IMG/VR virus record: IMGVR_UViG_3300036861_001106
Location: 1-64,000 of that record
DNA from: a virus
Length of the DNA: 64,000 nucleotides
Strand: one strand, 5' to 3'
Shown here: one piece after another, positions 1 through 64,000 of the stretch
Layout: each line of letters begins with the position of its first letter
How positions within the stretch are numbered: position 1 is the stretch's first letter
The notes under the pieces: generated by a model
What the model saw: only the letters and a program-made list of their open reading frames with translations
Database searches by the model: none
Told to the model about the DNA's origin: nothing
Program-made: the position numbers and the translations under genes

Positions 1-101
1 GGACCAGGGGGGGGGAGGCGGGGCCGGGTGGGGTGCGTCCTGAGTCCGATTGAAATCCTGGAACTTTTCAGTCCACGGCTCCACGTTTCTATCGGAACAT
101 C

Positions 102-130
102 TTGCCTTGCACCGACTATTATGGTATACT
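102..130 (+). promoter_or_regulatory. Promoter of the HNH gene (leaderless)
   Basis: A -35 box TTGCCT at 102-107 and a -10 box TATACT at 125-130 are separated by 17 bases. Only six bases separate the -10 box from the ATG at 137, so the predicted transcript starts at or next to the start codon and has no room for a ribosome-binding site. This layout also decides the start of the downstream gene. Confidence 0.7.
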
Positions 131-136
131 CTAATC

Positions 137-670
137 ATGGACAAGCAGAAGTATGTGAAGCGCTTTCTTGGGCGGATCGTGAGGGTCGCGCCACCGGCGG
201 AGGTGCGTGGCAGGGTGCAGGGTGCGTGCTGGCGGTACGATGGGAGTGCCTGCGGTTCTGGCGGGGCCTACCGGCAGGCCTTCTTCGAGGGCCGGAAGCA
301 GATGGCGCACCGGATCATGTGGAAGCTGTTCATTGACGCAGACCTTCCGGACGAGGACGACCTCGACCACCTGTGCCGCACCCCCGCCTGCGTGAACCCG
401 GCACACCTCGACCCGGTGCCGCACTGGCTGAACATGCACCGGAGCCCCACCCACTTTACGGGGGTCAACGCGGCCAGGATGCACTGCCCGGCGGGGCACC
501 TCTACGACGCGGCGAACACCCACGTCACGCGCGGTGGGGGTCGTGTCTGTCGGGCGTGCCGTGACGCGCGGGTGCGGGAGTACATGCGGCGGCACCCTGA
601 CGCCAACCGGGCGGCGTGTCAGCGGTACCAGGAGAAGAAGCGGCAGCAGCAGCGTGCGGGGGGCAGCTAG
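137..670 (+). CDS. HNH endonuclease, probably a homing type
   Basis: Predicted HNH nuclease of about 177 residues. The core runs through DLDHLCR, CVNPAHL and a second Cys pair (MHCPAGH, VCRACR), the usual layout of phage HNH proteins with a beta-beta-alpha metal fold and a structural zinc. The ATG at 137 was chosen because a promoter -10 box ends six bases upstream; the open frame extends further left but would start inside the promoter. The C-terminal tail is Arg/Gln-rich. It resembles the HNH gene at 12699, and such genes usually act as selfish elements. It ends against the convergent gene at 667-876. The target site cannot be read from the sequence. Confidence 0.85.
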   Translation: MDKQKYVKRFLGRIVRVAPPAEVRGRVQGACWRYDGSACGSGGAYRQAFFEGRKQMAHRIMWKLFIDADLPDEDDLDHLCRTPACVNPAHLDPVPHWLNMHRSPTHFTGVNAARMHCPAGHLYDAANTHVTRGGGRVCRACRDARVREYMRRHPDANRAACQRYQEKKRQQQRAGGS

Positions 671-876
671 CGGTACGGCGGTCTCAGTCCCAGGCGGGCC
701 AGGCACGCATCGCACACGTAGCGCTTGTGCACGCCGCTCTGCCAGCGGTAGTTCTTGTGCTGCACAAGCCTCCACCCTGGCTCTGCCCGGCCGTCGCAGT
801 CGTCGCAGGGCCCGCTGACCTCCGCCGGGCCCTCACAGTGCCAGGTCGGCGCGGTCCAGACTCTTCCTCGTGCCAT
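667..876 (-). CDS. Small Cys-rich protein, putative zinc ribbon
   Basis: A 69-residue protein with one CDDC pair and a second pair CDAC, suggesting a single zinc site. The ATG at 876 has GAGG five bases upstream. The gene overlaps the end of the HNH gene by four bases tail to tail. It belongs to the style of small Cys-pair proteins that dominate the left arm. The function is unknown. Confidence 0.6.
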   Translation of the reverse strand: MARGRVWTAPTWHCEGPAEVSGPCDDCDGRAEPGWRLVQHKNYRWQSGVHKRYVCDACLARLGLRPPYR

Positions 877-1069
877 CTTCACCTCGGTGGGGGTAGGGGC
901 TGACTCTTCTGTCCTTTACCCCGCCCACCCCACGGCGGACAAGCTCCTCTATTTTCCTTCCAATGTATAGCAGATTCAGCGATAAGATTCACATGAGAAA
1001 AAGATTCAAGATTCAAGAATCATGAACCCAGGTTGCTTGTCGCGCAATCGAGGGTAGGAGGTGTTGCTG

Positions 1070-1489
1070 ATGATTGGACCGCTGGCTTGCTGTGCGTCTA
1101 GCTATGAGCGTTGCCGGACGTGCGGTGGGTTCATTGCCTACGAACACTGCGTTGACTGTGGGAGGGCTGCGCTGCCTGCTACCTCTGCGCCTGCTTCCTC
1201 GGCTGCTTCCTCGGCTGCTTCCTCGTCTGGCTCGCCAACTCAAGGGGGTGGCGTGGGCTCACCTGCTGTCTCGTCTGCGTGCCCGATGTGCGGGACGGCG
1301 GTGGTGGGGGCGTGCTGCCCGCGGTGTGGGCTGCCGGCTGCGGTGCCGCCTGCGCCGGCGGTGCCCACGGCGGGGGCTGCCCTGCCCGCGGCACAGGCTG
1401 CTGCCCCGGACGTCAGTGCCTGCTGTGGGGTGGCGTGGTTCCTGTGCGACGGGGTGCGGGTCTGTGAGGGGTGCAGGCTGCGGTGCTGA
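1070..1489 (+). CDS. Multi-zinc-ribbon protein with low-complexity linkers
   Basis: A protein of 139 residues with three Cys-rich modules: CRTCGG with CVDCG near the N-terminus, CPMCG with CPRCG in the middle, and a C-terminal module SACCGVAWFLCDGVRVCEGC. Ala/Ser-rich and Pro/Ala-rich linkers connect them. The C-terminal module recurs in the genes at 3538, 4615 and, degenerate, 5220. The ATG at 1070 follows TAGGAGGT at seven bases. Its stop codon lies inside the first copy of the tandem repeat at 1481-1722. It is the only rightward gene in a mostly leftward block. The function is unknown; nucleic-acid or protein binding is the usual role of such ribbons. Confidence 0.65.
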   Translation: MIGPLACCASSYERCRTCGGFIAYEHCVDCGRAALPATSAPASSAASSAASSSGSPTQGGGVGSPAVSSACPMCGTAVVGACCPRCGLPAAVPPAPAVPTAGAALPAAQAAAPDVSACCGVAWFLCDGVRVCEGCRLRC

Positions 1490-1554
1490 CAAAGAGAGCC
1501 CTGCGGCACCGGTGGTGCTGCAGGGCTGACGACAAGTGACGATCACGAAAGCAC
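1489..1554 (-). ncRNA. Candidate small RNA B (tandem unit 1)
   Basis: A predicted leftward transcript of about 66 nt starts near 1554, a few bases after the -10 box at 1561-1566, and ends after a hairpin at 1497-1527 (14 pairs on the plus strand, one mismatch when read on the minus strand) followed by CTCTTTGT. The 5' part differs from the neighbouring copy while the hairpin and tail are kept. No open reading frame of note lies inside. This is inference from promoter and terminator geometry. Confidence 0.5.
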
Positions 1555-1560
1555 AATCTG

Positions 1561-1591
1561 ATTCTACCGGGTTGGAGGCGCAGAGTGTCAA
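1561..1591 (-). promoter_or_regulatory. Leftward promoter of candidate small RNA B
   Basis: On the minus strand TTGACA (1586-1591) is followed by TAGAAT (1561-1566). The spacer is 19 bases, longer than the 17 of the sister promoter, so it may be weaker. Confidence 0.5.
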
Positions 1592-1611
1592 GTGCTTTAC
1601 CTCGGTGCTGA

Positions 1612-1675
1612 CAAAGAGAGAGCCCTGCGGTGCCTACAGCACCGCAGGGCTAACAAGAAGGTAAGCAGACGTGAT
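1612..1675 (-). ncRNA. Candidate small RNA A (tandem unit 2)
   Basis: A predicted leftward transcript of about 64 nt starts near 1675 and ends after a perfect 13-pair hairpin (arms 1621-1633 and 1639-1651, five-base loop) followed by CTCTCTTTGT. The stem differs from that of copy B at several positions but stays paired. It lies 41 bases past the stop of the last gene of the leftward operon and has its own promoter. Confidence 0.55.
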
Positions 1676-1681
1676 AGTCTG

Positions 1682-1710
1682 ATTCTACCGGGCTGGCGGT
1701 GGGTTGTCAA
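1682..1710 (-). promoter_or_regulatory. Leftward promoter of candidate small RNA A
   Basis: On the minus strand TTGACA (1705-1710) and TAGAAT (1682-1687) are separated by exactly 17 bases, a near-consensus sigma-70 promoter. It sits just past the stop codon of the gene at 1716-1865 and points away from any protein gene on that strand until 876. Confidence 0.7.
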
Positions 1711-1715
1711 GCGCC

Positions 1716-1865
1716 CTACTTCGGTGGGTAGCAGCCCCACCCGACGGTGGGGGCCTTCCGCGCCTCCAGCTCCTGGAGGGTGAGGTGGCGGGCCTCACCC
1801 TGCGCCTCCGCCGGCGGCGTGACCTGCCGCTCCCGGCGGAGGAGCTTGCGGAGTAGTGCTCTCAA
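1716..1865 (-). CDS. Small basic protein, function unknown
   Basis: A 49-residue reading frame, too short for usual ORF lists. TTG at 1865 has GGGAGG with a seven-to-eight-base gap; an in-frame GTG at 1874 is an alternative. The N-terminal half is Arg/Lys/Leu-rich and likely helical (LLRKLLRRER). It is the last protein gene of the leftward operon, 28 bases after the gene at 1894. No known domain is recognised. Confidence 0.5.
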   Translation of the reverse strand: MRALLRKLLRRERQVTPPAEAQGEARHLTLQELEARKAPTVGWGCYPPK

Positions 1866-1893
1866 GTGTCTCACCTCCCTTCCCCTTGACGTT

Positions 1894-2277
1894 TCACAAC
1901 CATGTTAGCATGCGCTGCCACCAGCTTCGCGGTGGGATGCGCGCGACGGCACACTGTGCCCCGTGCTCGCGCTGGTGGCGCACGACGCACGGGACGTGGC
2001 GCCCGACGAGGGTTCGGAGGTGCAGGGCGCTGGGGAGGTCCTCCGCGCTGACCTCCAGGGCCCAGCAGGCGAGGTGCTCAAGGTCGCTGCCGGGCGCGTA
2101 GTGGGGGGTCACCACCGCCGTGACGAGGCCGTGCGGCGTGCGGAGGGTCACACGGAGCCATGGGTCGAAGGGGCCGTTCTCCAGGTCGCTGAGGCCCTCG
2201 ACGGTGGCGGTGAACCGCCCAGCGGGGTGGAGGGTGGGGCCCCCGCGGCGGGCGTGGAGGAGGATGATGTCACGCAC
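1894..2277 (-). CDS. Hypothetical protein
   Basis: A protein of about 127 residues starting at GTG 2277, which overlaps the stop of the upstream gene (GTGCGTGA) and has GGAGG seven bases before it. The longer open frame to 2451 is rejected because it overlaps the upstream gene. The middle reads as a beta-rich domain (FTATVEGL, RVTLRTPHGLVTAVV) and the C-terminus is basic with a WWQRML end. I do not recognise the family. Confidence 0.6.
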   Translation of the reverse strand: MRDIILLHARRGGPTLHPAGRFTATVEGLSDLENGPFDPWLRVTLRTPHGLVTAVVTPHYAPGSDLEHLACWALEVSAEDLPSALHLRTLVGRHVPCVVRHQREHGAQCAVARIPPRSWWQRMLTWL

Positions 2278-2536
2278 TTTGGGCCTCCGTTGCTCCCCGC
2301 AGCGGTCGAAGTCCGGGCTCGTCCACCCGGTGCTGGTCGCCGCAGAAGGGGCAGTAGGCGGCCATGAGGACGGGGAGTGGCCTCCGTGGCCGCCTGTCCT
2401 TGTCGAGCTTGTAGAGTGGGACCTGGGTCCTGGGTGGTAGGTGCTGGCCACTCTTGAGGTCTAGCTCCAGGGGGATGTCGAGCCCAGCGTTGTGCTCGGC
2501 CAGGGCCTCGTTCATGCGGGTGATGCAGTCACACAC
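2270..2536 (-). CDS. Small zinc-binding phage protein (MCDCI type)
   Basis: An 88-residue protein beginning MCDCITRMNEALAEHN, a start seen in many small phage proteins, followed by a CPFCG pair near residue 62. GTG at 2536 overlaps the previous stop as GTGTGTGA and has GGAGG upstream. The N-terminal CxC and the later CxxC could form one zinc site. The function is unknown; it is translationally coupled to its neighbours. Confidence 0.7.
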   Translation of the reverse strand: MCDCITRMNEALAEHNAGLDIPLELDLKSGQHLPPRTQVPLYKLDKDRRPRRPLPVLMAAYCPFCGDQHRVDEPGLRPLRGATEAQSA

Positions 2537-2780
2537 TTTGTGCCTCCGGCTCGTCCTTCACCCCCTCCTCACGCACTGGTGTGACCCAGGAGGACAGGAA
2601 GGTGCCTCTGTCCCACATCTCGATCGGCTTCCAGTCGGGCCGTTCTGTCGCCATTTCCCGGAAGATGGCGCCACCGTGCCGCAGCACGCGGTAATGCCCC
2701 ATGACGTCGGTCTCGACGATGACCCATGGCTCCTTCGTCGAGTTGTAGGCTGCCAGTCGCCGCGCTCTCTCCAGGGTCAT
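2529..2780 (-). CDS. Hypothetical protein
   Basis: An 83-residue protein starting at ATG 2780 with GGAGG seven bases upstream. The ATG overlaps the stop of the HTH gene (ATGA). It has no Cys pairs and reads as a small mixed alpha/beta protein with several Trp residues. No family is recognised. Confidence 0.6.
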   Translation of the reverse strand: MTLERARRLAAYNSTKEPWVIVETDVMGHYRVLRHGGAIFREMATERPDWKPIEMWDRGTFLSSWVTPVREEGVKDEPEAQSV

Positions 2781-3070
2781 CTTGCGCCTCCGTCCAGGTT
2801 CTTCCGCGGGCGCCCACTCCGCGGCCTGTCCTGCAGTCCTGCCACCCCCTCCGCGTTGAACCGGCGGCACCACAGCCGCACGCCGGTGGGACTCAAGCGG
2901 AGCTGCTCGGCCACGTAGTGGGGACCTGCGCCGGCGGTGAGGAGGATGATGGCGCGGGCGCGGCGGCCCTGGCGGGTGTCCCTTGCCACTCCCTGGTCGT
3001 AGGCCAGTGCGTGCAGCTCGGTGCGCTCAGCCGTGGTGGGCTGGCGTGGGGTGATTCGTCGCTCGCTCAA
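2777..3070 (-). CDS. Helix-turn-helix DNA-binding protein
   Basis: A 97-residue protein carrying a homeodomain-like HTH: RRARAIILLTAGA, then YVAEQLRLSPTGVRLWCRRF, then GLQDRPRSGRPRK. This is the N-terminal DNA-binding layout of IS630-type transposases and related regulators, but no transposase catalytic domain follows, so a stand-alone regulator is more likely. Start TTG 3070 has CGGAGG upstream and overlaps the previous stop (TTGA). It is the only obvious regulator in this operon and could control the divergent promoters at 4373-4423. Confidence 0.75.
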   Translation of the reverse strand: MSERRITPRQPTTAERTELHALAYDQGVARDTRQGRRARAIILLTAGAGPHYVAEQLRLSPTGVRLWCRRFNAEGVAGLQDRPRSGRPRKNLDGGAR

Positions 3071-3252
3071 CTTGTTCCTCCGTCCGTCCGTGTCGTTGCT
3101 TTACCTGTCATGTTGCTCGGCGGCGCTGTCAACGCCTCAAACCCGTCACAGGCGCACCCCTCAACCTGGCACGGCTCAGCCACGTCATCGACGTCGTGCT
3201 CAAGCCACAGGTGGCCACAGTGGCACAGCTCAGCGTCAGCTTCCTTGTCCAC
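3067..3252 (-). CDS. Small Cys/His-rich protein
   Basis: A 61-residue protein with CHCGHLWLEH and CQVEGCAC, a zinc-site pattern found in many small actinophage-type proteins. GTG at 3252 has GAGGAGGAG five bases upstream and is preferred over a GTG at 3303 without such a site. The acidic N-terminus (VDKEADAEL) precedes the metal site. The function is unknown. Confidence 0.6.
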   Translation of the reverse strand: MDKEADAELCHCGHLWLEHDVDDVAEPCQVEGCACDGFEALTAPPSNMTGKATTRTDGGTS

Positions 3253-3263
3253 CTCGCTCCTCC

Positions 3264-3314
3264 TCACAGTCGTGGCTCCCGGTCGAGCCACCGGTCGATC
3301 CACTCACGGATCAT
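3264..3314 (-). CDS. Possible 16-residue peptide
   Basis: ATG 3314 opens a 16-codon frame (MIREWIDRWLDREPRL) that would form an amphipathic helix. GGGAGG lies upstream and the stop sits just before the next ribosome-binding site. It fits the packing of the operon, but its small size makes chance likely. Confidence 0.3.
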   Translation of the reverse strand: MIREWIDRWLDREPRL

Positions 3315-3369
3315 GGGGTGACGTCCTCCCTAGCGGGCAAGCCTCGTCAGAGTGGGGTCGCTCGCTCAT
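3304..3369 (-). CDS. Possible 21-residue peptide
   Basis: ATG 3369 overlaps the stop of the Cys-rich gene (CGATGA) and opens a 21-codon frame ending at 3304. It holds one Cys. Translational coupling is plausible; no function can be given. Confidence 0.3.
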   Translation of the reverse strand: MSERPHSDEACPLGRTSPHDP

Positions 3370-3518
3370 CGACAGGACGCCCTTCCCGAGCAGTCACAGC
3401 AGACGTGCTTCGGGGCACACCGCAGACAGACGAGTCTGCGACATTGTCCCTGGCACTTCACGGTCTTCTGTAGCTCAACGATGCGCTTGCAGCAGGAGCA
3501 CGGGACCGGTTCTTCCAT
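3366..3518 (-). CDS. Tiny Cys-rich protein
   Basis: A 50-residue protein with ten Cys, spaced CSCC, then CxxxC, then CLRC, then VCCDC, ending SCR. It is too short for usual ORF lists, but the dense Cys pattern and its place in the operon argue that it is real. It could bind one or two zinc ions. ATG 3518 has an AAAGAAAGGG purine tract upstream. Confidence 0.6.
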   Translation of the reverse strand: MEEPVPCSCCKRIVELQKTVKCQGQCRRLVCLRCAPKHVCCDCSGRASCR

Positions 3519-3537
3519 TGCACGCCCTTTCTTTCGG

Positions 3538-3930
3538 TCAGTCGTCCGTTTCCTTGCATGTCACTCTGCACTGCTCACAGTACCGGCGGCCGTCCGCCTC
3601 GAAGACCGGGGCCTTGCAGCAGGCGCTGGGCCCTGGCACCCAGTCAGCGTCACGGTGCCCGCAGGCGACGCAGTGCTTGGTGTGGAGGCTGAACCACTGC
3701 TCACCGCAGCGCGGGCAGTCGGCCTCCACGTTCAGGCTGCTGGGGTCGGCGCAGGTTGCGTGCACTGCCCCGTGCACCCACTCCCACCGCCGCGCGGTGG
3801 TGGGCGCCGCGAGGGTCGCGGCCAGCAGCAGCCGGTCACACCCGGCGCAGACGGCTCGCGCCTCCCAGGTGCTCGTGGCGCGGTTGCGGCCGCAGCACTC
3901 GCAGGTGCTCGTCGTGTCGCCCTCACTCAT
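3538..3930 (-). CDS. Zinc-ribbon protein with C-terminal CC-AP-DGR module
   Basis: A 130-residue protein with at least four Cys-pair knuckles: CECC near residue 10, CAGC, CPRCG with CVACG, and the C-terminal SACCKAPVFEADGRRYCEQC followed by RVTC. The last module closely matches those of the genes at 1070 and 4615. ATG 3930 has GGGAGGG upstream and overlaps the previous stop by eight bases. The function is unknown. Confidence 0.7.
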   Translation of the reverse strand: MSEGDTTSTCECCGRNRATSTWEARAVCAGCDRLLLAATLAAPTTARRWEWVHGAVHATCADPSSLNVEADCPRCGEQWFSLHTKHCVACGHRDADWVPGPSACCKAPVFEADGRRYCEQCRVTCKETDD

Positions 3931-4333
3931 CGTTGTTGCCCTCCCCGTGCGCGTTGCTCCTCGCTGCGAGGAGGTTCCCACACGCGCGGCACAGCAGGCT
4001 GCCTGCAGGGTGGCCGTGGCGGTCGGTGCGGGTGCGGTAGTAGTGTCCTCCCAGTACGTCCCCGCAGCGGGCGCACTGGAAACTCAGGCCCGGGGCTGCC
4101 GCCCTCGCTGCCGCCAGCTCGGCGAGTTGCTGGCGGATGGGGTGCGTCTCCCGCTCAAGGGCCGCGCGCACCGGGGCCTGCTGCGCGTTGGCGCAGTCCG
4201 TGCCCGCGATCTCCCTCGTCCTCGCGGCCCGCAGGCAGTACATGCAGCGGCAGGAGGTTCCCATTGTGCTACTTCTGCAGGTCTCGTGGCTCTCCCGCGG
4301 CCAGCGTTCCTCGGGCCAGTCGTGCATGCTCAT
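3923..4333 (-). CDS. First gene of the leftward operon, zinc-binding
   Basis: A 136-residue protein. An N-terminal CRCMYC cluster and a C-terminal ribbon (CARCGD, then CRACGN) flank a helical Arg/Ala/Glu-rich middle. ATG 4333 has GAGAGGGA upstream and lies about 40 bases after the leftward promoter at 4373-4401, making this the promoter-proximal gene. The function is unknown. Confidence 0.7.
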   Translation of the reverse strand: MSMHDWPEERWPRESHETCRSSTMGTSCRCMYCLRAARTREIAGTDCANAQQAPVRAALERETHPIRQQLAELAAARAAAPGLSFQCARCGDVLGGHYYRTRTDRHGHPAGSLLCRACGNLLAARSNAHGEGNNDE

Positions 4334-4372
4334 CGTTCCCTCTCGTTCGTCATCCTCGTTCCTCCTCGCCTT

Positions 4373-4401
4373 ATTCTACCGAAACTTTTGGCAGTTGACA
4401 A
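4373..4401 (-). promoter_or_regulatory. Leftward promoter of the zinc-ribbon operon
   Basis: On the minus strand TTGTCA (4396-4401) and TAGAAT (4373-4378) have a 17-base spacer. The -35 box overlaps the -35 box of the rightward promoter, so the two polymerases would compete. Confidence 0.8.
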
Positions 4402-4423
4402 GCCCCTGTCAAGTCGGTATCCT
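4395..4423 (+). promoter_or_regulatory. Rightward promoter of the 4.4 kb operon
   Basis: TTGACA (4395-4400) and TATCCT (4418-4423) have a 17-base spacer. The first gene starts at 4443 after GTAGGAGGT. The overlap with the leftward -35 makes this a natural two-way switch. Confidence 0.8.
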
Positions 4424-4442
4424 TCAGGTAGGAGGTGTGAAG

Positions 4443-4613
4443 ATGACGAACGACGAAGCAGGACGGCTGGCCGCCAAGTGGCTAGGTTCGAAGCACGAGG
4501 ACACTGGGTGGACCCCTGGCGACCTGCTCCTGCTGCAGCTCCTGGAGCAGGGTGAGCGGCTTCAGGCGCTGCTCGTGCTGATTGAGGCCCACCTTTCTGC
4601 CTGGAGGAGCTGA
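4443..4613 (+). CDS. Small helical protein, function unknown
   Basis: A 56-residue protein with a Leu-rich helical C-terminal half (LLLLQLLEQGERLQALLVL) that could form a coiled coil. ATG 4443 follows TAGGAGGTG. It is the first gene after the rightward promoter. No family is recognised. Confidence 0.6.
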   Translation: MTNDEAGRLAAKWLGSKHEDTGWTPGDLLLLQLLEQGERLQALLVLIEAHLSAWRS

Positions 4614-4614
4614 G

Positions 4615-5220
4615 GTGAGCCTCCCATGGACCATCAAGGAGCTTGAGGTCCCGTACACCAGCTACGGGGAGTGGCTGGCGTTGCAGCGCCAGGAGTTTTC
4701 GGAGGAGGAGACGATGGACGAGAAGCTTTCAACGGCGGACTTCTTGACGGCACAGCACGAGGCGCTGAAGCGGGCGGTGCAGGAGGTTGAGACCAGGGTT
4801 GAGTGGGATGGGGGCGGAATTAACGCCGTCCACACCAGAATCCCCCCGCAGCCCTTCAGTGCTGCCCAGGTGGAGGTGCTGCAGGAGCTGATTGACCAGG
4901 GCGTGGCGGCGCGCCTGCACGCCGTGGCCGCGGAGCTGCAGAAGCTTGGCGTCGGCTCGCTTGCGCTAGCAATCGAGGTGGCACTTAAGCGCGCACTGGT
5001 GGCGACCCAGGCTGCTCCGCAGGCCACTGGCGGCTGCAGGCGCTGTGGGGGTCCGGTTGGCACGGGCTATGACCTCTGCGGCGGGTGTGCCGTCAACCGG
5101 AGCATCAAGGACCCAGCGCCTGCCACCCTGTCAGCCCTCAGCCGCTGCTGCAGGGCGCCCATCGACCAGTGTGACGGGCGGCCCATGTGCACTGCGTGTC
5201 GCATGACTGGGAGGGTCTGA
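4615..5220 (+). CDS. Protein with C-terminal zinc modules
   Basis: A 201-residue protein. The first 140 residues are helical and acidic and may form a coiled coil. The C-terminal 60 residues hold CRRCGG, CGGC and then SRCCRAPIDQCDGRPMCTAC, the module shared with the genes at 1070 and 3538 on the other side of the divergent promoter. GTG 4615 has GGAGGAG six bases upstream, and the gene follows its neighbour by one base. The function is unknown. Confidence 0.65.
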   Translation: MSLPWTIKELEVPYTSYGEWLALQRQEFSEEETMDEKLSTADFLTAQHEALKRAVQEVETRVEWDGGGINAVHTRIPPQPFSAAQVEVLQELIDQGVAARLHAVAAELQKLGVGSLALAIEVALKRALVATQAAPQATGGCRRCGGPVGTGYDLCGGCAVNRSIKDPAPATLSALSRCCRAPIDQCDGRPMCTACRMTGRV

Positions 5221-5822
5221 TGGTCGACGTCAAGGTCATGGTTGAGACAGACTTCACCAGTGCAAGTCCTGCAGAGCGGGCTGGCGAGGCTGCGCTGCGG
5301 CGTGAGCTTGGCCTTGCAGTGCAGGTCCACGCGGCCTACCTGCAGGCTCGGGCTGACGAGCTGGTCAAGGCTGGGGAGAGCTTGCTGGCCAATTGGCTGC
5401 AGCAGGTGGCGGCCCAGTTCAAGCAGTGCGCCCCTCTCTTTCCCAGCGAGCGCCACGCTGAAGCGGCAGCTCACGTCGCCAGGGCGCTCGTTCAGGAACT
5501 CGGCGTGGACTGCGTCTGGTGCTCAGAGTGGGGTAATCGGTGGCAACTCGCCTCCCAGCGGGAGTTCAACCGCGAGACCGGGCGGTGGCGGTGTGCCTGC
5601 CCGGCACCCGTCGAGGAGGGGATTGAGGTATTACAGCAGACCATGGAGCGAGTGGACGCGGCCATGGAGCAAGTGGACACAGCCATTGAGGCAGCACAGC
5701 AGGCTGTGGAGTGGACCGTGGAGTGGAAGGCACCGTCTTGTGCCTGCCACGGTGTGCCGGCCTTTCAGGAGGGCGACGCCCGCTACTGCAGCGTGACGCG
5801 CCTGCGGTGCAAGTTGCGGTGA
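5220..5822 (+). CDS. Helical protein with degenerate Cys tail
   Basis: A 200-residue protein whose ATG overlaps the previous stop (TGATGG). It is mostly helical, with two Cys clusters (CVWC, CACPAP) and a C-terminus (CACHG, YCSV, RCKLR) that looks like a decayed copy of the CC-AP-DGR module of the previous gene. Tandem duplication followed by divergence is a fair reading. The function is unknown. Confidence 0.6.
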   Translation: MVDVKVMVETDFTSASPAERAGEAALRRELGLAVQVHAAYLQARADELVKAGESLLANWLQQVAAQFKQCAPLFPSERHAEAAAHVARALVQELGVDCVWCSEWGNRWQLASQREFNRETGRWRCACPAPVEEGIEVLQQTMERVDAAMEQVDTAIEAAQQAVEWTVEWKAPSCACHGVPAFQEGDARYCSVTRLRCKLR

Positions 5823-5980
5823 GCGTCACCGACTGGGCCGTGCTCGGTGTCATTGTCACGCTCCTGGTCCTGAAGCTTGTCGATTGCATTTATGGCAACC
5901 TTCAGGCCAGGCGGCGTGACAGGGCACTGCTGAAAGAAATGCATCGCTACCTCAGGGAGCATCCACGTGACGACACTTGA
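5819..5980 (+). CDS. Small single-pass membrane protein
   Basis: A 53-residue protein: a short N-terminus, one hydrophobic segment (WAVLGVIVTLLVLKLVDCIY), then a basic helical tail (QARRRDRALLKEMHRYL). The positive tail suggests a cytoplasmic C-terminus. GTG 5819 overlaps the previous stop (GTGA). It might be a holin-like or membrane-anchoring protein, but nothing in the sequence proves it. Confidence 0.55.
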   Translation: MSVTDWAVLGVIVTLLVLKLVDCIYGNLQARRRDRALLKEMHRYLREHPRDDT

Positions 5981-6293
5981 GTGGCGTTTCTTCCACTGCC
6001 GGGACGTCGAGGCTGCCGTCCGCTTCGCCGAGGCTGGGGGCGTCGCCGTGCACCACAACCGCTACTGCGGGGGGTGGGCCAACGATGGCTACTGTGCGCA
6101 CCTCTTCGCCCCCGACGAGGCCACCCTCCTGGCCGTTGGGGCCGAGCTGGGGCTGAAGCCGGAGTGGCTGCAGCGTGGCACGCCCATCTTCGGGGTGCCA
6201 GCCAGCGCACTCCACTTTGACCTCAAGGGCCTGCCCCTGCGAGTCGCCCTGGCGCGGTGTGGGGTCACCCTGCGGGAGCTGTTTCAAGATTGA
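5967..6293 (+). CDS. DUF4031-like protein
   Basis: A 108-residue protein. The stretch AHLFAPDEATLLAVGAELG with LKPEWLQRG and HFDLKG resembles DUF4031, in which a similar W-H-L, A-x-LGL, HYD pattern recurs in small phage and actinobacterial proteins. GTG 5967 overlaps the end of the membrane protein gene by 14 bases. The biochemical role of the family is not established. Confidence 0.55.
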   Translation: MTTLEWRFFHCRDVEAAVRFAEAGGVAVHHNRYCGGWANDGYCAHLFAPDEATLLAVGAELGLKPEWLQRGTPIFGVPASALHFDLKGLPLRVALARCGVTLRELFQD

Positions 6294-6318
6294 CGCGCGT
6301 CAACCTCGCCGCGCCCAC

Positions 6319-6347
6319 TTGCGGTTTGCGCCGCAGGTCGGTAGACT
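6319..6347 (+). promoter_or_regulatory. Rightward promoter
   Basis: TTGCGG (6319-6324) and TAGACT (6342-6347) are separated by 17 bases. The start point near 6354 lies about 90 bases before the next coding start, with two hairpins in between. Confidence 0.65.
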
Positions 6348-6353
6348 AGGGGT

Positions 6354-6423
6354 GCCAGACCGCGCGCCCGACGCATCATCGGGCACACCGGCACCGGGGA
6401 CCATCCCCCGGTGCCGTCTTCTT
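6354..6423 (+). ncRNA. Two-hairpin leader or small RNA ending in a terminator-like stem
   Basis: The predicted transcript folds a six-pair hairpin (6366-6371 with 6379-6384) and then a ten-pair GC-rich hairpin (6390-6399 with 6406-6415) followed by GTCTTCTT. The ribosome-binding site of the gene at 6444 comes right after. It could be a free 70-nt RNA, an attenuator for the downstream genes, or a stable 5' leader. The T tract is weak, so termination would be partial. Confidence 0.45.
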
Positions 6424-6443
6424 GAGAGGGGAAGGAGGATGGA

Positions 6444-6848
6444 GTGCGTGACTTCCTGAGCCCACTGGCGATGCAGCAGGTCGCTGAGGAGTGGGAGCCG
6501 GCGTTGTTGATGGCCTGTGTCCTTGGCTTCTTCCATGAGGTGGAGGCGAACCTCGTGGCGCTGCTGCCGTCGCTGCTGGCTGGTGAGGTGCATGAGCTGC
6601 ACCTCCGGGTCAACGGGGCGGAGGCCCACTGCGTTCTGATCGAGCGCCTCGGGTCCGAGGCGGCAGTCCACGCCGCCCTGGCGCGCGTCTGCAGCGCCAT
6701 CCTCCAGCAGGTGCGCCAGGCTGGGTGGCTCGTCACCGCGCCGGTGGTCACGGACGACGGGTGGGGCTTCGCCTTCACCGTGCAGGTGCACGAGCGGATC
6801 GTGCAGGGCCTGCGGGCGGAGCGCAGTGGCGGGGAGGTGACGCAGTGA
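6444..6848 (+). CDS. Hypothetical protein
   Basis: A 134-residue protein with predicted helices in the first half (LLMACVLGFFHEVEANLVALL) and strands later. GTG 6444 has GGAAGGAGG five bases upstream. It is the first gene behind the 6.3 kb promoter and leader. No family is recognised. Confidence 0.6.
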   Translation: MRDFLSPLAMQQVAEEWEPALLMACVLGFFHEVEANLVALLPSLLAGEVHELHLRVNGAEAHCVLIERLGSEAAVHAALARVCSAILQQVRQAGWLVTAPVVTDDGWGFAFTVQVHERIVQGLRAERSGGEVTQ

Positions 6849-7054
6849 GGTGGCAGTCACGGTCAGGTGTCGTCTGCGACAAGGAGCTGGGCTGCCGGCG
6901 CTGCTGGGTCTTCGCCCACGGCGCCGAGGTGGTGGAGCTTGACCCCGAGGGCTACTGCGTGAGCTGCGCGTCCTACCTGCGGACCCGGGCAGCGACGCCT
7001 GCGCCAACCGATGCAGAGTTTGCCCGGGTGTTCGACCTGGAGGAGCAGCCATGA
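6845..7054 (+). CDS. Small zinc-ribbon protein
   Basis: A 69-residue protein with CRRCWVF and, about 25 residues later, CVSCASYL, a plain two-knuckle zinc ribbon. GTG 6845 overlaps the previous stop (GTGA). The function is unknown. Confidence 0.6.
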   Translation: MRWQSRSGVVCDKELGCRRCWVFAHGAEVVELDPEGYCVSCASYLRTRAATPAPTDAEFARVFDLEEQP

Positions 7055-7299
7055 CATTCGAGCCCGCTGCCTGGCACGTGCGCCGGGCGCGTGAGGCGCT
7101 CAATCAGTGGAATGAGGAGCACCCTGATGACAGGCTTGCCTGGGAGACCATGGAGGAGTGTCTGCTCTCCTTTCGCCGGTGGAAGGAGACTGCAGACTAC
7201 GCTCCCGAGGAGGCCCTGGTGGCCTGTGCTCGTTTTCAGGAGTTTGCGCGCCAGTTGCCCCGTCTGATTCTCGACAACATCTTTCCCGGAGTTAGCTGA
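7051..7299 (+). CDS. Hypothetical protein, paralogue of the gene at 17307
   Basis: An 82-residue helical protein. Its first part (ARRAREALNQWNEEHPDD in essence, with RAREAL, QWNEEHPD and a following EECL) aligns with RARQAV, IWNQNHPD and EEYL of the gene at 17307, so the two are paralogues about 10 kb apart. ATG 7051 overlaps the previous stop. The function is unknown. Confidence 0.6.
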   Translation: MTFEPAAWHVRRAREALNQWNEEHPDDRLAWETMEECLLSFRRWKETADYAPEEALVACARFQEFARQLPRLILDNIFPGVS

Positions 7300-7312
7300 G
7301 GAGGTGAACAGC

Positions 7313-9754
7313 ATGGCACTCTCACCGACCGGTCGCATCCCCAAGTTGCTGTGGTCGGAGCGCTGGCAGGACACGATTCAGCGCATGCGCACCGACAACC
7401 ACGTGTGGTGGCAGCTCCTCAAGGCCAACGCCGAGAAGACTGGCACCGCTGGCCAGCGGTACGGCGACACCGGCCTCTGGGCCACCATCATGTTCCAGGC
7501 CACGGGGGACAGCGCCTACGCCACCCGCGCCCTGACCCTGCTGCGGCCACTCCTCCTGGACACCGCCGTCAAGAGCGCCAACTGGACGCGCTCCAACGGG
7601 GCGGAGCAGGCACTCCTGTTCGACTGGCTCAACCCGGCGCTCACCGGCGCTGACCGGCAGCTCTACATTGCCGCCCTCAACCGGTGGGCTGACCAGGCGA
7701 CGACGAGCCAGTTCTCCCCTAACTTCCCAATCCGCACTGACGACTCCGACCAGACGGTGGGGAACTACTTCCAGTTCGCCCTGCTGGCGGTGGCCACTGC
7801 CGACGACAACCCGCGGGCGCAGGAGTTCCTGAACCGTTCCTACGTGGGGGGGCTCACCCCCACGGCTGCCGACCGCACCTCCCTGCGGAACGCCATCAGC
7901 GAGTACTGCACGAACCTGGCCGTCGGTGGCATGTGGCCGGAGAGCACGCAGTACAACCACGGCACGCTCTCGCTGCTCACCCTCGGCGTTGAGGCCCTGC
8001 GGCCAGCCACCGCCGTGGACTCCTTTCCCGAGGTCACGGCGCTGCTGCCCGCCCTCGCTGCGTCCCAGCTCTTTGAGGTCACGCCTGACCTGGCCCAGCC
8101 CTTCCAGTGGGGGGACAATGAGAACCCCCGTGACCTGCGGCTGTTCCAGTACGTGACCCTCCTGGGCATGCTGCAGGGGGCCACGCAGTCGAGCCCAGGG
8201 CCGGTGAGTGCCTACCTGACCAGCCTCATCGCTGACTTGGTGAGTCGATTCGGTGCCACCGGCTTTGGCTCGGCGGAGCCCTGGGCCCGGCTGTTCCTGT
8301 TCTACAACCCCTACCGGCTGTCAACTGATTGGCGCACTGCCCCCCGCACCTTCTTTGCCCCGGGGCAGGGCATCCTGATTCACCGCCAGGCGGACCAGCC
8401 GGTCACGGGTGCCCTGCTCGGGGCGCACTTCCGGCCCAGGCAGTCCCTGGTGGACCACCAGGTCAAGTACTTCGGGGACTTCCAACTGTACCGCCGTGGC
8501 GAGTGGGCGCTCACGCATCCGATCGGGTACCAGGGGCCGCCCAACCAGGGCGAGGGCACCAACACCATGCTGCACAGTGGGCTCTCAGCCATGGCGGAGC
8601 GGCAGGTCACGGCGCAGGAGTCGAGCAGGGATGGCGCCTACAGCTACCTTGCCGGCACGACGAGCGGTCCCTACTATGCACCGCCCTACTTCAGCGCACC
8701 CGCGTCGTTCATGGACGAGTGGACCCGGTCCCTGCTCTACCTGCCCGGCACGCCCGGCACGCCCGGCACGCCGGTGGGTGCCACCCCAACTGTCGTCACG
8801 CCCGACGTGCTGATTGTCCATGACCGCGTGAACAGCACGCCGATCCGGGCAGTCGACCTCCCGAGGTACCGCGGTGCTGACCAGGCCCGGATCAAGGCAG
8901 CCAAGCACCCGAAGGAGTGGATCATCCACGCGCCGGTCGCACCCACCGTCACCCTCCAGGGGCTGCAGTGGGTCACCACCAAGGGTCAACGGGTGGCGGT
9001 GGACACCCTGCTCCCACTGGGGCAGGAGCGGGAGGTCATCGACGAGGACACCCTGTGGACGGACACCTACCCCAACCCGGCCAAGTCGGAGCAGAAGTGG
9101 CAGGTGCGAGTTGCACCCACCGTGGACGTGCCGCTGGTGAACTTCCTGAACGTCATCCAGGTTGCCGACCCTGCCGGCAGTGGCACGGTGTTCCCTGCCA
9201 GGCTCGTGGGCGACGCTGACGGTGTGCTGGTGGGCGCCTTTGTCGCGCGGCCCAATCAGCAGGCGGTGCTGGCGTTCTTCCCTGCCAATGGACCAAACCT
9301 GCAGGCGACGCGCCTGACCATCCCGCTGAGTCTCCTTGACGAGCGGCAGGTCGACGCCTACGTGGCTGGAATCGACGTCACGCAGGACTGGTTTGCGGCG
9401 GTGGATGGGAGGTTGGTCACGCCCCTGCGGATCTTTGGCTCCAACCTGCTGCGATTCAGCCTTGCGCTCAAGGAGGGCAGCCACACTCTTGAGCTGGGCA
9501 GTGCCGTGCGGTCCTTGACGTTTAAGCTCTTCGCCGAGGGGCTCACCGGTGGGACCAGTTTCTTTCTGGATGGTGAGCAGCGGTTGAGCTTGACCTTTCC
9601 AACCCTTGCAGAGGCCAAGGAGGTTGCTCAGCGTGCGGTGCGGCTGAACCCGCTTTTCACGCTGGTTGTGGAGGACTTGACCACGCCGGGCACTCGCCGG
9701 CTGCACAAGTACACGCTGGTCATGAACTACGCGGTGGAGGAGGTGCCCTTGTGA
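7313..9754 (+). CDS. Heparinase II/III-like polysaccharide lyase
   Basis: An 813-residue protein with two halves. The first about 335 residues are helical with Trp/Asn/Tyr-rich loops, as in the alpha-toroid of alginate and heparinase II/III-type lyases. From about residue 345 a beta-rich part contains APGQGILIHR, GAHFRPRQSLVDHQVKYFGDF and a short TPGTPGTPG linker, matching the heparinase II/III layout. Such enzymes cleave uronic-acid polysaccharides by elimination, and in phages usually act as depolymerases. ATG 7313 has GAGGAGGT at seven bases. No signal peptide is seen, and the gene lies far from the tail module, so its route to the outside is unclear. Confidence 0.6.
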   Translation: MALSPTGRIPKLLWSERWQDTIQRMRTDNHVWWQLLKANAEKTGTAGQRYGDTGLWATIMFQATGDSAYATRALTLLRPLLLDTAVKSANWTRSNGAEQALLFDWLNPALTGADRQLYIAALNRWADQATTSQFSPNFPIRTDDSDQTVGNYFQFALLAVATADDNPRAQEFLNRSYVGGLTPTAADRTSLRNAISEYCTNLAVGGMWPESTQYNHGTLSLLTLGVEALRPATAVDSFPEVTALLPALAASQLFEVTPDLAQPFQWGDNENPRDLRLFQYVTLLGMLQGATQSSPGPVSAYLTSLIADLVSRFGATGFGSAEPWARLFLFYNPYRLSTDWRTAPRTFFAPGQGILIHRQADQPVTGALLGAHFRPRQSLVDHQVKYFGDFQLYRRGEWALTHPIGYQGPPNQGEGTNTMLHSGLSAMAERQVTAQESSRDGAYSYLAGTTSGPYYAPPYFSAPASFMDEWTRSLLYLPGTPGTPGTPVGATPTVVTPDVLIVHDRVNSTPIRAVDLPRYRGADQARIKAAKHPKEWIIHAPVAPTVTLQGLQWVTTKGQRVAVDTLLPLGQEREVIDEDTLWTDTYPNPAKSEQKWQVRVAPTVDVPLVNFLNVIQVADPAGSGTVFPARLVGDADGVLVGAFVARPNQQAVLAFFPANGPNLQATRLTIPLSLLDERQVDAYVAGIDVTQDWFAAVDGRLVTPLRIFGSNLLRFSLALKEGSHTLELGSAVRSLTFKLFAEGLTGGTSFFLDGEQRLSLTFPTLAEAKEVAQRAVRLNPLFTLVVEDLTTPGTRRLHKYTLVMNYAVEEVPL

Positions 9755-9936
9755 GCGAGGAGCTGTTCTACCGCCTGACCCCCGAGGGAATTGCTTTGCT
9801 TGAGCGCGCCGAGGCCGAGGCTGCGCGCACTGGGCGCAGCTTCGAGGATGCGTTGCAAGAGTATCTCATCAAACTTGAGGAGACAGCACTCAAGAGAGTG
9901 CCCGCCGCAAAGAAGGAGGAGATTGAGGATGAGTGA
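9751..9936 (+). CDS. Small helical protein
   Basis: A 61-residue protein, GTG start overlapping the lyase stop (GTGA). It is Glu/Ala/Arg-rich and likely helical throughout (ALLERAEAEAARTGRSFEDALQ), perhaps a ribbon-helix-helix-like or coiled-coil protein. No family can be named. Confidence 0.5.
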   Translation: MSEELFYRLTPEGIALLERAEAEAARTGRSFEDALQEYLIKLEETALKRVPAAKKEEIEDE

Positions 9937-10567
9937 CAATGCGACAGCGCCCCCCACGCTGCGTGAGAAGCTGGCTGCGCTGTGCCATGAGCAGTGGCGG
10001 GCGTGGATGAACAGTCTTGCCAGTTGCACGCCTGCGGAGACGCACCTGTGGCAGCAGCAGCTCTGGCTGGCCTACGCTGACCTCACGGAGGCGATGAAGG
10101 AATCTGCCCGTGCCGCGGCTGACAAGTTCATTGGCCTGTTCATGGCAGAGCTGACGGAGTCTGACGGGGGGAAGCGGGAGTTCTTCGAGCTGATGGCCGC
10201 CACAGTCGCTGACTACGAGCGCAACCAGCAGTGCGGCGGGGTCCTTGACTTCAAGTGTGGCCTCAAGGATGCGATCCTTGCTTGGCGGGACGCAGAGATG
10301 ACAGCGTGCACCGCCCGCCTCCGTGCCGAGGAGGTGCTGGCCGAGGCCACCCTGGAGGCCAGCAGGCCTGACTTCGCACCCGATGGCGCAAAGTTGACCA
10401 ATGAGGCAGCGCGCAGGGCCTGGGCCACCAAGACCTGCGTGGATGAGGTCATGGAGGCTGACGTCCTGGAGGCGCGGGCGCAGGCGTTGCGCTACTGGGT
10501 GGAGGCGCTGGTTGGCCCTGCCGGCCAGCCGCGATTGATTCATGAAGTGCCGGAGGAGCCACGTTGA
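9929..10567 (+). CDS. Phage protein with N-terminal EQW-AWM domain
   Basis: A 212-residue protein. Residues 10-60 (LAALCHEQWRAWM, then DLTEAMKESARAAADKF) match a short domain frequent in phage genomes whose usual form is LAHEQWSGWM with EEEKESDRxxADK. The rest is helical (LKDAILAWRDAE, ARAQALRYWVEAL) and may be a second domain. ATG 9929 has GAGGAG with a seven-base gap. The function of this domain is not established. Confidence 0.6.
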   Translation: MSDNATAPPTLREKLAALCHEQWRAWMNSLASCTPAETHLWQQQLWLAYADLTEAMKESARAAADKFIGLFMAELTESDGGKREFFELMAATVADYERNQQCGGVLDFKCGLKDAILAWRDAEMTACTARLRAEEVLAEATLEASRPDFAPDGAKLTNEAARRAWATKTCVDEVMEADVLEARAQALRYWVEALVGPAGQPRLIHEVPEEPR

Positions 10568-10842
10568 GCCGAACAATCTGGAAGTACCCCCTCCCGGCTA
10601 AATACTACGGGGATTTTGAGCTTGAGCTGCCGGATGGCGCGGTTTTTCTGAGCCTTCAGGTTCAGCGCGGGGTGCCCTGTCTCTGGGCCATGGTGGATCC
10701 GAGTGCGCCCAAGGTGAGGGAGACCTTCAAGTGGTTGCTCACGGGGGATGAGGTGCCAACCGGCACTGACTGGGGCTACGTGGGTCTTGTTCAGCTCCAT
10801 GACGGTGGCCTTGTCGTGCACCTGTGGAGGATGTTCCGTTGA
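10564..10842 (+). CDS. DUF7352-like small phage protein
   Basis: A 92-residue protein reading TIWKYPLP, ELPDGAVFLSLQVQRGVPCLWA, then YVGLVQL and VVHLWRM. This start-to-end pattern is shared by a common family of small phage proteins of unknown role, for which I recall the DUF7352 label. TTG 10564 overlaps the previous stop region. Confidence 0.6.
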   Translation: MSRTIWKYPLPAKYYGDFELELPDGAVFLSLQVQRGVPCLWAMVDPSAPKVRETFKWLLTGDEVPTGTDWGYVGLVQLHDGGLVVHLWRMFR

Positions 10843-11825
10843 GCGCCTTCCTTGAGTCCCTGGTCCTGCCCGTGCTCACCGAGGCCACCGTCGCCGCCGC
10901 CATTGCCGCCGCCAGTGTGCGGGGGCGCGGGGACAATGACCTCGCGGACCAGCTTGCCACCGAGGCAATGCGGGAGGTCCTGAATGCACGCCTGCCCTGC
11001 GCCGCCGTCGTCGTCGCGGGGGAGGGGGGGCGCACCGACTCGCCGCGCCTGGAGGCGGGTGAGGAGCTTGGTCATGGTGACTTCAACGACCCCGTCCTGC
11101 AGCTCGTCGTGGACCCCCTGGAGGCGACCCGCTGCTGCGCCCGGGGGGAGCCGGGGTCCATCTCAATGCTCGCCGCCGCCTTCGAGGGGGAGGGCGCCTT
11201 CCACGTCGGCCCGGACACCTACCTGGAGAAGGTCGTGCTCGCCGCTGACCTGGCGGCGCGGCTGGATGTCCTGCGGCACCAGGTGGAGGTGCAGTTCCCG
11301 GACCAGGCCTCGCAGCACCTGCTTGACCTGCCGCTGTCCAAGGTCGTGGACTGGCTCGCCTGGGCGCGCCAGAAGGAGCGGGCGCACGTGACGACGATGC
11401 TCCTGGACCGGGAGCGCAACGTGCTGGCGATCAAGTTCCTGCAGGAGCTGAACTCCCAGGTGCGGCTCATCCGCGACGGGGACGCCGTGGCAGCCCTGCT
11501 GGCCCTGGACCGCACGAGTGGCGTGGATCTTGCACTTGGAATCGGTGGAGCACCGGAAGCCCTGATTGCCGCCGCCGTGACCCGCGTGTTCGGTGGGCAC
11601 GCCGAGTTTCGCTGGTGGGATGCGGCGAGTACCGGGCCGAAGCCAATCTACACTGCCGAGCAGCTTGCCTCGGGGCACGTCATGTTCGCGATGACCGGCG
11701 TGACCAGCAACGAGGTGCTGAGGGGGGTCAGGTATCGGCGTGGCCTCCCGGTCACGGATTCAATCTGCGGAAGTAGCCGCACTGGCGTGATTTCACGGAT
11801 TGAGCGGGAGGTGCATGTCAGGTGA
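10839..11825 (+). CDS. glpX: Class II fructose-1,6-bisphosphatase (GlpX type)
   Basis: A 328-residue protein, close to the usual length of GlpX enzymes. It shows GRGDNDLAD (29-37), the GEG loop (61-63), DPLEAT (92-97, usually DPLEGT) with the conserved Thr, GPDTYLEK (124-131), a LLDRERN segment near 190, IRDGDAVAAL (211-220) and GIGGAPEA (234-241). The family removes the 1-phosphate of fructose-1,6-bisphosphate, and in some photosynthetic bacteria also acts on sedoheptulose-1,7-bisphosphate, in gluconeogenesis or the Calvin cycle. TTG 10839 overlaps the previous stop and has GGAGG eight bases upstream. In a phage it would be an auxiliary metabolic gene. The Gly-to-Ala change next to the active site and GGRTDSP in place of GERDEAP should be noted. 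Confidence 0.75.
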   Translation: MSAFLESLVLPVLTEATVAAAIAAASVRGRGDNDLADQLATEAMREVLNARLPCAAVVVAGEGGRTDSPRLEAGEELGHGDFNDPVLQLVVDPLEATRCCARGEPGSISMLAAAFEGEGAFHVGPDTYLEKVVLAADLAARLDVLRHQVEVQFPDQASQHLLDLPLSKVVDWLAWARQKERAHVTTMLLDRERNVLAIKFLQELNSQVRLIRDGDAVAALLALDRTSGVDLALGIGGAPEALIAAAVTRVFGGHAEFRWWDAASTGPKPIYTAEQLASGHVMFAMTGVTSNEVLRGVRYRRGLPVTDSICGSSRTGVISRIEREVHVR

Positions 11826-12226
11826 GAGAGTGGGCGGTGAGCAGAGTTTGCGCTGAGCAGTGTCGGCACTGCCTGTTTGGTTCTGATCCGGTGCCTGGCG
11901 TTGGGAAGGCAGCCGCTTGGCTGGCGCAACTTTACCGCGCTGTTGGGCACCGCCGAGTGCCAGCAGCCGGCTTTCTGTGCCATCGCTTCACTGACCGCAA
12001 TCAGGAGGTGGTGTGTCGCGGTTGGTGGGATCGACGGTGGCGCTTTGGTTGGCGGCAGTGCGATGAGGAACAGGATGCCCACCTGGTCACCTTCGTGCCG
12101 CTCCCGCCGTACAGCTCCGCGGACCAGACTGACTGGACCGTGGAGAACGTCCCGCACCTCCGAGAATCGTTCGACTTTCGCATCGACGAGTCTGACTCGT
12201 CTGGGAGGACTGATGAGACTTCGTAA
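11822..12226 (+). CDS. Cys-cluster phage protein
   Basis: A 134-residue protein with CAEQCRHC near the N-terminus, then CHRF and VVCRGWWDR. The pattern CxxxCxxC, CH and CRGFxD is shared by a common small phage family of unknown role. GTG 11822 overlaps the previous stop; GTG 11837 is an alternative closer to the conserved part. It overlaps the next gene by 14 bases. Confidence 0.55.
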   Translation: MREWAVSRVCAEQCRHCLFGSDPVPGVGKAAAWLAQLYRAVGHRRVPAAGFLCHRFTDRNQEVVCRGWWDRRWRFGWRQCDEEQDAHLVTFVPLPPYSSADQTDWTVENVPHLRESFDFRIDESDSSGRTDETS

Positions 12227-12644
12227 CCTCTGGCCCGTGCTTGCCGTCCTGGCGACCCTGCTCCTGACGCTGACCATCCCTGGGCACGCCAGCCCGCTCC
12301 AGTACGAGGGCAACCTGGAGCTGCGCTCCCCCGTGTGGGCCTCGCGGCACCTGAACAACGGCCACGACTTCGAGCCGCGCATCCAGCAGTTGGACCTGGC
12401 AGGCAACGTGCGGTTCTTCTCCCCGGGGTCACGGTTCGCTGCGTGGGTCAGCGGGGAGCACAGCTTCAGCCGTGGGTTCTTCGTCCACGAGAACAAGATG
12501 CGAACAGGCCTTGACCTGAGACTTGGACCCGGAAAGAATCCGGGCTCCCTCACCTTGTTTTCCTTCTGGGAAAGGAGATTCGACATCGACGTTGACAGAG
12601 TGTTCGTGGGCGTGCGTGTCGGGTTCCATGGTGACATGGACTAA
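12213..12644 (+). CDS. Exported beta-rich protein
   Basis: A 143-residue protein with a clear signal peptide: MRLRNLWP, a hydrophobic run (VLAVLATLLLTLTI) and a likely cleavage after GHA near residue 26. The mature part has alternating strands ending in a barrel-like C-terminus (FDIDVDRVFVGVRVGF). It may be a small envelope protein. ATG 12213 has GGGAGGA upstream. Confidence 0.6.
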   Translation: MRLRNLWPVLAVLATLLLTLTIPGHASPLQYEGNLELRSPVWASRHLNNGHDFEPRIQQLDLAGNVRFFSPGSRFAAWVSGEHSFSRGFFVHENKMRTGLDLRLGPGKNPGSLTLFSFWERRFDIDVDRVFVGVRVGFHGDMD

Positions 12645-12654
12645 GTGATTGGCT

Positions 12655-12684
12655 GGTAGGTAGGCGAATATTTGCCTACCTACC
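12655..12684. other. Perfect inverted repeat ahead of an HNH gene
   Basis: The arm at 12655-12665 (GGTAGGTAGGC) is the exact reverse complement of 12674-12684, with an eight-base AT-rich loop. It lies 14 bases before the ATG at 12699. It could end the previous transcript, bind a regulator, or fold over the HNH ribosome-binding site. Confidence 0.7.
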
Positions 12685-12698
12685 AACAAGGAAGTAAA

Positions 12699-13205
12699 AT
12701 GGCAGGGAAAAGGGGTGTTCGAGGAGGGGCTCCTCAAAGCGTCGGCGATCTTTTGCTCAGAATTTCCATTTTGGAGTTTGATGAAACGTCAGAACGGCAT
12801 CCATCTTGCCCAAAGACAGGTTGTTGGGCAATCGATATAAAGCCTGCAAAGAATGGCTACTGCCAAGTACGAGTCAGTGGCGAACGAGGTCCTGTTCACA
12901 GGTTTGTTTATGAGTACTTTGTTGGAGCAGTGCCTGAGGGGAACGATCTGGATCACCTTTGTAGGAATCGGAGCTGCTGCAACTTCGAGCACTTGGAATC
13001 CGTTTCACGGCAGGTCAATCTGCTTCGGGGCAAAACGGTCACTGCTCGAAATGCCGCCGCAACTCACTGCCCACAGGGGCATCCTTACTCCGGGGATAAT
13101 CTTTACCTCTGGACCAAGAAGGGGCACCGGTTCTGCAAAGTTTGTCAGCGCGCTAACCAGTTGCGTCAGCGGGCTCGTAGGCGCGCTCTTCGTCAGCAGG
13201 ATTGA
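12699..13205 (+). CDS. HNH endonuclease, recently acquired
   Basis: A 168-residue protein with NDLDHLCRNRSCCNFEHLE (HNH core) and CPQGH with CKVCQ (zinc pair), the same architecture as the HNH gene at 137. The coding region is clearly poorer in GC than its neighbours, a sign of recent transfer. ATG 12699 follows AAGGAAG. It sits between two exported-protein genes without breaking either, as expected of a free-standing homing endonuclease. Confidence 0.85.
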   Translation: MAGKRGVRGGAPQSVGDLLLRISILEFDETSERHPSCPKTGCWAIDIKPAKNGYCQVRVSGERGPVHRFVYEYFVGAVPEGNDLDHLCRNRSCCNFEHLESVSRQVNLLRGKTVTARNAAATHCPQGHPYSGDNLYLWTKKGHRFCKVCQRANQLRQRARRRALRQQD

Positions 13206-13342
13206 GGCTGATGCCAGCCCAGACTGGCGAGCCCGAGGGCCGCCCGTCAGCAACCCTTGAAGTCGAGAGTTGTCAACGGGTCCCGTCACCACTCTGCGTC
13301 GTCCAGGTGGCGGGGCCATTCAAGTCACGAGGAGGAGAAGAG

Positions 13343-13711
13343 ATGAGATTTCTCGGACGGCTACTGCTGCTGGCTGGCGTCGCGGCTGCGCTGGCCCTCC
13401 TGCTGCTGCCCCGCATTGCCCACGCTGGCGCCGTGGGTGGGCAGAAGTGGAAGGAGGACACCGTCCTGGGCAGCGACACTGACTTCTACCGAGTCAGCTT
13501 CGAGGCCAATGAGCCTGCTGCAGTCCTGGTTGCCGGCGACGGCGACCTGGACGTCTACATCTACGATGCGGGTGGGCACCTGGTCGTCCAGGACACGCGC
13601 TCCCACCACTACGCGTCGTGCAGTTGGACCCCGCGCTGGACGGGGGCGTTCACCATCAAGGTCAAGAACTGCACCTCCAGTGACGTTGATTACCTGCTCA
13701 CGACCAACTGA
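13343..13711 (+). CDS. Exported protein with pre-peptidase-like (PPC) domain
   Basis: A 122-residue protein. The signal peptide is long and Leu/Ala-rich (LLLLAGVAAALALLLLP) with cleavage after AHA near residue 28. The mature part reads DTDFYRVSFEANEPAAVLV, GDGDLDVYIYD, CSWTPRWTGAFTIKV and matches the small beta-sandwich found at the C-terminus of secreted proteases. No protease accompanies it. ATG 13343 has GAGGAGGAG upstream. A surface-binding role is plausible. Confidence 0.6.
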   Translation: MRFLGRLLLLAGVAAALALLLLPRIAHAGAVGGQKWKEDTVLGSDTDFYRVSFEANEPAAVLVAGDGDLDVYIYDAGGHLVVQDTRSHHYASCSWTPRWTGAFTIKVKNCTSSDVDYLLTTN

Positions 13712-13745
13712 GCAGGTGCCGGTGGGTGGCGGAGGAGGCACAGGC

Positions 13746-14141
13746 GTGGTCACGCTGGCGTCCGTGAGCCCAGTCCCTGCCAAGCCTGTCCTCACCCGTG
13801 CGGAGCTGCTCGTGGCAGCCCGCGCCGCCGCCGCGTGGCCGCTGGGCTGCAACGCCGCCACGCGGTGGTTCAGCAGTCCTCAGGCTGCAGCCGCCTGCAG
13901 CTACCCGCACCCGGTGCAGGTGGCGCTGGCACGCCGCTGGGGCTGCCCTGCCGTGGCGGTGACCGCCTACCGCGGTCACCTCCGCGGCGACCCAACCGTC
14001 CCATGGCCCGAGGTGTGGGCGGTGCAGGTGGTCCTCATTGCCCTGGTGCGCGTGGGCGACCTGCGCCTCAATGAGGCACTGACCCAAGTTCCAGCGCTGG
14101 TGGCGCAGGTCCTGCAGGACCTGGCTGCTGCCCAGTGCTGA
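13746..14141 (+). CDS. Hypothetical Ala-rich protein
   Basis: A 131-residue protein starting at GTG 13746, which has GGAGGAGG seven bases upstream. It is rich in Ala, Val and Leu with Cys and Trp scattered and likely mostly helical. There is no signal peptide or known motif. Confidence 0.5.
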   Translation: MVTLASVSPVPAKPVLTRAELLVAARAAAAWPLGCNAATRWFSSPQAAAACSYPHPVQVALARRWGCPAVAVTAYRGHLRGDPTVPWPEVWAVQVVLIALVRVGDLRLNEALTQVPALVAQVLQDLAAAQC

Positions 14142-14166
14142 CGACAAGTGCGAAAGGACAAGAACC

Positions 14167-14706
14167 GTGCGAATCAAAGCTGTGCTGCTGGCCGTGTTTG
14201 GTCTCCTCTGCATGCTCACTGCGCCACGCGCTGAGGCGAACACCTACGGGACCTGGGGCCTCTATGGCGACCGCTACTGGCAGGTGATGGCGAACGTGAT
14301 AAACCCCCTCAATGGGGCCACCTACACCACCTATGGGGGCACTTACGTGTACGTGCCACACAGCGGCAACTACGAGAACCGACTGCAGAACTCGAATGCG
14401 GAGGGGATGAGTCCCCACTTCTACACCCTGGTCGGGAGCCTTCAGCGGTACGACCGCGGTTTTGCCTACTGGCGCTACTTCAACGACGAGATTCGCGGCT
14501 ACACCCAGCCGTCGCAGCCGCAGGCAGCCTGGAGTGTCTACGGCTGGCGGAACCCGCCAACAGACAACTACTGGGACTACGTCTCCGTCAGCCCGCCGAA
14601 CACCTGGAACCTCTGCGATGCCATCACACACGCGACCGACCATGCCATCGGCTACGTCTCGCGTAGCATCTCGGAGCGCCAGTATTACAAGACGATAAGG
14701 CAGTAG
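14167..14706 (+). CDS. Exported Tyr/Trp-rich protein
   Basis: A 179-residue protein with a signal peptide (VLLAVFGLLCMLTA, cleavage near AEA at residue 24; a lipobox-like Cys precedes it). The mature part is rich in Tyr, Trp, Asn and Gly (WGLYGDRYWQV, YTTYGGTYVYV), as in carbohydrate-binding or envelope proteins. GTG 14167 follows GAAAGGA. No family is recognised. Confidence 0.55.
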   Translation: MRIKAVLLAVFGLLCMLTAPRAEANTYGTWGLYGDRYWQVMANVINPLNGATYTTYGGTYVYVPHSGNYENRLQNSNAEGMSPHFYTLVGSLQRYDRGFAYWRYFNDEIRGYTQPSQPQAAWSVYGWRNPPTDNYWDYVSVSPPNTWNLCDAITHATDHAIGYVSRSISERQYYKTIRQ

Positions 14707-14721
14707 GGACGCAACAAACCG

Positions 14722-15813
14722 ATGAGACTTGCGACGCTCCTCGTCGCGCTGCTTGCCACGGCACCCGCCGTGGCGGCAGCGCCCCTCACAGAATCCACCC
14801 AGGCGGTGGAGGTGATGACCGTGGCCGACGTGCGTCTTGACCAGTCAATCACCCTCACGGAGCCTGGGGACAGCCTGCGTGCTGTCCTTGAGCGTCTCAC
14901 CAGGACGACCAAGGTTGAGCTGTTTGCTGACCGGCCCATGTGCAACGTCGTCGTCGTGGCCCGCTACACCGGTCCTCTCCGGGGGTTCATGGCGGCGCTC
15001 ACCCAGCTCTTTGCTGTGGACCGGGACCACCCCGCCTGGTGGTTCCCAACGCTTGCTGGCCAGTACCGCCTGCAGCGCCCCGCCCAGGCCACCCGCGCCC
15101 TGCAGGAGCTGCGCGCCGCGCGCCGCGCGGCCGTGGCCCAGGGCCTCGACCAGGCAATCCGTGACGGTAACCGTTGGGTCAGGCCCCTGGGGCAGCTCAC
15201 GGACGCCCAGCGTGCCCAGCTCTACGCGGGGCAGCCCCTGGCGTTGCATGCCAGCTACTTCGGCGGCCGGCCGTTTCTGCGGGCGATGCTCGGAGAGAAT
15301 GCTCCGGGGTGGGGAGACGACGTGGCCGTCACGTTCCAGGTCATCGGTGCCTCTCCCGTTGGCGGTGGCTTCCAGTGGACACTGGTGGAGACGATGGCGG
15401 GGGGGGCGAGCCAGTACACGACGGAGGGCGTGCGGTTGGCCACGCTCTGTCCAAGCCTCGCGCCCGCACAGCAACAGGTGGAGTGGCGGCAGCGGTTTGG
15501 AACTCCGGTGCCCACCACCGGGCCGCCGGTGCGGTTCACCCAGCCGGGGGACCCACCCCTCACCTCCGCCCTCCTGCGGCGCACTGCTCTGCTGCGCATC
15601 GCAGAGCGCGCCCAGGTGAACCTGCTGGCTGATGATGCGGAGCAGGTTCTGGATGCAGGGGCATTTAATGCGGGAGAGCAGGCCTTACCCGCCCTGCTCA
15701 GCGCAGCGTGCGCGCCGAGCTACCTCCCCGATCATGAATCGCCCGGGTCCTTCTGGCGCAAGCACGGGGACGTCTACCTCGTGCGCAGCCTTGCGTGGCC
15801 CGAGGAGGAGTAG
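14722..15813 (+). CDS. Exported protein with secretin/TonB N-terminal (STN)-like domains
   Basis: A 363-residue protein. It has a signal peptide (MRLATLLVALLATAPAVAAA), then a segment SLRAVLERLTRTTKVELFAD followed by VVVVARYTGPLRGFMAAL and AVDRDHPAWWF that fits the short STN fold of secretins. A similar unit may recur near the C-terminus (ALLRIAERAQVNLLAD). Host envelope proteins often carry it, so the gene could be host-derived. ATG 14722. No pore-forming secretin domain follows. Confidence 0.5.
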   Translation: MRLATLLVALLATAPAVAAAPLTESTQAVEVMTVADVRLDQSITLTEPGDSLRAVLERLTRTTKVELFADRPMCNVVVVARYTGPLRGFMAALTQLFAVDRDHPAWWFPTLAGQYRLQRPAQATRALQELRAARRAAVAQGLDQAIRDGNRWVRPLGQLTDAQRAQLYAGQPLALHASYFGGRPFLRAMLGENAPGWGDDVAVTFQVIGASPVGGGFQWTLVETMAGGASQYTTEGVRLATLCPSLAPAQQQVEWRQRFGTPVPTTGPPVRFTQPGDPPLTSALLRRTALLRIAERAQVNLLADDAEQVLDAGAFNAGEQALPALLSAACAPSYLPDHESPGSFWRKHGDVYLVRSLAWPEEE

Positions 15814-15815
15814 AG

Positions 15816-15989
15816 ATGCGAACCTGGATCGTGACAACGTCGATCATTGCTTGTTTGCCATTTGGCTGGGGACTTGCGGAATTCTTGGATCCCAATGGCA
15901 ACCTGCACACTGCCGCATCCTGCTTCCTGTTCGCAACGGTTGTCGCCCTGCTTGGGTTGTGGGGACCCTACCTCGCAGGGAAGGAGTAG
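15816..15989 (+). CDS. Small two-span membrane protein
   Basis: A 57-residue protein with two hydrophobic segments (IVTTSIIACLPFGWGLAEF and TAASCFLFATVVALLGLW). ATG 15816 has GAGGAGTAG close upstream. The size and topology would suit a holin, but the amidase lies 16 kb away, so this is only a possibility. Confidence 0.5.
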   Translation: MRTWIVTTSIIACLPFGWGLAEFLDPNGNLHTAASCFLFATVVALLGLWGPYLAGKE

Positions 15990-16005
15990 GACCGGAGGGA
16001 CGCGG

Positions 16006-16632
16006 TTGAAGCTGATAACGCCAACGACCCTGACGCCGCACGAGGAGGAGGCGCACCTCCGTCAACTTGCGGGCCTCATCAACGAGGCGGTGCGGGTGTA
16101 CCGCCGGAAGCTGCCCGAGGGTATCTCAACCGAGGAGCTGCGGGGGGAGGTGCAACTGGCTGTGCTGCAGGCCGTGCGGACCTGGCGCCCTGACGGCGGG
16201 GCCTCCCTGGAGGTGTGGTGTCGGCTGTTGATCAAGCGTCACCTGCAGCACAGTGGGCGCAAATTCATCTGCAGCGTCTACCGGGGGTGGGGTGTCGCTC
16301 GGTTGGCAGCAGGGGACTTACCGGTGACGCTGTCCCTGGATTCGCCTCACGCACCTGGGGTCGATGGTGACGAACGAACTGTGGATGACTTCATCCCAGT
16401 GGTTGAGGACGTGGCCACCGTGGTCCTGGCGAAGGTCGAGGCTGAGCGGATCCTGGCGCTCGTGCATCGGCTTCCTGTGCAGCAGCGCAGCGCGGTGGTG
16501 CTGCGCTTTGGCTTCGACGGGGCAGGCATGCGCACCCAGGCGGAGGTGGCCGCACTCATGGGCGTGTCGCAGATGGAGGTGTCCCGGCGGCTGCGCCGGG
16601 CCCTCCAGGACCTGCGGTCCAGCTTGGAGTAA
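16006..16632 (+). CDS. Sigma-70 family RNA polymerase sigma factor (1 of 3)
   Basis: A 208-residue protein. The N-terminal half holds a divergent region 2 (STEELRGEVQLAVLQAVRTW, then ASLEVWCRLLIKRHL). The C-terminal part is a good region 4 with HTH: RSAVVLRFGFDGAGMRTQAEVAALMGVSQMEVSRRLRRAL in two pieces. It would direct RNA polymerase to phage promoters. TTG 16006 has GGAGG seven bases upstream. It is followed within five bases by a second sigma gene. Confidence 0.7.
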   Translation: MKLITPTTLTPHEEEAHLRQLAGLINEAVRVYRRKLPEGISTEELRGEVQLAVLQAVRTWRPDGGASLEVWCRLLIKRHLQHSGRKFICSVYRGWGVARLAAGDLPVTLSLDSPHAPGVDGDERTVDDFIPVVEDVATVVLAKVEAERILALVHRLPVQQRSAVVLRFGFDGAGMRTQAEVAALMGVSQMEVSRRLRRALQDLRSSLE

Positions 16633-16636
16633 CGTG

Positions 16637-17239
16637 ATGATCACCGCGGACGATGCTCTCGTGCGCGCCCATGAGGGGCTCGTGCAGCAGTGCGTGAACA
16701 ACCACCAGTACCTCCTGTCCCCGTACCTGGAGCGCGAGGACCTGGTGTCAGCGTGCTACCTCGCACTGCTCCGCGCGGCGCGCCTGTGGAACCCAGAGTA
16801 CAACGTCAAGTTCAGCACCTACGCGGTGACTGCCATGCACAACGCCTGCATTCAGGCGCGGCAGCGGGCCATGCCCTCTGGGTTTCGTGGGCGCTTCGCG
16901 GCGGCTGAGTTTCCGCAGGTCTACTCGCTGGACCAGCACGCGCGTGACGAGGACGGTGAGGACCTGGAGAGCCTGCTGATGGCCCCCGATGACCCGGCGG
17001 GGCAGGCGCTACAGCGGGTCAGCCAGAGTGAGGTGCGGCAGCTCGTGCGGGCGGTGCTCGCGGCTCACCCCACCGAGCTGCGGGTGATCGAGCTGGCGTT
17101 CGGGCTCGTCGACGGGGTGGAGTGGCGGGGGCGGGACATCGCGCGGCACCTCAGGCTCTCCCGCACCGCCGTCAGCTCGGCGCTGCACCGGGCGCTGGCA
17201 CGGCTGCGCCGGTCCCGGGAGTTGGAGGTGCTGCGGTGA
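16637..17239 (+). CDS. Sigma-70 family RNA polymerase sigma factor (2 of 3)
   Basis: A 200-residue protein. Region 2 is classic: YLEREDLVSACYLALLRAARLW, then NVKFSTYAVTAMHNAC. Region 4 follows at the C-terminus (ELRVIELAFGLVDG, GRDIARHLRLSRTAVSSALHR). ATG 16637 lies three bases inside an alternative GTG; GGAG is seven bases before the ATG. It and the previous gene are adjacent but diverged, so not a fresh duplication. Confidence 0.8.
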   Translation: MITADDALVRAHEGLVQQCVNNHQYLLSPYLEREDLVSACYLALLRAARLWNPEYNVKFSTYAVTAMHNACIQARQRAMPSGFRGRFAAAEFPQVYSLDQHARDEDGEDLESLLMAPDDPAGQALQRVSQSEVRQLVRAVLAAHPTELRVIELAFGLVDGVEWRGRDIARHLRLSRTAVSSALHRALARLRRSRELEVLR

Positions 17240-17246
17240 GGAGGTC

Positions 17247-17275
17247 TTGCAGAGGGTTTGGAAACGGCGTACAAT
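17247..17275 (+). promoter_or_regulatory. Rightward promoter of the gene at 17307
   Basis: TTGCAG (17247-17252) and TACAAT (17270-17275) are spaced 17 bases apart. It begins just past the second sigma gene. Confidence 0.7.
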
Positions 17276-17306
17276 AGGTTGGAGGAGGAGAGGTGCAGCA
17301 AGGCCA

Positions 17307-17582
17307 ATGTTTCCCGCTGAGCAGTTCCTAGCGAGGGCCCGCCAAGCGGTGGCGATCTGGAACCAGAATCACCCTGACCAGTTCGTACCCACCGAGTGGG
17401 CGGAAGAGTATCTGCGCACCGAGGCGCTGGTGGTGGGGCTCCAGCACGCCACCGACCTGTACCTGCGCACGCAGGAGTTCCACGGGGCGCAACTCCGCTG
17501 TGCTGAGTTCGAGAAGCTGCTCGACCGCACTGCCCCGCACTTCCTCCGGTGGCTCGTGACGCTGCTCGGCGCGCTGCCCTGA
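17307..17582 (+). CDS. Hypothetical protein, paralogue of the gene at 7051
   Basis: A 91-residue helical protein. RARQAVAIWNQNHPDQ near the N-terminus matches RAREALNQWNEEHPDD of the gene at 7051. It has its own promoter, and a second promoter begins inside its stop codon region. ATG 17307 follows a GAGGAGGAGAGG tract at some distance. The function is unknown. Confidence 0.6.
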   Translation: MFPAEQFLARARQAVAIWNQNHPDQFVPTEWAEEYLRTEALVVGLQHATDLYLRTQEFHGAQLRCAEFEKLLDRTAPHFLRWLVTLLGALP

Positions 17583-17607
17583 CTTCCGCGTGAATCAGTG
17601 ATAGACT
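17579..17607 (+). promoter_or_regulatory. Rightward promoter of the tRNA-like transcript
   Basis: CTGACT (17579-17584) and TAGACT (17602-17607) have a 17-base spacer. The -35 box overlaps the stop of the preceding gene. The start near 17614 leads into a structured leader and the tRNA-like gene. Confidence 0.6.
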
Positions 17608-17613
17608 GAAGGT

Positions 17614-17724
17614 GAGTGGCGTTTAGCGACACGCGCCCTCACCTGCGGGGCCTCGGGGGTGGGGAGACTTCTCCCTCCCCGCCCCCATCAATCAATCCTT
17701 TCACGCACGAGCAAGTTCGTGTGG
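17614..17724 (+). ncRNA. Structured leader ahead of the tRNA-like gene
   Basis: The stretch has an outer hairpin (GGTGAG with CTCACC, inner GGCGT with ACGC) and then a G/C tract hairpin in which GGGGGTGGGGAG faces CTCCCTCCCCGCCCCC around the loop ACTT. The second hairpin is followed by CATCAATCAATCC, not a T tract, so it is more likely a processing or stability element than a terminator. No gene is seen in it. Confidence 0.4.
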
Positions 17725-17798
17725 CATCCTGTAGTTCAAGCGGTAGAACGCTACCAGGACGCTGGCAGAGGCTGCAGGTTCGAATCCTGCTGGGATGC
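17725..17798 (+). tRNA. tRNA-like gene, isotype undetermined, abnormal anticodon arm
   Basis: The acceptor stem (CATCCTG with TGGGATG, two wobble pairs), T8, the D arm (GTTC, loop AAGCGGTA with GG, GAAC), the variable loop AGGCT and the T arm (GCAGG, loop TTCGAAT, CCTGC) are all canonical. The anticodon arm is not: stem CTACC with GGCAG has a central A-C mismatch and the loop AGGACGCT is eight bases with no T at position 33. G17724 can also pair with C17798, a tRNA-His-like extra pair, but no GTG anticodon is present. CCA is not encoded. It may be a decayed tRNA or a tRNA mimic. Confidence 0.55.
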
Positions 17799-17824
17799 TG
17801 CCCGACACTCCGAGGAGGTTTGCC

Positions 17825-18199
17825 ATGGCAGTTGAGCGACAGCCACTTGGCGACGGCACAGTTCATGTGGGCGGACCCCTCTTCGTGGCCAACGCGGGCA
17901 CCGTCGAGGAGGGTAGCCCCGCCAACCACGGCCTCGGCACCATGACGGACGGGGACCGCGCGTGGGCCCTCCGCGGCGCTGGGCCACAGCAGACGTGGCG
18001 GGGGGACATGGCCAACTATCCGGCGTCGCCTGGCGTGGGGAGCCTCCAGGTGGACCCCATCCTGCCGGACATCAACTACAGCGCTACATTCCCCGAGAAT
18101 GGCGGCAACGACGCCTGGAAGGGCGAGCAGCCAATGATGCCCCGACCTGCCATCTCTTCGAGTGGCGTGCACGACCTCGGGGAACCGAGGGAGGAGTAA
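17825..18199 (+). CDS. Hypothetical protein
   Basis: A 124-residue Gly/Pro/Asp-rich protein with few predicted helices. ATG 17825 follows GAGGAGGTTT; the open frame reaches back to an ATG inside the tRNA-like gene, which is rejected. It is the first protein gene after the tRNA-like element. No family is recognised. Confidence 0.6.
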   Translation: MAVERQPLGDGTVHVGGPLFVANAGTVEEGSPANHGLGTMTDGDRAWALRGAGPQQTWRGDMANYPASPGVGSLQVDPILPDINYSATFPENGGNDAWKGEQPMMPRPAISSSGVHDLGEPREE

Positions 18200-18203
18200 G
18201 ACC

Positions 18204-18509
18204 ATGGAAGACCTCACCCAGTACGACGTTGCGATTTACGGCCCCTCGGGTGGCCCATCCGTCTACGCCGAGGCGGAAGGCCGCTTCAATGGCGGAGGCT
18301 GGATCAGGGAGCCCCTGGCCTTCAGTGACTTCGACGGCAAGGGGATCTGGGCCCAGCCCCCCGAGGCTGACGGCGAGAAGAACTTGACCACCGTCCCCCA
18401 GGGCACCCAGGCCAGCGGTGGCAACATGGGACCCTACGGCGGCATGCTGATCTGGGACGCTGTCGAGCGCTCGGCAGGGTCACCCACCGCTGAGGGTGGT
18501 TGGTTCTGA
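18204..18509 (+). CDS. Hypothetical protein
   Basis: A 101-residue protein rich in Gly, Pro and Asp, similar in composition to the gene before it. ATG 18204 has GGAGGAG upstream. It is followed by a strong terminator. No family is recognised. Confidence 0.6.
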   Translation: MEDLTQYDVAIYGPSGGPSVYAEAEGRFNGGGWIREPLAFSDFDGKGIWAQPPEADGEKNLTTVPQGTQASGGNMGPYGGMLIWDAVERSAGSPTAEGGWF

Positions 18510-18543
18510 GCCTTTTTCCTCCGCTCCTCCTCGCCAATCCCTT

Positions 18544-18571
18544 GAGCAGCCATCCGGCTGCTCACTTTTTT
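18544..18571 (+). terminator. Rho-independent terminator
   Basis: The stem GAGCAGCC (18544-18551) pairs with GGCTGCTC (18556-18563) around ATCC and is followed by ACTTTTTT. It ends the transcript of the two small genes upstream; a new promoter starts 13 bases later. Confidence 0.85.
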
Positions 18572-18583
18572 CGGGTGGTGGGG

Positions 18584-18612
18584 TTGACACTTGCCTGCCA
18601 TCCCGGTAACCT
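18584..18612 (+). promoter_or_regulatory. Strong rightward promoter
   Basis: A perfect TTGACA (18584-18589) and TAACCT (18607-18612) lie 17 bases apart. The transcript would run into a terminator after about 64 nt. Confidence 0.8.
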
Positions 18613-18618
18613 CAGGTT

Positions 18619-18682
18619 GCTCACTAATCTTCACTGACGGACACCGTTGCCGCAGCCCCCTGGGGCTGCGGCGCCTTTTTTC
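18619..18682 (+). ncRNA. Candidate small RNA or attenuator (about 64 nt)
   Basis: Between the promoter and the gene at 18693 lies an eleven-pair hairpin (18649-18659 with 18662-18672, closing pairs probably open to form a loop) followed by GCC and seven T. This is a strong terminator only 30 bases after the predicted start. Either a small RNA is made, or the element is an attenuator that sets how much polymerase reaches the gene at 18693 and the third sigma factor. Confidence 0.6.
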
Positions 18683-18692
18683 TGGAGGACCG

Positions 18693-19010
18693 ATGGACCT
18701 GACCTGGCCAGCCTTCGCGCAGTGGCTGCGGAGCCTCCCGCCGGACAAGGCGGTGGGCCTCGCGGGCGGTTCCTACCTGCACCCCTTCGCGCTCTTCGTC
18801 TCCAGCCTCCACGGTGGGCGCGACACCTACGTGTGGTGCGCGGCGGGGAGCATCTACGTGTGGGTGCAGGGCGACGACCTGCCCTGGTATCTGGAGGAGC
18901 CCAGCGTGGTGGCGGGGCTGCCAGCCTTCAACGACCTCCTGGTGCCACCGGAGCCGCTGCGGGCCGTCACGGCTGGGGAGTGCGTGGCAGTGTTGGACCA
19001 GTTGGGATGA
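18693..19010 (+). CDS. Hypothetical protein upstream of sigma 3
   Basis: A 105-residue protein with several Trp residues and a middle beta region (DTYVWCAAGSIYVWV). ATG 18693 has TGGAGGA directly after the attenuator-like hairpin. Its stop overlaps the start of the third sigma gene (ATGA), so the two are co-translated; a partner or antagonist of that sigma factor is possible but unproven. Confidence 0.6.
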   Translation: MDLTWPAFAQWLRSLPPDKAVGLAGGSYLHPFALFVSSLHGGRDTYVWCAAGSIYVWVQGDDLPWYLEEPSVVAGLPAFNDLLVPPEPLRAVTAGECVAVLDQLG

Positions 19011-19588
19011 GCCAGGAGGAGCATCGACCGGATTGGCAGAGCTTCGAGGTGCTCTTCTCAGCCGCACGGGGAGGGGACGACCGGGCCATGGACGCACTGA
19101 TGCGCGCCTTTGAGGGGCTGGTGTGGAGAGAGGTGGCCACTGTCGACTTCTTTGCGCCCGGCTTGGAGCGTGAGGACCTGCTGCAATGTGCTCGCTTAGC
19201 GTTGCTGGACGCCTTCCGGTGTTTTCAGCGCGCCAAGGGGTGTAACTTTCCAAGCTTCGCTCGTGTCTGCATTCGGCGTGGGCTCATCACTGCGGTGAAG
19301 TGTGCGCGGGCGAAGAAGAATTTTCCAGGCACCATGTCGCTGGATGAGCAGGATCACCTTGCGGTTGATGCCGCCGACTGTGAGGCCTTGGCCATCGCGA
19401 ACGTAGTCACTGCTGCGCGGTGGACTGAGCTACGAGCGCGGCTGACACCCCTGGAGTTGCAGGTTCTTGAGGCTCGCCTGCGGGGAGAGGTTTACAAGAG
19501 GCCCGATGAGCAACGTGGCCGCTGCGCGGACAACGCACGAGTGCGCATCCAGAGAAAGCTATGCCACTGGCTAGAGGAGGGGGATTAA
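19007..19588 (+). CDS. Sigma-70 family RNA polymerase sigma factor (3 of 3)
   Basis: A 193-residue protein. Region 2: LEREDLLQCARLALLDAFRCF and NFPSFARVCIRRGLITAV. Region 4: LTPLELQVLEARLRGEVY followed by DNARVRIQRKL, the SigH-like pattern in which DNA...RI..KL ends the HTH. It lies behind the promoter-terminator element at 18584-18682, so it may be under attenuation control. Confidence 0.7.
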   Translation: MSQEEHRPDWQSFEVLFSAARGGDDRAMDALMRAFEGLVWREVATVDFFAPGLEREDLLQCARLALLDAFRCFQRAKGCNFPSFARVCIRRGLITAVKCARAKKNFPGTMSLDEQDHLAVDAADCEALAIANVVTAARWTELRARLTPLELQVLEARLRGEVYKRPDEQRGRCADNARVRIQRKLCHWLEEGD

Positions 19589-19590
19589 CC

Positions 19591-20274
19591 GTGACAACTG
19601 ATTTGCGGAGAGTGGTTCTGTATGTCGATGGATCATGCCGCGGTGGCACCGTCAAGGAGCCCAAGGCCATGGGCGCGGGCATCCTGCTGATCGACGGCCC
19701 CACCGAGCGGGAGCTGGCAGTGCCCCTGGGGGAGGGGACGAATCAGCAGGCTGAGCTGCTGGCCCTCAAGGTGGCCCTGGAGACGGTGGCGGCTGGCACT
19801 CCGCTGCAGGGCTGCAGCGTCTGGTGCTACACCGACTCGATGTACACCGTTGGCCTCCTGGCCCAGGGTCACACGCCCAGTGCCAATCGGAACCTCGTCA
19901 ATGAGGTGGTGCGGCTCAGCCGGCGCTGTGGCCAGTTTCGGATCGCGTACGTCCCCGGGCACGAGGGGCATGCCCTCAATGAGCGGGCCCACCGGCTGGC
20001 CGTGGCGGCGGCGAAGGGGCGCGCTGCCGACCTCGGCTGCACACCCAGCGTCAGTGCCGAGCTGGTGGAGGAGCTGGAGGCGCGGGTGGAGGCGCTGGTG
20101 AAGGTGACTCAGTTCTACGCGGACCCCCTGACCTACCAGAAGCTCAATGGCGCGGTGCCTGCCATCATTGGTGACCGTGGCGAGGCGGCGCGCGTCGTCC
20201 TCCGCGCCCTGGGACACCCGGCGGTGGAGGAGCCGTTCGAGGAGCCGGTGACGGCAGCGGAAGCTGCGGCGTGA
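19591..20274 (+). CDS. rnhA: Ribonuclease HI-like protein
   Basis: A 227-residue protein. The first 145 residues are an RNase H fold: YVDGSCRGG with Asp13, QAELLALKVAL with Glu55, CYTDSMYTV with Asp82, YVPGHEGH with His124 and NERAHRLA. The fourth carboxylate, normally Asp in NERADxLA, is His134 here. The C-terminal 80 residues are helical and unassigned. The family cuts RNA in RNA-DNA hybrids, for example replication primers. GTG 19591 has GAGGAGGGGG upstream. The missing Asp may lower or change activity. Confidence 0.75.
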   Translation: MTTDLRRVVLYVDGSCRGGTVKEPKAMGAGILLIDGPTERELAVPLGEGTNQQAELLALKVALETVAAGTPLQGCSVWCYTDSMYTVGLLAQGHTPSANRNLVNEVVRLSRRCGQFRIAYVPGHEGHALNERAHRLAVAAAKGRAADLGCTPSVSAELVEELEARVEALVKVTQFYADPLTYQKLNGAVPAIIGDRGEAARVVLRALGHPAVEEPFEEPVTAAEAAA

Positions 20275-20275
20275 G

Positions 20276-20860
20276 GTGGTCTACTACAACGAGATTGATC
20301 CCTTCTGCTGTCAGTGGTTGCGCAACCTGATTGAGGCTGGCCTGATTGCGAGAGGTGAGGTGGATGAGCGAGACATCCGAGATGTCACCTCCAGTGACCT
20401 GTGTGGGTTCACTCAGTGTCACTGGTTCGCTGGAATCGGCGGCTGGTCCTACGCCTTGCGTCTCGCCGGTTGGCCCGATGACCGGCCCGCATGGACCGGC
20501 AGTTGCCCTTGTCAACCTTTCAGCGCGGCAGGCAAGGGAGCTGGGTTTGCTGACGAGCGGCACCTCTGGCCAGCCTGGTTCCACCTCATCAGCGCCTGTT
20601 GCCCTCCAGTCGTTTTCGGAGAACAGGTCTCAAGTCCCATCGCGTTGAAGTGGCTGGATGTAGTTGTGATGAATTTCGAGGAGATTGGATATGATTTCGC
20701 AGCAGCAGACCTTTGCGCCTCTGGTGTCGGCGCTCCACATATCCGGCAACGGCTCTATTGGGTTGCTGAAAACCTGCACGTCGTGCAAGCAGGCAAAGCC
20801 GTTCAGCGACTATCGGAGGTACAGTGGCAGATGCCGGGACGGACTGCGTCCAATCTGTAA
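20276..20860 (+). pseudogene. Cytosine-C5 DNA methyltransferase, N-terminal part
   Basis: The frame encodes the SAM site FAGIGG (51-56), the catalytic loop GSCPCQPFS with PCQ (78-80), FGEQV in place of the usual ENV, and APHIRQRLYWVA (153-164). Right after this the homology stops and the frame runs to a stop at 20860, because an HNH gene has inserted. The target-recognition region and the last motif (GNAI) are found only after the HNH gene. GTG 20276 overlaps the RNase H stop closely. The N-terminal piece alone is unlikely to methylate DNA. Confidence 0.75.
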
Positions 20861-21299
20861 GCCATGCCAACGCGAGTACGAGAAGGGTTGGCGGTCCAAA
20901 ACCACGGCATATCGATCCGAGGCGCGTGCGAAGCGACGAGAGAAAGAGGAAGCCTACAAATCCGATTGGCTCATGAGAAACCGAGTAAAATATCTGGTTG
21001 CGGAGTGCCGGCGCAGGAGTGCGAAGAAGGGGCTATCGTTCAATCTCGACCAGTATATCCCGGAGTTGCAGGCACGGTTAGACATGGGAGCGTGCGAATT
21101 GTCAGGGATCCCGTTCAAACAGACAATGGGGCCGACGACCTATGACAGTCCATCCCTGGATAGGATCAATCCTTCGGAGGGATATCTCTACGGCAACGTT
21201 CGTATAGTATGTTACGCGATGAACTGCGCGCTAGGGAATTGGGGCGAAGAAGCACTGTTGACGATTTTGGAGGGTTGGCAGCGGAGGAGGAGCGAGTGA
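20691..21299 (+). CDS. HNH endonuclease inserted in the methyltransferase gene
   Basis: A protein of about 200 residues. It has a zinc pair (CTSCKQAKPFSDY, CKPCQREY), a Lys/Arg-rich middle and the nuclease core SLDRINPSEGYLYGNVRIVC ending in MNCALGNWG. From about 20760 to 21290 the DNA is much richer in AT than the surroundings, so this is the inserted part; the first about 25 codons lie over methyltransferase DNA. ATG 20691 has GAGGAG seven bases upstream; TTG codons near 20762 are alternatives at the true insertion edge. Confidence 0.7.
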   Translation: MISQQQTFAPLVSALHISGNGSIGLLKTCTSCKQAKPFSDYRRYSGRCRDGLRPICKPCQREYEKGWRSKTTAYRSEARAKRREKEEAYKSDWLMRNRVKYLVAECRRRSAKKGLSFNLDQYIPELQARLDMGACELSGIPFKQTMGPTTYDSPSLDRINPSEGYLYGNVRIVCYAMNCALGNWGEEALLTILEGWQRRRSE

Positions 21300-21302
21300 C
21301 AA

Positions 21303-22481
21303 ATGGAGGAGACGCTCCAGGGCCGATTGACGTCGGCTCTGAAGAAACGAATCAACCAGGATACCGCATCGATCCTGTTCAAGCACCAATGGAAGACGCG
21401 GACGACGCCGAGAGACAGGATGATACCCGCCTTCAGAGCGTCTCCGCTCCGCACATCCGGCAACGACTGTTCTTCGTGGCCGACGCCGACGGCGGCGCTG
21501 GCCGACAAGGGCGTGCGCTCGACGGAGGGTGGTATACGGGAGGCGATGCGCTCGCGCGGGCCGGATCTGACAGCGGTCTCGGCGCTGTCGTCCTGGGCGA
21601 CCCCGAGCGCGCGGGACTGGCGCGACGGTCGCGCCAGTCCCGAGACGATGGAGCGGAACAGCCGTCCGCTGAACGAACAGGTGGTGCAGTTGGCGGGGTG
21701 GACTACGCCGTCAGCGACGGACGGCGAGCGTGCAGGAACGATGACCCCCGGAATGACAGGCAGCAGCCTAACACAGAAGGCGTCCTTGGCGGGATGGGCA
21801 ACTCCTTGCGCGCAGCCAACGAATACGTCACCCGAGGCGTTCATTCGGCGCAAGGACCGGAAACCGAGCGGGGCTGTCACGGACATCGGTGCGCAGGTCC
21901 AACTGGCGGTTTTTGGTCCGACGCTGACTGGATCTACTGTCGCGACGGCAAGTGGCGGCCAGTTGAATCCGGCACACTCCCGTTGGCTGCAAGGGTACCT
22001 GCCCGAGTGGGACGACTGCGCGGTTACGGTAATGCCATCGTCGCGCCGCTCGCCGCAGAATTCATCAAAGCCTACCTTGAAAGTCAGGAGGGAAGACTTG
22101 GAGCAAGCGAAGACCGACGATGAGGAGCTGGTCCTTGAGCCCGTGCGACCGTCGCGCCGTCGACGGCAGGAGCTGCCAGTCAACCCGCAGCCGCTGGGTG
22201 GGGCCAACATTCCGCCCAAGCCCCTGCGCCTTCGTGAGGGCGCCGTCCGGCACCTCAAGGTTGAGGGGACTGGCGACGAGTACCTCCTGACGGTGGAGGT
22301 GGGTGACAGCCAGGTGTGGGAGGTGCCCATCACCGAGGCGGTCAAGGCAGCCTTCGAGCGCGAGCGTGACCGGCTGCTGGCGGAGTTCAACCAGCGCGAG
22401 CTGGAGCTGTTGTCGAAGGTCAATGACCTGGAAGGGCAGGTGCAAGTTGCAAAGAAGTGGCTCAAGCGACTCCGAGGCTAG
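21303..22481 (+). CDS. Alternate-frame methyltransferase-associated ORF
   Basis: This frame reads ILFKHQWKTRTTPRDR, SSWPTPTAALADKG, SSWATPSARDW, AGWTTPSATDG, AGWATPCAQP and LNPAHSRWLQGYLPEWDD. The W-x-TP-x-A repeats with the LNPAHSRWL ending are a pattern I recall from proteins annotated as phage cytosine methyltransferases. It overlaps, in another frame, the C-terminal methyltransferase motifs at 21440-22123. It runs on in frame into the gene at 22098, which has its own ribosome-binding site. ATG 21303 has no clear Shine-Dalgarno, so whether it is translated is open. Confidence 0.45.
   Translation: MEETLQGRLTSALKKRINQDTASILFKHQWKTRTTPRDRMIPAFRASPLRTSGNDCSSWPTPTAALADKGVRSTEGGIREAMRSRGPDLTAVSALSSWATPSARDWRDGRASPETMERNSRPLNEQVVQLAGWTTPSATDGERAGTMTPGMTGSSLTQKASLAGWATPCAQPTNTSPEAFIRRKDRKPSGAVTDIGAQVQLAVFGPTLTGSTVATASGGQLNPAHSRWLQGYLPEWDDCAVTVMPSSRRSPQNSSKPTLKVRREDLEQAKTDDEELVLEPVRPSRRRRQELPVNPQPLGGANIPPKPLRLREGAVRHLKVEGTGDEYLLTVEVGDSQVWEVPITEAVKAAFERERDRLLAEFNQRELELLSKVNDLEGQVQVAKKWLKRLRG
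21440..22123 (+). pseudogene. Cytosine-C5 DNA methyltransferase, C-terminal part
   Basis: The frame restarts with VSAPHIRQRLFFVADADGG, repeating the APHIRQRL motif already present before the HNH gene, and ends with DADWIYCRDGKWRPVE and RLRGYGNAIVAPLAAEFI, the last conserved motif of C5 methyltransferases. The open frame begins at 21209 within the HNH gene but has no start signal of its own. It is therefore the separated tail of the enzyme, with a short duplicated segment at the junction. Confidence 0.65.
22098..22481 (+). CDS. Hypothetical protein with C-terminal coiled coil
   Basis: A 127-residue protein. TTG 22098 follows CAGGAGGGAAGAC. It has a basic/Pro-rich N-terminus (RPSRRRRQELP), a beta-rich middle (YLLTVEVGDSQVWEVPI) and a helical C-terminus with heptads (ERERDRLLAEF, LLSKVNDLEGQ). 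It overlaps the end of the methyltransferase frame by 26 bases. No family is recognised. Confidence 0.55.
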   Translation: MEQAKTDDEELVLEPVRPSRRRRQELPVNPQPLGGANIPPKPLRLREGAVRHLKVEGTGDEYLLTVEVGDSQVWEVPITEAVKAAFERERDRLLAEFNQRELELLSKVNDLEGQVQVAKKWLKRLRG

Positions 22482-22485
22482 GCAG

Positions 22486-23103
22486 GTGCGTGTCACCGCT
22501 GAGCGCATCCTCCCCGATGGCGACGGCTTCGTGGCCTGCGTGCCGCCGGTGTACCTGCCGCGCAAGTCTGCGTTACTGGTGCGGTTGCCGGAGGAGTACT
22601 GGGTGGGTGCCCAGCGCATCGCAGACCTACAGGCGTGCTCGGCGCGACTTGAGCTACAGCGGGCTGAGCTGGCACAGTACGCACGGGGACTGGACAAGGA
22701 GCTGCGGGAGGTGCGGCGGCGCCACTCCTACCTCATCGCGTCCCTGAATCAGGTCACGAACGAGGGGAATCAGCTTGTGCTCCCAGTCACGGACCTGCGC
22801 CTTGAGATTCGGGCCCTGCTGTTCGCTCAGGGCTTTCACCCACGGCACCACCACCCGTGGTGGCACTGGCCCCGGTGGATTGGGTGCTCGCACTGTCTAC
22901 CCGCTGGCCTTGGGTTTGAGCGCGATCTCAACATCGTCCACGCAGAGATGGTGCTGTGCCGTGGGCTCATCAAGCTCTTCCACGAGCGCCTGCGGGCAGC
23001 CCTGCGCCCGGTCCTGCGGGGGGCACACCCAAACCTGCTGGCTGCGCCAGAAGCGGCACCCGTCGAGCTGGCCGCTGGCGTGCCAGTTCCTGAGGAGGTG
23101 TGA
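22486..23103 (+). CDS. Hypothetical helical protein
   Basis: A 205-residue protein. The start is placed at GTG 22486, five bases after the previous stop, because upstream codons overlap that gene. It contains a coiled-coil stretch (ARLELQRAELAQYARGL) and a His/Trp-rich patch (RHHHPWWHWPRW) before CSHC. No family is recognised. Confidence 0.5.
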   Translation: MRVTAERILPDGDGFVACVPPVYLPRKSALLVRLPEEYWVGAQRIADLQACSARLELQRAELAQYARGLDKELREVRRRHSYLIASLNQVTNEGNQLVLPVTDLRLEIRALLFAQGFHPRHHHPWWHWPRWIGCSHCLPAGLGFERDLNIVHAEMVLCRGLIKLFHERLRAALRPVLRGAHPNLLAAPEAAPVELAAGVPVPEEV

Positions 23104-23104
23104 C

Positions 23105-23740
23105 ATCGCAGTCGTCTACACCACCAAGGAGAAGCTTGAGGATCTCCCTGAGCGGCACGAGCTGGGGACCTACCTGACGCCACCGGAGTTCGTGAAGTTG
23201 GGACTCACGGTGCTGGAGGGGGAGGTCACTCGCCATGCCGGTCACGTGCCGCCGCACCTCACCATCCTTGACCCGGGTGCTGGCGAGGGTGCCTGGGGGC
23301 ATGGCCTCGTGGTGGACTCCTTCCCACGTTCCAGGCTGCTGGTGGGGGTGGAGCGGCGACCCGTGGCGCAGCCACAGGGCTACGACAGGTGGGTCACGGC
23401 AGACTACCTGGAGTGGGCGCAGCGCTGCCCGCCGGCCGTCTTCGACCTCGTCGTGGGCAATCCGCCGTACGACGAGCCCAGGGGATCCTACTCTGCAGAG
23501 CTGTTCATCCGCGCCTCCCTGCGGCTGCTCAAGCCCGGTGGCTTCCTGCTCTTCCTGCTGAAGCTCACCTTCCTGCAGAGTAGGCGGCGCGCGGATGCCC
23601 TCTTCCTGGAGCACCCGCCGGTGTCAGTGACCGTGTGCAAGTCGCGGCCACGGTTCACGGGGCCTGGGAATCCAGATTCCTACGCATTCTACTGCTGGCG
23701 CAAGGGGTTCACGGGTGAGCCACGATTGGCATGGATTTGA
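23105..23740 (+). CDS. N6-adenine-type DNA methyltransferase
   Basis: A 211-residue protein with the SAM motif ILDPGAGEGAWG (54-65) and the catalytic motif NPPY near residue 118, then a segment GGFLLFLLKLTFLQS typical of class I N6-methyltransferases. A YLTPPEFV motif near residue 23 is also usual. It would transfer a methyl group to adenine N6. No ATG, GTG or TTG lies near the N-terminus; GAGGAGGT sits six to seven bases before ATC 23105, suggesting a rare ATC start. The frame stays open upstream over the previous gene, so the start is uncertain. Confidence 0.65.
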   Translation: MAVVYTTKEKLEDLPERHELGTYLTPPEFVKLGLTVLEGEVTRHAGHVPPHLTILDPGAGEGAWGHGLVVDSFPRSRLLVGVERRPVAQPQGYDRWVTADYLEWAQRCPPAVFDLVVGNPPYDEPRGSYSAELFIRASLRLLKPGGFLLFLLKLTFLQSRRRADALFLEHPPVSVTVCKSRPRFTGPGNPDSYAFYCWRKGFTGEPRLAWI

Positions 23741-23752
23741 GGGGAGCCATTG

Positions 23753-23845
23753 ATGGAAAGTGTCCTATCGCACCTGGTCGCAGTTGCCTTTGGTCTTTTT
23801 GTCGGCTACTTCATGGGACTTGCGGATAATGGGGAGAGGCGCTGA
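23753..23845 (+). CDS. Small single-span membrane protein
   Basis: A 30-residue peptide with one hydrophobic helix (LVAVAFGLFVGYFMGLA). ATG 23753 has AGGGGAGC upstream and the stop overlaps the next start (TGATG). It is too short for usual lists, but the packing supports it. Confidence 0.45.
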   Translation: MESVLSHLVAVAFGLFVGYFMGLADNGERR

Positions 23846-24129
23846 TGGATGGGATGGAGTATGCCGACGTCGTCGGAGAACGGTTAGAGAGGGAGCGCGA
23901 TGAGGCAGAGCAGCAGCGGGACAAGCTGCAGGCCGAGTGCAGCCAGTTGCAGGAGGAGCTAATGGAGTTCCAGGAGATTGCCTACTTCTGGCTGGATCGT
24001 TGGGAGGAACAGCGAGAAGGCTGGGGCTGGCGGCACAACTACCTCTACGACCGCACGAAGGCCGCGCTCATCGACGACTTCGAGTGCGGGGACTGGATGT
24101 GTTGCACCGACGATGACAATCTGGCCTAA
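23845..24129 (+). CDS. Coiled-coil protein
   Basis: A 94-residue acidic protein with a long heptad helix (ERLERERDEAEQQRDKLQ), then a Trp/Tyr-rich part and a C-terminal CC pair. The next two genes also carry EQQRDxA-type helices, so the three may be related or form a complex. The function is unknown. Confidence 0.55.
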   Translation: MDGMEYADVVGERLERERDEAEQQRDKLQAECSQLQEELMEFQEIAYFWLDRWEEQREGWGWRHNYLYDRTKAALIDDFECGDWMCCTDDDNLA

Positions 24130-24145
24130 CAGACGAAGGAGAGAC

Positions 24146-24328
24146 GTGCGGCTGCGGGAGCAGCGCGACGAGGCGAGAGCTGCGGCACGGGAGGCAACTA
24201 GGCTGCTGTTGGCCGCGCCGGTCATGGAACGCCTCGGGGGTCAGGCGGCGACGGTGCAGGCCTTCCTGGAGAGGTATCCCTGGGTCCACGAGGCGCCACA
24301 GCCAAGCATAGACGAGGAGGAGCGATGA
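24146..24328 (+). CDS. Small coiled-coil protein
   Basis: A 60-residue protein. GTG 24146 has GAAGGAGAG upstream; the longer open frame is rejected because it overlaps the previous gene. It opens with REQRDEARAAAREATRLL, close in style to its neighbours. The function is unknown. Confidence 0.5.
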   Translation: MRLREQRDEARAAAREATRLLLAAPVMERLGGQAATVQAFLERYPWVHEAPQPSIDEEER

Positions 24329-24573
24329 GCAACGTCAAGCTTTGTGAGCGCTGCGGAGAAACGTTTTACTCAATGGACATGCTGGAGATGTCCAACAAGC
24401 GCTGGCTGTGCCTTGTGTGCGTTAAGCTGGAGTTTGACGAAGTGCAGCAGCAGCGGGACCAGGCGCGGGACGTGGCGCGGCACGCAGTGCTCTGCATGAA
24501 GCAGACGGACTATCACACGCAGGGGCTGATCTTGGAAGAGCAACACTCGTGGCTGCGCGAGGCCGGCCAGTGA
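24325..24573 (+). CDS. Zinc-knuckle coiled-coil protein
   Basis: An 82-residue protein with CERCGETFYS and CLVCV, then a helix EVQQQRDQARDVARHAV. ATG 24325 overlaps the previous stop (ATGA). It combines the zinc-ribbon theme of the phage with the QQRDxA helix of the two genes before it. Confidence 0.6.
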   Translation: MSNVKLCERCGETFYSMDMLEMSNKRWLCLVCVKLEFDEVQQQRDQARDVARHAVLCMKQTDYHTQGLILEEQHSWLREAGQ

Positions 24574-24767
24574 CGCGGCATCCCTGGTGGCGGCGGCTCC
24601 TGTGTCGTATCGGCTGGCACTCGGCGGAGCGTATCGGCTTCACGCTGCTGTGCAATCCGGCGTGGGGTTGTCGCTACTGCCCCGAGGCGTGGGTGGACTA
24701 CTGGTATGCGCAGGTTCACTGGAGGCGCGAGGTCGGCCAGGGAGCGGGAGGCCGAGGCGATGAGTGA
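24570..24767 (+). CDS. Small Trp/Cys-rich protein
   Basis: A 65-residue protein with HPWWRRLLCRIGWH and CRYC, possibly a single metal site. GTG 24570 overlaps the previous stop (GTGA). The function is unknown. Confidence 0.55.
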   Translation: MTRHPWWRRLLCRIGWHSAERIGFTLLCNPAWGCRYCPEAWVDYWYAQVHWRREVGQGAGGRGDE

Positions 24768-25050
24768 ACGCCAGATGGTCGCAGAAGTTCGGTTGTCCTG
24801 CGGTCGTTGGTATCTATCGGTCTGCGGGTTTGCCGTTGCGATGGAGGGGGACCGCTGCCGAGACGGCAGCTTGCCGGAGGTGGTGATGCCGCCGATACCT
24901 ACTGAGGAATTGCATAACGCCACCATCGGCGGGAAGCCTGCGTCAGAGCTACCCATTTCCCTTGTGCGCTTCTTCCGGGGCAACAACTGGACGAAGGAGA
25001 TGCTTTCCTACGTGGCGGACAAGATAAACCGCCGAGCAACGCTCACATGA
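24760..25050 (+). CDS. Hypothetical protein
   Basis: A 96-residue protein starting at ATG 24760, which overlaps the previous stop. It is mixed alpha/beta with strands near the N-terminus (VAEVRLSCGRWYLSVCGF). No family is recognised. Confidence 0.5.
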   Translation: MSERQMVAEVRLSCGRWYLSVCGFAVAMEGDRCRDGSLPEVVMPPIPTEELHNATIGGKPASELPISLVRFFRGNNWTKEMLSYVADKINRRATLT

Positions 25051-25118
25051 GCCGGACTAACTGCCCCGACTGTGAACGCCTGCGCGAGCAGCTTGGTGAC
25101 ACTATGCCCTCGGCTTGA
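25047..25118 (+). CDS. Possible 23-residue Cys-pair peptide
   Basis: ATG 25047 overlaps the previous stop (ATGA) and opens a short frame with CPDC near its start. It is the last possible gene before the terminator. The size makes the call weak. Confidence 0.3.
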   Translation: MSRTNCPDCERLREQLGDTMPSA

Positions 25119-25191
25119 GGGCAGAGGGGGACACCCTGCCCCCCCCCGGTGCAGGTGAGAGACGCGCGACGAACTCTGCTTCCTGGTTTCT

Positions 25192-25219
25192 CCCCCGGTC
25201 ACCGCCGGGGGTTCTTTTT
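25192..25219 (+). terminator. Strong rho-independent terminator
   Basis: CCCCCGG (25192-25198) pairs with CCGGGGG (25205-25211) around a six-base loop and is followed by TTCTTTTT. It closes the early/middle block and separates it from the structural module. Confidence 0.85.
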
Positions 25220-25224
25220 GCGCC

Positions 25225-25253
25225 GTGACTTTGACGGGTGTCGGCGGTATACT
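25225..25253 (+). promoter_or_regulatory. Promoter of the structural module
   Basis: GTGACT (25225-25230) and TATACT (25248-25253) have a 17-base spacer, six bases past the terminator. The portal ribosome-binding site follows directly. It is the natural late promoter. Confidence 0.6.
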
Positions 25254-25273
25254 TGGAACAGGAGGATTCCTGC

Positions 25274-26989
25274 GTGGCCGACCCCAACGCGATTGTGGAC
25301 GTCTTTCACGCCCCGGTGCGCCCGCCCACGGTGGCGGAGCGTGCCAGCCTCCTGCGTCGAGTCCGGGTGAAGCTGGCAGAGTTGCTCATTGGCCCGCAGC
25401 CTGCCCCTGGCGCCGCCCCGGCGCCAGTCTTGACCACCCAGACCGGAGCCAGCGACGCCACCTACGCCAGCTTCGGTGACCGCGTCTGGAACGTCAGCTA
25501 CCAGCGCCGCGCCGTGTACTTCGACCTCCTCGACATGGACCGCAACGACCCCATGCTTCACACGGCCCTTTCCATCCACGCGGACTGCACGGTCTGCTAC
25601 GAGGACGTGGCGGTGGACGGGTTCGACTGGACCATGACGCTGAAGAACGAGCGTGCCCAGGACGCGCTGGATGACCTCAAGGAGCGCCTGAACCTGGGCG
25701 CCGAGGTCTGGCAGATCGTGCGCAAGTTCGTGCAGTTCGGGGAGGAGTACCGGGAGGTCGTCGTGGACGACCGCAACCTGGTGGTGGCCTTCAACAGCCT
25801 CCCAGCCTACCAGGTCATGCCCAAGTTCGACGCGATGGGGAACCGCCTCCCCGGCTGGTCACAGCGCCCCGAGCAGCTCGTGGGTGCGCGGCCGATTCAC
25901 CTCGACGAGTGGCAGGTCATCCCCTTCATGTGGGGTCCACGGTGGGGCTACTTCGGCACTGGGCTCATGGCGCCGGCGCGCCGCTCCTGGCGCCGGCTGC
26001 AGAAGCTGGCGGATGGCATGGCCATCGCGCGCATGACCCGGGCCTACGACAAGCTCGTCCACAAGGTGCCGGTGGAGCCCAAGTGGAACATGGCCAAGCA
26101 GTACGAGGCCATTGGTCTCTACCGGCAGAACCTCACCAAGCGCCGGAGTCTCGACCAGGACGGCAACGTCACCCTGCGCGACGACCCCATGACCCCCACG
26201 ACTGAGATCTTCATCCCGGACGACGGTAGTGGCCGCGGGGGCGTGGAGACCCTGGCACTGCAGAACATGCAGTTGATGAACGTGGAGGACCTGCGGTTCC
26301 ACCAGGATGAGATTCTCACCTGCTGCCGGGTGCCGCGGAAGTACCTGAACCTGGTCCTCAAGGGCGCAGCTCTCGGTGATTCCTCCATCATGGCTGAGGA
26401 CATCCAGTTCGCGCGGGTCCTGCGGCAGAACCAGGCGACCCTGCGCCTGGGCCTGCGGCAGCTCGCGCGCGTGGCCCTGCTCCTTCGGGGCTTCGACGCC
26501 GACGAGCTGGGGGTCAACGTCAAGCTGGCCAAGATCAACGTCCAGGACTACCTCACCCAGGCCAAGGTGCAGATGAACCTCGCCCAGGCGGCCAACGTGT
26601 TCGCCCAGACCCTCCTCACCGGTGGCATTGCCCCCGAGATCGTCTACGACCGCTACATGCAGCTCAGCGACGCTGACAAGGAGATCATGCGAAAGTTCCA
26701 GGAGGAGCAGGAGAAGGATGAGCTGGCTGCCCTTCGCAAGGAGAAAGCTGAGGCGGCGAAGCAGCAGCCCCAGAATGGCAAGCTTCCCCGAACCAATGCC
26801 AACGGCGGTGGCGGCGCGCAGCAGGGGCTCCCAACCGCGGAGGAGGTCAGCCAGGTCCTGGCGAAACTTGGCATGATGTGCCAGGAGCTGGCTGAAAAAG
26901 AGGGACTGCAGTTCGATCTGACCTACGAGGATCGCCTGGCCCAGGCCAGGGATGTCATTGCTGAGACTTGCTTGAACGGGAGTCGTTGA
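25274..26989 (+). CDS. Portal protein (T4 gp20-like)
   Basis: A 571-residue protein. The central part (LVVAFNSLPAYQVMPKFD, HLDEWQVIPFMWG, GTGLMAPARRSWRRLQKLAD, ARMTRAYDK, FIPDDGSGRGGVETL, DEILTCCRVPRKYLNL) follows the order of T4-like portal proteins, including the loop ending in a conserved LG-SS segment. The portal is the dodecameric ring at one capsid vertex through which DNA enters and the tail attaches. The C-terminus is helical and charged. GTG 25274 has AGGAGGA at the right distance and replaces a longer frame that would start in the promoter. Confidence 0.85.
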   Translation: MADPNAIVDVFHAPVRPPTVAERASLLRRVRVKLAELLIGPQPAPGAAPAPVLTTQTGASDATYASFGDRVWNVSYQRRAVYFDLLDMDRNDPMLHTALSIHADCTVCYEDVAVDGFDWTMTLKNERAQDALDDLKERLNLGAEVWQIVRKFVQFGEEYREVVVDDRNLVVAFNSLPAYQVMPKFDAMGNRLPGWSQRPEQLVGARPIHLDEWQVIPFMWGPRWGYFGTGLMAPARRSWRRLQKLADGMAIARMTRAYDKLVHKVPVEPKWNMAKQYEAIGLYRQNLTKRRSLDQDGNVTLRDDPMTPTTEIFIPDDGSGRGGVETLALQNMQLMNVEDLRFHQDEILTCCRVPRKYLNLVLKGAALGDSSIMAEDIQFARVLRQNQATLRLGLRQLARVALLLRGFDADELGVNVKLAKINVQDYLTQAKVQMNLAQAANVFAQTLLTGGIAPEIVYDRYMQLSDADKEIMRKFQEEQEKDELAALRKEKAEAAKQQPQNGKLPRTNANGGGGAQQGLPTAEEVSQVLAKLGMMCQELAEKEGLQFDLTYEDRLAQARDVIAETCLNGSR

Positions 26990-26992
26990 TCA

Positions 26993-27877
26993 GTGCCCAC
27001 TTCTTCCCGAGGAGAGTTCCAGGTGCTCGCTCGGCGTTGCCAGAGCCTGTCAGCTCAGTGGCTGCAGCTCGCCCAGGCGCGGAAGGTCAACCGTCGCCGG
27101 GGTGCCTGGCGGCGTGTGCCCCTGGCCGGCTCCGTCAGCCGCCTGGAGAAGCTCCTGCGGGCCGAGTTCAGCCGCCTGGAGCGCCAGGCGATTCAGGTGC
27201 TGGCTGGGGCCAGCCTGGAGCGGGCACGCAGCGAGGAGGAGCCGCTGGAGGTGGACCCTGCAGCGCCGCTAGACAAGCGCCGGCTGGCTCCGCTGCTGAT
27301 CCTCCTGGGCCTCTTCCGCGCGCGACAGCTTGCCGCAGCCGAGACGGTGATCGATGAGGCCTTCGCGGTTGGCCGCACGCAGGTGCTGAAGCGGCTGAGG
27401 CGCCCAGACGCCCCCGAGCAGCCAGCGACGGCTGCCCTGCCGACGGTGGTCCTGCAGCGGTTCCGCACGGACGTGCTGCGGCTGCACTCGGATCTCATCG
27501 CCGGCACGGCCCGCTCCCCGGGTGTGGAGCGGCTGGTGGCGGACAGCGCCACGGTGGGTGCAGCGGTGGAGGCGCTCACTGCCCTCCTGGACGTGGAGAG
27601 CTTCCGGCTCTCGATGTTTGCGGAGGCCCTGGTGCACGCCGCGTGGATCGCTGGCTTCAGGAGCGGCGCTGTCGACGCGACCGTGGCAGCGCTGGCAGCC
27701 GGTGAGGTACCACAGGAGTTCGCCTGGACGGGCCCGGACGACACGGACACGTGTCAGCCGTGCCATGACCAGTTCAAGAAGCGCGTTGTTGCGCGGTCGC
27801 TGGCTGACCTGCCGGATCCAACTACAATCTGTGAATTTGGAAGAGCGTGCAGGCATGCTTGGAGAGTTGTCAATTGA
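26993..27877 (+). CDS. Phage head morphogenesis protein (SPP1 gp7/Mu gpF-like)
   Basis: A 294-residue protein. The long helical N-terminal part is followed by AWTGPDDTDTCQPCHDQF, then ADLPDPTTICEFGRACRHAW, the Cys/His pattern found at the C-terminus of SPP1 gp7-like minor head proteins. It usually sits next to the portal, as here. GTG 26993 lies four bases after the portal gene. It would act in capsid assembly or early DNA ejection. Confidence 0.75.
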   Translation: MPTSSRGEFQVLARRCQSLSAQWLQLAQARKVNRRRGAWRRVPLAGSVSRLEKLLRAEFSRLERQAIQVLAGASLERARSEEEPLEVDPAAPLDKRRLAPLLILLGLFRARQLAAAETVIDEAFAVGRTQVLKRLRRPDAPEQPATAALPTVVLQRFRTDVLRLHSDLIAGTARSPGVERLVADSATVGAAVEALTALLDVESFRLSMFAEALVHAAWIAGFRSGAVDATVAALAAGEVPQEFAWTGPDDTDTCQPCHDQFKKRVVARSLADLPDPTTICEFGRACRHAWRVVN

Positions 27878-27954
27878 CTGTGGTGACCAATGCCCAAGTT
27901 TGAGTATGAAGTGGTTGCAATGCGACCGCATCCACGGCGCGTGTGAGGTGAGCG

Positions 27955-28461
27955 ATGGCGTGCCACATTGACCGCATTACCAACCTCTGCGTTGATGGGG
28001 AGCCCGTCAGCTCCACGAACCCGCTGCCCACCTCTGGTGGTGCAGGACCCGGGTCCAACGTCGTCGTCACGGACATGGAGGATGGCGCTGGCGACAGCGT
28101 CATGGACCCCGTCAACGACGCTGTCCGCGTCAACGTCGTGGCGGGGGGGACTGCTGGGGGCGTCACTCCCCTCACCTACACGGCGGCGGGGACGCTGGCC
28201 ATCACCAGCGGGGGCACCTCCCAGGAGGTCTTCGCGGCCAACGCCAGCCGCAAGGCGTTGCTCATCATCAACATCTCCAGCGAGGTGCTGTGGGTCGCCT
28301 TTGGGGGCGCAGCCACCGCCGACACCCCCTCCATCCCCCTGCAGCCGAACAACGCGGGCGTTCTGGACTTCCCCAACCCTGGTGGGGGCATTGTCACCCA
28401 GCAGATTCAGATCATCGGCGCAACGACGGGCAGTAAATTCGTCGCCTTACAATCGTCCTAG
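27955..28461 (+). CDS. Structural protein, probably head decoration or fibre
   Basis: A 168-residue protein, Gly/Ser/Thr/Ala-rich and beta-structured (TYTAAGTLAITSGGTSQEVF, ALLIINISSEVLWVAFG), like small head-surface or fibre proteins. ATG 27955 has GAGGTGA close upstream. The 77 bases before it hold no convincing gene. It lies within the head gene cluster. Confidence 0.55.
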   Translation: MACHIDRITNLCVDGEPVSSTNPLPTSGGAGPGSNVVVTDMEDGAGDSVMDPVNDAVRVNVVAGGTAGGVTPLTYTAAGTLAITSGGTSQEVFAANASRKALLIINISSEVLWVAFGGAATADTPSIPLQPNNAGVLDFPNPGGGIVTQQIQIIGATTGSKFVALQSS

Positions 28462-28469
28462 GAGGCCCT

Positions 28470-28760
28470 GTGAGTAAGAATGTCCTGCAGCTCCTGAACT
28501 CTCCCCAGGAGGTGCCAACCCTGGACCGCGAGGCCCTGAAGTACCTGACTGACGAGCAGGTGACTCGCGCCTGGAAGGAGTTCCTGGCGCAGGTGGCGGT
28601 GCAGCTCCTGCAAGCGCACGCCAACGTGCGCATGGACCCCAGTGACCAGGGGCTGCGCGACCAGTACGAGCGGGCACACCGGCACAACCGGCGGCTGGTC
28701 GAGGAGTACGAGGCCCGCTGGCGTGCCTTTGAGCCCAAGGACGAGCCGTCCACTGAGTGA
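28470..28760 (+). CDS. Helical protein of the head module
   Basis: A 96-residue, mostly helical protein (DEQVTRAWKEFLAQVAVQLL, RRLVEEYEARW). GTG 28470 has TAGGAGG upstream. It could be an assembly factor. No family is recognised. Confidence 0.5.
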   Translation: MSKNVLQLLNSPQEVPTLDREALKYLTDEQVTRAWKEFLAQVAVQLLQAHANVRMDPSDQGLRDQYERAHRHNRRLVEEYEARWRAFEPKDEPSTE

Positions 28761-28774
28761 CCGGAGGTAGCCAC

Positions 28775-30367
28775 GTGCTGCGCAACGACGTCACCGCCCT
28801 CAACCAGTTGATCGCCACCAGCGGCGAGCACATCGTCCCGGGGACACCCACCGCCTCGGCGACAAAGGCACTCCTGCGGCTGGGCAATGCCCTCGTCGGT
28901 GGTGACGCCGATGGCTGCTACCTGGGTCTCAACGCGCCCAGTGGCTGGGTCGGCGACTACCTGCGCCTCCAGCTCAACGCGGTGGACGTGCTGCGGCTCG
29001 ACAGCCTTGGCAACCTGGGCGTCGGAGTCTCGGCCACCTCGGGTTTTCGGATCCACGCCGAGGCTGACGGCAACTTCGACAACATGGTCCGGGTGAACAA
29101 CGTCAACACGGGCAATGGTGCCGCCGCCGGCTCCTCGGTGCAGGTACGCTGTGGGGGGACCGACACCGCGAGCGGGCGACTGACGGCCTGGGGTGGCAGT
29201 CACGCCTCGACGTTTCGAGCAAACCGGGTCAGTGTCGTTGCCAACTCGGACGCCACCGGGGTCACCCTGGAGGCCAACAATGCCTCGCAGGACATTCGCT
29301 TCGTGCTGCCAACGCCGCTGGATGAGCAGGCCAGGTTCGCCAGCACCGGTGAGCTGCTGATTGGCACGACCTCCACTCTGGGGCGCCTAGCAGTTGTTGG
29401 GCGCATTGACCAGATTCAATCTGTTGTCAGGGCTTTTTCAACCCAGACAACCAACCTTGCAGAGTGGCAGTCGTCGGCGCCAGCGATTCTTGTGGCGATA
29501 CTGGGTGATGGTCGCCTGCAAGTCAATCCAGCTACCAATGCTTTGGCATTTTTTGGCGGCACGGGGTCAATAAACAACACTCGCGTTTCTATCTTCAACA
29601 ATCAGAACGCCACCCTGATCCCGCTTGGAATACGTGCTCACGCCTCGCAAACAGCTTCCGCGCTTGAGGTGCAGGACAACGGCGGCACCTCCCGTGTCAC
29701 AGTCGGCAGCCTTACGCAGGTCGCCAGCATCACCCTGGCCGTGAGAGGCATTGCATCACAGACTGGCAAGCTGCAGGAGTGGCAGACGAGTGCCGGGGGC
29801 ACTCTCGCGTACGTCCAGGCAGATGGTCCATGCTACTTCCCCCAGGCTGGCATTGGCGTTTTCGCTGCACAGGCCGGCGTTGGACTCTTCGTCACTGGCT
29901 CCGACGCAACGGCAGTGACCCAGGTTTTGCGCCAGTTGACGTCCCAGACGGGTCACCTGCTGGAGGCTCGTGACGACAGCAACGGGAGCCTCTTCACCTT
30001 CACGAACATCGGTGATCTGACGTTTAACCGCCGCTCCTCGACGACAGGTGGGCGCCAGGTGGCGGACCTCATCGCCGAGTTTGTCGTCAGTACGGACGCC
30101 TCGCGCACGGGTCGCTTCAAGCTGCGCGCCACGGACTTCAACGCGACGCGTGAGGTGCTGCGGGGCGAGGCGGACGGGACGAACCCGATGGTCGGCTTCC
30201 TGGGGACCAATGCCTTCCGGGCTACTGGGTGGGCAACGGCGACAGGCACTGCCACACGCACGACTTTCGACACGACCACTGTCACGCTGGCAGGATTGGC
30301 TGAGAGGGTCAAGGCTCTACTTGATGATCTCCACCAGACAGCAGGCTATGGTTTGCTGAGGACGTAA
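28775..30367 (+). CDS. Fibre or appendage protein
   Basis: A 530-residue beta-rich protein. It repeats a unit with QTTNLAEWQSSAP, QTGKLQEWQTSAG and QTGHLLEARDDSN, a pattern seen in the shafts of tail fibres and some bacterial surface proteins. The N-terminal part has LRLDSLGNLGVGV, typical of trimeric fibre entry segments. The C-terminal end (TVTLAGLAERVKALLDDLH) may be a trimerisation helix. GTG 28775 has GGAGG seven bases upstream. It would project from the virion and bind the host surface. Confidence 0.6.
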   Translation: MLRNDVTALNQLIATSGEHIVPGTPTASATKALLRLGNALVGGDADGCYLGLNAPSGWVGDYLRLQLNAVDVLRLDSLGNLGVGVSATSGFRIHAEADGNFDNMVRVNNVNTGNGAAAGSSVQVRCGGTDTASGRLTAWGGSHASTFRANRVSVVANSDATGVTLEANNASQDIRFVLPTPLDEQARFASTGELLIGTTSTLGRLAVVGRIDQIQSVVRAFSTQTTNLAEWQSSAPAILVAILGDGRLQVNPATNALAFFGGTGSINNTRVSIFNNQNATLIPLGIRAHASQTASALEVQDNGGTSRVTVGSLTQVASITLAVRGIASQTGKLQEWQTSAGGTLAYVQADGPCYFPQAGIGVFAAQAGVGLFVTGSDATAVTQVLRQLTSQTGHLLEARDDSNGSLFTFTNIGDLTFNRRSSTTGGRQVADLIAEFVVSTDASRTGRFKLRATDFNATREVLRGEADGTNPMVGFLGTNAFRATGWATATGTATRTTFDTTTVTLAGLAERVKALLDDLHQTAGYGLLRT

Positions 30368-30369
30368 CG

Positions 30370-30636
30370 TTGGCAAATTTCGGTGACATCCCGGGAAACA
30401 CAGACGTTCTCGGGAAGGCAGTGCGAACCGGCTCGATCACCGTCACTGCCCTGGAGCTAACCAAGGCGATCACCTTCGCCAGCAACATGCCCTCTGTCAG
30501 TTTCAAGGTCTTCTTTGCGCCCGAGGGGAACCTAGCTGCAATTCTGTGGGCTACGAGCAAGGCTACGACGGGCTTCACGCTCAACCTGTCAGTGGGCGTT
30601 GCAGGCACGATTGACTGGCTGGCAGTTGAAGACTAG
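30370..30636 (+). CDS. Small beta-rich virion protein
   Basis: An 88-residue protein of short strands (SITVTALELTKAITFA, SVSFKVFFAPEG). TTG 30370 follows the fibre gene by two bases. It is probably a fibre accessory or head-surface protein. Confidence 0.5.
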   Translation: MANFGDIPGNTDVLGKAVRTGSITVTALELTKAITFASNMPSVSFKVFFAPEGNLAAILWATSKATTGFTLNLSVGVAGTIDWLAVED

Positions 30637-30638
30637 CC

Positions 30639-31736
30639 ATGATTCATAACTTAGCCACCGTCGCACCCGTTGTGGGCAACGACGGCACACAGGGGTACGA
30701 GGTCGGCTCCAAGTGGCTGAACGTCGTGACGGGCCAGCTCTATTCCTGCACCAGCGCTGCCACCGGGGCAGCCACCTGGTCGCCTGTGGACAAGGTGGTG
30801 CTGGAGCAGGACCCTACCCTGCTGCCCGCGACGAAGCTGGGCAGTGGGAGCCTGGACTCCAGCAAGTTCCTGCGCGGCGACCAGATGTGGGCGACACCGC
30901 CCGCTGGTGGCACCCCACCCACCGGCACGGGCTTCCGGCACGTCACTGCCGGGGCTGAGGACTCCGCCGCGAAGCTGGTGGAGAATGCGGACGTTGCCAG
31001 CGCGGCAGCCATCGCGGAGAGCAAGCTCTCCCTGAACTTTGCCACGCACTCCAACGCGAACGACCCGAGCAGTGGCGAGAAGAGCGCCCTGGCGGGCACC
31101 AGCGGCACGCCGGGGTCGGGGAACAAGTACGTCACCGACGGCGACGCGCGGAACACGAACTCCCGGGCGCCGACGAGCCACGGGGCTAGCCTGCACGACG
31201 GCACGGTGGAGGCGACGGCCAACAAGGGGGCTGCCAGTGGGTACGCTGGCCTGGGCAGCAACTCCCTGGTGCCGACTGCGCAGCTCGGCACTGGGACACC
31301 GGACACCACCAAGTTCCTGCGCGGTGACCAGACTTGGGTCGCACCGCCCGGGGCACCGGGCGCGCGGGAGGACCTGGTGGCCTACTGGGAGGTCACCAGC
31401 ACCAAGACCAACATCGGCGCATCGTTCGTGGACATCTACGTGAACACCAACGCCGATGGGAAGAGCGTGCAGATTGACACCAACGGCAAGACCCAGGTGC
31501 GCCTGGCAGTGCTCTGGAACAAGATTGGGACCGGCACGCAGACGGTGCAGGTGCTGGAGGTCGGGACTGCCAACGTGCTGATCTCCCTGGACGTGGTGAG
31601 TGGCCGCAACGCCAGCGCACTCACCGCCATCCCAGCGGCGCTGCAGAACAGCGTGAAGATTTACAAGCTGCAGGCGAAGAGCACGACCGCAGCAGACGAT
31701 CCCGTCTTCGAGGGTTGTCAAATTTTTCTCAAATGA
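30639..31736 (+). CDS. Fibre protein with repeated FLRGDQ units
   Basis: A 365-residue Gly/Ser/Ala-rich protein. KFLRGDQMWATPP and KFLRGDQTWVAPP occur about 150 residues apart, a repeat common in tail-fibre shafts. The N-terminal YEVGSKWLNVVTGQLY segment is typical of fibre head-binding modules, and the C-terminal 130 residues form a separate beta domain. It is probably a receptor-binding or appendage protein. Confidence 0.65.
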   Translation: MIHNLATVAPVVGNDGTQGYEVGSKWLNVVTGQLYSCTSAATGAATWSPVDKVVLEQDPTLLPATKLGSGSLDSSKFLRGDQMWATPPAGGTPPTGTGFRHVTAGAEDSAAKLVENADVASAAAIAESKLSLNFATHSNANDPSSGEKSALAGTSGTPGSGNKYVTDGDARNTNSRAPTSHGASLHDGTVEATANKGAASGYAGLGSNSLVPTAQLGTGTPDTTKFLRGDQTWVAPPGAPGAREDLVAYWEVTSTKTNIGASFVDIYVNTNADGKSVQIDTNGKTQVRLAVLWNKIGTGTQTVQVLEVGTANVLISLDVVSGRNASALTAIPAALQNSVKIYKLQAKSTTAADDPVFEGCQIFLK

Positions 31737-31770
31737 TTCAGGCTCTACCTGAAGTAAGGAGGACCAACCA

Positions 31771-32055
31771 ATGGCTGTTGACACCACCGACAAGGCGCTG
31801 AACCTGTGCACGCGACTTGCGGATGCAGCGAATCGGCTCATGATTGCGGTTGAGGACCTGGCAAACCTCAAGGACGAGAAGGAGAGTGCCGGGCTGACTC
31901 TCACTGCCGCTGAGATTGAGGCGGCGCTTGACGCCTCCAGCCTGAAGCACGCCGATGGGACTGACTTCGACAACGTCATCAGCTCCGGGGCGGCAGTCAA
32001 GACGTTCCTGGTGACCAACTTTCACGACGACATCTTCGCCAAGGTTCGCCCATGA
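31771..32055 (+). CDS. Hypothetical helical protein
   Basis: A 94-residue protein, helical, with a central acidic part. ATG 31771 has GTAAGGAGG upstream. It overlaps the endolysin start by four bases. No membrane segment is present, so it is not an obvious holin. Confidence 0.5.
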   Translation: MAVDTTDKALNLCTRLADAANRLMIAVEDLANLKDEKESAGLTLTAAEIEAALDASSLKHADGTDFDNVISSGAAVKTFLVTNFHDDIFAKVRP

Positions 32056-32636
32056 CGGAGCCCAGGATCTTCACCTGCGAGGAGTGGGGTGCCCTCCCCG
32101 TGCACCGGGCCTTTCCCACCAAGCCTGCGGTGGGCACCGTGATTCACCACACTGCGTCGCCGAATGCCACGCCGCTCCTGGGTCCTGAGGAGCTGCACCG
32201 GTCCTTCAAGCTGGCTCGGGCCATCCAGCGGGACCACCTCGCGCGAAGGTGGGCGGACACCGGGCAGCACTTCCTGGTCAGCCGCGGTGGCATCATCCTG
32301 GAGGGGCGCCATGGGAGCCTTGCCGCCGCACGCCGGGGGCGCTGCGTGCGTGGCTCCCACGCAGGCAACAACCTGGCGAACTCCCAGTGGTTCGGCATCG
32401 AGACCGAGGGGCGCTACGACCAGGAGTTCCTCGTCACCGATGCACAGTGGCAGGCGCTGGTGACGCTGCATGCGTGGTTGGCCCACTGGGGTGACTTCGA
32501 CACGGCGACTGTTCAACCACACAGTCACTTCAGGCCAACGGAGTGTCCTGGGCACCTCCGCGATCACCTTGGCCGGCTGCGGCAGGAGGCCCATGACCTG
32601 AAGATGAGGCTCAGGTTCCCACAAGATAACCCTTGA
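32052..32636 (+). CDS. Endolysin, N-acetylmuramoyl-L-alanine amidase (Amidase_2)
   Basis: A 194-residue protein. VIHHTASPN (30-38) supplies the first zinc His, WADTGQHFLVSRGG and FGIETEGRY the core strands, and PHSHF with TECPG (H157, C165) the other zinc ligands. The family cuts the bond between N-acetylmuramic acid and L-alanine in peptidoglycan. No separate wall-binding domain is seen; the C-terminus is a short helix. ATG 32052 overlaps the previous stop (ATGA). Confidence 0.85.
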   Translation: MTEPRIFTCEEWGALPVHRAFPTKPAVGTVIHHTASPNATPLLGPEELHRSFKLARAIQRDHLARRWADTGQHFLVSRGGIILEGRHGSLAAARRGRCVRGSHAGNNLANSQWFGIETEGRYDQEFLVTDAQWQALVTLHAWLAHWGDFDTATVQPHSHFRPTECPGHLRDHLGRLRQEAHDLKMRLRFPQDNP

Positions 32637-32651
32637 GGGTGACCCAGTCCG

Positions 32652-32680
32652 TGTCAAGTGTCGCTGAATCGCGGTAGAAT
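32652..32680 (+). promoter_or_regulatory. Promoter ahead of the capsid genes
   Basis: TAGAAT (32675-32680) is a good -10 box; the -35 candidate TGTCAA (32652-32657, 17-base spacer) is weak. It lies between the endolysin and the gene at 32708. Confidence 0.5.
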
Positions 32681-32707
32681 TCAGACAAGTGTCAGAGTGG
32701 AGGCTCC

Positions 32708-33139
32708 ATGTTCGAGCAATTGCTGAAGTTTGCGCTGCCGCACCTTGGAGGTGACCTCAAGGATCGTCTCCTCCACCAGTTGGAGGCGGCAGTCAAGCAG
32801 CTCGCGGTGGATCAGCTCGCCAAGAGCACGGCGCACGTCCTGCTGAAGTCCATCGACAGTGTGATCGCGGTGGCGGTGGCCAACCTCTCCCGGGGTGATG
32901 CGCAGAAGCTTGCCAGCGCCTACGCGCTGGAGGTCCTGCGGCAGCTCGACCAGCTCAGTGACGCGGTGCATGCCTACATCCCCATGCAGGTCACGGTGGA
33001 GGTGGCCAAGCAGGAGCATGGGGCCACAAGCCCGCAGGCTGCGGCTGCCCGCAAGGCCCGCGAGGCTGGGATTGCGGAGCTGAAACAAGAGGTAAAGGAC
33101 CTCTTGAAGTCGGCCACCGGTGGAGATGTGAAGGACTAG
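32708..33139 (+). CDS. Helical protein upstream of the capsid gene
   Basis: A 143-residue, almost fully helical protein with Ala/Leu/Lys heptads (DQLAKSTAHVLLKSI, ARKAREAGIAELKQEVKDLL). ATG 32708 has GTGGAGG upstream. Its place before the capsid polyprotein could suit an assembly factor. No family is recognised. Confidence 0.5.
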   Translation: MFEQLLKFALPHLGGDLKDRLLHQLEAAVKQLAVDQLAKSTAHVLLKSIDSVIAVAVANLSRGDAQKLASAYALEVLRQLDQLSDAVHAYIPMQVTVEVAKQEHGATSPQAAAARKAREAGIAELKQEVKDLLKSATGGDVKD

Positions 33140-33151
33140 GGGGACACGTCG

Positions 33152-36100
33152 TTGCCCTACGCCAGGACCAGCGAGCTGCCAGAGGGTGTCAAGGGTGCCC
33201 TGCCGAAGCGGGGTCAACGCATCTTTCGCGCTGCGTTCAATGCCGCTCACCGCACCTACGGTGGCAATGAGGAGCGGGCCTTCAAAGTGGCCTGGGCGGC
33301 GGTGAAGCGCGTCTTCAAGAAGAAGGGTGGCAAGTGGGTCAAGGCCAGCCAGTCTGATCTGACCACCCAGCAGCTCCTCCTGGACACGCAGCGGCTCTAC
33401 CAGGAGCACTGGCGCCGCAACCCCGAGGCGCTGCCTGCCCAGCGCACGGTCAACGACCTGCTGGCGCAGGTGGCAGCCAACCCGACACAGGACTTGCGAC
33501 TCCTGCGGCAGCTTGAGGGGCTCGGTGTCCCGTACTTTGACTTCGAGGCGCTTGTGCAGTCATACGCGAATCCAATGCCGTGTGCGCCTCACACCGATGA
33601 CTTTCCCGGCTCCCTGGACCACCGCATCCGGCGGGTGTGCTGCGCCGTGCGGGATGAGGGCGACGAGTACCTGGGCGAGTACGGGTACGTGCTGGCAGTC
33701 TACCCCAACTTCGCCGTCTGCTGCTCCCTGGACGAGGGCGATGAGGACACTGACTACTGGAAGGTTGACTACACGTTCAACCCGACGACGTTTGAGGTGG
33801 CACTGGGCGACGCCCAGCCGGTCGAGGTCCTGACCGTCGTGGTGCCGCATGAGGGGGAGGCGATGGAGACACCAGAGCGCGAGGGCCTGAACATCGGCGG
33901 GACTCAGACCGTGGTCGACCAGGAGGCCAAGTTCAAGACCGACAACGGTCAGCAGTTCTCCCGAGGTGCCTACCTCATCATCGGCGACCCTGACCTCCCC
34001 TCGACCTGGAAGGTGCGCGTGGAGGAGACGCCGGGCAAGGTGACGGTGCCGCAGCTTGGGCGTGCCTACGCAGCCCTGACCAAGGGCTTTCGGGGCAACA
34101 AGGTTGCAGCCTCCGGCGGTGACAAGTCGGCGGCGCTGGGCAAGCTCAAGTCGCTCTACAAGTCGCACGACGCCGAGTGGCCCGGTGACAAGCAGAGCGT
34201 GGCGCCTGACCTCACGGGGGCCTTGAACCAGGACCCCCAGTGGACCACCACGCCCACCTGGCTGGCCCAGGGGCAGCCGCCGCCGGGCGGGGACGAGGAC
34301 CTCGTCCAGACCTGCGCGCTTGAGCTTGAGCAGGTGGAGGTGGACAAGCAGACGGGAGTCATGCACATTCGAGCCTGCCTCACCGTCGGGAACGTCCTGA
34401 ACGCCATGGGGGAGGTCTACCCGACGCAGGTGTGGGAGGACAACCTCCCCTTCTTGCAGACAGCCGCCGAGCAGGGGGCGCTCCTCGGCGAGTCCAACCA
34501 CCCACCGCCGGGTGAGTCATCCCTGGACCGCTCCTGCATCCTCTGGGATGAGGTGTGGCTTGAGGGTGACCGGCTGATGGGCGCTGGTCGCGTGCTGCCC
34601 ACGGTGCCCTCTGGGCAGAACCTGCAGATGCTCCTGCAGCACGATGCCAAGGTGGACGTCTCCTCCCGGGGCAAGGGCACGCGCAAGCAGGGCGACTGGG
34701 TCAACCCCACCACCGGCGAGCGGTACCAGGATGCGTTGGTGATCCAGCGTGGGTACCGCTGCCGCACATTCGACGCTGTCGGGTCCGGCGCCTCGCCGGG
34801 CGCGACCATCACCACGCACGAGATGGCGCAGCAGGCCGACCTTACTGCTGAGGAGCACGACATGAAAGAGATCGAAACCCTGTCGCAGCAGGTCCAGGCG
34901 CAGGCTGCGACCCTCGCGCAGATCACCGAGACGCTGGCGAAGCTTGCCGCACCCCCGCCCGCCCCGACACCCCCTGCGGCGGGCGCTGCCACCGCCGCGC
35001 TGGATGTCCCGGTTACCGCACCAGCCACAGCAGCACTGCAGCAGGCAGCCCCGGACTTCGTGGCTACCCTCACCGCGGTGGCTGCGCAGCAGGAGCGGAT
35101 GATGCCCCTCCTGCTGGAGGAGCGCAAGCGGCAGCTCCTGGAGCAGGCGCGCACGGAGCACAAGCTCCCGCAACAGTGGCTCAACTCCTACCGCAACATC
35201 CTCAACGAGGGGCAGTGCAAGTCCATCGCGGAGCTGGAGGCGCACTCCGAGCGCATGCTGCCGGCGGTGCTCTCGATGTACAAGGAGCGCCCGCAGTTGG
35301 CGCACGGCTTCCAGGTCCAGCAGGACCCTGGGGAGCGCCCTGGCCCGAAGACCCCCCGGCAGATGATTGACTTCCTGGTCAAGGACGTGGACGACACGGT
35401 CCTCTACGACCCACAGAGCTTCATCCGGCAGGATGATGAGACAGGTGCGCCGGTGCACGCACCCGACTCGGTGAAGACCCGGCGGCGCCAACTGCGGCAG
35501 ATCCTGCTGAACATCGCCCAGCACCAGGATGACAACTGGAATGGCCCTGCTGCGCTGACGGCGTTTGTGCGGCTCTACCAGGGCTACGACCCCATCCAGG
35601 TCAAGGATGCATGGATGGACCAGGCCTGCGCTGACTGCACCACCTCGGTGGCAGCCGGTGGCGCGCCCTCCAGCGCGCTGTTCATCTTCCCGCTGGTCCG
35701 GGCGGTCTACCCGCAGCTCATCGCGCCGGAGATCGCCTCTATCCAGCCGATGGACCGGCCTGACGGGCGCATCTTCTTCCTGAATGCGTTCCGGTGCCCA
35801 GTGCCGGGCATGGACGTGGTGGACCAGTCGGGGGCCACGATCTCCAACCGGATGTTCATGGACCGCAGCTCGTCCTTCAGCTCGTCCTTCGCGGATCGCG
35901 CGGCTGAGTGCGACGAGGCGGCGAAGATCCAGCTCCGGCTGGCCTCCGTGTCGGTGACGGCGACGACCAAGGCCCTCACCTCCATCAACACGATTGAGGA
36001 GCTGCAGGACCTGCGGGCCTACCATGGGCTGGACGTGAACACCGAGCTGATGTCAGCCCTCTCCCGGGAGATTGCCCTGGAGTGGAACCTCACCGTGCTC

Positions 36101-36646
36101 AACGAGATGGTCGCGGGCGCCACGGCCAGCGCACGCTTCTATGGCACCAACGCTCCCACTGGCTACACGCAGAAGGAGTGGGCGGAGTACCTGCCGCGCT
36201 ACATCGACGCGGTGAGCATGGACATCTTCTCCAAGCGCCACGGCAACGCGACGCACGTCATCGCCGGGCCGCAGGCCATCCTCCGGTTGGGCGCAGCCTA
36301 CCGGCAGCCGGTGCAGCCGACGGGGGTCAATCCGCAGGTCTACCCCGGCCTGGCCGTGACGCCCTGGCTGGCTGGCACCAGCGCTGACATCAAGGTCTAC
36401 CAGACGAGCTTCTGGACAGGGGTGAACCAGAACACCATCCTGGTCATCCGCCGGGGTGCCGACTGGTCGGACACGGGGTACGTGTTCGCCCCCTACATCG
36501 ACTACATCGCGCCCCTCCTGACGCTGCCGGACACCTTCACCCAGAAGCAGGGTGTGATGTCCCGTGCAGCGCACCGGGTGGTCGTGGGTGACACCATGGG
36601 CACCATCACCATCGTGCCGGGTGACACCGGCGTTGAGGTGCCGTAG
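33152..36646 (+). CDS. ChaB domain-prohead protease-scaffold-major capsid polyprotein
   Basis: An uninterrupted 1164-residue frame. Residues 7-66 are a ChaB-type domain (LPEGVKGALPKRGQRIF, VAWAAVKRVF, GGKWV). Residues about 160-350 hold two unassigned segments. Residues about 385-570 match T4 gp21-like prohead proteases, with the active His in GESNHP (446-451) and Ser in SSRG (504-507). A coiled-coil and Pro/Ala linker follows (571-730), then a T4-like capsid protein to the end (LVRAVYPQLIAPEIASIQPMD and the C-terminal strands). Normally these are separate genes. TTG 33152 has AGGGGG upstream. ATG 34862 (residue 571) has its own GAGGAG and could give a scaffold-capsid product without the protease. 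Confidence 0.8.
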   Translation: MPYARTSELPEGVKGALPKRGQRIFRAAFNAAHRTYGGNEERAFKVAWAAVKRVFKKKGGKWVKASQSDLTTQQLLLDTQRLYQEHWRRNPEALPAQRTVNDLLAQVAANPTQDLRLLRQLEGLGVPYFDFEALVQSYANPMPCAPHTDDFPGSLDHRIRRVCCAVRDEGDEYLGEYGYVLAVYPNFAVCCSLDEGDEDTDYWKVDYTFNPTTFEVALGDAQPVEVLTVVVPHEGEAMETPEREGLNIGGTQTVVDQEAKFKTDNGQQFSRGAYLIIGDPDLPSTWKVRVEETPGKVTVPQLGRAYAALTKGFRGNKVAASGGDKSAALGKLKSLYKSHDAEWPGDKQSVAPDLTGALNQDPQWTTTPTWLAQGQPPPGGDEDLVQTCALELEQVEVDKQTGVMHIRACLTVGNVLNAMGEVYPTQVWEDNLPFLQTAAEQGALLGESNHPPPGESSLDRSCILWDEVWLEGDRLMGAGRVLPTVPSGQNLQMLLQHDAKVDVSSRGKGTRKQGDWVNPTTGERYQDALVIQRGYRCRTFDAVGSGASPGATITTHEMAQQADLTAEEHDMKEIETLSQQVQAQAATLAQITETLAKLAAPPPAPTPPAAGAATAALDVPVTAPATAALQQAAPDFVATLTAVAAQQERMMPLLLEERKRQLLEQARTEHKLPQQWLNSYRNILNEGQCKSIAELEAHSERMLPAVLSMYKERPQLAHGFQVQQDPGERPGPKTPRQMIDFLVKDVDDTVLYDPQSFIRQDDETGAPVHAPDSVKTRRRQLRQILLNIAQHQDDNWNGPAALTAFVRLYQGYDPIQVKDAWMDQACADCTTSVAAGGAPSSALFIFPLVRAVYPQLIAPEIASIQPMDRPDGRIFFLNAFRCPVPGMDVVDQSGATISNRMFMDRSSSFSSSFADRAAECDEAAKIQLRLASVSVTATTKALTSINTIEELQDLRAYHGLDVNTELMSALSREIALEWNLTVLNEMVAGATASARFYGTNAPTGYTQKEWAEYLPRYIDAVSMDIFSKRHGNATHVIAGPQAILRLGAAYRQPVQPTGVNPQVYPGLAVTPWLAGTSADIKVYQTSFWTGVNQNTILVIRRGADWSDTGYVFAPYIDYIAPLLTLPDTFTQKQGVMSRAAHRVVVGDTMGTITIVPGDTGVEVP

Positions 36647-36653
36647 ACTGACC

Positions 36654-36679
36654 GAGTGCCAGGCTGCCCCCTGGCGCTC
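36654..36679. other. Hairpin after the capsid gene
   Basis: GAGTGCCAGG (36654-36663) pairs with CCTGGCGCTC (36670-36679), ten pairs with one wobble, but no T tract follows. It may stabilise the capsid mRNA or slow polymerase. Confidence 0.5.
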
Positions 36680-36690
36680 ACCAACTCACC

Positions 36691-36918
36691 ATGAGTGAAC
36701 TCCGAGGGCTGGTCAAGAACATGGGTAACGCGCCGGTGAAGTGGGGGACCACTGTGATTCCACCCCACGCCATCGGCACGTTGCCCCTGGTGACGATTCA
36801 CGTGCTGCAGCGGCGACCCATCCCGCAACTCAAGGTGATGGAGGATGACCCGCTGCTGCAGCCCTTCGTGCGGACTCCGCATCAACCGTTCTCGGCAAGA
36901 TACTGCAGGGAGGAGTGA
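36691..36918 (+). CDS. Small hypothetical protein
   Basis: A 75-residue protein, ATG 36691, placed 44 bases after the capsid gene behind the hairpin. It has a short beta-rich part (APVKWGTTVIPPHAIGTL). A head-completion role would fit the position, but no family is recognised. Confidence 0.5.
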   Translation: MSELRGLVKNMGNAPVKWGTTVIPPHAIGTLPLVTIHVLQRRPIPQLKVMEDDPLLQPFVRTPHQPFSARYCREE

Positions 36919-36921
36919 CCA

Positions 36922-37101
36922 GTGCACAACGTTCAAATTCAACCGGGCAAGTGGTACTGCGTCGACAGTAACGCCCCGCACCACGTCAAGGCTGGGCCCT
37001 TCGACACGCAGGCTGAGGCTGCGAGTGCGTCCAGTGCAATGGATCAGGTGCTGGTGGGCACGAACTCGGTTCTCTGGGGTGATCCCATCGACGAGGACTA
37101 G
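36922..37101 (+). CDS. Small protein, paralogue of the next gene
   Basis: A 59-residue protein, GTG 36922 with GGGAGGAG upstream. KWYCVDSNA and VKAGPFDTQAEAAS align with QWYVVDGQD and LSGPYTDKGAAEG of the gene at 37138, so the two arose by duplication. It is too short for usual ORF lists. The pattern (W-x-VVD, GPF-x-T-x-x-A) recalls small SPOR-like folds, but this is only a resemblance. Confidence 0.55.
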   Translation: MHNVQIQPGKWYCVDSNAPHHVKAGPFDTQAEAASASSAMDQVLVGTNSVLWGDPIDED

Positions 37102-37137
37102 CAGGCGTCGACAACGGACGGGGAGGAGGTGAGTAGG

Positions 37138-37395
37138 ATGCTGGTGAAGGACCAGTGGTACGTCGTGGATGGGCAGGACAACGTGCTCTCCGGGCCCTAC
37201 ACGGACAAGGGCGCCGCGGAGGGGCACGTGACGGGGAGTGGGCAGTTCGTGAAGCAGGCGCTGGACGGGACGACCTTCGTGGCGACTCCGACGCAGGACG
37301 TCGACCTGCTGCCCAAGGGCAAGCGGGTGTTGACGGGTGAGTCGGATGCCATCAAGGTTGACCGCACCGACGTGATGTCCAAGAAGAAGCCGTAA
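37138..37395 (+). CDS. Small protein, paralogue of the previous gene
   Basis: An 85-residue protein; ATG 37138 has GGAGGT seven bases upstream. Its first half repeats the neighbour's pattern and the second half is a basic extension ending KKKP. It lies between capsid and neck genes. The function is unknown. Confidence 0.55.
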   Translation: MLVKDQWYVVDGQDNVLSGPYTDKGAAEGHVTGSGQFVKQALDGTTFVATPTQDVDLLPKGKRVLTGESDAIKVDRTDVMSKKKP

Positions 37396-37401
37396 GTCGG
37401 G

Positions 37402-38169
37402 ATGACCAACGAGCAAATCATTGAGGCAATCAGGGAGGGCGGCTACCCTGACAATCTCCTGGACAGCGAGATTGTCGGGGCAGTGAAGTACGTCCTGCGG
37501 GACCTCAAGTTCGAGTACCCGGTGATGCTCGGCGGCTTCTTCGACCTAGTGCCCTGCCAACAGGTGTACGACCTGTTCAACACGGTGCCGGACGCAGCGA
37601 CGAGCCAGGGGGTCTTTCCCGGCGGGCTGCGCGCCTACGAGCTGGTCTGGACCAACAACCTGTCGGGGGACAACCTCAGCGTCTTCGGGCTGGCCCCCAT
37701 CCTCCAGGGGGGGGCACCGATCCTGGGGTTGCCCTCCACCTGGTCCTTCTACACCCCTGGCGACTGGGTGCTGTGGGACCAGGACTGGGCTGCGCTGATT
37801 CACCGGTTCTCACCGGGGGAGTTCGAGCACCTGGACAACCGCCCTGGCTCGCCCATCCGGGTCTTCCCGGTGCCCCAGGGGGCCTGTCGCGCCTTCGTGC
37901 GGTTCACAAAGCCGCGCACCGAGGCTGAGCTGCGGGACGAGGACGAGTCCTGGTTCCTGAAGCTCGTCGAGGCGCGCTGCTGCCGCGTGCTGGCACGGAC
38001 GTTCAGCCTCTGCGCGGGCATCACCTTCGCCGAGGCGCTGCGGGACGACGGCAAGCTGCTCAGGCACTGGGAGCAGGAGGCCAAGGACCTGGAGGAGCAG
38101 GGGTGGGAACTCTTCAATGCGCGGCGTCATGAGGGCGTCTGGCCGGCACAGCGGAGTCACGGGCCATGA
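37402..38169 (+). CDS. Probable head-tail connector protein
   Basis: A 255-residue protein. The N-terminal helix pair (NEQIIEAIREGGYPDNLLDSE in part) and following AVKYVLRDLKFEYP suit head completion/adaptor proteins, and the gene order (capsid, small proteins, this gene, tail completion, tube) supports that. The C-terminal third is helical (EARCCRVLARTF, HWEQEAKDLEEQ). The call rests mainly on position. Confidence 0.5.
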   Translation: MTNEQIIEAIREGGYPDNLLDSEIVGAVKYVLRDLKFEYPVMLGGFFDLVPCQQVYDLFNTVPDAATSQGVFPGGLRAYELVWTNNLSGDNLSVFGLAPILQGGAPILGLPSTWSFYTPGDWVLWDQDWAALIHRFSPGEFEHLDNRPGSPIRVFPVPQGACRAFVRFTKPRTEAELRDEDESWFLKLVEARCCRVLARTFSLCAGITFAEALRDDGKLLRHWEQEAKDLEEQGWELFNARRHEGVWPAQRSHGP

Positions 38170-38591
38170 CGAACTGCTGCGCGGACCTGTGGCGCCAGCG
38201 CCTCCTTGCCCTGGCCACCACCTGTGGGTGCGGCGCTGAGTCCGTCACCACGACGTTCACGCTCTACCGGCGCACGCTGAACGACCCGCTGGCACCGCCG
38301 CGGGATGACATCGGGCTTGAGCGCCGCCCGATCCTGCAAGACTTTGCGCCGATTCTGGTTGACGAGCCCTGCGTCTTCGCCGGGGTCAACCCGAAGCAGG
38401 ACCGGTGGAACGTCGCCCCGGAGGGGCAGCAGCAGACCGAGCTGGTGACGCTGTACACGGGTTTTCAGGACATCCGTGAGGGTGACAACCTGGTGCTGGC
38501 GGCGGACGGGAAGAGCTACCTGGTGGAGGCGTCGACCTACGTGGGGCCGTTGCGACGGTGCTTCCTGAACAGCTCGAAGGCACAGCTCTGA
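38166..38591 (+). CDS. Probable head closure or stopper protein
   Basis: A 141-residue protein with an N-terminal Cys cluster (NCCADL, CGCG) and beta-rich remainder (TELVTLYTGFQDIREGDNLVL, YLVEASTYVG), as in small head-closure proteins. ATG 38166 overlaps the previous stop. Its stop lies within the inverted repeat at 38581-38613. Confidence 0.5.
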   Translation: MTNCCADLWRQRLLALATTCGCGAESVTTTFTLYRRTLNDPLAPPRDDIGLERRPILQDFAPILVDEPCVFAGVNPKQDRWNVAPEGQQQTELVTLYTGFQDIREGDNLVLAADGKSYLVEASTYVGPLRRCFLNSSKAQL

Positions 38592-38667
38592 GGGTAGACC
38601 CCTCAGAGCTGTGGTCGAAGCCCTTCAAGCTCCCATGGCAGTAACGTGGAGGTCCGGGTCTAGAGTA
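38575..38667 (-). ncRNA. Candidate antisense small RNA
   Basis: A leftward promoter at 38674-38702 would start a transcript near 38667 that passes through about 50 bases of intergenic DNA and folds the 14-pair hairpin 38581-38613 at its end, antisense to the last codons of the gene at 38166. The tail after the hairpin is CCTTCG, not T-rich, so the 3' end is uncertain. Confidence 0.4.
38581..38613. terminator. Perfect 14-pair inverted repeat
   Basis: CACAGCTCTGAGGG (38581-38594) is exactly complementary to 38600-38613 around a five-base loop. It covers the stop codon of the gene at 38166. Without a T tract on either strand it is not a classic terminator but could act in both directions. Confidence 0.6.
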
Positions 38668-38673
38668 TGCTTA

Positions 38674-38702
38674 GTGATACCGGGATGGCCACTGAGTGTC
38701 AA
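38674..38702 (-). promoter_or_regulatory. Leftward promoter inside the structural module
   Basis: On the minus strand TTGACA (38697-38702) and TATCAC (38674-38679) have a 17-base spacer. It opposes the direction of all structural genes. Confidence 0.6.
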
Positions 38703-38750
38703 GAGATGATTTTCTAGCGTGTTGAAACGCCGCTGTTTGGAGCGACCCAA

Positions 38751-39299
38751 GTGCCGGACCCGTTGGCTGACGTCAAGCGTGAGTTTCGCCGCGTGGAGCG
38801 GGCGATGGTGCAGGCGCTGGCCGGTGCCGTCAAGGAGGCTGCCCAGGCGGTGTTGGCGGAGATGCAGCAGCTCACGGCGGCGATTGGGCACACCCCGGCA
38901 GACCTGGCGCGCCTGGGTCACCCGTACGCCAGGCGGCTCCCGGCGGGGAGTGGCCCGTTCGAGGACTGGATCACGCACCACCAGAGCGGCAGCCTGCACG
39001 GTGGGCTGCGGGCGCCAGGCGCGGTGCGCGCGAAGGAGTTTGTGGAGGCGCAGATTCACTCCACCTCCCCGCACACCTGGTACGTGGTGCAGGACGAGCG
39101 GGCCAGCGCGGCGGGGAAGATGCGGCCAAGGGACTTCGTGACGGCCGCGCTGATCTACCAGGAGGATGCGGTGGCAGCCATCATCGCAGCAGCGCACGCC
39201 AGCGTGCACGACGTGCTGGGCACGACGCCCGGGTACCGGCCGCAGTTGACGCCCATCAACCACGGCAGCGTCGCCGCTGATCTGCCGGAGCGTGATTGA
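38751..39299 (+). CDS. Probable neck or tail-completion protein
   Basis: A 182-residue protein with helical N-terminus (VERAMVQALAGAVKEAAQAVL) and a Ser/His-rich middle (HSTSPHTWYVVQDE), roughly the layout of HK97 gp10-like neck proteins. GTG 38751 has TTGGAG upstream. The call rests on position and size. Confidence 0.5.
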   Translation: MPDPLADVKREFRRVERAMVQALAGAVKEAAQAVLAEMQQLTAAIGHTPADLARLGHPYARRLPAGSGPFEDWITHHQSGSLHGGLRAPGAVRAKEFVEAQIHSTSPHTWYVVQDERASAAGKMRPRDFVTAALIYQEDAVAAIIAAAHASVHDVLGTTPGYRPQLTPINHGSVAADLPERD

Positions 39300-39751
39300 T
39301 GGCAGTCACCTCCAGACCCATCGCCGCCTTTCGGCAGCGGCTCCTGAGCAGCGCCGAGTTCGCCGCCTTCGTGAACTTCCTGCCGGATGGCAGCGTGGAC
39401 CCACAGGGGGGTCGCATCTACCCCCGGCATCTCATCGACGTGCGGCAGCCGGTCTATCCGTGCGTGACGCTCTACGTGGAACGTGGGCGGCAGGGGGTGT
39501 GGGCGCCACGGATCTACGACCCTGGCTTCATGCTGGTGCAGTTCTACTCGCAGGACGACCAGGGTGAGACGATGGAGATGTACGACGTGGCCAGTCAGCT
39601 CCTGCACAACCAGAAGACGCTCCTCTCGACGAGCGACTTCTGCTGCCACGAGGTGCGGGAGGTGATGGCTGACTCCGGCGTGTGGCTGGAGGCAAGTAGC
39701 GCGTGGCAGGTCAGTGCGCGTTACCTGTTCCGCGGAAGCGTGCTGACCTGA
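39299..39751 (+). CDS. Probable tail terminator protein
   Basis: A 150-residue alpha/beta protein. ATG 39299 overlaps the previous stop. The order neck protein, this gene, tail tube is that of tail terminators (gpU-like), and strands such as PCVTLYVERG and MLVQFYSQDD fit that fold. No diagnostic motif is seen. Confidence 0.5.
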   Translation: MAVTSRPIAAFRQRLLSSAEFAAFVNFLPDGSVDPQGGRIYPRHLIDVRQPVYPCVTLYVERGRQGVWAPRIYDPGFMLVQFYSQDDQGETMEMYDVASQLLHNQKTLLSTSDFCCHEVREVMADSGVWLEASSAWQVSARYLFRGSVLT

Positions 39752-39789
39752 CAACCCCGGGCGCCGCCCGGCTGTGATCGGAGGACAAC

Positions 39790-40413
39790 ATGCCTGCTGG
39801 GACGCGAATCACCACCGCCGACATCAGCCTCGGGATCGGCGTGCTTGAGTTCGGCAACTACGACACCAACGACGTCTTTCAGGGCTTTCAGGACGTGGGG
39901 GCCATCAAGGGCGTCTTCTCCATGGAGATCACGCGTGAGACGCGGGACTTCGAGACGAGCCAGCCCCTCATCGTCGTGAAGCGCCAGGTCCTGCGGGAGC
40001 GCGTGCAGATCACCTTCACCATGGCGGAGTGGCGCGTGGCCAACTTGAAGCTTGCCTTCGGCGGCGGCGTCATCTCCAGCTCGCAGGCGGGCTTCACCTT
40101 CATCGACGGGACCACGGTGGCGCCCACTGGCGACCTCACCACCAGCGTCACTGTAGTGGGAACGAACGACCAGTTCAAGCTGGGTGGACAGTGCGCCCTC
40201 GACAAGGTTGGGCTGCGGTTCACCCACGTCAAGTCCTGCGTGACGGGGAAGCGACAGATCGCTGAGGTCTACTTCGCGCAGGCTGTGGGGACGGCGACGC
40301 TGCCCTGGAACGAGGAAGATTGGAACCAGTTCGAGGTGCAGTTCATCGCGCTGGCAGACACCACCCGGCCAGCCGGTGAGCAGTACTTCACGCTGATTGA
40401 CGAGCGGAACTAG
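39790..40413 (+). CDS. Major tail tube protein
   Basis: A 207-residue protein of alternating strands (FSMEITRETRDFETSQ, VQITFTMAEWRVANL, FEVQFIALADTTRP), the pattern of tail tube proteins, placed just before the tail chaperones and tape measure. ATG 39790 has GGAGGA upstream. It would polymerise into the DNA-conducting tail tube. No sheath gene is seen near it, so the tail may be non-contractile. Confidence 0.65.
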   Translation: MPAGTRITTADISLGIGVLEFGNYDTNDVFQGFQDVGAIKGVFSMEITRETRDFETSQPLIVVKRQVLRERVQITFTMAEWRVANLKLAFGGGVISSSQAGFTFIDGTTVAPTGDLTTSVTVVGTNDQFKLGGQCALDKVGLRFTHVKSCVTGKRQIAEVYFAQAVGTATLPWNEEDWNQFEVQFIALADTTRPAGEQYFTLIDERN

Positions 40414-40463
40414 GAGTGCGAGGTGGCTCCGCTTGGAGCCACCTACCCCTTTCCTGGAGGACC

Positions 40464-40940
40464 ATGAGCAATCGAATCCTTGACCTTGACGCTGACGCCA
40501 TGATTGAGGTGACCCTGGGTGGTCGCTCCTTCACCATCACGCAGCAGCGAGCTGCCGTCCTGGAGCAGGTGCTGCTGGCGGTCTACAACGACAGCCAGCA
40601 GGCGGACCTCAAGGACGACGCTACCATGCGGGAGCTGTCGCAGCTCAGCCTCGCCCGCTGGCAGGAATCCATCCCCACCTTCGCCCTCATCCTCGGGGTG
40701 GAGCCGGGTGACGCAAACCACCGGGACACGGTGGCGCACCTGGAGACGCACCTGACCTTCCCGAAGGCGCAGCAACTCTTTGAGGCGTGGTACGAGCTGA
40801 ACCAGGTGGAGAGTTTTTTCTACCAGGCCGGCAACCCGCTGATTCCGCTGGCCCGCCTGCGGGAGTTCAGGGCAACGGCCAACGGCGACGCGCTGACGCT
40901 GTCGTCCGCCGATTCGAATCTGACCCCGACTTCACCCTAG
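40464..40940 (+). CDS. Tail assembly chaperone (gpG-like)
   Basis: A 158-residue protein between the tail tube and tape measure genes, where siphophages and myophages place their tail chaperones. It begins with a beta segment (MIEVTLGGRSFTITQQ) and continues helical. ATG 40464 has TGGAGGA upstream. A TTTTTTC heptamer in frame at 40814-40820 can shift ribosomes by -1 into the overlapping frame that ends at 41311. Confidence 0.65.
   Translation: MSNRILDLDADAMIEVTLGGRSFTITQQRAAVLEQVLLAVYNDSQQADLKDDATMRELSQLSLARWQESIPTFALILGVEPGDANHRDTVAHLETHLTFPKAQQLFEAWYELNQVESFFYQAGNPLIPLARLREFRATANGDALTLSSADSNLTPTSP
40814..40820 (+). promoter_or_regulatory. Candidate -1 ribosomal frameshift site
   Basis: The zero frame reads AGT TTT TTC, giving the classic slippery heptamer T TTT TTC. 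A shift of -1 joins the chaperone to the frame LPGRQPADS... that stays open to 41311. The site is about 120 bases before the zero-frame stop; a slip nearer that stop cannot be ruled out. Confidence 0.55.
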
Positions 40941-41311
40941 ACTACGTGGACCGCTGCGAGGCCCTGGGGGCGGCCTACGGGTGCTCACCCCTCGTGGTCC
41001 TGCGGTGGCCTCGGGTGAAGGTCGAGGAGCTGTGGCGCTCCTACAGCAAGCGGGAGCGCCGGAGGTGGAAGATGGAGCTGTTGACGCGGGGGGTGGCGGC
41101 TGGCGCAGACCTGGAGGGTACCGATGCCGCCGAGGGGGCCACTGGGTCAGGCGGCCGCAACGGTGAGTTCGAGCGCCGCCCACGCCCCTACTACGCCCCG
41201 ACTGACGTGGGCATGCGGCCGGCGCAGGACGGTGATGACTGGGACGTGCCGGAGTCCGAGGTCAACCGCCTTGCCATGCTCTTCCCGGAGGCCATCAAGA
41301 TCCGGCACTGA
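40820..41311 (+). CDS. Frameshift extension of the tail chaperone (gpT-like part)
   Basis: This frame overlaps the end of the gpG-like gene and continues 370 bases past it. The overlapping part is Gly/Arg/Pro-rich, while from FESDPDFTLDYVDRCEAL on it reads as a normal protein (VVLRWPRVKVEELWRSYSKRERRRW). No start with a ribosome-binding site is visible, so it is probably made only as a fusion by -1 frameshifting, as in the lambda G/GT pair. The fusion would bind tube subunits and the tape measure. Confidence 0.6.
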   Translation, partial: LPGRQPADSAGPPAGVQGNGQRRRADAVVRRFESDPDFTLDYVDRCEALGAAYGCSPLVVLRWPRVKVEELWRSYSKRERRRWKMELLTRGVAAGADLEGTDAAEGATGSGGRNGEFERRPRPYYAPTDVGMRPAQDGDDWDVPESEVNRLAMLFPEAIKIRH

Positions 41312-41337
41312 GCCCGCACCGCAAGTGCTGCCCCTGA

Positions 41338-41373
41338 CGGCAGGGCCTACAATGGGGTAGGTTCTGCCGTTTT
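41338..41373 (+). terminator. Terminator before the tape measure gene
   Basis: A 13-pair stem (41338-41350 with 41357-41369, two G-T pairs, loop AATGGG) is followed by TTTTC. It ends 15 bases before the tape measure start, so that gene is read by transcripts passing it. Confidence 0.65.
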
Positions 41374-41388
41374 CGTTGGGACACCGTG

Positions 41389-44300
41389 ATGCCGAGTTCC
41401 CTGGTAACTGCGCTTCGAGTCGACCTTGCCGAGTGGCGGAAGCAGCTCCGCGCCGCAGAGGCGGAGTACGCCGCCTTTGTGCAGCGCATGCGGCAGGTTG
41501 GCGTCGTGGCGCCCGGGGGGGCAGCCGCTGGCCGGGCCAGAGCTGGCGCTGCTGCTCCAGCGGTGACGCAGGGGTTTCGCACGGCACAGCAGGTGGCCCA
41601 GTTCACCGGCGTGCCGCGCACCACCATCCAACTGCAGGTCAACGCCGCAACCCAGGCGGCACAGGCGCAGCAGAACCTCGCCAACGCCACGAATGCCGCA
41701 GCCACGCAGGTGCGGAGGAGCACTGCCAAGCGTGACGCGCTGGACCGGCAGGTCGAGCAGGAGGCGCGGCTCAGGATTCAGCAGGGTGGTGTCCCCACGG
41801 CGTTTCCGCGGGGCTTCCGTGGCCGCGTCGTGCGGCAGGCCTTTGAGGAATCCGAGGCGCGCAACATCCTGGCGCTGCAGGCGCGTAGTCGCCAGGAGGA
41901 ACGTGAGCGACGAGCCGCGAATCGGCGCGACTTCACGCAACAGGCTCGCGATGCCAGGCGTGACCTGCGAATTCAGGATCAAGAGGCAGCTCGACAGCGT
42001 CGCACGGAGGAGACGCGGGCTGCCGAGGTTGTGGCGCGCCTCGGCCTCCGCACCCCGGCGCAGGCTGCACGGGAGGCTTTTAGGGCTGAAAATCGTCCTC
42101 CGCTTCGAGTTCGCGGCGGTGGCGGTGGCCCCATTGACCCCAACCGCCTCCAACAGGCTGTGCGCCTCGTCGGCACCAACCTCACCAACGCCTTTGACAA
42201 GGCCACGCGGGCCGCCAATGCCCTGGGGATCGTGGCCAACGTCAGCCTCCTGGGTGGCCTCGTCGGCCTCGTCGCCGAGGGCATCAAGCTCAACGCCGCC
42301 CTGGAGCGCACCAACCTCACCATGGCGGCCACCCTGGCCCTGTCCAACGACGTGGTCGACTCCCAGGGCAGGACCGTGGAGGGGGCCGCGAAGGCCAACG
42401 CGCTCCTCAGGGGCACGGCGGGCATCTACAACATCATCCGCGACGTGGCGGCGAAGTCCCTCCTGGAGCAGCAGGAGCTACAGGAGACGGTCACCGAGAA
42501 CCTCGCCCTCGCCCAGCGGGCTGGCTTCCGCTTCAACCGCCTGCGTCCCGAGTCCTTCCGCCCGGCTATTCAGGCCATCGCCAACGTCGCGCAGATCGCC
42601 CGGGCCATTGGTCTCCCCGGTGGTCAGCGACAGACCTCGCAGGAGGTGCGGGCTCTATTGCTCGGCGAGCGCCTGCAGGGGGCCACGGTTGCACGCCTCC
42701 TCAACTTCCGCAGCATCAGCGAGATTCAGCGCCTGCAGGCACGTCCTGGCCGTCAGGGTCCGAGGGGCCCTTCAGCCTTCGTGGAGGAGCTGACCAAGCG
42801 GTTCCAGCAGGCCAAGCCCATCCTGGACGCCTTCGCGCAGTCCGCCACCGGGGTGTTCACGACCCTCATCTCGCAGGTCAAGCTGTTCCTGCAGATTGCC
42901 ACCGAGGCGGCCTTTAAGCAGATTGTGGGAGTCACGCGCAACCTGCGGGACTTCCTCACCGACGAGCGCGTCAAGAGTAGTGCCCAGGAGGTGGGGAAGG
43001 TCATCGGCACCCTCGTGCGCGACGTCGTTGGCCTGGGTCGCGCGCTGGCCCCCGCCTTGACCTTCTTCCGCTTCCTGGCGGAGCACGCGCGGGAGCTGAT
43101 TGCCGTTGCCCTGGCCTTCAAGGGGCTGCAGCTCACGCAGACAGCGGCTGGGTTCCTCGGGGGTCGTGGCGGCGGCGCTGCCGGCGCTGCCGGTGCCGCC
43201 GGACAGGCAGCCGCCGGGGTTGCGGGGGCGGCGGCCCCGGGCTTCCTCGGGCGCTTCGCGGCGGCGCGAGGTGGGCTTGCCCTCGGTGGTGCAGCGCGGC
43301 TTGGCCTGCTGGGCCGGCTCGCAGGCCTGGGCGCTGCCGGTGGGCTCGCCGCGGGGGCGCTCCCGGCGACGCTGGTTGGTGGTGCCGCGCTCACGGGGCT
43401 CGGGGTTGGTGCTGGCGTCAACTTCCTCGCCCAGGGCTTGCCAACCCAGCTTGGGCAGCGCGCAGGTGCGGGTCGCGTCGTCGAGCAGGTGCAGCCCGAG
43501 CGTGCAGCGCTCGTCGAGCCCCTTCTCCGCACCCGTGAGCGGCGCAGTCGCCTGCGGGAATTCATTCGACGGGAAGGGACGGAAGCCGCTCAATTTACAC
43601 CCCTTGAGAGATTTGCGGGTCTGTTCGGAGGGGGAGGTTTTGGTGGTGTTCTCAGGCGACTAGAGCAGCAACGGGGCCCAGACTTCGGGCCAAAGACGAC
43701 AGTTGCGGGTGCCCGTCGAGCGGAACAACAGCTCAAGGCGCAGGAGGACCAGCAGTCCAAGACCGCCAAGGAGGCCGAGGAGTACCGGCTGCGGGTGCAC
43801 GAGAGCGCCCTGCGGCAGGAGCAACTGCAGGCGAAGCTGGCCTTCGCCGAGCTGAACCGGGACCGGGAGGCAGCCCTCAAGCTCCAGGCCAAGCTGGAGC
43901 AAGAGAACATCATCACCCAGTTCGAGGACAAGAAGGCGGCGGCCATCCGCCTCAAGGCGCTGGACAAGACCCTGCAGCGCGACCTCCTTGAGCTGCGGGA
44001 GGACGAGGCACTCGCGGTCAGGCAGCTCCAGGCGGAGAGCCTCCAGGACGAGGAGGGCCTCATCCGCCTGCGCACCCTGCGGGAGACGATTGACGCGCGT
44101 CGCCGCATCAGGGACAAGCGGCAGCTCACCCAGACCCTGGCGGCAATCGAGCTGCAGGGCCGGCGGGCCCTCATCTCGCAGTTCCTGACGCGGCAGGGAG
44201 AGCGGGCGGGGGTCCGGGGCGAGCTGGCCACCGCGCAGGGGCGCACCCTCACCGCGCTCCGCGAGGAGGCCCTGGGGCGCGTGGCCCAGTTCGGGCAGCA

Positions 44301-45555
44301 GGTGGCAGCGGGGAAGGCCACGGTCGCGGAGTTCTTCCAGTTCTACAACGCCACCGTCAAGGACACGGCCCGCCGGGAGATCGAGGCGCGCCAGGAGGTG
44401 CGGGACAAGGCGCGGGACTTCGGGCTGCAGATCATTGACCTGGCACAGCAGGGTGCCCTGAAGCGCAAGGAGATCGAGCTGGACGTGGCCCACTTCCAGG
44501 AGCGCCTCCGCGACCGCGACATCGAGAACGTCAAGGCGCGGCTGGCCGAGGAGGTGAACCTCCGCCGGGCCGCGCAGGCGAGGATTGATGCACGGGTTGA
44601 TGAGTCACTGTTCAAGCGCCAGCGGGCTGCGAAGCAGGCCGCAGCGCAGGCGCTGCAGACCCAGCGGCAGGGAGTGGCCGCCCCCGTCATTGGCCCCAAC
44701 GGTGAGGTGCTCTTTCCCGGTGGCGGTCAGCTTGGGCAGCCGTCGTTGCCCATCACCCTCCCCTCCGTGCAGCAGGAGGTGCAGCGACGACTGCTGCAGC
44801 AGATCCAGCGTGGACCTGAGACCAGACTGCTTCCTGGCGCGCAGCAGGGCGAGCTTGCAGCACAGCGGGCACAGGAGTTCATCCGCAACCTCGTTGACAC
44901 CCTCCTGGGGGAGGGGGGGCTGGAGGAAGCAGGGGCGCAGCTTCGTGGGCTTGGTGTCAACGTCACCCCGGGCATTCGGCAGCAGCTCGCCGGCGCGGCC
45001 ATCACCGCCGGTGGGGTGCGAGAGGATCAGCGCACCTTCGCCGACATCCGTGAGGCGCAGCAGGTGCGGGAGCGCACCATCGACGCTGACCAGGGTCTGC
45101 TGGACGCACAGGAGAGTCGCCGGGAGCGGGAGCTGCAGGACCGGCGCAGCTTGCGGGATGAGGGAGTTGAGCGGCAGCGGCTGCAGGTTGATTCGGCGCG
45201 GGCGCTCCTACAGCTCAACGTGGAGTTCGGGCGCACGCAGGACGCAATCCGAAAGTTTGCAGGGGAGGCAACGCGGGCTGGGATTGCGCTTGACCAGGGG
45301 CTGACACGGATCTTTCAGACCTTCCTGGGTGCCCGCGTGCCTGCCCCTGAGGCGGCGATTGCCGGACAGGCCCAGCAGCAGCTTGAGCGTGCGGGTGCCC
45401 CTCGCAAACCCGGTGAGACCCCCACCAGGAATCAACGGGGGGAGGGTGGCACCACCATCAACCTCAACATCGGGCAGCTCGGCGCCGACACGAAGAAGAC
45501 GTTGGACACCCTCAAGGACCAGCTCATCCGCGACAGCCGCCGGACCACCGCGTAG
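41389..45555 (+). CDS. Tape measure protein
   Basis: A 1389-residue protein, the longest in the window. It has helical, Gln/Arg/Ala-rich ends with long coiled-coil stretches (residues about 1-230 and 780-1150), and a hydrophobic Gly/Ala region at about 590-690 (for example LGGAARLGLLGRLAGLGAAG) that may insert in the host membrane. The length sets tail length. ATG 41389 follows an in-frame GTG by three bases; the ribosome-binding site is weak. The C-terminus (RNQRGEGGTTINLNIGQL) resembles other tape measures. Confidence 0.85.
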   Translation: MPSSLVTALRVDLAEWRKQLRAAEAEYAAFVQRMRQVGVVAPGGAAAGRARAGAAAPAVTQGFRTAQQVAQFTGVPRTTIQLQVNAATQAAQAQQNLANATNAAATQVRRSTAKRDALDRQVEQEARLRIQQGGVPTAFPRGFRGRVVRQAFEESEARNILALQARSRQEERERRAANRRDFTQQARDARRDLRIQDQEAARQRRTEETRAAEVVARLGLRTPAQAAREAFRAENRPPLRVRGGGGGPIDPNRLQQAVRLVGTNLTNAFDKATRAANALGIVANVSLLGGLVGLVAEGIKLNAALERTNLTMAATLALSNDVVDSQGRTVEGAAKANALLRGTAGIYNIIRDVAAKSLLEQQELQETVTENLALAQRAGFRFNRLRPESFRPAIQAIANVAQIARAIGLPGGQRQTSQEVRALLLGERLQGATVARLLNFRSISEIQRLQARPGRQGPRGPSAFVEELTKRFQQAKPILDAFAQSATGVFTTLISQVKLFLQIATEAAFKQIVGVTRNLRDFLTDERVKSSAQEVGKVIGTLVRDVVGLGRALAPALTFFRFLAEHARELIAVALAFKGLQLTQTAAGFLGGRGGGAAGAAGAAGQAAAGVAGAAAPGFLGRFAAARGGLALGGAARLGLLGRLAGLGAAGGLAAGALPATLVGGAALTGLGVGAGVNFLAQGLPTQLGQRAGAGRVVEQVQPERAALVEPLLRTRERRSRLREFIRREGTEAAQFTPLERFAGLFGGGGFGGVLRRLEQQRGPDFGPKTTVAGARRAEQQLKAQEDQQSKTAKEAEEYRLRVHESALRQEQLQAKLAFAELNRDREAALKLQAKLEQENIITQFEDKKAAAIRLKALDKTLQRDLLELREDEALAVRQLQAESLQDEEGLIRLRTLRETIDARRRIRDKRQLTQTLAAIELQGRRALISQFLTRQGERAGVRGELATAQGRTLTALREEALGRVAQFGQQVAAGKATVAEFFQFYNATVKDTARREIEARQEVRDKARDFGLQIIDLAQQGALKRKEIELDVAHFQERLRDRDIENVKARLAEEVNLRRAAQARIDARVDESLFKRQRAAKQAAAQALQTQRQGVAAPVIGPNGEVLFPGGGQLGQPSLPITLPSVQQEVQRRLLQQIQRGPETRLLPGAQQGELAAQRAQEFIRNLVDTLLGEGGLEEAGAQLRGLGVNVTPGIRQQLAGAAITAGGVREDQRTFADIREAQQVRERTIDADQGLLDAQESRRERELQDRRSLRDEGVERQRLQVDSARALLQLNVEFGRTQDAIRKFAGEATRAGIALDQGLTRIFQTFLGARVPAPEAAIAGQAQQQLERAGAPRKPGETPTRNQRGEGGTTINLNIGQLGADTKKTLDTLKDQLIRDSRRTTA

Positions 45556-45584
45556 TTGACAGGTGTCAGCCCGTGGGGTAGAAT
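45556..45584 (+). promoter_or_regulatory. Promoter of a leaderless tail gene
   Basis: TTGACA (45556-45561) and TAGAAT (45579-45584) are 17 bases apart and start one base after the tape measure stop. Six bases separate the -10 box from the GTG at 45591, so the mRNA would be leaderless. Confidence 0.75.
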
Positions 45585-45590
45585 AAGACT

Positions 45591-46016
45591 GTGCCGACAC
45601 CACTTGCAGCCAGCAGCATGTCCCTCCGCAGCCTCGACGGCGGCAACATCACCACCTTCTCCGTCGACCCCACCCGGTACGACCCCTTCCAGAATGCCAA
45701 GCGCGGCAGCAGCCACCGGGTCCTCTCCGGCTCCGTCATCCACCAGGACCGTGGGCTGCAGGTGGCGGACTTCGTGATCAACCTGGAGGCTGAGGTCACC
45801 GACTATGTGACATGTCAAGACCTCTGGACTAAGTTTCGAAGTCAGGGCACGACCTGGGAGCTGCGGGACTGGTTCCCGAATCGCTTCGAGGTGCTCTTTG
45901 CCCCAGGACAGGCAGCCTTCCACCCAGTCCCAATTCGAGGAAGCTGCGACAGCTTCGAGATTTCGATGGTCTTCTACGTTGTTAGAGTGATACAGTGGTT
46001 CGGTTCCTCGTATTGA
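45591..46016 (+). CDS. Probable distal tail protein
   Basis: A 141-residue beta-rich protein next to the tape measure, the usual place of distal tail (Dit-like) proteins. GTG 45591 lies six bases after a -10 box. VIHQDRGLQVADFVINLEAE and TWELRDWFPNRFEVLFAPG suit a baseplate-ring protein. The call rests on position. Confidence 0.5.
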   Translation: MPTPLAASSMSLRSLDGGNITTFSVDPTRYDPFQNAKRGSSHRVLSGSVIHQDRGLQVADFVINLEAEVTDYVTCQDLWTKFRSQGTTWELRDWFPNRFEVLFAPGQAAFHPVPIRGSCDSFEISMVFYVVRVIQWFGSSY

Positions 46017-46026
46017 GGAGGCTTGC

Positions 46027-46908
46027 TTGGCTGACCAGCTCAAGGTCTTTGGTGCGCTTGGCGGTGGCGTGGGTGACCTCTGGTGGGACTGGCTTCACGA
46101 ACCCAGCTTTCGCAAGCTGGCCAGTCTCGTGGAGCGCAATGGCGCGCGCGTGCGCATCTACTCCCAGTGTCACTGCGCTGGTGCTGCCACGGACCTGTTC
46201 CACGGTCACCCCCACGTCCATGAGGTCGTGGAGGAGCCCTGGGCACCACCCACGCCCGAGCTGCAGCACCGGTGGAACACCCCCACTGCGGATGGCTTCA
46301 TCCCGCTCTCGCGCAATGACCTGCTGCATGACGCGGGGGTGCGCCAACTTGACCTTCAACAACCGCAGATCCACCTGCTGGAGGGTGAGCGTCACCTGCT
46401 TGGTCAACTCCTGACGCGGCGCCCCTGCGTCGTGGCCCAGCCCTACGCGGGGCTCTCTGACCGCGATGGCTTTGACGTGGCTGCCATCGCACGGCTGGCT
46501 GCAGCCCTGCAGCACCTCGCACCGGCGGCCAGCCTCCTGGTGATTGGCCGGAACCATGACCGCGGCCACAAGTACACACAGGAGCTGTGCCCAGCCGCAC
46601 CAAACCTCACCGACCTGATTGATCAGCTCAACATTCGGGTGACCTACCACCTCGTGGCCAATTGTGACGCCTTTGTCGGGGCGCACTCAAACCTCATCCG
46701 CGCTGCCTGGGACCACCGGCGTCGCACGGTGCTGGTGGTGCCCGAGCCCCTGATGACGCGCCACCTGCCGACGCTGGACTCAAAGTACACCTACGGGCTG
46801 CGACACCCAGAAAATAGGGTATTCACGTATCCCTTCGACCATGGTCAGGAGCGACAATTTGACCAGCTCGACACCAGCGCCATCGCCGAGTTCCTCCTGC
46901 GGGGCTGA
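46027..46908 (+). CDS. GT9-like glycosyltransferase
   Basis: A 293-residue protein. GALGGGVGDLWWD near the N-terminus matches the Gly-rich loop of glycosyltransferase family 9, and the second half (LLVIGRNHDRGHKY, CDAFVGAHSNLIRAAW) fits the nucleotide-sugar side. It may work with the GT9 gene at 49523. TTG 46027 has AGGAGG upstream. Such enzymes add sugars to lipopolysaccharide-like glycans; the substrate here is unknown. Confidence 0.6.
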   Translation: MADQLKVFGALGGGVGDLWWDWLHEPSFRKLASLVERNGARVRIYSQCHCAGAATDLFHGHPHVHEVVEEPWAPPTPELQHRWNTPTADGFIPLSRNDLLHDAGVRQLDLQQPQIHLLEGERHLLGQLLTRRPCVVAQPYAGLSDRDGFDVAAIARLAAALQHLAPAASLLVIGRNHDRGHKYTQELCPAAPNLTDLIDQLNIRVTYHLVANCDAFVGAHSNLIRAAWDHRRRTVLVVPEPLMTRHLPTLDSKYTYGLRHPENRVFTYPFDHGQERQFDQLDTSAIAEFLLRG

Positions 46909-47641
46909 GCAGCGCGAGCGCTGCCCCGCCTGTGCTCGGGACTTGCTGTACCCCCACCAGCGGGGACTTGGCTACTGCTACCACTGCTTCACCTACTGTG
47001 CTGCTGACCGACACACGACTGCGGTCTATGACCGTGCCTACGTGGCAGAGCGCTATGATCGGTACCCAGCCATGCAGCAGATGAGCGAGCTGCGCCTGCG
47101 CGTGTTGTGGCACGTCCTGAGCCTGCACGAGTGTGCTGCCACCGGCGAGCAGCTTCGCCGGGGCCGGCTCCTGGACGTGGGGTACGGGAATGGCAGCTTC
47201 ATTCGCGCCGCCGCTGCCGTCGGGTGGGCTGCCGTGGGGAATGACGTCAACCCCACCGAGTACCCCGGTGTGCGGCGCGTGGCGCTGCCGACAGACCCAC
47301 TGCCGCCGGAGGAGCGCTACCGGGTCATCACGTTCTTCGACTCCCTGGAGCACTTCGAGGACCTGGCCGCGCCACGAGCGGCAGCGCTCAGCACTGACTG
47401 GCTGATGATCAGCGTGCCCCGGGCTCCCCGGAGCTTCCCCAGTCGACCCTGGAAGCACTTTCGACCTGGGGAGCACCACCACTACTGGTGGAACCCCCGG
47501 TCGTTCGAGCTGATCTTCACGACGCCGGAGGTGCAGGCGCGGCTCGTCTACGCCGAGCACCCGGAGGACCACATTCGCGGGACACTGCCGGATGGAGTGC
47601 CGAACATCATGACCTGTGTCCTGAGGCTGGAGCGGCTGTGA
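46841..47641 (+). CDS. SAM-dependent methyltransferase with N-terminal zinc ribbon
   Basis: A 266-residue protein. An N-terminal CPAC and CYHC pair precedes a class I methyltransferase core: RLLDVGYGNGSFI (motif I), then FFDSLEHFED and LMISVPRAP. This layout is that of sugar or lipid C/O-methyltransferases of the type 12 group. ATG 46841 overlaps the previous gene by 68 bases; a TTG at 46859 is an alternative and the true start may lie further in. Confidence 0.65.
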   Translation: MVRSDNLTSSTPAPSPSSSCGAEQRERCPACARDLLYPHQRGLGYCYHCFTYCAADRHTTAVYDRAYVAERYDRYPAMQQMSELRLRVLWHVLSLHECAATGEQLRRGRLLDVGYGNGSFIRAAAAVGWAAVGNDVNPTEYPGVRRVALPTDPLPPEERYRVITFFDSLEHFEDLAAPRAAALSTDWLMISVPRAPRSFPSRPWKHFRPGEHHHYWWNPRSFELIFTTPEVQARLVYAEHPEDHIRGTLPDGVPNIMTCVLRLERL

Positions 47642-48300
47642 GACACGACATCTTCCACGTCAGCGAGCGGTACCCAGTGCCCATCTCCAGCTTTGCAGTG
47701 CCCTCGGACATCACCATCTTTGGCGGCCGCTGGGCAGATGACACGTATTACGCGGATTACGCGGGCATTGCCAGGAAGTACCGGCCCGAGGAGATCCTGG
47801 AGATCGGGGTGCGCTTCGGTTACTCCGGCATTGCGATGTGCCTGGGTGCCCTTGCAGGACGCCCAAATTACGATCCAGAGGTGTGGATCCTCGGCTACGA
47901 TGGAATCGACGCTTGCTTCTTCAGTCACCCTGAAGATCCAGCAGTCTCAAGCAACGAGGTTGCCAGCGCGAACTTCGCAGCCCAGACGCCAAGCGTTGGT
48001 GTTGAGCTGTTTCGCCACGACACACGAGCGGGGCTGCCCGAGAAGGTGTGTCAGTACCTTGGAGTCTATGACCTTGTCAACGTTGACGGGGACCACTCCT
48101 ACGAGGGGTGCTACCGCGACCTTGTCAACATCTGGCCCCTGACTGCCCCTGGTGCGGTTGTGATCGTAGACGACACGGGGATGACCGACGTGAAGCGCGC
48201 GGTGGAGCAGTTCCGTGACGAGCACCTTGCGGAGTTGCAGGCGTTCCAGTGGCACGAGAATGAGCGTGGGCTGGCGCTCCTGCAGCGGAACGCAGGCTGA
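47638..48300 (+). CDS. Class I methyltransferase (Methyltransf_24-like)
   Basis: A 220-residue protein with EILEIGVRFGYSGIAMCLGAL, ILGYDGIDACF, YDLVNVDGDHSYEGCYRDL and GAVVIVDDTGM, the order seen in methyltransferase 24 and cephalosporin-hydroxylase-like proteins. GTG 47638 overlaps the previous stop. It is a clear paralogue of the gene at 48843. Confidence 0.7.
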   Translation: MRHDIFHVSERYPVPISSFAVPSDITIFGGRWADDTYYADYAGIARKYRPEEILEIGVRFGYSGIAMCLGALAGRPNYDPEVWILGYDGIDACFFSHPEDPAVSSNEVASANFAAQTPSVGVELFRHDTRAGLPEKVCQYLGVYDLVNVDGDHSYEGCYRDLVNIWPLTAPGAVVIVDDTGMTDVKRAVEQFRDEHLAELQAFQWHENERGLALLQRNAG

Positions 48301-48830
48301 TGGGAAAGCGTGCCTACTTTGTGCTTGGCCCCGAGAACTCCGGCACGAGGTTCTTCCGGCGGTGCCTCTGCTCGGCAGGGTGCTACGGTGACCCGGACGC
48401 CGGTGAGAGCACCGATGACCTGTGCTTCCGCGACAAGCCAAGCAAGCTCGCACTTGCGCGCAGCGTGCCCAATGGGCTGCTGGTGCCGGACGTGCTTGCC
48501 ATCGCGGGGCTGCTCAAGGCAGCGGGGTACCGGGTGACGCCCATCCTCATCTCTCGGCGCAGCGACTTCGTGGTGGCAGGGCAGTTGAAGAACTACGAGG
48601 GGCGCACCTTCGAGGCGGCGCGGCAGACGATCCTGGTGGCGGCCAAGCTGGCCTACGAGCTGGCGAGCTGGCTGAAGACGACCCTGGTCGTGGTGCCGTA
48701 CGGGCTCTTCGTGACGGTGCCGGAGGTGCGGGGACACCTGTTTGCGCAGCTCGGGCTGCCGCCGCCAACCGTCGAGGTCGTCAACGCCAATGAGAAGTAC
48801 GGGCTGGCAGGGCTGCTGCTGCCGTTCTGA
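48300..48830 (+). CDS. P-loop sulfotransferase- or kinase-like protein
   Basis: A 176-residue protein starting FVLGPENSGTRFFRRCL, a P-loop-like motif (GPExSGTR) found in a family of sulfotransferase/kinase-like proteins in polysaccharide clusters. The rest is alpha/beta (VTPILISRRSDFV, TTLVVVPYGLFV). ATG 48300 overlaps the previous stop. The substrate is unknown; a glycan is likely from the context. Confidence 0.55.
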   Translation: MGKRAYFVLGPENSGTRFFRRCLCSAGCYGDPDAGESTDDLCFRDKPSKLALARSVPNGLLVPDVLAIAGLLKAAGYRVTPILISRRSDFVVAGQLKNYEGRTFEAARQTILVAAKLAYELASWLKTTLVVVPYGLFVTVPEVRGHLFAQLGLPPPTVEVVNANEKYGLAGLLLPF

Positions 48831-48842
48831 GGGGAGGCTGAC

Positions 48843-49526
48843 TTGGTTGTCGAGGTGGAGTTCCTGACCGAGCCGGAGTGGTGGAAATTTGATCGTCGGC
48901 TGGTGGACCAGGTGGCCTTCCCGCTGGGTGACCGGTACCCGCAGGAGATCATCGACCGGTACTTCGCGGTCTACGGTGGCCTAGTCCACAAGTTCCGCCC
49001 ACGACACATGCTGGAGATTGGCGTGCGGTTCGGCTACACGGGCATCGTCTGCTGCGCGGCAGCGCTGGCGGCGGGCGTCGAGCGCTTCGAGTACCTGGGC
49101 ATCGACGATGAGAGCTACCACGCCGGGTCGTGCCAGCAGGCCAACGACAACTTCCGCATCGTTGGGTTCCACGCGCGCTGTCGGGCGCTGCGGTGGAACT
49201 CCTTCGACGGCATCCCGGCCAAGCTGGGGACCTTTGACCTCATCCACGTCGACGGCAACCACGACAAGCACGGGGTGCTCAATGACCTCATGAACGTGTG
49301 GCCCATCCTGCACCAGCGGGGCTTCGTGATCCTCGATGACTACTACTTCCCCCAGATCAGGGAGGCCATCGACCAGTGGCTGGAGGAGTTCGTGGACAGT
49401 GACAACGTCGTGGCGGTGCAGTTCGTGGAGGATGAGCGTGGCCACGCCATCATTCGCAAGACAGGGCTGCGCAGGGAGGAGCTGCAGGACCAGGAGGGGT
49501 TGGTGATGGAGGCCCTCACCCTGTGA
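48843..49526 (+). CDS. Class I methyltransferase, paralogue of 47638
   Basis: A 227-residue protein: MLEIGVRFGYTGIVCCAAAL, YLGIDDESYH, FDLIHVDGNHDKHGVLNDL and GFVILDDYYF match the gene at 47638 motif by motif. TTG 48843 has GGGGAGG upstream. The pair brackets the P-loop gene, suggesting one modification pathway. Confidence 0.7.
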   Translation: MVVEVEFLTEPEWWKFDRRLVDQVAFPLGDRYPQEIIDRYFAVYGGLVHKFRPRHMLEIGVRFGYTGIVCCAAALAAGVERFEYLGIDDESYHAGSCQQANDNFRIVGFHARCRALRWNSFDGIPAKLGTFDLIHVDGNHDKHGVLNDLMNVWPILHQRGFVILDDYYFPQIREAIDQWLEEFVDSDNVVAVQFVEDERGHAIIRKTGLRREELQDQEGLVMEALTL

Positions 49527-50563
49527 TTGCGGAGGCTACTCGCGTGCTCAAGGTGTGGCCCACTCGGGTTGTCCGTGAGCCAAAGCTCAAGAAGATCACC
49601 GTCTTCCGACAGCTTGGCGGAATCGGTGACGTCCTGATGTGCACGCCAGTGTTCCGCGGGCTCAAGGAGAAGTACCCCGGGTGCTTCTTGACCGTGGCGA
49701 CTGACAGCAGCTACATGGCGGGCTGTCTGCCGATGATCTTTCGGCACAACCCCTTCATCGACGATCTCGTTCACGTCAACCCCTTTGAGTTTGTCTGCTC
49801 TCCCACGCGGCACGTGCGGCAGGAGTTCCGCAACGCGCCGAACCACGCTGACATGGTGCCTCACTGCGTGCGGGACACGGACCTGGTGATCGACCTGAAC
49901 GTCGTCTGCGCCCTGACCGAGACTGCCCAGCAGCCCCACGTCAAGGACCACCGCACGGACATCTGGTGCCGGGCTGCGGGGGTGGCACCCTCCAACCGGC
50001 GCCCCATCCTGCACCTGACCGGCAGCGAGCTGGCGGAGGGAGCACGGTGGTGTGAGGAGCGCCTCGGGGCCGGCGTGCGGGTCGGCGTGGTGCTCACCAC
50101 CAAGGACCCGGCGCGGGACTGGCCCTTCGCCTCCCAGTTCGCCTGGGAGCTGCAGCAGCGTGGCTACAAGGTGTGCTCGATCGATGCACTCAAGAAGGTC
50201 ACGGACCAGGTGCCAGCCATGCTCGGCATGCACATCCGCAAGGTGGCTGCCGCCATCGCCCACCTCGACGTCGTCGTCTCCCCGGACACCGGCATCCTCC
50301 ACGTCGCGGGCACGCTGGGGGTGCCGGTCGTCGGCCTGTTTGGTCCCACCGACGGGGCCCTGCGGATGCGGGAGTACCCTGGTAGCTACGTCAACCCCAC
50401 CGCCATTGTGGACTGTGCTCCCTGCTGGTACCTGCATCCCTGCCGGAAGGAGAATCCGAAGGAGCCGGCGAAGCACTACGTGTGCATGCGACGCCTCACC
50501 AAGGAGCTGGTGCTCCACGAGCTGGAGGCCACCCTCCGACGCTTCGGCAAGGAGCCGCTGTAG
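49523..50563 (+). CDS. Glycosyltransferase family 9 (heptosyltransferase-like)
   Basis: A 346-residue protein, the usual GT9 length. RQLGGIGDVLMCTPV near residue 30, VGVVLTTKDPARDWP in the middle and VSPDTGILHVAGTLGVPVVGLFGPT near residue 255 are the standard GT9 blocks. The family transfers heptose or other sugars to lipopolysaccharide core. A Cys-rich segment near residue 290 (CAPCWYLHPC) is also common in this group. GTG 49523 overlaps the previous stop. Confidence 0.75.
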   Translation: MIAEATRVLKVWPTRVVREPKLKKITVFRQLGGIGDVLMCTPVFRGLKEKYPGCFLTVATDSSYMAGCLPMIFRHNPFIDDLVHVNPFEFVCSPTRHVRQEFRNAPNHADMVPHCVRDTDLVIDLNVVCALTETAQQPHVKDHRTDIWCRAAGVAPSNRRPILHLTGSELAEGARWCEERLGAGVRVGVVLTTKDPARDWPFASQFAWELQQRGYKVCSIDALKKVTDQVPAMLGMHIRKVAAAIAHLDVVVSPDTGILHVAGTLGVPVVGLFGPTDGALRMREYPGSYVNPTAIVDCAPCWYLHPCRKENPKEPAKHYVCMRRLTKELVLHELEATLRRFGKEPL

Positions 50564-50567
50564 GCGG

Positions 50568-50573
50568 TATAAT
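50568..50573 (+). promoter_or_regulatory. TATAAT -10 box before the gene at 50590
   Basis: A perfect TATAAT lies five bases after the glycosyltransferase stop. No good -35 box is found (CGGCAA at 17 bases), so this is a weak or activator-dependent promoter. Confidence 0.4.
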
Positions 50574-50589
50574 GACAAGGAGGAGCTTG

Positions 50590-50922
50590 ATGAAGATTCG
50601 TCAGTTCAGCGCGGTGGTTGTGGTCCTTGGCCTGTTCTTGCTGGCACTACCATTGCCGGCCAACGCCAGCCCCACCGGGCGGCGCAACACCGCCCTCGGA
50701 GTCAGCGCGCTGGCCATCTACGAGATTGCCCGGGGGAACAACGGGCTTGGGCTGCTGAGCGCCGCGGGCGCAGTCGTCGCTTGGAACCGCTACAGCCAGG
50801 GACGGCGCGAGGAGCGCTGCCGGGACGCCTTCAATGCGGGTTTCCGGGCGGGTGTGCGGCGGGCGTGGCGGGAGTGCCCCGACCGTGGGCGTCATCGGGG
50901 TCAGCGGCGTCGAGGCCGCTGA
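50590..50922 (+). CDS. Exported small protein
   Basis: A 110-residue protein with a signal peptide (VVVVLGLFLLALPLPANA, cleavage near ANA at residue 27). The mature part has a second hydrophobic stretch (ALGVSALAIYEIA) and a very basic Arg-rich tail. ATG 50590 has AAGGAGGAG upstream. It may insert in the envelope. Confidence 0.55.
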   Translation: MKIRQFSAVVVVLGLFLLALPLPANASPTGRRNTALGVSALAIYEIARGNNGLGLLSAAGAVVAWNRYSQGRREERCRDAFNAGFRAGVRRAWRECPDRGRHRGQRRRGR

Positions 50923-50935
50923 CGGGAGCTGAGCT

Positions 50936-51307
50936 GTGCCAGCGTCACTGAGAATGCTCGACAGCGACGAGTCCACGGTCATCACGACGTCCGATCAGGG
51001 GAACGTGCCGACCCCGGGCTCGTCCACCGCCAAGAAGTTCTTCGTGCAGAACTTCGGCACCTCGACAGCGGAGGACGTCGTGGTCACGATCGAGGCAGTG
51101 GGGACCAACGACGGGGCGGACTACACGCAGATCGCTGCGGATGTCGCGGGCTCGCCGGGGACGTTCAGCCAGAGCGACGTCAACCTGGGCGACATCGCTG
51201 CCTTGGACGACGCACCCTTCTGGGCGCAGATTGTCCAGCCGAGCGGCCTCACCGCTGACAACAATCCCCGGCGCAGCAGCCTCGTGGCGTCGGGCACAAC
51301 CGTCTAG
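50936..51307 (+). CDS. Small beta-rich virion protein
   Basis: A 123-residue protein (STAKKFFVQNFGTSTAEDVVVTI in essence) with an immunoglobulin-like strand pattern. GTG 50936 has GGGAGC upstream. It resembles small head or tail surface proteins in phages. No family is named. Confidence 0.5.
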   Translation: MPASLRMLDSDESTVITTSDQGNVPTPGSSTAKKFFVQNFGTSTAEDVVVTIEAVGTNDGADYTQIAADVAGSPGTFSQSDVNLGDIAALDDAPFWAQIVQPSGLTADNNPRRSSLVASGTTV

Positions 51308-51314
51308 GAGCACC

Positions 51315-51575
51315 ATGGGCAAGCAGGCTACGGACGTCGACGTCAAGACCACCACTGTTGAGCGCCACCTGGACCAGGCGACGGCGGACGCGCATGAGCT
51401 GGTGCCGGGCGACTGGTGTGTCCTCCTGAACGAGGAGGGCTTCGAGACCGGGCGGTGGGGCATCGTGTGCAACTCCCTGCGCAACACCGCGCACACCCTG
51501 GAGGTGCGGCTGGGGGCTGACCCGATCCGCACCTTCCCGCGCCGCAAGCTGCGGTGGCTGGGGCCGTTGGACTAA
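51315..51575 (+). CDS. Hypothetical protein
   Basis: An 86-residue protein, likely a small beta barrel (PGDWCVLLNEEGFETGRWGIV) with a basic tail. ATG 51315 follows AGGAGCACC. The function is unknown. Confidence 0.5.
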   Translation: MGKQATDVDVKTTTVERHLDQATADAHELVPGDWCVLLNEEGFETGRWGIVCNSLRNTAHTLEVRLGADPIRTFPRRKLRWLGPLD

Positions 51576-51585
51576 AGGAGAGGCA

Positions 51586-52161
51586 ATGGAGCGACGGGAC
51601 CTGTTTCGCAAGGCACTTGGCGCGGTTGCTGGCACAGCCTCGGCGCTGCTGGTGGGCCGCTACGTTGACCCGCCGGTGAGCGTGGCACGGCTGGAGGCGA
51701 CAGCCCTGGCGCCAGCCACGTTGGGGTTCTCCAGCCCGCCGCTTGAGCCGGGCAGCGTTGAGTGGTACTTTGCGGACGGCACCCTGAAGGGGACCACCGT
51801 GGTGCCCATCATCAATTACAAGGAAGATAGTGATCGCTACTTCATCCTTGCTGGTCACGTGCCGGCCATGTTGCTGGGCCACTGGTCCAAGACCCGGGTG
51901 CTTGACGTCGGTCTTGCCTGGACGTACTTGCACGGTGAGCGCGGTGACCTGACCCTGGGTGTGCCGGCAACTGGTCCGCTGGCCCCGGGGACCCTCTTCA
52001 TGTGGGCGGAGGGTCCGGCGGCTGGCCGCTGGGGCGTCGTGACCAAGCCCTACCTGCAGTTGCCAAGCATCCAGCGCCATCTGGCGGACGGGAACTTCGA
52101 GGCGATGCTGGCCACCGAGGAGGGTCGTGTCCTCCTCGTGCACCGCAGCCAACTGGGCTGA
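51586..52161 (+). CDS. Protein with Tat-like signal
   Basis: A 191-residue protein. The N-terminus MERRDLFRKALGAVAGTAS has a twin-arginine motif (ERRDLF) followed by a moderately hydrophobic stretch, as in Tat-exported proteins. The mature part is beta-rich with Trp and Tyr (WYFADGTLKGTTVVPII). ATG 51586 has AAGGAGAGG upstream. A Tat signal on a phage gene is uncommon; the function is unknown. Confidence 0.5.
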   Translation: MERRDLFRKALGAVAGTASALLVGRYVDPPVSVARLEATALAPATLGFSSPPLEPGSVEWYFADGTLKGTTVVPIINYKEDSDRYFILAGHVPAMLLGHWSKTRVLDVGLAWTYLHGERGDLTLGVPATGPLAPGTLFMWAEGPAAGRWGVVTKPYLQLPSIQRHLADGNFEAMLATEEGRVLLVHRSQLG

Positions 52162-52172
52162 GGGAGACCACC

Positions 52173-52340
52173 ATGACACTCAACCTGCTGCAGACTGTCG
52201 ACGCCCCGGAGAAGCCCATGGACCCGACGGCCCCGTGGTGGCCCAGGGAGGAGCCCCTGGCGCCGCCCACGGAGCCGGACGTGCCCTACGAGGCGCCGCC
52301 GGCGGACGATGAGCCGGACGACGATGAGGATGACGACTAG
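52173..52340 (+). CDS. Small acidic Pro-rich protein
   Basis: A 55-residue protein, Pro-rich in the middle and ending in a run of Asp and Glu (DDEPDDDEDDD). It is probably disordered. ATG 52173 has GGGAGA upstream. Its stop shares a CTAG with the convergent endonuclease gene. Confidence 0.5.
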   Translation: MTLNLLQTVDAPEKPMDPTAPWWPREEPLAPPTEPDVPYEAPPADDEPDDDEDDD

Positions 52341-53203
52341 CCGAAGCGGAGCTGGTCCCGGTACTTCGGGAGCGCCAGGTAGTGGTCCAGGACCCGCTGG
52401 CGCTTCCGGGGGAGGTAGATCGTGGCCCCCTCGTAGAGGAGGTTCACGATGGGGAGGCACTGAGCGTTGCCGTGAAACTGCAGCTTCCAGGCGGTCTTGC
52501 TGTTCTTGGCAGCGACGGTGTGACCACCAATCTCTGGTAGTTCGATTTTCAGATACTCATGTGCAGCCTTGGCAAATGCTTCGGTGGACACGATCTTGAT
52601 GGCGGCGTTCGGTGGGCATACCCCATCCTTGCGAGGGCGATTTCCAGCCTGGGATCGAAACATGCCGTCGCCGTCGAAGTAGCCGCGAAGATAATGCGGC
52701 TGCAAACGCCACGAGATGAAGTGCCAGGTAAGCTTTGTCGTCTTTCCTGGTATGATGCCAAATTTCTCAACATCTCGTAGAAGGTTGACCGAAACCAATG
52801 CGAGCCGGCTCGTGGGGTGTCCATTCGCAAGGTAATGGTACAGGGGATTTTCACACTCTGTGTCTCTCCTGAAAGACTCCAGGTGATCGGCATCTTTCGA
52901 TGAAAGATTTACGATTACAGAGTTTCTCTGCGGACAGGCGTAGCCGTCTGCAGCAAGGAAACCAAGCCAGTAGGCTTGGCGTTCAGTCTCAATTGAAGAA
53001 AAGTAGCCTTCATTGAGGCTGAACTTTCGCTGGCAAGCTGATCGGTCGCGCCTAGTTATGCCTGCCATTTTCAGACAGGCGTAGATTGGCATCTCTGAGC
53101 AGCCAAACAAAGCAGCGAGTTCGTAGGCGCTCTTGCCCTCTCGGTAGAGACGGCAAACGACTTCCTTCTGACATTCTGTGAGATGGCCTCTGTAGTTGCT
53201 CAT
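52337..53203 (-). CDS. Free-standing LAGLIDADG homing endonuclease
   Basis: A 288-residue protein. Residues 9-50 form an HTH domain (ELAALFGCSEMPIYACL). Two LAGLIDADG helices follow, YWLGFLAADGY (78-88) and YLRGYFDGDGMF (171-182), each with the catalytic Asp, so one chain makes a complete two-fold nuclease. ATG 53203 was chosen because a consensus promoter ends five bases before it. The coding DNA is poorer in GC than its neighbours. It lies antisense and directly upstream of a gene with two group I introns, and may promote their spread. Confidence 0.8.
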   Translation of the reverse strand: MSNYRGHLTECQKEVVCRLYREGKSAYELAALFGCSEMPIYACLKMAGITRRDRSACQRKFSLNEGYFSSIETERQAYWLGFLAADGYACPQRNSVIVNLSSKDADHLESFRRDTECENPLYHYLANGHPTSRLALVSVNLLRDVEKFGIIPGKTTKLTWHFISWRLQPHYLRGYFDGDGMFRSQAGNRPRKDGVCPPNAAIKIVSTEAFAKAAHEYLKIELPEIGGHTVAAKNSKTAWKLQFHGNAQCLPIVNLLYEGATIYLPRKRQRVLDHYLALPKYRDQLRFG

Positions 53204-53208
53204 ATCGG

Positions 53209-53237
53209 AGTCTACAGATTTTGTCTCCAAATGTCAA
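53209..53237 (-). promoter_or_regulatory. Promoter of the LAGLIDADG gene (leaderless)
   Basis: On the minus strand TTGACA (53232-53237) and TAGACT (53209-53214) have a 17-base spacer, and the ATG comes five bases after the -10 box, so the mRNA would be leaderless. Confidence 0.8.
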
Positions 53238-53295
53238 CTGGCTGCCACGACTTTTTGCGGGAGCGTGGCTAAAAAGTGAAAGGAGGTGCGGTCTC

Positions 53296-54269
53296 ATGGC
53301 CGCTACCTTTCTCGTGGAACCAGCGTAACGGAGCGAGCGGCACGGCGACAGACCTCGGATCAAGCGGAAATTTGGCTTCAAGAAGTTGGCCCCTCGCGTA
53401 GGAATGCGTGAGTGAAAACGGCGTGAATTGCGGGAAGCCTACAGCGAAGGCCATGGTAATCCGCAGCCAAGCTCGACAGGGCACTGGTTGTCGAGAAGGT
53501 TCAGAGACTAGAGGGTGAGTCCCAACAATAAGCCCTCCACGAGCGCGCCGCACCCAGATCGGGTGATGAGATAGTCCAAGCATCGGGGAAACCCGGTGAA
53601 CTAGAACTTCAAGACCACGGACACGACGGGGATTGGAGATTACGCCGCGAATCCGGTCTCAGCCGGCTCGAACTCAATGGAAGTCGTACTGCGGATGCAC
53701 TTCACAGGGTCTGCGGCCCCTCCAGCCTGAAAGGGCTGGTCGTGATGGCGTGAATTCGGGGAAGCCTACAGCGAAAGCCATGGTAATCCCGACCCAAGCT
53801 CTCCAGGAATGGTGAGAAGGGCTAGAGACCAGAGCAAGTAGACGAGACCCGTCGAACGCTCCACGAGCGCGCCACACCCCTCGGGGTGATGAGATGGTCC
53901 GACACTCCGTGGAAACGCGGAGAGCCTTGGATAAAGAGCCAAGGTGTAACTGGTGCCTTCAACCGCATCGCCGACTTCCGATTCTGGCAATCGACGGCGT
54001 TCTCGCCGTCCACCGGCTTGCAGGTCTTCTGGTCCGGCACGCAGGTCATCTACCTGCAGCCGACCACCGGCACGTCGTCCATCGCCACGTCGTCCATCCC
54101 GACGACCGACCCTGGCACGGCGAACGTCAGCGTGGGTGGCTCCCTGACCGGATGCCTGACGACATCTGGTTTTACGGACCACATCTACCTTCAGCTCAGG
54201 ACTGCGTCCAACGCTGCGGCAGGTGACACATCGCTCGGAACTTTCACGGGCAGCTACACTGAGAACTAA
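53296..54269 (+). CDS. Small structural protein split by two group I introns
   Basis: Proposed exons are 53296-53315, 53631-53710 and 53947-54269, which join in frame to 140 codons. ATG 53296 has AAGGAGGTG seven bases upstream; the unspliced frame stops after ten codons. Exon 1 encodes MAATFLV, exon 2 IGDYAANPVSAGSNS and VVLRMHFTG, exon 3 TGAFNRIADFRFWQS and a Thr/Ser-rich remainder typical of small phage surface proteins. Exon 1 ends in the U of a U-G pair, and intron 1 can only end at G53630 to keep frame. The exact ends of exon 2 and start of exon 3 are less certain. Confidence 0.65.
53316..53630 (+). ncRNA. Group I intron 1
   Basis: About 315 nt. P1 pairs exon CTCGT with GCGAG (53333-53337), with the splice-site U on G. 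The core strings AATTGCGGGAAGCC (P), AATCCGCAGCC (Q), GTTCAGAGACTA (R) and GATAGTCC-like S element all occur in order. P4 is TGCGG with CCGCA, P7 pairs GACTA with TAGTC, and a P9 hairpin carries a GAAA tetraloop (CATCGGG, CCCGGTG). No reading frame of note lies inside, so it depends on an outside endonuclease for mobility. Confidence 0.8.
53711..53946 (+). ncRNA. Group I intron 2
   Basis: About 236 nt, closely related to intron 1 in its core (both hold GGCGTGAATT, GGAAGCCTACAGCGAA and GCCATGGTAATC). P4 is TCGGG with CCCGA and P7 GACCA with TGGTC, covarying with intron 1. P2 (CCAGCC with GGCTGG) and P9 (CTCCGTG, GAAA, CGCGGAG) are clear. P1 is short (GGGT with GCCC). The 3' end is placed at G53946; G53943, G53952 or G53955 would also keep frame. 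Confidence 0.75.
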
Positions 54270-54270
54270 G

Positions 54271-54465
54271 GTGCGTGCCACTGTCAGAATCCTGATCGCT
54301 GCCCTGGCCCTCTTTGCCAGCGCCTTCTGGCTCGCGCTCTCCGGCGTCATCTGGCTCGACTGCCCGTGGCTCGGTGCCCTGATGGGGGCCCTCGGGGGGC
54401 TCGCCTTTGGGGCGGCCCTCTGGCTGCTCGGGGTGCTCGACGAGGGGGCCAATGGCGCACACTGA
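54271..54465 (+). CDS. Small two-span membrane protein
   Basis: A 64-residue protein with two hydrophobic helices (LIAALALFASAFWLALSGVIW and LGALMGALGGLAFGAALWLL in part). GTG 54271 follows the split gene by one base. It has the size and topology of a holin, but no partner lysin is adjacent. Confidence 0.55.
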   Translation: MRATVRILIAALALFASAFWLALSGVIWLDCPWLGALMGALGGLAFGAALWLLGVLDEGANGAH

Positions 54466-54673
54466 GCTGATGCAGGTCACCTTCAGCGGGTACTGCTGGC
54501 GCTGCGGGGTGCGGCGGTTCAACGAGGTCTGCCTGGAGTGGCCGGTGCCCAAGGACTGGCTCGTCAGGGCCATCACGCGGCTGGAGGGGAGGGGCTGGTG
54601 CTTCGTCGATGGCACCAGCGAACACACCGCGCGGGCGTACTGCAAGCAGTGCGTGGAGGCCACGGAGGGGTGA
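54452..54673 (+). CDS. Small zinc-binding protein
   Basis: A 73-residue protein with CWRCG and CKQC about 45 residues apart, plus a third Cys between them. ATG 54452 overlaps the previous gene by 14 bases. It continues the theme of small Cys-pair proteins. The function is unknown. Confidence 0.55.
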   Translation: MAHTELMQVTFSGYCWRCGVRRFNEVCLEWPVPKDWLVRAITRLEGRGWCFVDGTSEHTARAYCKQCVEATEG

Positions 54674-54933
54674 TGAGCCTGCGCGAGACCAACTTCGTCC
54701 TGGCGCAGCGAGCGCCCACCAGTAGCACCCTGCGGCTGGAGACGGCAAGCGGCGACCTGGTGACCGCGCGACCCTGGGACCGCGTCAAGGTCCCCCTGCT
54801 GGTGCGGTGGTGTGGCCGGGTGTTTCAATTTCAGTTCAACTCCTGCCACAGCCGCATTCACAACTTCCGCGAGCTGGCCCCCGAGGACGCGGCAACTGCC
54901 GTGGGGAGCTTTGAGGTGCACGAGCTTGAGTAG
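54673..54933 (+). CDS. Hypothetical protein
   Basis: An 86-residue beta-rich protein (STLRLETASGDLVTARPW, LLVRWCGRVFQFQF). ATG 54673 overlaps the previous stop (TGATGA). No family is recognised. Confidence 0.5.
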   Translation: MSLRETNFVLAQRAPTSSTLRLETASGDLVTARPWDRVKVPLLVRWCGRVFQFQFNSCHSRIHNFRELAPEDAATAVGSFEVHELE

Positions 54934-54943
54934 AGGAGGTTCC

Positions 54944-55738
54944 GTGACCGAGATTGAGCTGACCGAGGCCCCCCGGGAGGGTGAGGCGCAGCGCGGGGAC
55001 TTTCGCATCCAGATTGCCCCATGCAACGTGACGGGGGAGCGCGCGAAGGTCATCAGCCACATGGCGGGCACCATCGACCTGGAGCTGGACAGCGGGGAGC
55101 AGAAGTCCCTCGACGTCTGGGTGAGCTACAGCGCCGAGGGGCTGGCGACGCTGCAGCGGACCCTGGAGGCAAGCCCCTTCCCGGTGGACCTGCCGACGGC
55201 GGAGGAGATTCGGAAGAACGTGAAGTACCAGTGGGTGGCGCACTACGCTGACGGGGAGGTTGTGGCGCAGTTCCCAGACGACCTGAACCTGGGGCACCTG
55301 GACCTGCCGCGCGTGCAGCGCCTCGTGCTTGAGCCGCGGGGGGAGAACGTCGACGGGCTGCCCCACTTCTGCCTGGACCGGCAGTGCGGCTTCCAGTACC
55401 TGGACCTGACGGGCATGTGGCAGCCCCTCTGTGACAAGGCGACGCGGGCCCCGTTGCCCTGCCCCACGGTGCCCTTCCACCTGGAGTACCAGCGCCGCGT
55501 GCACGTGACCTTCGTCGCGGGTCCCGGGGTGGAGGAGTGCTTCCCCCCGAGCGTGCGCCAGGAGCTGGGGTGGCGCGTCGACTGCCTGCACGGCGACGCG
55601 CAGGAGACCTGGTTCATGATCGCCGTCGAGGACAGCGACGGGACGTGGCAGGTGTGCCGCCAGGAGCCCGTGGGGTCACGGCACTTTGGCCCGCGGGTGA
55701 TCCCGGGTGACGTGCGGTTCATGGAGCCCTACGGGTGA
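54944..55738 (+). CDS. Hypothetical protein
   Basis: A 264-residue protein, mixed with many strands (TIDLELDSGEQKSLDVWVSY, RVHVTFVAGPGVEE). GTG 54944 has AGAGGAGGT upstream. It lies among tail-region genes but has no recognised motif. Confidence 0.5.
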   Translation: MTEIELTEAPREGEAQRGDFRIQIAPCNVTGERAKVISHMAGTIDLELDSGEQKSLDVWVSYSAEGLATLQRTLEASPFPVDLPTAEEIRKNVKYQWVAHYADGEVVAQFPDDLNLGHLDLPRVQRLVLEPRGENVDGLPHFCLDRQCGFQYLDLTGMWQPLCDKATRAPLPCPTVPFHLEYQRRVHVTFVAGPGVEECFPPSVRQELGWRVDCLHGDAQETWFMIAVEDSDGTWQVCRQEPVGSRHFGPRVIPGDVRFMEPYG

Positions 55739-55809
55739 GCCCCGAGGTGATCCTCCTCGACTTCTGGTGGCGCCTGCGCTGGCCGGCGCTGTGGCGGCTG
55801 CAGTGCTGA
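55735..55809 (+). CDS. Possible 24-residue Trp-rich peptide
   Basis: GTG 55735 overlaps the previous stop and opens a short frame with five Trp and several Arg (LLDFWWRLRWPALWRL), a likely membrane-active amphipathic helix. Its stop overlaps the next GTG. The chain of overlaps supports it, the size does not. Confidence 0.35.
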   Translation: MSPEVILLDFWWRLRWPALWRLQC

Positions 55810-55964
55810 CCGACGTGGAGCGGGCCGAGGCGCGCCTGCGGGCCGCCGCCGCCGTGGCGGACGAGCGGGACCGCACGACCGTGCGGGGCAGCGACCTGCA
55901 GCTCCTGCTGGTGCTGCTGACCAGCCTGCGGGAGCTGCTGGCGGACTGTCGACCGAGGGACTAA
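55803..55964 (+). CDS. Small helical protein
   Basis: A 53-residue helical protein (VERAEARLRAAAAVADERDR, LLLVLLTSLRELL). GTG 55803 overlaps the tiny upstream frame. It could be a Rz-like or coiled-coil accessory protein; there is no direct support. Confidence 0.4.
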   Translation: MLTDVERAEARLRAAAAVADERDRTTVRGSDLQLLLVLLTSLRELLADCRPRD

Positions 55965-55967
55965 TTG

Positions 55968-57665
55968 ATGGCTTGGCTTGTGGGTAGCTCAGACATTGCC
56001 AACCTCCGCGCGGACCTGTACGCCCTGTTGAGTGGCACCATGGCGGCTGGCACGCGCGGTGGTGGCCAGGCGGGCAATGGCGTCACCGTCGGTGGCACTG
56101 ACGCCTGGACGGCACTGGACGGGACCAACTTCATCATCCGCAGCCAGCGCACGGAGAGCCCCTGGACCTCGGAGTATGGACTCTACCGCGGCGCCCCCCG
56201 CTTCGCCGCCCGCACCACCAGCACAGTCTTCCAGTCCGCCATCCAGACGCAGCTTGGCAAGCCTGCCTTCAGCGGGGCCTACTCGGGTGGCACCGCGCGG
56301 GTCTACCTCGCGGCCTTCGTCTCGACGGCCAACGGCACCCCGGGCTCCCTGACGGGCACCGTCATCACCTGGACCCTGGTGAATGCCGACACGGCGGCCA
56401 CTGTGGCCTCTGGGACGACGAGTGCCTGGTCCGGGTCCACTGACACCAAGCTCATTACCAATGGCATCTCCCTCACGCTCACCCTCGGCGGCAGCGACCA
56501 GTTCGTGGGTGGTGCCAACGCCGTGCTCTGGCTGCGCGGCTACACCACCACGTTCACGCAGGGCATCGACTACTTCCCCGAGGCAGCAAACATCACCGGG
56601 GGCATCACGGTCTCCAACACCAGCGGGGGCAGCAACAACTACACGGGCGGTGGCACGGACTACACGCTGGTGCAGCAGGTGCACACGCACCCCATCGCCG
56701 TCGCCGACGCCAACACGATTGCCCCCTTCAGTGCCATCCTCGACTGGGGTGGCAACGGCTGTGGCTGCGGCATCGCCTGGAACGCAGGTGGCTCCCCGCC
56801 GGCAGTGGGGGCCAACTACTTCATCCCGGCGGACTACTCGCTGTACGGTGCTTACTACCAGGTGCCCAACCTCGTGGCCTCCACCGACTACAAGCTGACC
56901 GGGGCACCCATGGACGCGTGGGATGCCACGCTGGCGGTGGGCCGGTGGGTGATGACCAGCTCGACCACGACGCCCAAGTCCACGGTCAACACCACCCTGT
57001 TCTACGGCCGCGTGTTCAGTGGTGTGGGCCAGCCGACGAGTACCTTCATCAACTTCTGGATCAGCGTCAAGTCGGACAAGATCGTCATCATCCTCCGGGG
57101 TGACCCGGGGCAGAGTGGGCAGGTGACGATGCTGACGCTGCAGCGCGCCACAGCACTGGTGGCTGCCGACAAGCACCCGTGGCTCTTCGCCTGCACGGGC
57201 TCGGCACCGAGCACCGACGGCTGGTTCGCCTACGAGGTGACCTCGAAGTACACCTACGAGCAGCCCTACTACGGGACACCCGCCACGACCGTGACGAGCC
57301 TGGGGCTGGCAATGTGGTCTGGCCTCCTCTCCAGCAACGCAGGCCGCACCGTGTTCGCCGGCATCCCCACGGCCAGCCTGCCGATTCAGAACCCCAACAA
57401 CTTCGACCTGCGGTTCTGGCTCTACTCCATCTACCCCTACTGCCTCAAGGGGGGCAGCAACCTCGCAGGCACCTTCGACGTGACCAAGAACGCTGGCATC
57501 CGCAGCAAGCTGCAGGGCATCTGGGTCATCGCCCTGGACAACTTCTCCTCCCTGGACACTCTGGCTGACAGCTCGGGGAACTACCTGCTCTTCACCCCCA
57601 ACTCGGCCTTCGGGGCAGGCTCGGGGTCACAGGCGTACACAGACCTGGGCGTTTTGAACGAATAG
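55968..57665 (+). CDS. Large structural protein, tail or appendage
   Basis: A 565-residue protein rich in Thr, Ser, Gly and aromatic residues, with an N-terminal SDIANLRADLYALLSG helix and a long beta-rich body (TARVYLAAFVSTANG, ITWTLVNADTAATVASG). Composition and place in the tail region suit a virion surface or baseplate protein. ATG 55968 overlaps an in-frame TTG. No enzymatic motif is seen. Confidence 0.55.
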   Translation: MAWLVGSSDIANLRADLYALLSGTMAAGTRGGGQAGNGVTVGGTDAWTALDGTNFIIRSQRTESPWTSEYGLYRGAPRFAARTTSTVFQSAIQTQLGKPAFSGAYSGGTARVYLAAFVSTANGTPGSLTGTVITWTLVNADTAATVASGTTSAWSGSTDTKLITNGISLTLTLGGSDQFVGGANAVLWLRGYTTTFTQGIDYFPEAANITGGITVSNTSGGSNNYTGGGTDYTLVQQVHTHPIAVADANTIAPFSAILDWGGNGCGCGIAWNAGGSPPAVGANYFIPADYSLYGAYYQVPNLVASTDYKLTGAPMDAWDATLAVGRWVMTSSTTTPKSTVNTTLFYGRVFSGVGQPTSTFINFWISVKSDKIVIILRGDPGQSGQVTMLTLQRATALVAADKHPWLFACTGSAPSTDGWFAYEVTSKYTYEQPYYGTPATTVTSLGLAMWSGLLSSNAGRTVFAGIPTASLPIQNPNNFDLRFWLYSIYPYCLKGGSNLAGTFDVTKNAGIRSKLQGIWVIALDNFSSLDTLADSSGNYLLFTPNSAFGAGSGSQAYTDLGVLNE

Positions 57666-57688
57666 TTCGGCTGTAAAAGGAGTGCGCA

Positions 57689-58054
57689 ATGGCCTCGTTT
57701 GACTTCAACCAGACCGCCGCCGTGATCGACGGCACGACGACCACAACCTACCAACCAGTCGACTTCACCGACGCCAATGTCGCAAAGCATCTGGAGAAGG
57801 ATGTGAACGTCGCCGCGCTGGCCACGGACGCGGAGATCAGCCTGGACGGGCTGACGGTGAAGCACCTGCGGCTGGTCTGCGGGGCCACCATCTCCGTGAA
57901 GCTGAACGGCACGGGCAACACGGCCATCGCGTTGACCCCGAACGCCGACCACCCGGCGGTGCTGTGCCTCATCGGGTGCAACGTGACGTCGATTCACGTG
58001 ACCAACACCGGCGCCTCCGCCGTGGAGTTGAAGCTGATCGCAATGGCTGAGTAG
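57689..58054 (+). CDS. Small beta-rich virion protein
   Basis: A 121-residue protein: KHLRLVCGATISVKLNG, AVLCLIGCNVTSIHVTNTGA. This strand pattern is common in small decoration or fibre-adaptor proteins. ATG 57689 has AAAAGGAG upstream. Confidence 0.5.
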   Translation: MASFDFNQTAAVIDGTTTTTYQPVDFTDANVAKHLEKDVNVAALATDAEISLDGLTVKHLRLVCGATISVKLNGTGNTAIALTPNADHPAVLCLIGCNVTSIHVTNTGASAVELKLIAMAE

Positions 58055-58063
58055 AGGAGGAAC

Positions 58064-58267
58064 ATGGGCAACTGGGCAATCACCATCCAGGGCATTGGTG
58101 CCCATCACAACAAGCTTAACTCGGGCGACGCCAACCGGATGGCCCGGAGATTTGTCCGGCAGTTGCGGAACGCGGGGCACACCGTCGTGCGGGCTGACTT
58201 CACGCACGGGGCCAACGAGGACCTCTGCGACGAGCACCTGGCACACCCGGACGATCGGCTAAAGTAA
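58064..58267 (+). CDS. Small hypothetical protein
   Basis: A 67-residue protein with several His residues (GIGAHHNKLNSGDANRM, FTHGANEDLCDEHL). ATG 58064 has AGGAGGAAC upstream. The alpha/beta pattern recalls small nucleotide- or signal-sensing modules, but nothing can be named. Confidence 0.5.
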   Translation: MGNWAITIQGIGAHHNKLNSGDANRMARRFVRQLRNAGHTVVRADFTHGANEDLCDEHLAHPDDRLK

Positions 58268-58298
58268 GATTCTTCACGCGCGGCGAAAGGAGTAGGCA

Positions 58299-59201
58299 AT
58301 GCCCGAGCAGACCCTCGACATGCGCGCCTACATCTTGCCGCGCTACACCCCCACGGCCTTTGGTGACGCCCCGGACGACAGCATCGGTGGCATCGCCACC
58401 ACCGACGCGCCCCCCGCGCTCGACTACTACGAGGGTGAGCAGGAGCAGGCCACCACCCGCGGCGACGCCAGCCTCCCCGTCTACATCTGGGACCTGGGCG
58501 TGCCCACGGTCGGTGGCGTCGTCACCGTGCGCCTGCGGATGCGGGCCAACATCCGCAAGACGCAGGAGCAGACGATCCAGCTCCGCGCCAAGGTCACCAA
58601 CCAGGTCCTGCGGCAGATCCAGATTCGTGCCTACGTCGTGCGCCCGGTGCGAAAGACCATCAGGATGCGAGCCCGGATCTTCACGGGCGTCTCCACCAAG
58701 ACCATCCGCCTGCGCGCGAACGTCCGCAACACGGTGACCCGCACGCTCACCATGCGTGCGTCGATCCAGCGGCCCAACTTCCAGATTCAGCTCCGGGCCA
58801 GGATCACCAAGGCGGTGTCGCAGACCATCCAGCTCCGCGCGGCCATCACCCCGCAGACCCTGCAGAAGATCGATCTTAGGGCCAACATCCAGGCAGTGGC
58901 CACACAGTCGCTGCAGATGAGGGCAAGAATCCAGCCCTTCACCGACCTGCAGATGCGGGCGAGGATCCGGCAGGTCGTCTCGACTACGCTGGAGCTGACC
59001 TGGAACGCCGCCGAGCCCCTGCGGTCGCCGCTGCTCCTCACCTGGAACGCGGGCGAGGGCACGCGGACGTCACACGTCATCACGATGCGCGCGATGATCG
59101 TCAGCCCACGCAGCACGACGGTGGAGCTGGAGTGGCGGGTGGAGGCGCCGGTACCCGAGGGGCCGGTCACGGAGCCGATTCAGAAGCTGGAGACACCCTG
59201 A
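58299..59201 (+). CDS. RARI-repeat protein 1
   Basis: A 300-residue protein whose residues about 75-245 are a run of roughly ten repeats of 13-18 residues ending in (M/L)RAxI or (M/L)RAxV: TVRLRMRANI, TIQLRAKV, QIQIRAYV, TIRMRARI, TIRLRANV, TLTMRASI, QIQLRARI, TIQLRAAI, KIDLRANI, SLQMRARI, LQMRARI. The regular spacing suggests a beta-helix or solenoid shaft with an Arg ladder. The gene at 59406 shares the repeat. ATG 58299 has AAAGGAGT upstream. It is probably a fibre or baseplate shaft. Confidence 0.6.
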   Translation: MPEQTLDMRAYILPRYTPTAFGDAPDDSIGGIATTDAPPALDYYEGEQEQATTRGDASLPVYIWDLGVPTVGGVVTVRLRMRANIRKTQEQTIQLRAKVTNQVLRQIQIRAYVVRPVRKTIRMRARIFTGVSTKTIRLRANVRNTVTRTLTMRASIQRPNFQIQLRARITKAVSQTIQLRAAITPQTLQKIDLRANIQAVATQSLQMRARIQPFTDLQMRARIRQVVSTTLELTWNAAEPLRSPLLLTWNAGEGTRTSHVITMRAMIVSPRSTTVELEWRVEAPVPEGPVTEPIQKLETP

Positions 59202-59398
59202 TGCCAAGTTCAGAGGACTTTGAGCGGGTGCGCCCTCTCCTGCGGGAGGCAGCGCACTTGTGGAGCAACTACCGCGACTTCTACCGTCACTTGACGGTGG
59301 AGGAAAGGGTTTACTGCCTCCCACCCTCCCTGGTGGAAGATTTTGAACGGCTGGGGAAGGTGATCGGCGACGTCGATCTGACCATGGCTGACATCTAG
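59201..59398 (+). CDS. Small helical protein
   Basis: A 65-residue helical protein (DFERVRPLLREAAHLW, LVEDFERLGKVIGDV) between two repeat proteins. ATG 59201 overlaps the previous stop. The function is unknown. Confidence 0.5.
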   Translation: MPSSEDFERVRPLLREAAHLWSNYRDFYRHLTVEERVYCLPPSLVEDFERLGKVIGDVDLTMADI

Positions 59399-59405
59399 GG
59401 GCTAA

Positions 59406-62339
59406 ATGGCACGCTACGGTCTTGTCATCGCGCTCGACACAGGGCGCCTCGTGCAGATTGACCACGACACTGGGGCGTGGGTCCGCAACTACGGCGCCCT
59501 GAACGAGACCTGGGCCGGCAACGTCAGCGACTTCGACCCGACCACCGGGCTGCCCACCCCGGAGGCCCTCGGCGCGACCGACACCAGCAACCCCTGCGGC
59601 ACGACGGCGACCAGCGCGCTCGCCTACCTGCTGGACCCCAGCACCTGCCGCGTCCTCGCCTTCGACCCCCTCACCGGTGACCTCTATGCCACCTTCGGCG
59701 GTCGGCGCGGGATCGGCAGCGGCAAGATCACCCCGGACCCCACGCGGCGCTCCATCATCGCGCTCGCGAATGGCAAGATCTGGGTCACCGACAATGCGGG
59801 CGACTTTCTGGTCCAGTTTGCCACCGGGGGCACCTTCGAGGCGGACCACGCCATCAGCGGGTGGGCCACGGCGCTCAGCCTCGCCTTTGACCAGTGCACG
59901 GGCTTCGCCTTCGACGTGGCGCGGCAGCGGTACTGGGCACTCGTCGGCGCCACCGCCACGACGTACCTCATCGAGCTGGACACCAGCCTCGTGCCCACCG
60001 GCACGGTCATCGACCTCACGACGCGCCTGGCCAGCAGCCTCGGCATCACGGTCAGCGGCCACGGTGGGAGTGACCTGGGGCGTGCGCAGACCCGGGGGCT
60101 CTTCTTCCACAACGGCTACCTGTGCCTCACCTCCACGACCTACGTCGTCAAGGTCGACCTCACCAACAGCAGCGGGGATCAGCTCCTCAAGACGTTCGCG
60201 CAGGACGTCGGCCCGGGCGCCTGGGCCAGCGATGGGACCGAGTTCTCCTTTGTGGGGCGCGACCAGGTGGACGGGCAGCCAGTCGTCCACGTCCTGACCG
60301 TTGCCACCCTGGCGGAGCGCACGTACGGATTCCAGGTCACCGTGGACGATGGCGACCCCACCCACGTGGCTGCGCCGTGGGACTTGACCGTCTCCCCCAA
60401 CGTTGAGGACCCCAGCACCCGCACCAGCCGGGACCTGCAGGTCCGGGCGCGCATCCAGGCCACCGCCACGCGCGGCATCCAGCTCCGGGCCAGCATCCGC
60501 AACACCGTCCCGCGGACCCTCGACGCCCGGGCGCGCATCCTCCAGGGGGCCATCCAGCAGCTCACGATGCGGGCCCGCATCGTCGAGGCGACGACGCTGC
60601 TGGACCGCATGACGACGGCCTGGACGCTGGAGGACAGCGTCGGCAGCTTCAGCCGCGGGCTCACCCTGAGCTGCGCGGCCAACCCGGGGCTGGCGGTGGG
60701 GGACACCGTGACGCTCTACGCGGGCTACAACGACCCCGTGGACGGACCCACCCTGGTCAAGGTCTTCCACGGCGAGGTGGACGACGTCACCGTGGCGGAG
60801 GAGGCGGACTCCGCCCTCTACACCTTCACCCTGCGGGATGTGGGGGCCAAGGAGGCCAACAGCCGCCGGGTCACCCGCACGACGCAGACGCAGTTCCCGC
60901 GCACGACGACCGACGTGCCGTCGGTGAACGCGAACAACGCCCTGCTGGACCATGGAATTCTCAACCTGCCGGACTTTGAAGCTGGCGTAGGCGCTGGTGC
61001 CCCAGCCTTCTCCTTCTACGGCAACTTCACGGCGCGGGACGTGTCGCCCATCCAGGTCCTGCAGCAGCTCACCGAGCCGTGGAACCTGTTTGCCAGCAAC
61101 CAGTACTACCCCACTGTGCGCGACGGGCGCACCTTCAGCCAGCACATCAACTGGGCCAACCCACCAGCGGATGGGTACCGGCTCCCCCGGGCCCGGCTGA
61201 CCAGCCAGGTGCTGAAGCAGCAACGGTACATTGAATCGCCCAACCTGGTGGGGCTGGCCATCCAGGTGCGCGGCGCGACCTTCACGCTGCAGATCATCGA
61301 CCAGCTCGGGCCGCAGACGCGGATTGAGTACATGCGGTCGCTGGCCCAGAGCGACGTCACGACCCCCAGTGCCAGCAACATTGGCACCACGGCCTTCGCC
61401 ACCGAGTACGTGCTCACCGAGACCAGCAACGTCGAGGAGACCTGGGGGGACAAGGTGCTGTCGCGCACCTCCGAGACCTACGAGTCGCGGTTCACCTCCA
61501 CGGACGGCGGCGGGGGGGGCACGAAGCTCATCCACCGGGAGGTGGAGGCCAACCTGTACTTCGAACCGCCCGGGGACCTTGGCTTCGACTCCATCCAGAC
61601 CTCCAGCGCGGGCCCCTCCCCGCTGGCGCTGCCGCTGCAGGTCAACTCCATCGTGTCCGGCATCGACCCCACCGACTCGGTCTTCCGGGAGCTGCAGCGC
61701 ACGCAGACGAACTACTACTACGATGCCAAGAACAACCTTGCGGCGGAGAGCACGAGCGTCACCCTCTTCGATTCAAGCACCAACACCTGGAAGCTGGACA
61801 GCGTCCAGCAGCGGTTCCACAGCGAGACCACCGGGGGCAGCACGCGCACGCGGCGGCTCTCCTTCGCCAACGACGATGGCACGCTCACCTTCGACACGGC
61901 GGATGGCCAGCAGGTCGGGGGACGCCGGCCCAACCCGGCCCTCATCTCGGGCCTCGCCTCGGTGGTGACGTCGCAGGCGATGTTCCCGATCCCTGACATT
62001 GTGGTCGACTTTCTCGGCTCGCACGTTAGCCTCCCGGTGGCCACGCCCACGTGGCTCTACGAGAACCCACTCCTGGGGCAGGACGACTGCGAGACGGTCT
62101 ACAGCTTGGCGGTCACGGAGCAGGGGCTGCAGGCCAACCCGCTGGTCCGGTGGGAGACGATCGACTTCGCGGGGCCCTTCGACCCGAACCTGCAGTCGGG
62201 CATGGCCCTCCAGTTGGAGCGCCAGCCCGGGGTGTGGGTGGACTACTGGGTGGAGAGCGTCGCCCACAGCTACACGGCGGACGAGGCACTGTCCCGGGGG
62301 TCGGCCAAGAGGATCACAACTGACCCGCTGCCAGCATAG
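59406..62339 (+). CDS. Baseplate hub-like tail protein with N-terminal propeller and RARI repeats
   Basis: A 977-residue protein. Residues 1-340 repeat short blades of the type LAYLLDPSTCRVLAFDPLTGDLYATFGG and IIALANGKIWVTDNAGDF in fragments, as in beta-propellers. Residues about 341-400 hold four RARI units (LQVRARI, IQLRASI, LDARARI, LTMRARI). From 400 on, SRGLTLSCAANPG, VGDTVTLYAGYND, VKVFHGEVDDV and YTFTLRDVGAKEA match tail hub (late control gpD/gp27-like) domains. It would sit at the tail tip. ATG 59406 lies seven bases after the previous stop. Confidence 0.6.
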   Translation: MARYGLVIALDTGRLVQIDHDTGAWVRNYGALNETWAGNVSDFDPTTGLPTPEALGATDTSNPCGTTATSALAYLLDPSTCRVLAFDPLTGDLYATFGGRRGIGSGKITPDPTRRSIIALANGKIWVTDNAGDFLVQFATGGTFEADHAISGWATALSLAFDQCTGFAFDVARQRYWALVGATATTYLIELDTSLVPTGTVIDLTTRLASSLGITVSGHGGSDLGRAQTRGLFFHNGYLCLTSTTYVVKVDLTNSSGDQLLKTFAQDVGPGAWASDGTEFSFVGRDQVDGQPVVHVLTVATLAERTYGFQVTVDDGDPTHVAAPWDLTVSPNVEDPSTRTSRDLQVRARIQATATRGIQLRASIRNTVPRTLDARARILQGAIQQLTMRARIVEATTLLDRMTTAWTLEDSVGSFSRGLTLSCAANPGLAVGDTVTLYAGYNDPVDGPTLVKVFHGEVDDVTVAEEADSALYTFTLRDVGAKEANSRRVTRTTQTQFPRTTTDVPSVNANNALLDHGILNLPDFEAGVGAGAPAFSFYGNFTARDVSPIQVLQQLTEPWNLFASNQYYPTVRDGRTFSQHINWANPPADGYRLPRARLTSQVLKQQRYIESPNLVGLAIQVRGATFTLQIIDQLGPQTRIEYMRSLAQSDVTTPSASNIGTTAFATEYVLTETSNVEETWGDKVLSRTSETYESRFTSTDGGGGGTKLIHREVEANLYFEPPGDLGFDSIQTSSAGPSPLALPLQVNSIVSGIDPTDSVFRELQRTQTNYYYDAKNNLAAESTSVTLFDSSTNTWKLDSVQQRFHSETTGGSTRTRRLSFANDDGTLTFDTADGQQVGGRRPNPALISGLASVVTSQAMFPIPDIVVDFLGSHVSLPVATPTWLYENPLLGQDDCETVYSLAVTEQGLQANPLVRWETIDFAGPFDPNLQSGMALQLERQPGVWVDYWVESVAHSYTADEALSRGSAKRITTDPLPA

Positions 62340-62347
62340 GAGGTACG

Positions 62348-62614
62348 TTGGCCAACATCGCTGAGATTCTGGCGCAGCGCCGGCGGGAGGCCACTCCTGG
62401 CACCGCTGCCAGCACCGCCGGCGCCGTGGTGAGCGGCATCATCGTTGCCCAGGCGGGGCCACGCTTCGTCGTGTCGGTGGCGGGGATGGACAGCTTCGCC
62501 GCGGAGACGATTGTGACGGAGACCCTGCGCGAGGGCGACCGGGTCTGGATCGCCACCGGCAAGGCGACGGCGGTGATCGTGGGGCTGCAGGGTCGCGATT
62601 CAGAGTTCGACTGA
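62348..62614 (+). CDS. Small tail-tip protein
   Basis: An 88-residue protein with an OB-like strand pattern (GIIVAQAGPRFVVSVAG, REGDRVWIATGKATAVIVG). TTG 62348 has AGGAGGT upstream. Between the hub and the next tail gene, it could be a spike-base or hub partner. Confidence 0.5.
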   Translation: MANIAEILAQRRREATPGTAASTAGAVVSGIIVAQAGPRFVVSVAGMDSFAAETIVTETLREGDRVWIATGKATAVIVGLQGRDSEFD

Positions 62615-63738
62615 TGGCCAACCTCCTCGACGCCTTTGAGCCCCACCGCACGGCCACGGGCCAGCCGCAGGAGCAGGGCGCGGCGCTGCGCATCGTCCCG
62701 GCGCAGCCCACCGGCACGCCACCCAACACCGTGTGGATGGGACCGGAGTTGGGCTACCTCTACTACACCGGCTCCCAGCCCAAGGCGGATGACCTCGTCG
62801 CCGTGGTGGGCATCCAGGGAGCGCAGGTGGTGATGCTGCGGGAGACCCCGCCGCTGCGCGACCCCGTGATCGTCAGCGGCTGCAAGTGCCGCTGCCAGGC
62901 CGGGGTCGGCACGATCTTCACGGTGATCAGCAACGTCAGCAGCCAGCGCCTGTCGCACGTCGTGGCGTTCGGCGTGCCGGACTTCCCGGTGCAGCAGTTC
63001 TTTGGGCACGAGGAGACCTTCAGGATCGTGGGGCTGGCGGTGGACCGGCTCACGCCCTTCACGCTCTACCTGCTCGACGACCGGCGCTCGCTCTTCAACA
63101 AGGTGACGGACGCCAGCCCCCTGCAGCAGGTGCCGGAGAACAGCTACTACACGGTCGTCCAGCTCGACCTGGTGGGGGACACCTACGCGGCGACGGCCAG
63201 CTACACCCTCGCCAACCCCGGGGTGCCCGGGTCCATCATCTTCACGCTCGACCCGGTGGAGGACCTCATCCGCAACCAGCTTGACCCGCCGTCGATCTAC
63301 CCGGGGAACCCACTCTCCGTCATCGACAGTCAACTGCACGTGACCATGAACCGCGCGCCGGCCCGGTACCAGCGCCTGGAGGCGGGGGTGCTGGTGACCC
63401 ACACCCTCACGCTGGACGGCGACCCGTACGCCAAGGGGCTGCGGGGGCGCATCGTGCAGGTGCGCGACCGGCCCGCGAAGCGGCAACTGCGCTACGCCAT
63501 CGCCTGGGCTGGCAGCGACAGCTTCGACGACGCCAAGCCAGGAGCTGCCTTTGAGGTGCTGGAGTTCAATGACGCCGACGAGATCACCGCCCGGGTCACG
63601 GACGCGGCGCTGATTAGCCCCTTCCAACTGGCGAACAACTGCAACCGCCTGGTCGTGCTGCAGTCCGACCGCTACGGCCGCACGGCCAACGACCTGGGCG
63701 GCACGGCCCTGCCGCGGGAGGCGGACGAGGAGGCCTGA
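62614..63738 (+). CDS. Tail protein of unknown role
   Basis: A 374-residue beta-rich protein. The N-terminal part (VWMGPELGYLYYTGSQPKAD, LVAVVGIQGAQVVML) and the following beta domains suit a tail-tip or spike protein. A CKCRCQ cluster lies near residue 90. ATG 62614 overlaps the previous stop, so it is coupled to the hub genes. Confidence 0.5.
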   Translation: MANLLDAFEPHRTATGQPQEQGAALRIVPAQPTGTPPNTVWMGPELGYLYYTGSQPKADDLVAVVGIQGAQVVMLRETPPLRDPVIVSGCKCRCQAGVGTIFTVISNVSSQRLSHVVAFGVPDFPVQQFFGHEETFRIVGLAVDRLTPFTLYLLDDRRSLFNKVTDASPLQQVPENSYYTVVQLDLVGDTYAATASYTLANPGVPGSIIFTLDPVEDLIRNQLDPPSIYPGNPLSVIDSQLHVTMNRAPARYQRLEAGVLVTHTLTLDGDPYAKGLRGRIVQVRDRPAKRQLRYAIAWAGSDSFDDAKPGAAFEVLEFNDADEITARVTDAALISPFQLANNCNRLVVLQSDRYGRTANDLGGTALPREADEEA

Positions 63739-64000
63739 TGGCGGGTGAGAAGGAGTTCATCGCCGACTTCTGCAAGGCACGCCGCTTCACGCGGTTCCAG
63801 ACGAAGCGCAACCTGGCTGCGCCCCTCGACGTCCTGGACGTCACCACCATCGCGCCGCTGGGCTGCAACCTGATCGCCGGGCACCAGGGGACGGAGGCAG
63901 GGGTGATCCTCTCGACGGTGGACCACCGCACGGGGGGCTACGGCAGTGCCATCCTCACCTCCGCAGACCCTGAATCGGTGTTCAACCCAGGCCCGGCGAC
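63738..64000 (+). CDS. Partial gene at the right edge
   Basis: ATG 63738 overlaps the previous stop (TGATGG) and the frame runs off the window after 87 codons. It reads AGEKEFIADFCKARRFTRF, then alternating strands. As another tail gene it fits the region, but the family cannot be told from this part. Confidence 0.55.
   Translation, partial: MAGEKEFIADFCKARRFTRFQTKRNLAAPLDVLDVTTIAPLGCNLIAGHQGTEAGVILSTVDHRTGGYGSAILTSADPESVFNPGPA

Follow-up and report, generated by a model that had tools for sequence, protein, structure and literature searches.

A duplicated promoter-to-terminator unit in an uncultured phage, the probable source of two short RNAs that agree at their ends and differ in the middle

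In Enterobacterales, the small RNAs OmrA and OmrB are the products of adjacent duplicated genes; they are 82-88 nt long and have near-identical ends and a divergent middle, and in OmrA the divergent middle pairs with the ribosome-binding region of btuB (PMC12692685). Both RNAs are expressed and have been tested, Hfq is involved, and most of the pairing is done by the conserved 5' end (PMC12692685). Among phages, experimentally demonstrated short antisense RNAs include sar of P22 and c4 of P1 and P7, which act at ribosome-binding sites and keep a phage mRNA from initiating translation, and also OOP of lambda (PMC12197685). The non-coding RNAs of mycobacteriophages L5 and D29 are about 500 bp long, very abundant by RNA-seq and devoid of an evident stem-loop terminator; they lie near an early leftward promoter and were not assigned a function there (PMC5712189). 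Small RNAs of this kind are thus already known in bacteria and phages, and since they lack a reading frame, annotations of phage genomes seldom include them. We describe here a duplicated promoter-to-terminator unit in an uncultured phage; judged from its sequence, it is the probable origin of a pair of short RNAs whose ends are alike and whose middles differ.

The virus record comprises 109,530 bases, and the window analyzed here is its first 64 kb. Since the two ends of the record overlap by 29 bases, the genome, which has a GC content of 65%, is probably a complete circular assembly. The phage is distant from its known relatives, as its DNA polymerase is about 27-34% identical to the nearest ones in the collections searched, where no close relative was found. 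Two adjacent open reading frames (ORFs) at 16381-17239 match sigma-70 region 4 and region 2+4 and make up a sigma factor set of the phage, a single ORF (33152-36646) matches ChaB, a prohead protease and the major capsid protein consecutively, and the record has long near-perfect palindromes with arms of 16-19 bp (12652-12689 and genome positions 78511-78552) as well as a 63-nt direct repeat whose copies are 643 nt apart and 92% identical (genome positions 103230-103935). The phage also carries a gene for fructose-1,6-bisphosphatase (GlpX; 10839-11825), which as a clue to the host gave no genome matches. Planctomycetota were considered as the host, and a single promoter look-alike in a MAG was insufficient to name one, as were weak relatives of the protein encoded at 7313-9754 in 5 of 199 genomes of that phylum.

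Two back-to-back units on the minus strand, A (1710-1606) and B (1591-1482), occupy the gap between two ORFs, one leftward and ending at 1716, the other zinc-ribbon-like, rightward and ending at 1489. They fill this gap exactly, with the stop codon of the leftward gene at 1716-1718, promoter A at 1710 and the rightward stop at 1489; the leftward operon runs from 4401 to 1716, and the gene facing it spans 1070-1489. A hexamer model calls no coding ORF in the gap, and a coding reading of the units was rejected, as the two copies have no TTG/GTG ORF in common. A preliminary description had held that nothing downstream on the minus strand would need such promoters, which is roughly right: a leftward zinc-ribbon ORF (882-667) lies there, followed beyond position 1 of the probably circular genome by a long leftward gene block, but two opposite-strand genes (1070-1489 and 139-670) intervene. 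The gene at 139-670 encodes an HNH endonuclease and has a promoter-like site of its own, and a second HNH-like ORF is found at 12708-13200. An AT-rich stretch just past the units (960-1025) contains several AGATTCA repeats and is a possible origin or operator.

Each unit reads, in order, TTGACA, a spacer, TAGAATCAGA, a leader, a GC hairpin and a U-containing tail, which confirms the tandem minus-strand arrangement of promoters, hairpins and tails that the preliminary description had placed here. In unit A, the promoter (1682-1710) consists of TTGACA at 1710-1705, a 17-nt spacer and TAGAAT at 1687-1682, in the extended form CCCGGTAGAATCAGA. It is followed by a leader (1652-1681) with a possible 5' hairpin (CAGAC-UAUCAC-GUCUG), a terminator-like hairpin of 14 pairs (1621-1651; -28.8 kcal/mol) and a tail (1606-1620; CTCTCTTTGTCAGCA) that reads CTCTCTTTGT after the hairpin and in which a weak U-tract is followed by the duplicated GTCAGCACCG. 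In unit B, the promoter (1561-1591) has TTGACA at 1591-1586 and TAGAAT at 1566-1561, and its 19-nt spacer, which the preliminary description does not mention, is suboptimal, being less favorable than the 17 nt of A; a promoter scan limited to spacers of 16-18 nt overlooked it. The leader of B (1528-1560) precedes a hairpin of 14 positions with one A.C mismatch (1497-1527; -24.3 kcal/mol) and a tail (1482-1496; CTCTTTGTCAGCACC) that reads CTCTTTGTCA after the hairpin. The leaders are 30-33 nt long and have a GC content of 43% (A) and 48% (B), compared with 65% for the genome. The RNAs fold with z scores of -6.0 (A) and -2.5 (B), and the hairpin pattern, which had been written from both copies, has a chance expectation of 0.00.

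When the two copies are aligned, 83 of 117 columns are identical, and the identities are unevenly distributed. The -35 box (6/6), TAGAATCAGA (10/10) and the outer 5' stem (8/8) are unchanged, the outer 3' stem and tail match in 24 of 26 columns, and the spacer (12/19), the leader (14/29) and the inner stem with the loop (6/15) differ far more. Promoter boxes, outer stem and tail taken together are identical at 48 of 50 positions, and the three longest identical runs exceed those of shuffled columns (p 0.004). The segment earlier described as variable still aligns between the copies, at 14/29 identity, and the conservation claimed for the GC hairpin holds for the outer 8 bp but not for the inner stem. 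Reading of the alignment indicates that two inner pairs changed in a compensatory manner (T-A to C-G and G-C to A-T), one more changed on one side and another became A.C. The pattern fits selection on the promoter and terminator with the leader free or diversifying, relaxed and diversifying change of the leader not being separable from two copies. The alignment shows that, following the duplication, the leader diverged while the promoter boxes and the terminator were kept.

The promoter boxes of A and B look like the ordinary promoters of this phage. TTGACA-N15-20-TAGAAT occurs three times in the window and not at all in 100 shuffles. A promoter matrix yielded 13 sites of at least 19 bits in the whole genome, all of them outside called genes, against a best score of 15.3 bits in shuffled sequence, a result that is partly circular since the eight strong sites from which the matrix was built are all among the 13. 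Promoter A is the top-scoring site, and it also belongs to the training set. A plain consensus count gives much the same core list of sites. Most of the other matrix sites precede protein genes, examples being the divergent pair at 4395 (plus strand) and 4401 (minus strand) and the minus-strand site at 73366, whose -10 box is 6 nt ahead of the called ATG. At the level of sequence, A and B thus each have the promoter of their own that characterizes a trans-acting, base-pairing small RNA.

The hairpins of A and B point leftward, given that they are not followed by a T-run when read on the plus strand, and a simple terminator scan calls hairpin A a terminator. The sequence of each unit contains an intrinsic terminator placed to give an RNA of 50-200 nt, with U-tracts that are weak and fall short of the TTTTTT terminators near 18.5 kb in the same phage. 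Neither unit matches an Rfam family at the gathering score, and the sole Rfam match in the window is a group I intron elsewhere (53369-53598); a stretch that resembles it recurs about 330 nt farther along (~53759-53898). RNA polymerase would be expected to start a few bases past each TAGAAT and to stop at the hairpin and U-containing tail, and the resulting RNAs of about 65-75 nt would have the terminator hairpin in common but not the 5' leader, which would be mostly unpaired. We consider it likely that A and B are short RNA genes. The earlier proposal of two short RNAs with a common scaffold and different targeting ends is partly supported by the sequence, in that tandem, sRNA-sized units lie in a non-coding gap and show constraint on promoter and terminator but a diverged leader; the scaffold, however, is most simply, in the main, an intrinsic terminator. 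The targeting ends are plausible, and one suggestive site was found for them.

This candidate site is on the plus strand at 14137-14161, where the mRNA is complementary to the 3' part of leader B over 24 bases in stretches of 14, 6 and 4, interrupted by one 7-nt bulge and one mismatch. It is the longest such match, and it covers both the stop codon of the gene at 13746-14141 and the Shine-Dalgarno sequence (SD; AAAGGA) of the gene that begins with GTG at 14167 (14167-14706, plus strand), whose product has a signal-peptide-like N-terminus and no family match. None of 400 dinucleotide shuffles reached the score of the match (17.7), and 67 of 3000 random 36-mers from the phage (2.2%) reached 17.5, none of those 67 in a translation start region; as five leaders were tried in the target search, the match is a lead and not proof. 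Leader B thus has an unusually long Watson-Crick match at a phage ribosome-binding region, but the energies do not follow suit. The duplex energy of B at the 14167 site (-32.3) is no better than that of shuffled leaders, the site is outside the six best sites of B by co-fold energy, and the energy-based searches yielded nothing that clearly exceeded shuffled leaders. For leader A, the complementarity, duplex and co-fold searches gave no target above chance. The likeliest role of the leader would be that of an antisense sequence; B might cover the ribosome-binding site of the gene at 14167, and A might act on some phage or host RNA. That A and B act by base-pairing in trans is a tentative conclusion, which we hold at slightly below even.

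Looser versions of the arrangement, with a hairpin some 30-80 nt past a phage-type promoter, occur elsewhere in the genome. Unit C (18584-18681, plus strand) has TTGACA-17-TAACCT, a 33-nt leader, a GC hairpin (18646-18675) and TTTTTT; it is directly upstream of the gene at 18693, which has its own SD, and could be an attenuator. Unit D (38581-38702, minus strand) has TTGACA-17-TATCAC, a leader of about 60 nt and a 14-bp hairpin with no T-run, and lies in antisense orientation in a gap among rightward structural genes. In unit E (genome positions 81230-81384, plus strand), a strong hairpin likewise follows a promoter of the phage type; neither D nor E has a close gene on its own strand. Judged by eye, the hairpins of C, D and E show no evident resemblance in sequence to those of A and B, and a 7-nt pairing between B and unit E (CTTGTCG/CGACAAG) was attributed by rough count to chance. 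It is doubtful, in our estimate, that these form a modular antisense toolkit of at least five dispersed RNA genes (A, B, 18584+, 38702- and 81230+) with a common promoter type and hairpin end and different leaders, in which A and B would be the latest duplication.

An alternative, which we regard as unlikely, is that the units are promoter-proximal terminators subject to readthrough or antitermination, with the short RNA as a by-product and conditional readthrough to the leftward genes (882-667 and then across the circular junction). The late promoter of lambda works in this way, making a short RNA that ends at an intrinsic terminator soon after the start, with antitermination by Q leading into co-oriented late genes. 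A and B resemble it in having a promoter shortly before an intrinsic terminator, but no operon adjoins them downstream and no Q was identified in the phage. In its favor, the promoter and terminator of unit C immediately precede a gene that has its own SD, the leftward zinc-ribbon ORF (882-667) lies downstream of A and B and matches a Q-like antitermination family very weakly (PHROG_127, E 0.03), and the genome is probably circular, with the long leftward block beyond position 1. Against it, the two opposite-strand genes intervene, no antitermination protein could be convincingly identified, no alternative fold that would undo the hairpins is predicted, and the tandem copies with diverged leaders are left unexplained.

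We give the same low likelihood to a boundary element, in which tandem terminators with their own promoters end the leftward operon and either the firing promoters or the terminators separate converging transcription, the RNA itself being functionless. The exact fit of the units between the convergent genes speaks for this, yet a plain terminator requires no promoter, neither copy has lost any part of the boxes, and the hairpins have no T-run on the plus strand. It is less probable still that the RNA works through its hairpin instead of leader pairing, binding a protein or another RNA as a decoy or sponge, a class in which an anti-CRISPR RNA would also fall. No other part is as structured as the hairpin, and the changes in its inner stem are compensatory, but the U-containing tail that follows means that termination already explains it, and no Rfam family reached its threshold, the best, F6, remaining at 27.3 bits against a gathering score of 46. 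The least credible reading, and a very improbable one, is that there is no small RNA and that a duplicated terminator carries promoter boxes by chance, given an expectation of 0.00 and boxes that stayed unchanged in both copies while the leader diverged. The reading that we prefer as a whole, tandemly duplicated phage small RNA genes whose likeliest role is antisense pairing by the leader, has in our judgment not quite an even chance.

Searches of IMG/VR, INPHARED, Rfam and, by pattern scan, GTDB genomes gave no homologous promoter-hairpin unit. They covered phages, genomes and viral contigs, the last both with exact patterns and through the DNA polymerase and neighbor proteins, and the matches inspected proved not to be homologous units. 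Should they be expressed, A and B would offer a compact natural example of RNA gene duplication in which the pairing end diverged and the promoter and terminator stayed fixed. The phage that carries them has no close relative among the collections searched, and a direct test is offered by the 14167 site.

Of the systems described in other phages, the RNAs of L5 and D29 are like A and B in being non-coding phage RNAs, but they are some 500 bp long and have no evident stem-loop terminator. The nearest likenesses among phage RNAs are sar and c4. Both sar and OOP are made opposite their own targets; the gene on which B would act, in trans, is 12.6 kb distant. The nearest known likeness of A and B overall is the OmrA/OmrB pair, with its adjacent duplicates, near-identical ends and divergent middle. 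OmrA and OmrB are bacterial and we claim no sequence relation to them, and the conserved part in A and B is the promoter and terminator. By analogy, OmrA and OmrB indicate that a twin small RNA pair can work by pairing of its divergent middle.

Follow-up and report, generated by a model that had tools for sequence, protein, structure and literature searches.

The window analysed here is a stretch of 64,000 nucleotides, positions 1 to 64,000 of the IMG/VR record IMGVR_UViG_3300036861_001106, a 109.5-kb viral contig with a T4-like portal gene and a T4-like capsid gene, and its source is an uncultured T4-like phage. On the plus strand, a small gene is split into three exons by two group I introns that lack open reading frames. 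Exon 1 (53296..53377, 82 nt where 81 are expected) encodes MAATF, passes through a one-base slip and continues with SWNQRNGASGTATDLGSSGNLA, and is followed by intron 1 (53378..53604, 227 nt, last base G53604). Exon 2 (53605..53710, 106 nt) encodes NFKTTDTTGIGDYAANPVSAGSNSMEVVLRMHFTG and provides the first base of a further codon, intron 2 (53711..53955, 245 nt) ends with G53955, and exon 3 (53956..54269) has 314 nt including the stop codon. The start codon ATG at 53296 is preceded by a strong ribosome-binding site, AAGGAGGT, at 53280-53287; an upstream GTG (53276), in frame with the part of exon 1 that follows the slip, was rejected as a start, as this strong ribosome-binding site would then fall inside the gene. 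A free-standing LAGLIDADG homing endonuclease gene (52337..53230, minus strand) is oriented divergently and lies 65 bases upstream of the ATG. The split gene, of about 166 codons, is a late gene, probably for a virion-associated protein. Its product matches no PHROGs or Pfam family, and the AlphaFold model obtained from four homologues was unreliable (mean pLDDT 42, strands only).

Over positions 25000-63700, the window shares the order of most of its structural genes with G001, a 63-kb viral contig (IMGVR_UViG_3300005534_000015) without group I introns above the cut-off, at about 30-54% protein identity. Within this region, an ORF of 1164 aa at 33152-36646 (+) combines a ChaB domain (residues 9-64), the T4-type prohead protease domain Peptidase_S77 (404-516) and Gp23 (901-1143); judging from these domains, its product is apparently a polyprotein of protease and major capsid protein Gp23, and the G001 counterpart is of essentially the same length (1153 aa, 47% identical). 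In addition, two methyltransferase-like neighbours at 47488-48300 and 48843-49526 both match the same G001 gene, g1_41232_41885 (34% and 43% identity), which points to a duplication in tandem.

An earlier note on this DNA had proposed two group I cores about 300 bases apart in one small gene, and covariance-model searches with Rfam bore this out. The first core (53369-53598) matches RF00028 with 79.4 bits (cut-off 50; E 1.6e-18 to 6e-20) and the second (53701-53922) with 46.7 bits, just below that cut-off (E 3e-10). Both matches are full-length (1-253), with the conserved catalytic core and its pairings present, and they represent the only two group I introns that Rfam detects in the whole 109.5-kb record. 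The end rules of group I introns hold at both, as each 5' exon ends in a U paired with G in P1 and each intron ends in G. In intron 1, P1 is formed by 53374-53377 with 53388-53391, where the exon-1 end GGCU pairs with GGCC, beginning with U53377-G53388. Directly before this guide, GAAGUU (53382-53387) pairs perfectly with AACUUC (53605-53610) to give a 6-bp P10, and when the intron start was shuffled 20,000 times, a P1 of at least 4 bp together with a contiguous P10 of 6 bp or longer arose in only 9 cases. The P1 of intron 2 consists of 53707-53710 with 53716-53719 (GGGU/GCCC, U53710-G53716), and its P10 is weak, with 1 contiguous bp. Both sites of intron 1, as well as the 5' site of its sister, were predicted from RNA pairing before the result of the homologue scan was seen; the latter site, U53710, is also the one implied by the exon sizes of the earlier note, which were right on this point. 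The choice for the 3' end of intron 2, which is less certain than that of intron 1, at that stage lay between 53946 and 53952, and it took the homologues to place it at 53955.

Four homologues from other uncultured phages (L006, L007, L008 and L009) carry the gene uninterrupted and align over its full length, both intron sites included, and no group I intron above the cut-off is present in the records of these relatives. Three of them were found with a degenerate probe alignment and the fourth was added with an alignment of real homologues. Row 1 of the probe was a composite translation of the window DNA with assumed junctions, against which the hits were confirmed, and rows 2-3 were invented variants that served to loosen the search and carry no evidential weight; all later comparisons used real homologues only. 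No relatives came from searching phages and plasmids directly at the protein level, from a single-sequence scan of viral contigs or from a scan of genome contigs, and scans of viral contigs with the portal and a large tail protein gave no matches.

These homologues provided a measure of the splice sites at the protein level. Every splice with a U before the intron, a G at the intron end and an open frame was scored against a profile built from the four intron-free homologues, with no window sequence in it. For intron 1, 53377/53605 ranked first of 232 candidates, leading by 8 bits (237.7 bits against 229.6 for the next), and for intron 2, 53710/53956 ranked first of 194 (237.7 bits). Two other boundaries of intron 2 were rejected, namely 53701/53947, which scores 0.5 bits lower (237.2 bits) but has no P1, and 53710/53952, which adds one residue and scores 4.5 bits lower. 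The ranking by protein profile agrees with the RNA pairing, that is, with the P1 and 6-bp P10 of intron 1 and the P1 of intron 2. Across the first junction the protein reads GNLA followed by NFK, as in L007, with GNL and NFK invariant among the intron-free homologues, and across the second it reads HFTG(S)FN, where L008 has HFTGTFN. Removal of the introns thus restores the length and the residues of the homologues at both junctions, and the slip in exon 1 lies away from them. With one exon-1 base omitted, the supported model reaches 245.6 bits for the whole protein; read from 53309, it scores 237.7 bits.

The exon layout of the earlier note had to be revised in the light of these data. It placed the end of a 20-base exon 1 at U53315, an exon 2 of 80 bases at 53631-53710 and an exon 3 of 323 bases from 53947, giving a product of 140 codons, whereas homologue profile and RNA pairing together give 82, 106 and 314 bases and about 166 residues. 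The earlier layout is in frame from the ATG, and a 5-bp P1 (CUCGU/GCGAG) can be drawn for it, but its intron 1 would lack a P10 and would swallow the codons for SWNQRNGASGTATDLGSSGNLA and, across the junction, NFKTTDTTG. Intact homologues span that proposed intron as protein, retaining the roughly 31 residues lost in the earlier layout, and the joined protein reaches only 183.7 bits against 245.6. In addition, a comparison with L006 shows the changes typical of coding sequence in the exon-1 DNA as far as 53377. The 20-base first exon is refuted. A different possibility is that both introns are fossils that have lost splicing, for which the sub-threshold score of intron 2 and its lack of a P10 could be taken as signs. 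However, full-length core matches, P1 helices and correct end bases in both introns, together with frame-exact junctions, make such decay decidedly improbable, and from these features the introns are very likely real and competent for splicing.

The unspliced stop after ten codons that had been noticed earlier is indeed present (TAA at 53326, from the ATG at 53296), and it results from one extra base in exon 1. The slip occurs right after codon 5 (ATG GCC GCT ACC TTT C TCG TGG AAC CAG), the extra base relative to the homologues, none of which has it, lying within 53309..53313 (TTT C TCG, plus strand), where its exact identity is ambiguous. Because of this slip, the spliced message as recorded would not yield the full protein unless the record is in error or recoding takes place. 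Past the slip, exon 1 is identical to L006 at 18 of 22 residues, with 3, 6 and 12 differences at codon positions 1, 2 and 3, respectively. A single stray base in so well conserved an exon suggests a mistake in sequencing or assembly, or else a minority variant, in a gene intact apart from its introns, and we favour this reading by a little better than even odds. Against it, no other slip occurs in the 28 other genes conserved between the record and G001, the record of L006 (8,399 residues aligned over 29 pairs, one of which is exon 3 of the split gene), and a DNA-pattern scan for near-identical copies of the exon-1 start returned none, hence no near-identical contig for a cross-check. As those 28 genes are unbroken, errors are not frequent in the contig, and the candidate causes of the slip are an isolated error, a genuine mutation and recoding. 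The cleanness of the record, as well as the likewise odd start region of the L007 homologue, would fit a real and recent mutation in a gene that is now dead or dispensable and whose introns may decay too, but no damage is seen in the remaining frame, at either splice junction or in the ribozyme cores, and this reading is possible though doubtful. Programmed +1 ribosomal frameshifting at UUU_C in codon 5 seems unlikely. The tRNA-Phe could shift its pairing from UUU to UUC, a stop follows in the zero frame five codons later, and the slip sequence of influenza PA-X, UCC_UUU_CGU, includes UUU_C (PMC3498833). However, beyond the likeness to the PA-X site nothing else speaks for recoding here, no homologue has such a slip, and the site is without a rare codon, stop or Shine-Dalgarno-like stimulator.

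The two introns are sisters, being 76% identical (159 of 210 aligned positions) with an alignment score of 206, where shuffled sequences average 79 (sd 9, maximum 100). Both have GGCCCC at the guide position, and in a shifted register each guide can pair with the exon end of the other intron (GGCU and GGGU). Since the shared guide can pair with both exon ends, one intron most likely arose from the other by insertion at the second site, probably copying itself there with the help of this guide; the direction of copying and its mechanism, be it reverse splicing or a DNA-level event, we infer rather than read from the alignment. The shared guide also makes exon skipping possible, which would break the frame as exon 2 has 106 bases, and exon skipping has been reported in multi-intron phage genes (PMC11878797).

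The product of the adjoining gene at 52337-53230 matches PF14528 above the cut-off and phrog_4645 with E 7e-45, and its translation shows by eye two LAGLIDADG motifs in one chain, WLGFLAADG and LRGYFDGDG, with their acidic residues. In L006, a related LAGLIDADG gene (1834-2958) occupies the same slot in the same orientation beside the intron-free gene; it is the sole copy in that record and is 34% identical to the endonuclease of the window over residues 28-296 (E 2.5e-35). The slot of L007 is filled by an Endo VII-type gene, and neither a LAGLIDADG nor an Endo VII-type gene is present in the slot of L008 or L009. With different endonuclease classes, and introns in one lineage only, the slot looks like a homing hot spot. 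Behind the Endo VII-type gene of L007, at 2985-3024, the start ATG is replaced by ATC, with a good ribosome-binding site before it, so that, of the three genomes in which an endonuclease gene occupies the slot, two have an odd start region, with a frame slip in the window and a missing ATG in L007. Introns without ORFs and an adjoining free-standing endonuclease gene form the layout of collaborative (trans) homing, as it has been described for such pairs (PMC3984707, PMC2988022, PMC10448857).

We therefore propose, with a probability of roughly 80%, that two sister group I introns without ORFs reside in one gene and derive their mobility from the divergent LAGLIDADG gene in trans. The introns, their boundaries and their sisterhood can be read from the DNA, as can the endonuclease gene and the presence of a related one next to an intron-free allele, and from these we infer splicing, intron copying, cleavage in the split gene and co-homing. 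Each intron would fold into a ribozyme, in which a P1 helix with a U-G pair at its end sets the 5' splice site, and would excise itself after its terminal G. The divergent LAGLIDADG enzyme most likely supplies mobility in trans, and would do so by cutting intron-free alleles of the split gene, whose repair would bring in both the endonuclease gene and the introns close to it. As no relative carrying these introns was found in two DNA-pattern scans for sister introns, this mobility is not seen directly. A more elaborate version, namely that one endonuclease keeps both sister introns, that the second arose by GGCCCC-guided reverse splicing and that translation needs a +1 slip at codon 5, appears remote.

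In little space, the locus naturally unites two closely related introns at adjacent sites in a small gene, guides that can each read both sites, and a free-standing endonuclease gene with a relative beside the intron-free gene. Less than 2 kb of DNA would thus suffice to test the spread of introns within a gene, the skipping of an exon between sister introns and homing in trans. Sister introns with an adjoining endonuclease gene thus represent a good test case. Furthermore, a one-base frame slip can mislead the placement of splice sites, for which intron-free homologues are needed.

Several introns per phage gene are already known, and the window holds one more case of this kind. A gene of phage Twort with two or three group I introns is said to have been described by Landthaler and Shub in 1999. 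Two or three group I introns per gene, separated by small internal exons, are likewise reported for Bastillevirinae, so that the description of the arrangement as unusual in phages was overstated; those introns are longer on average, though, and lie mostly in polymerase, terminase and nucleotide-metabolism genes (PMC11878797). The tail-gene intron of mycobacteriophage BAKA is similarly short (265 nt), lacks an ORF, resides in a phage structural gene and was recognised via an intron-free homologue of the same length, but it is a single intron from another phage group whose splicing was shown by RT-PCR (PMC3706429). In T4, as is proposed for the LAGLIDADG enzyme of the window, a free-standing enzyme from the neighbouring slot, MobE, mobilises an intron that is unable to mobilise itself, that of nrdB, although MobE is an HNH enzyme and the nrdB intron still holds a defunct endonuclease gene (PMC2988022). 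Close parallels in layout are the psbA intron of S-PM2 with F-CphI and the T3/T7-like cases, in which an intron without an ORF in a phage gene lies beside a free-standing endonuclease gene (PMC3984707, PMC10448857), and the Endo VII-type enzyme in the slot of L007 belongs to the catalytic class of F-CphI (PMC6083498). In contrast to these systems, the window combines two sister introns in one gene with a LAGLIDADG enzyme, whose cleavage at the insertion sites is putative.
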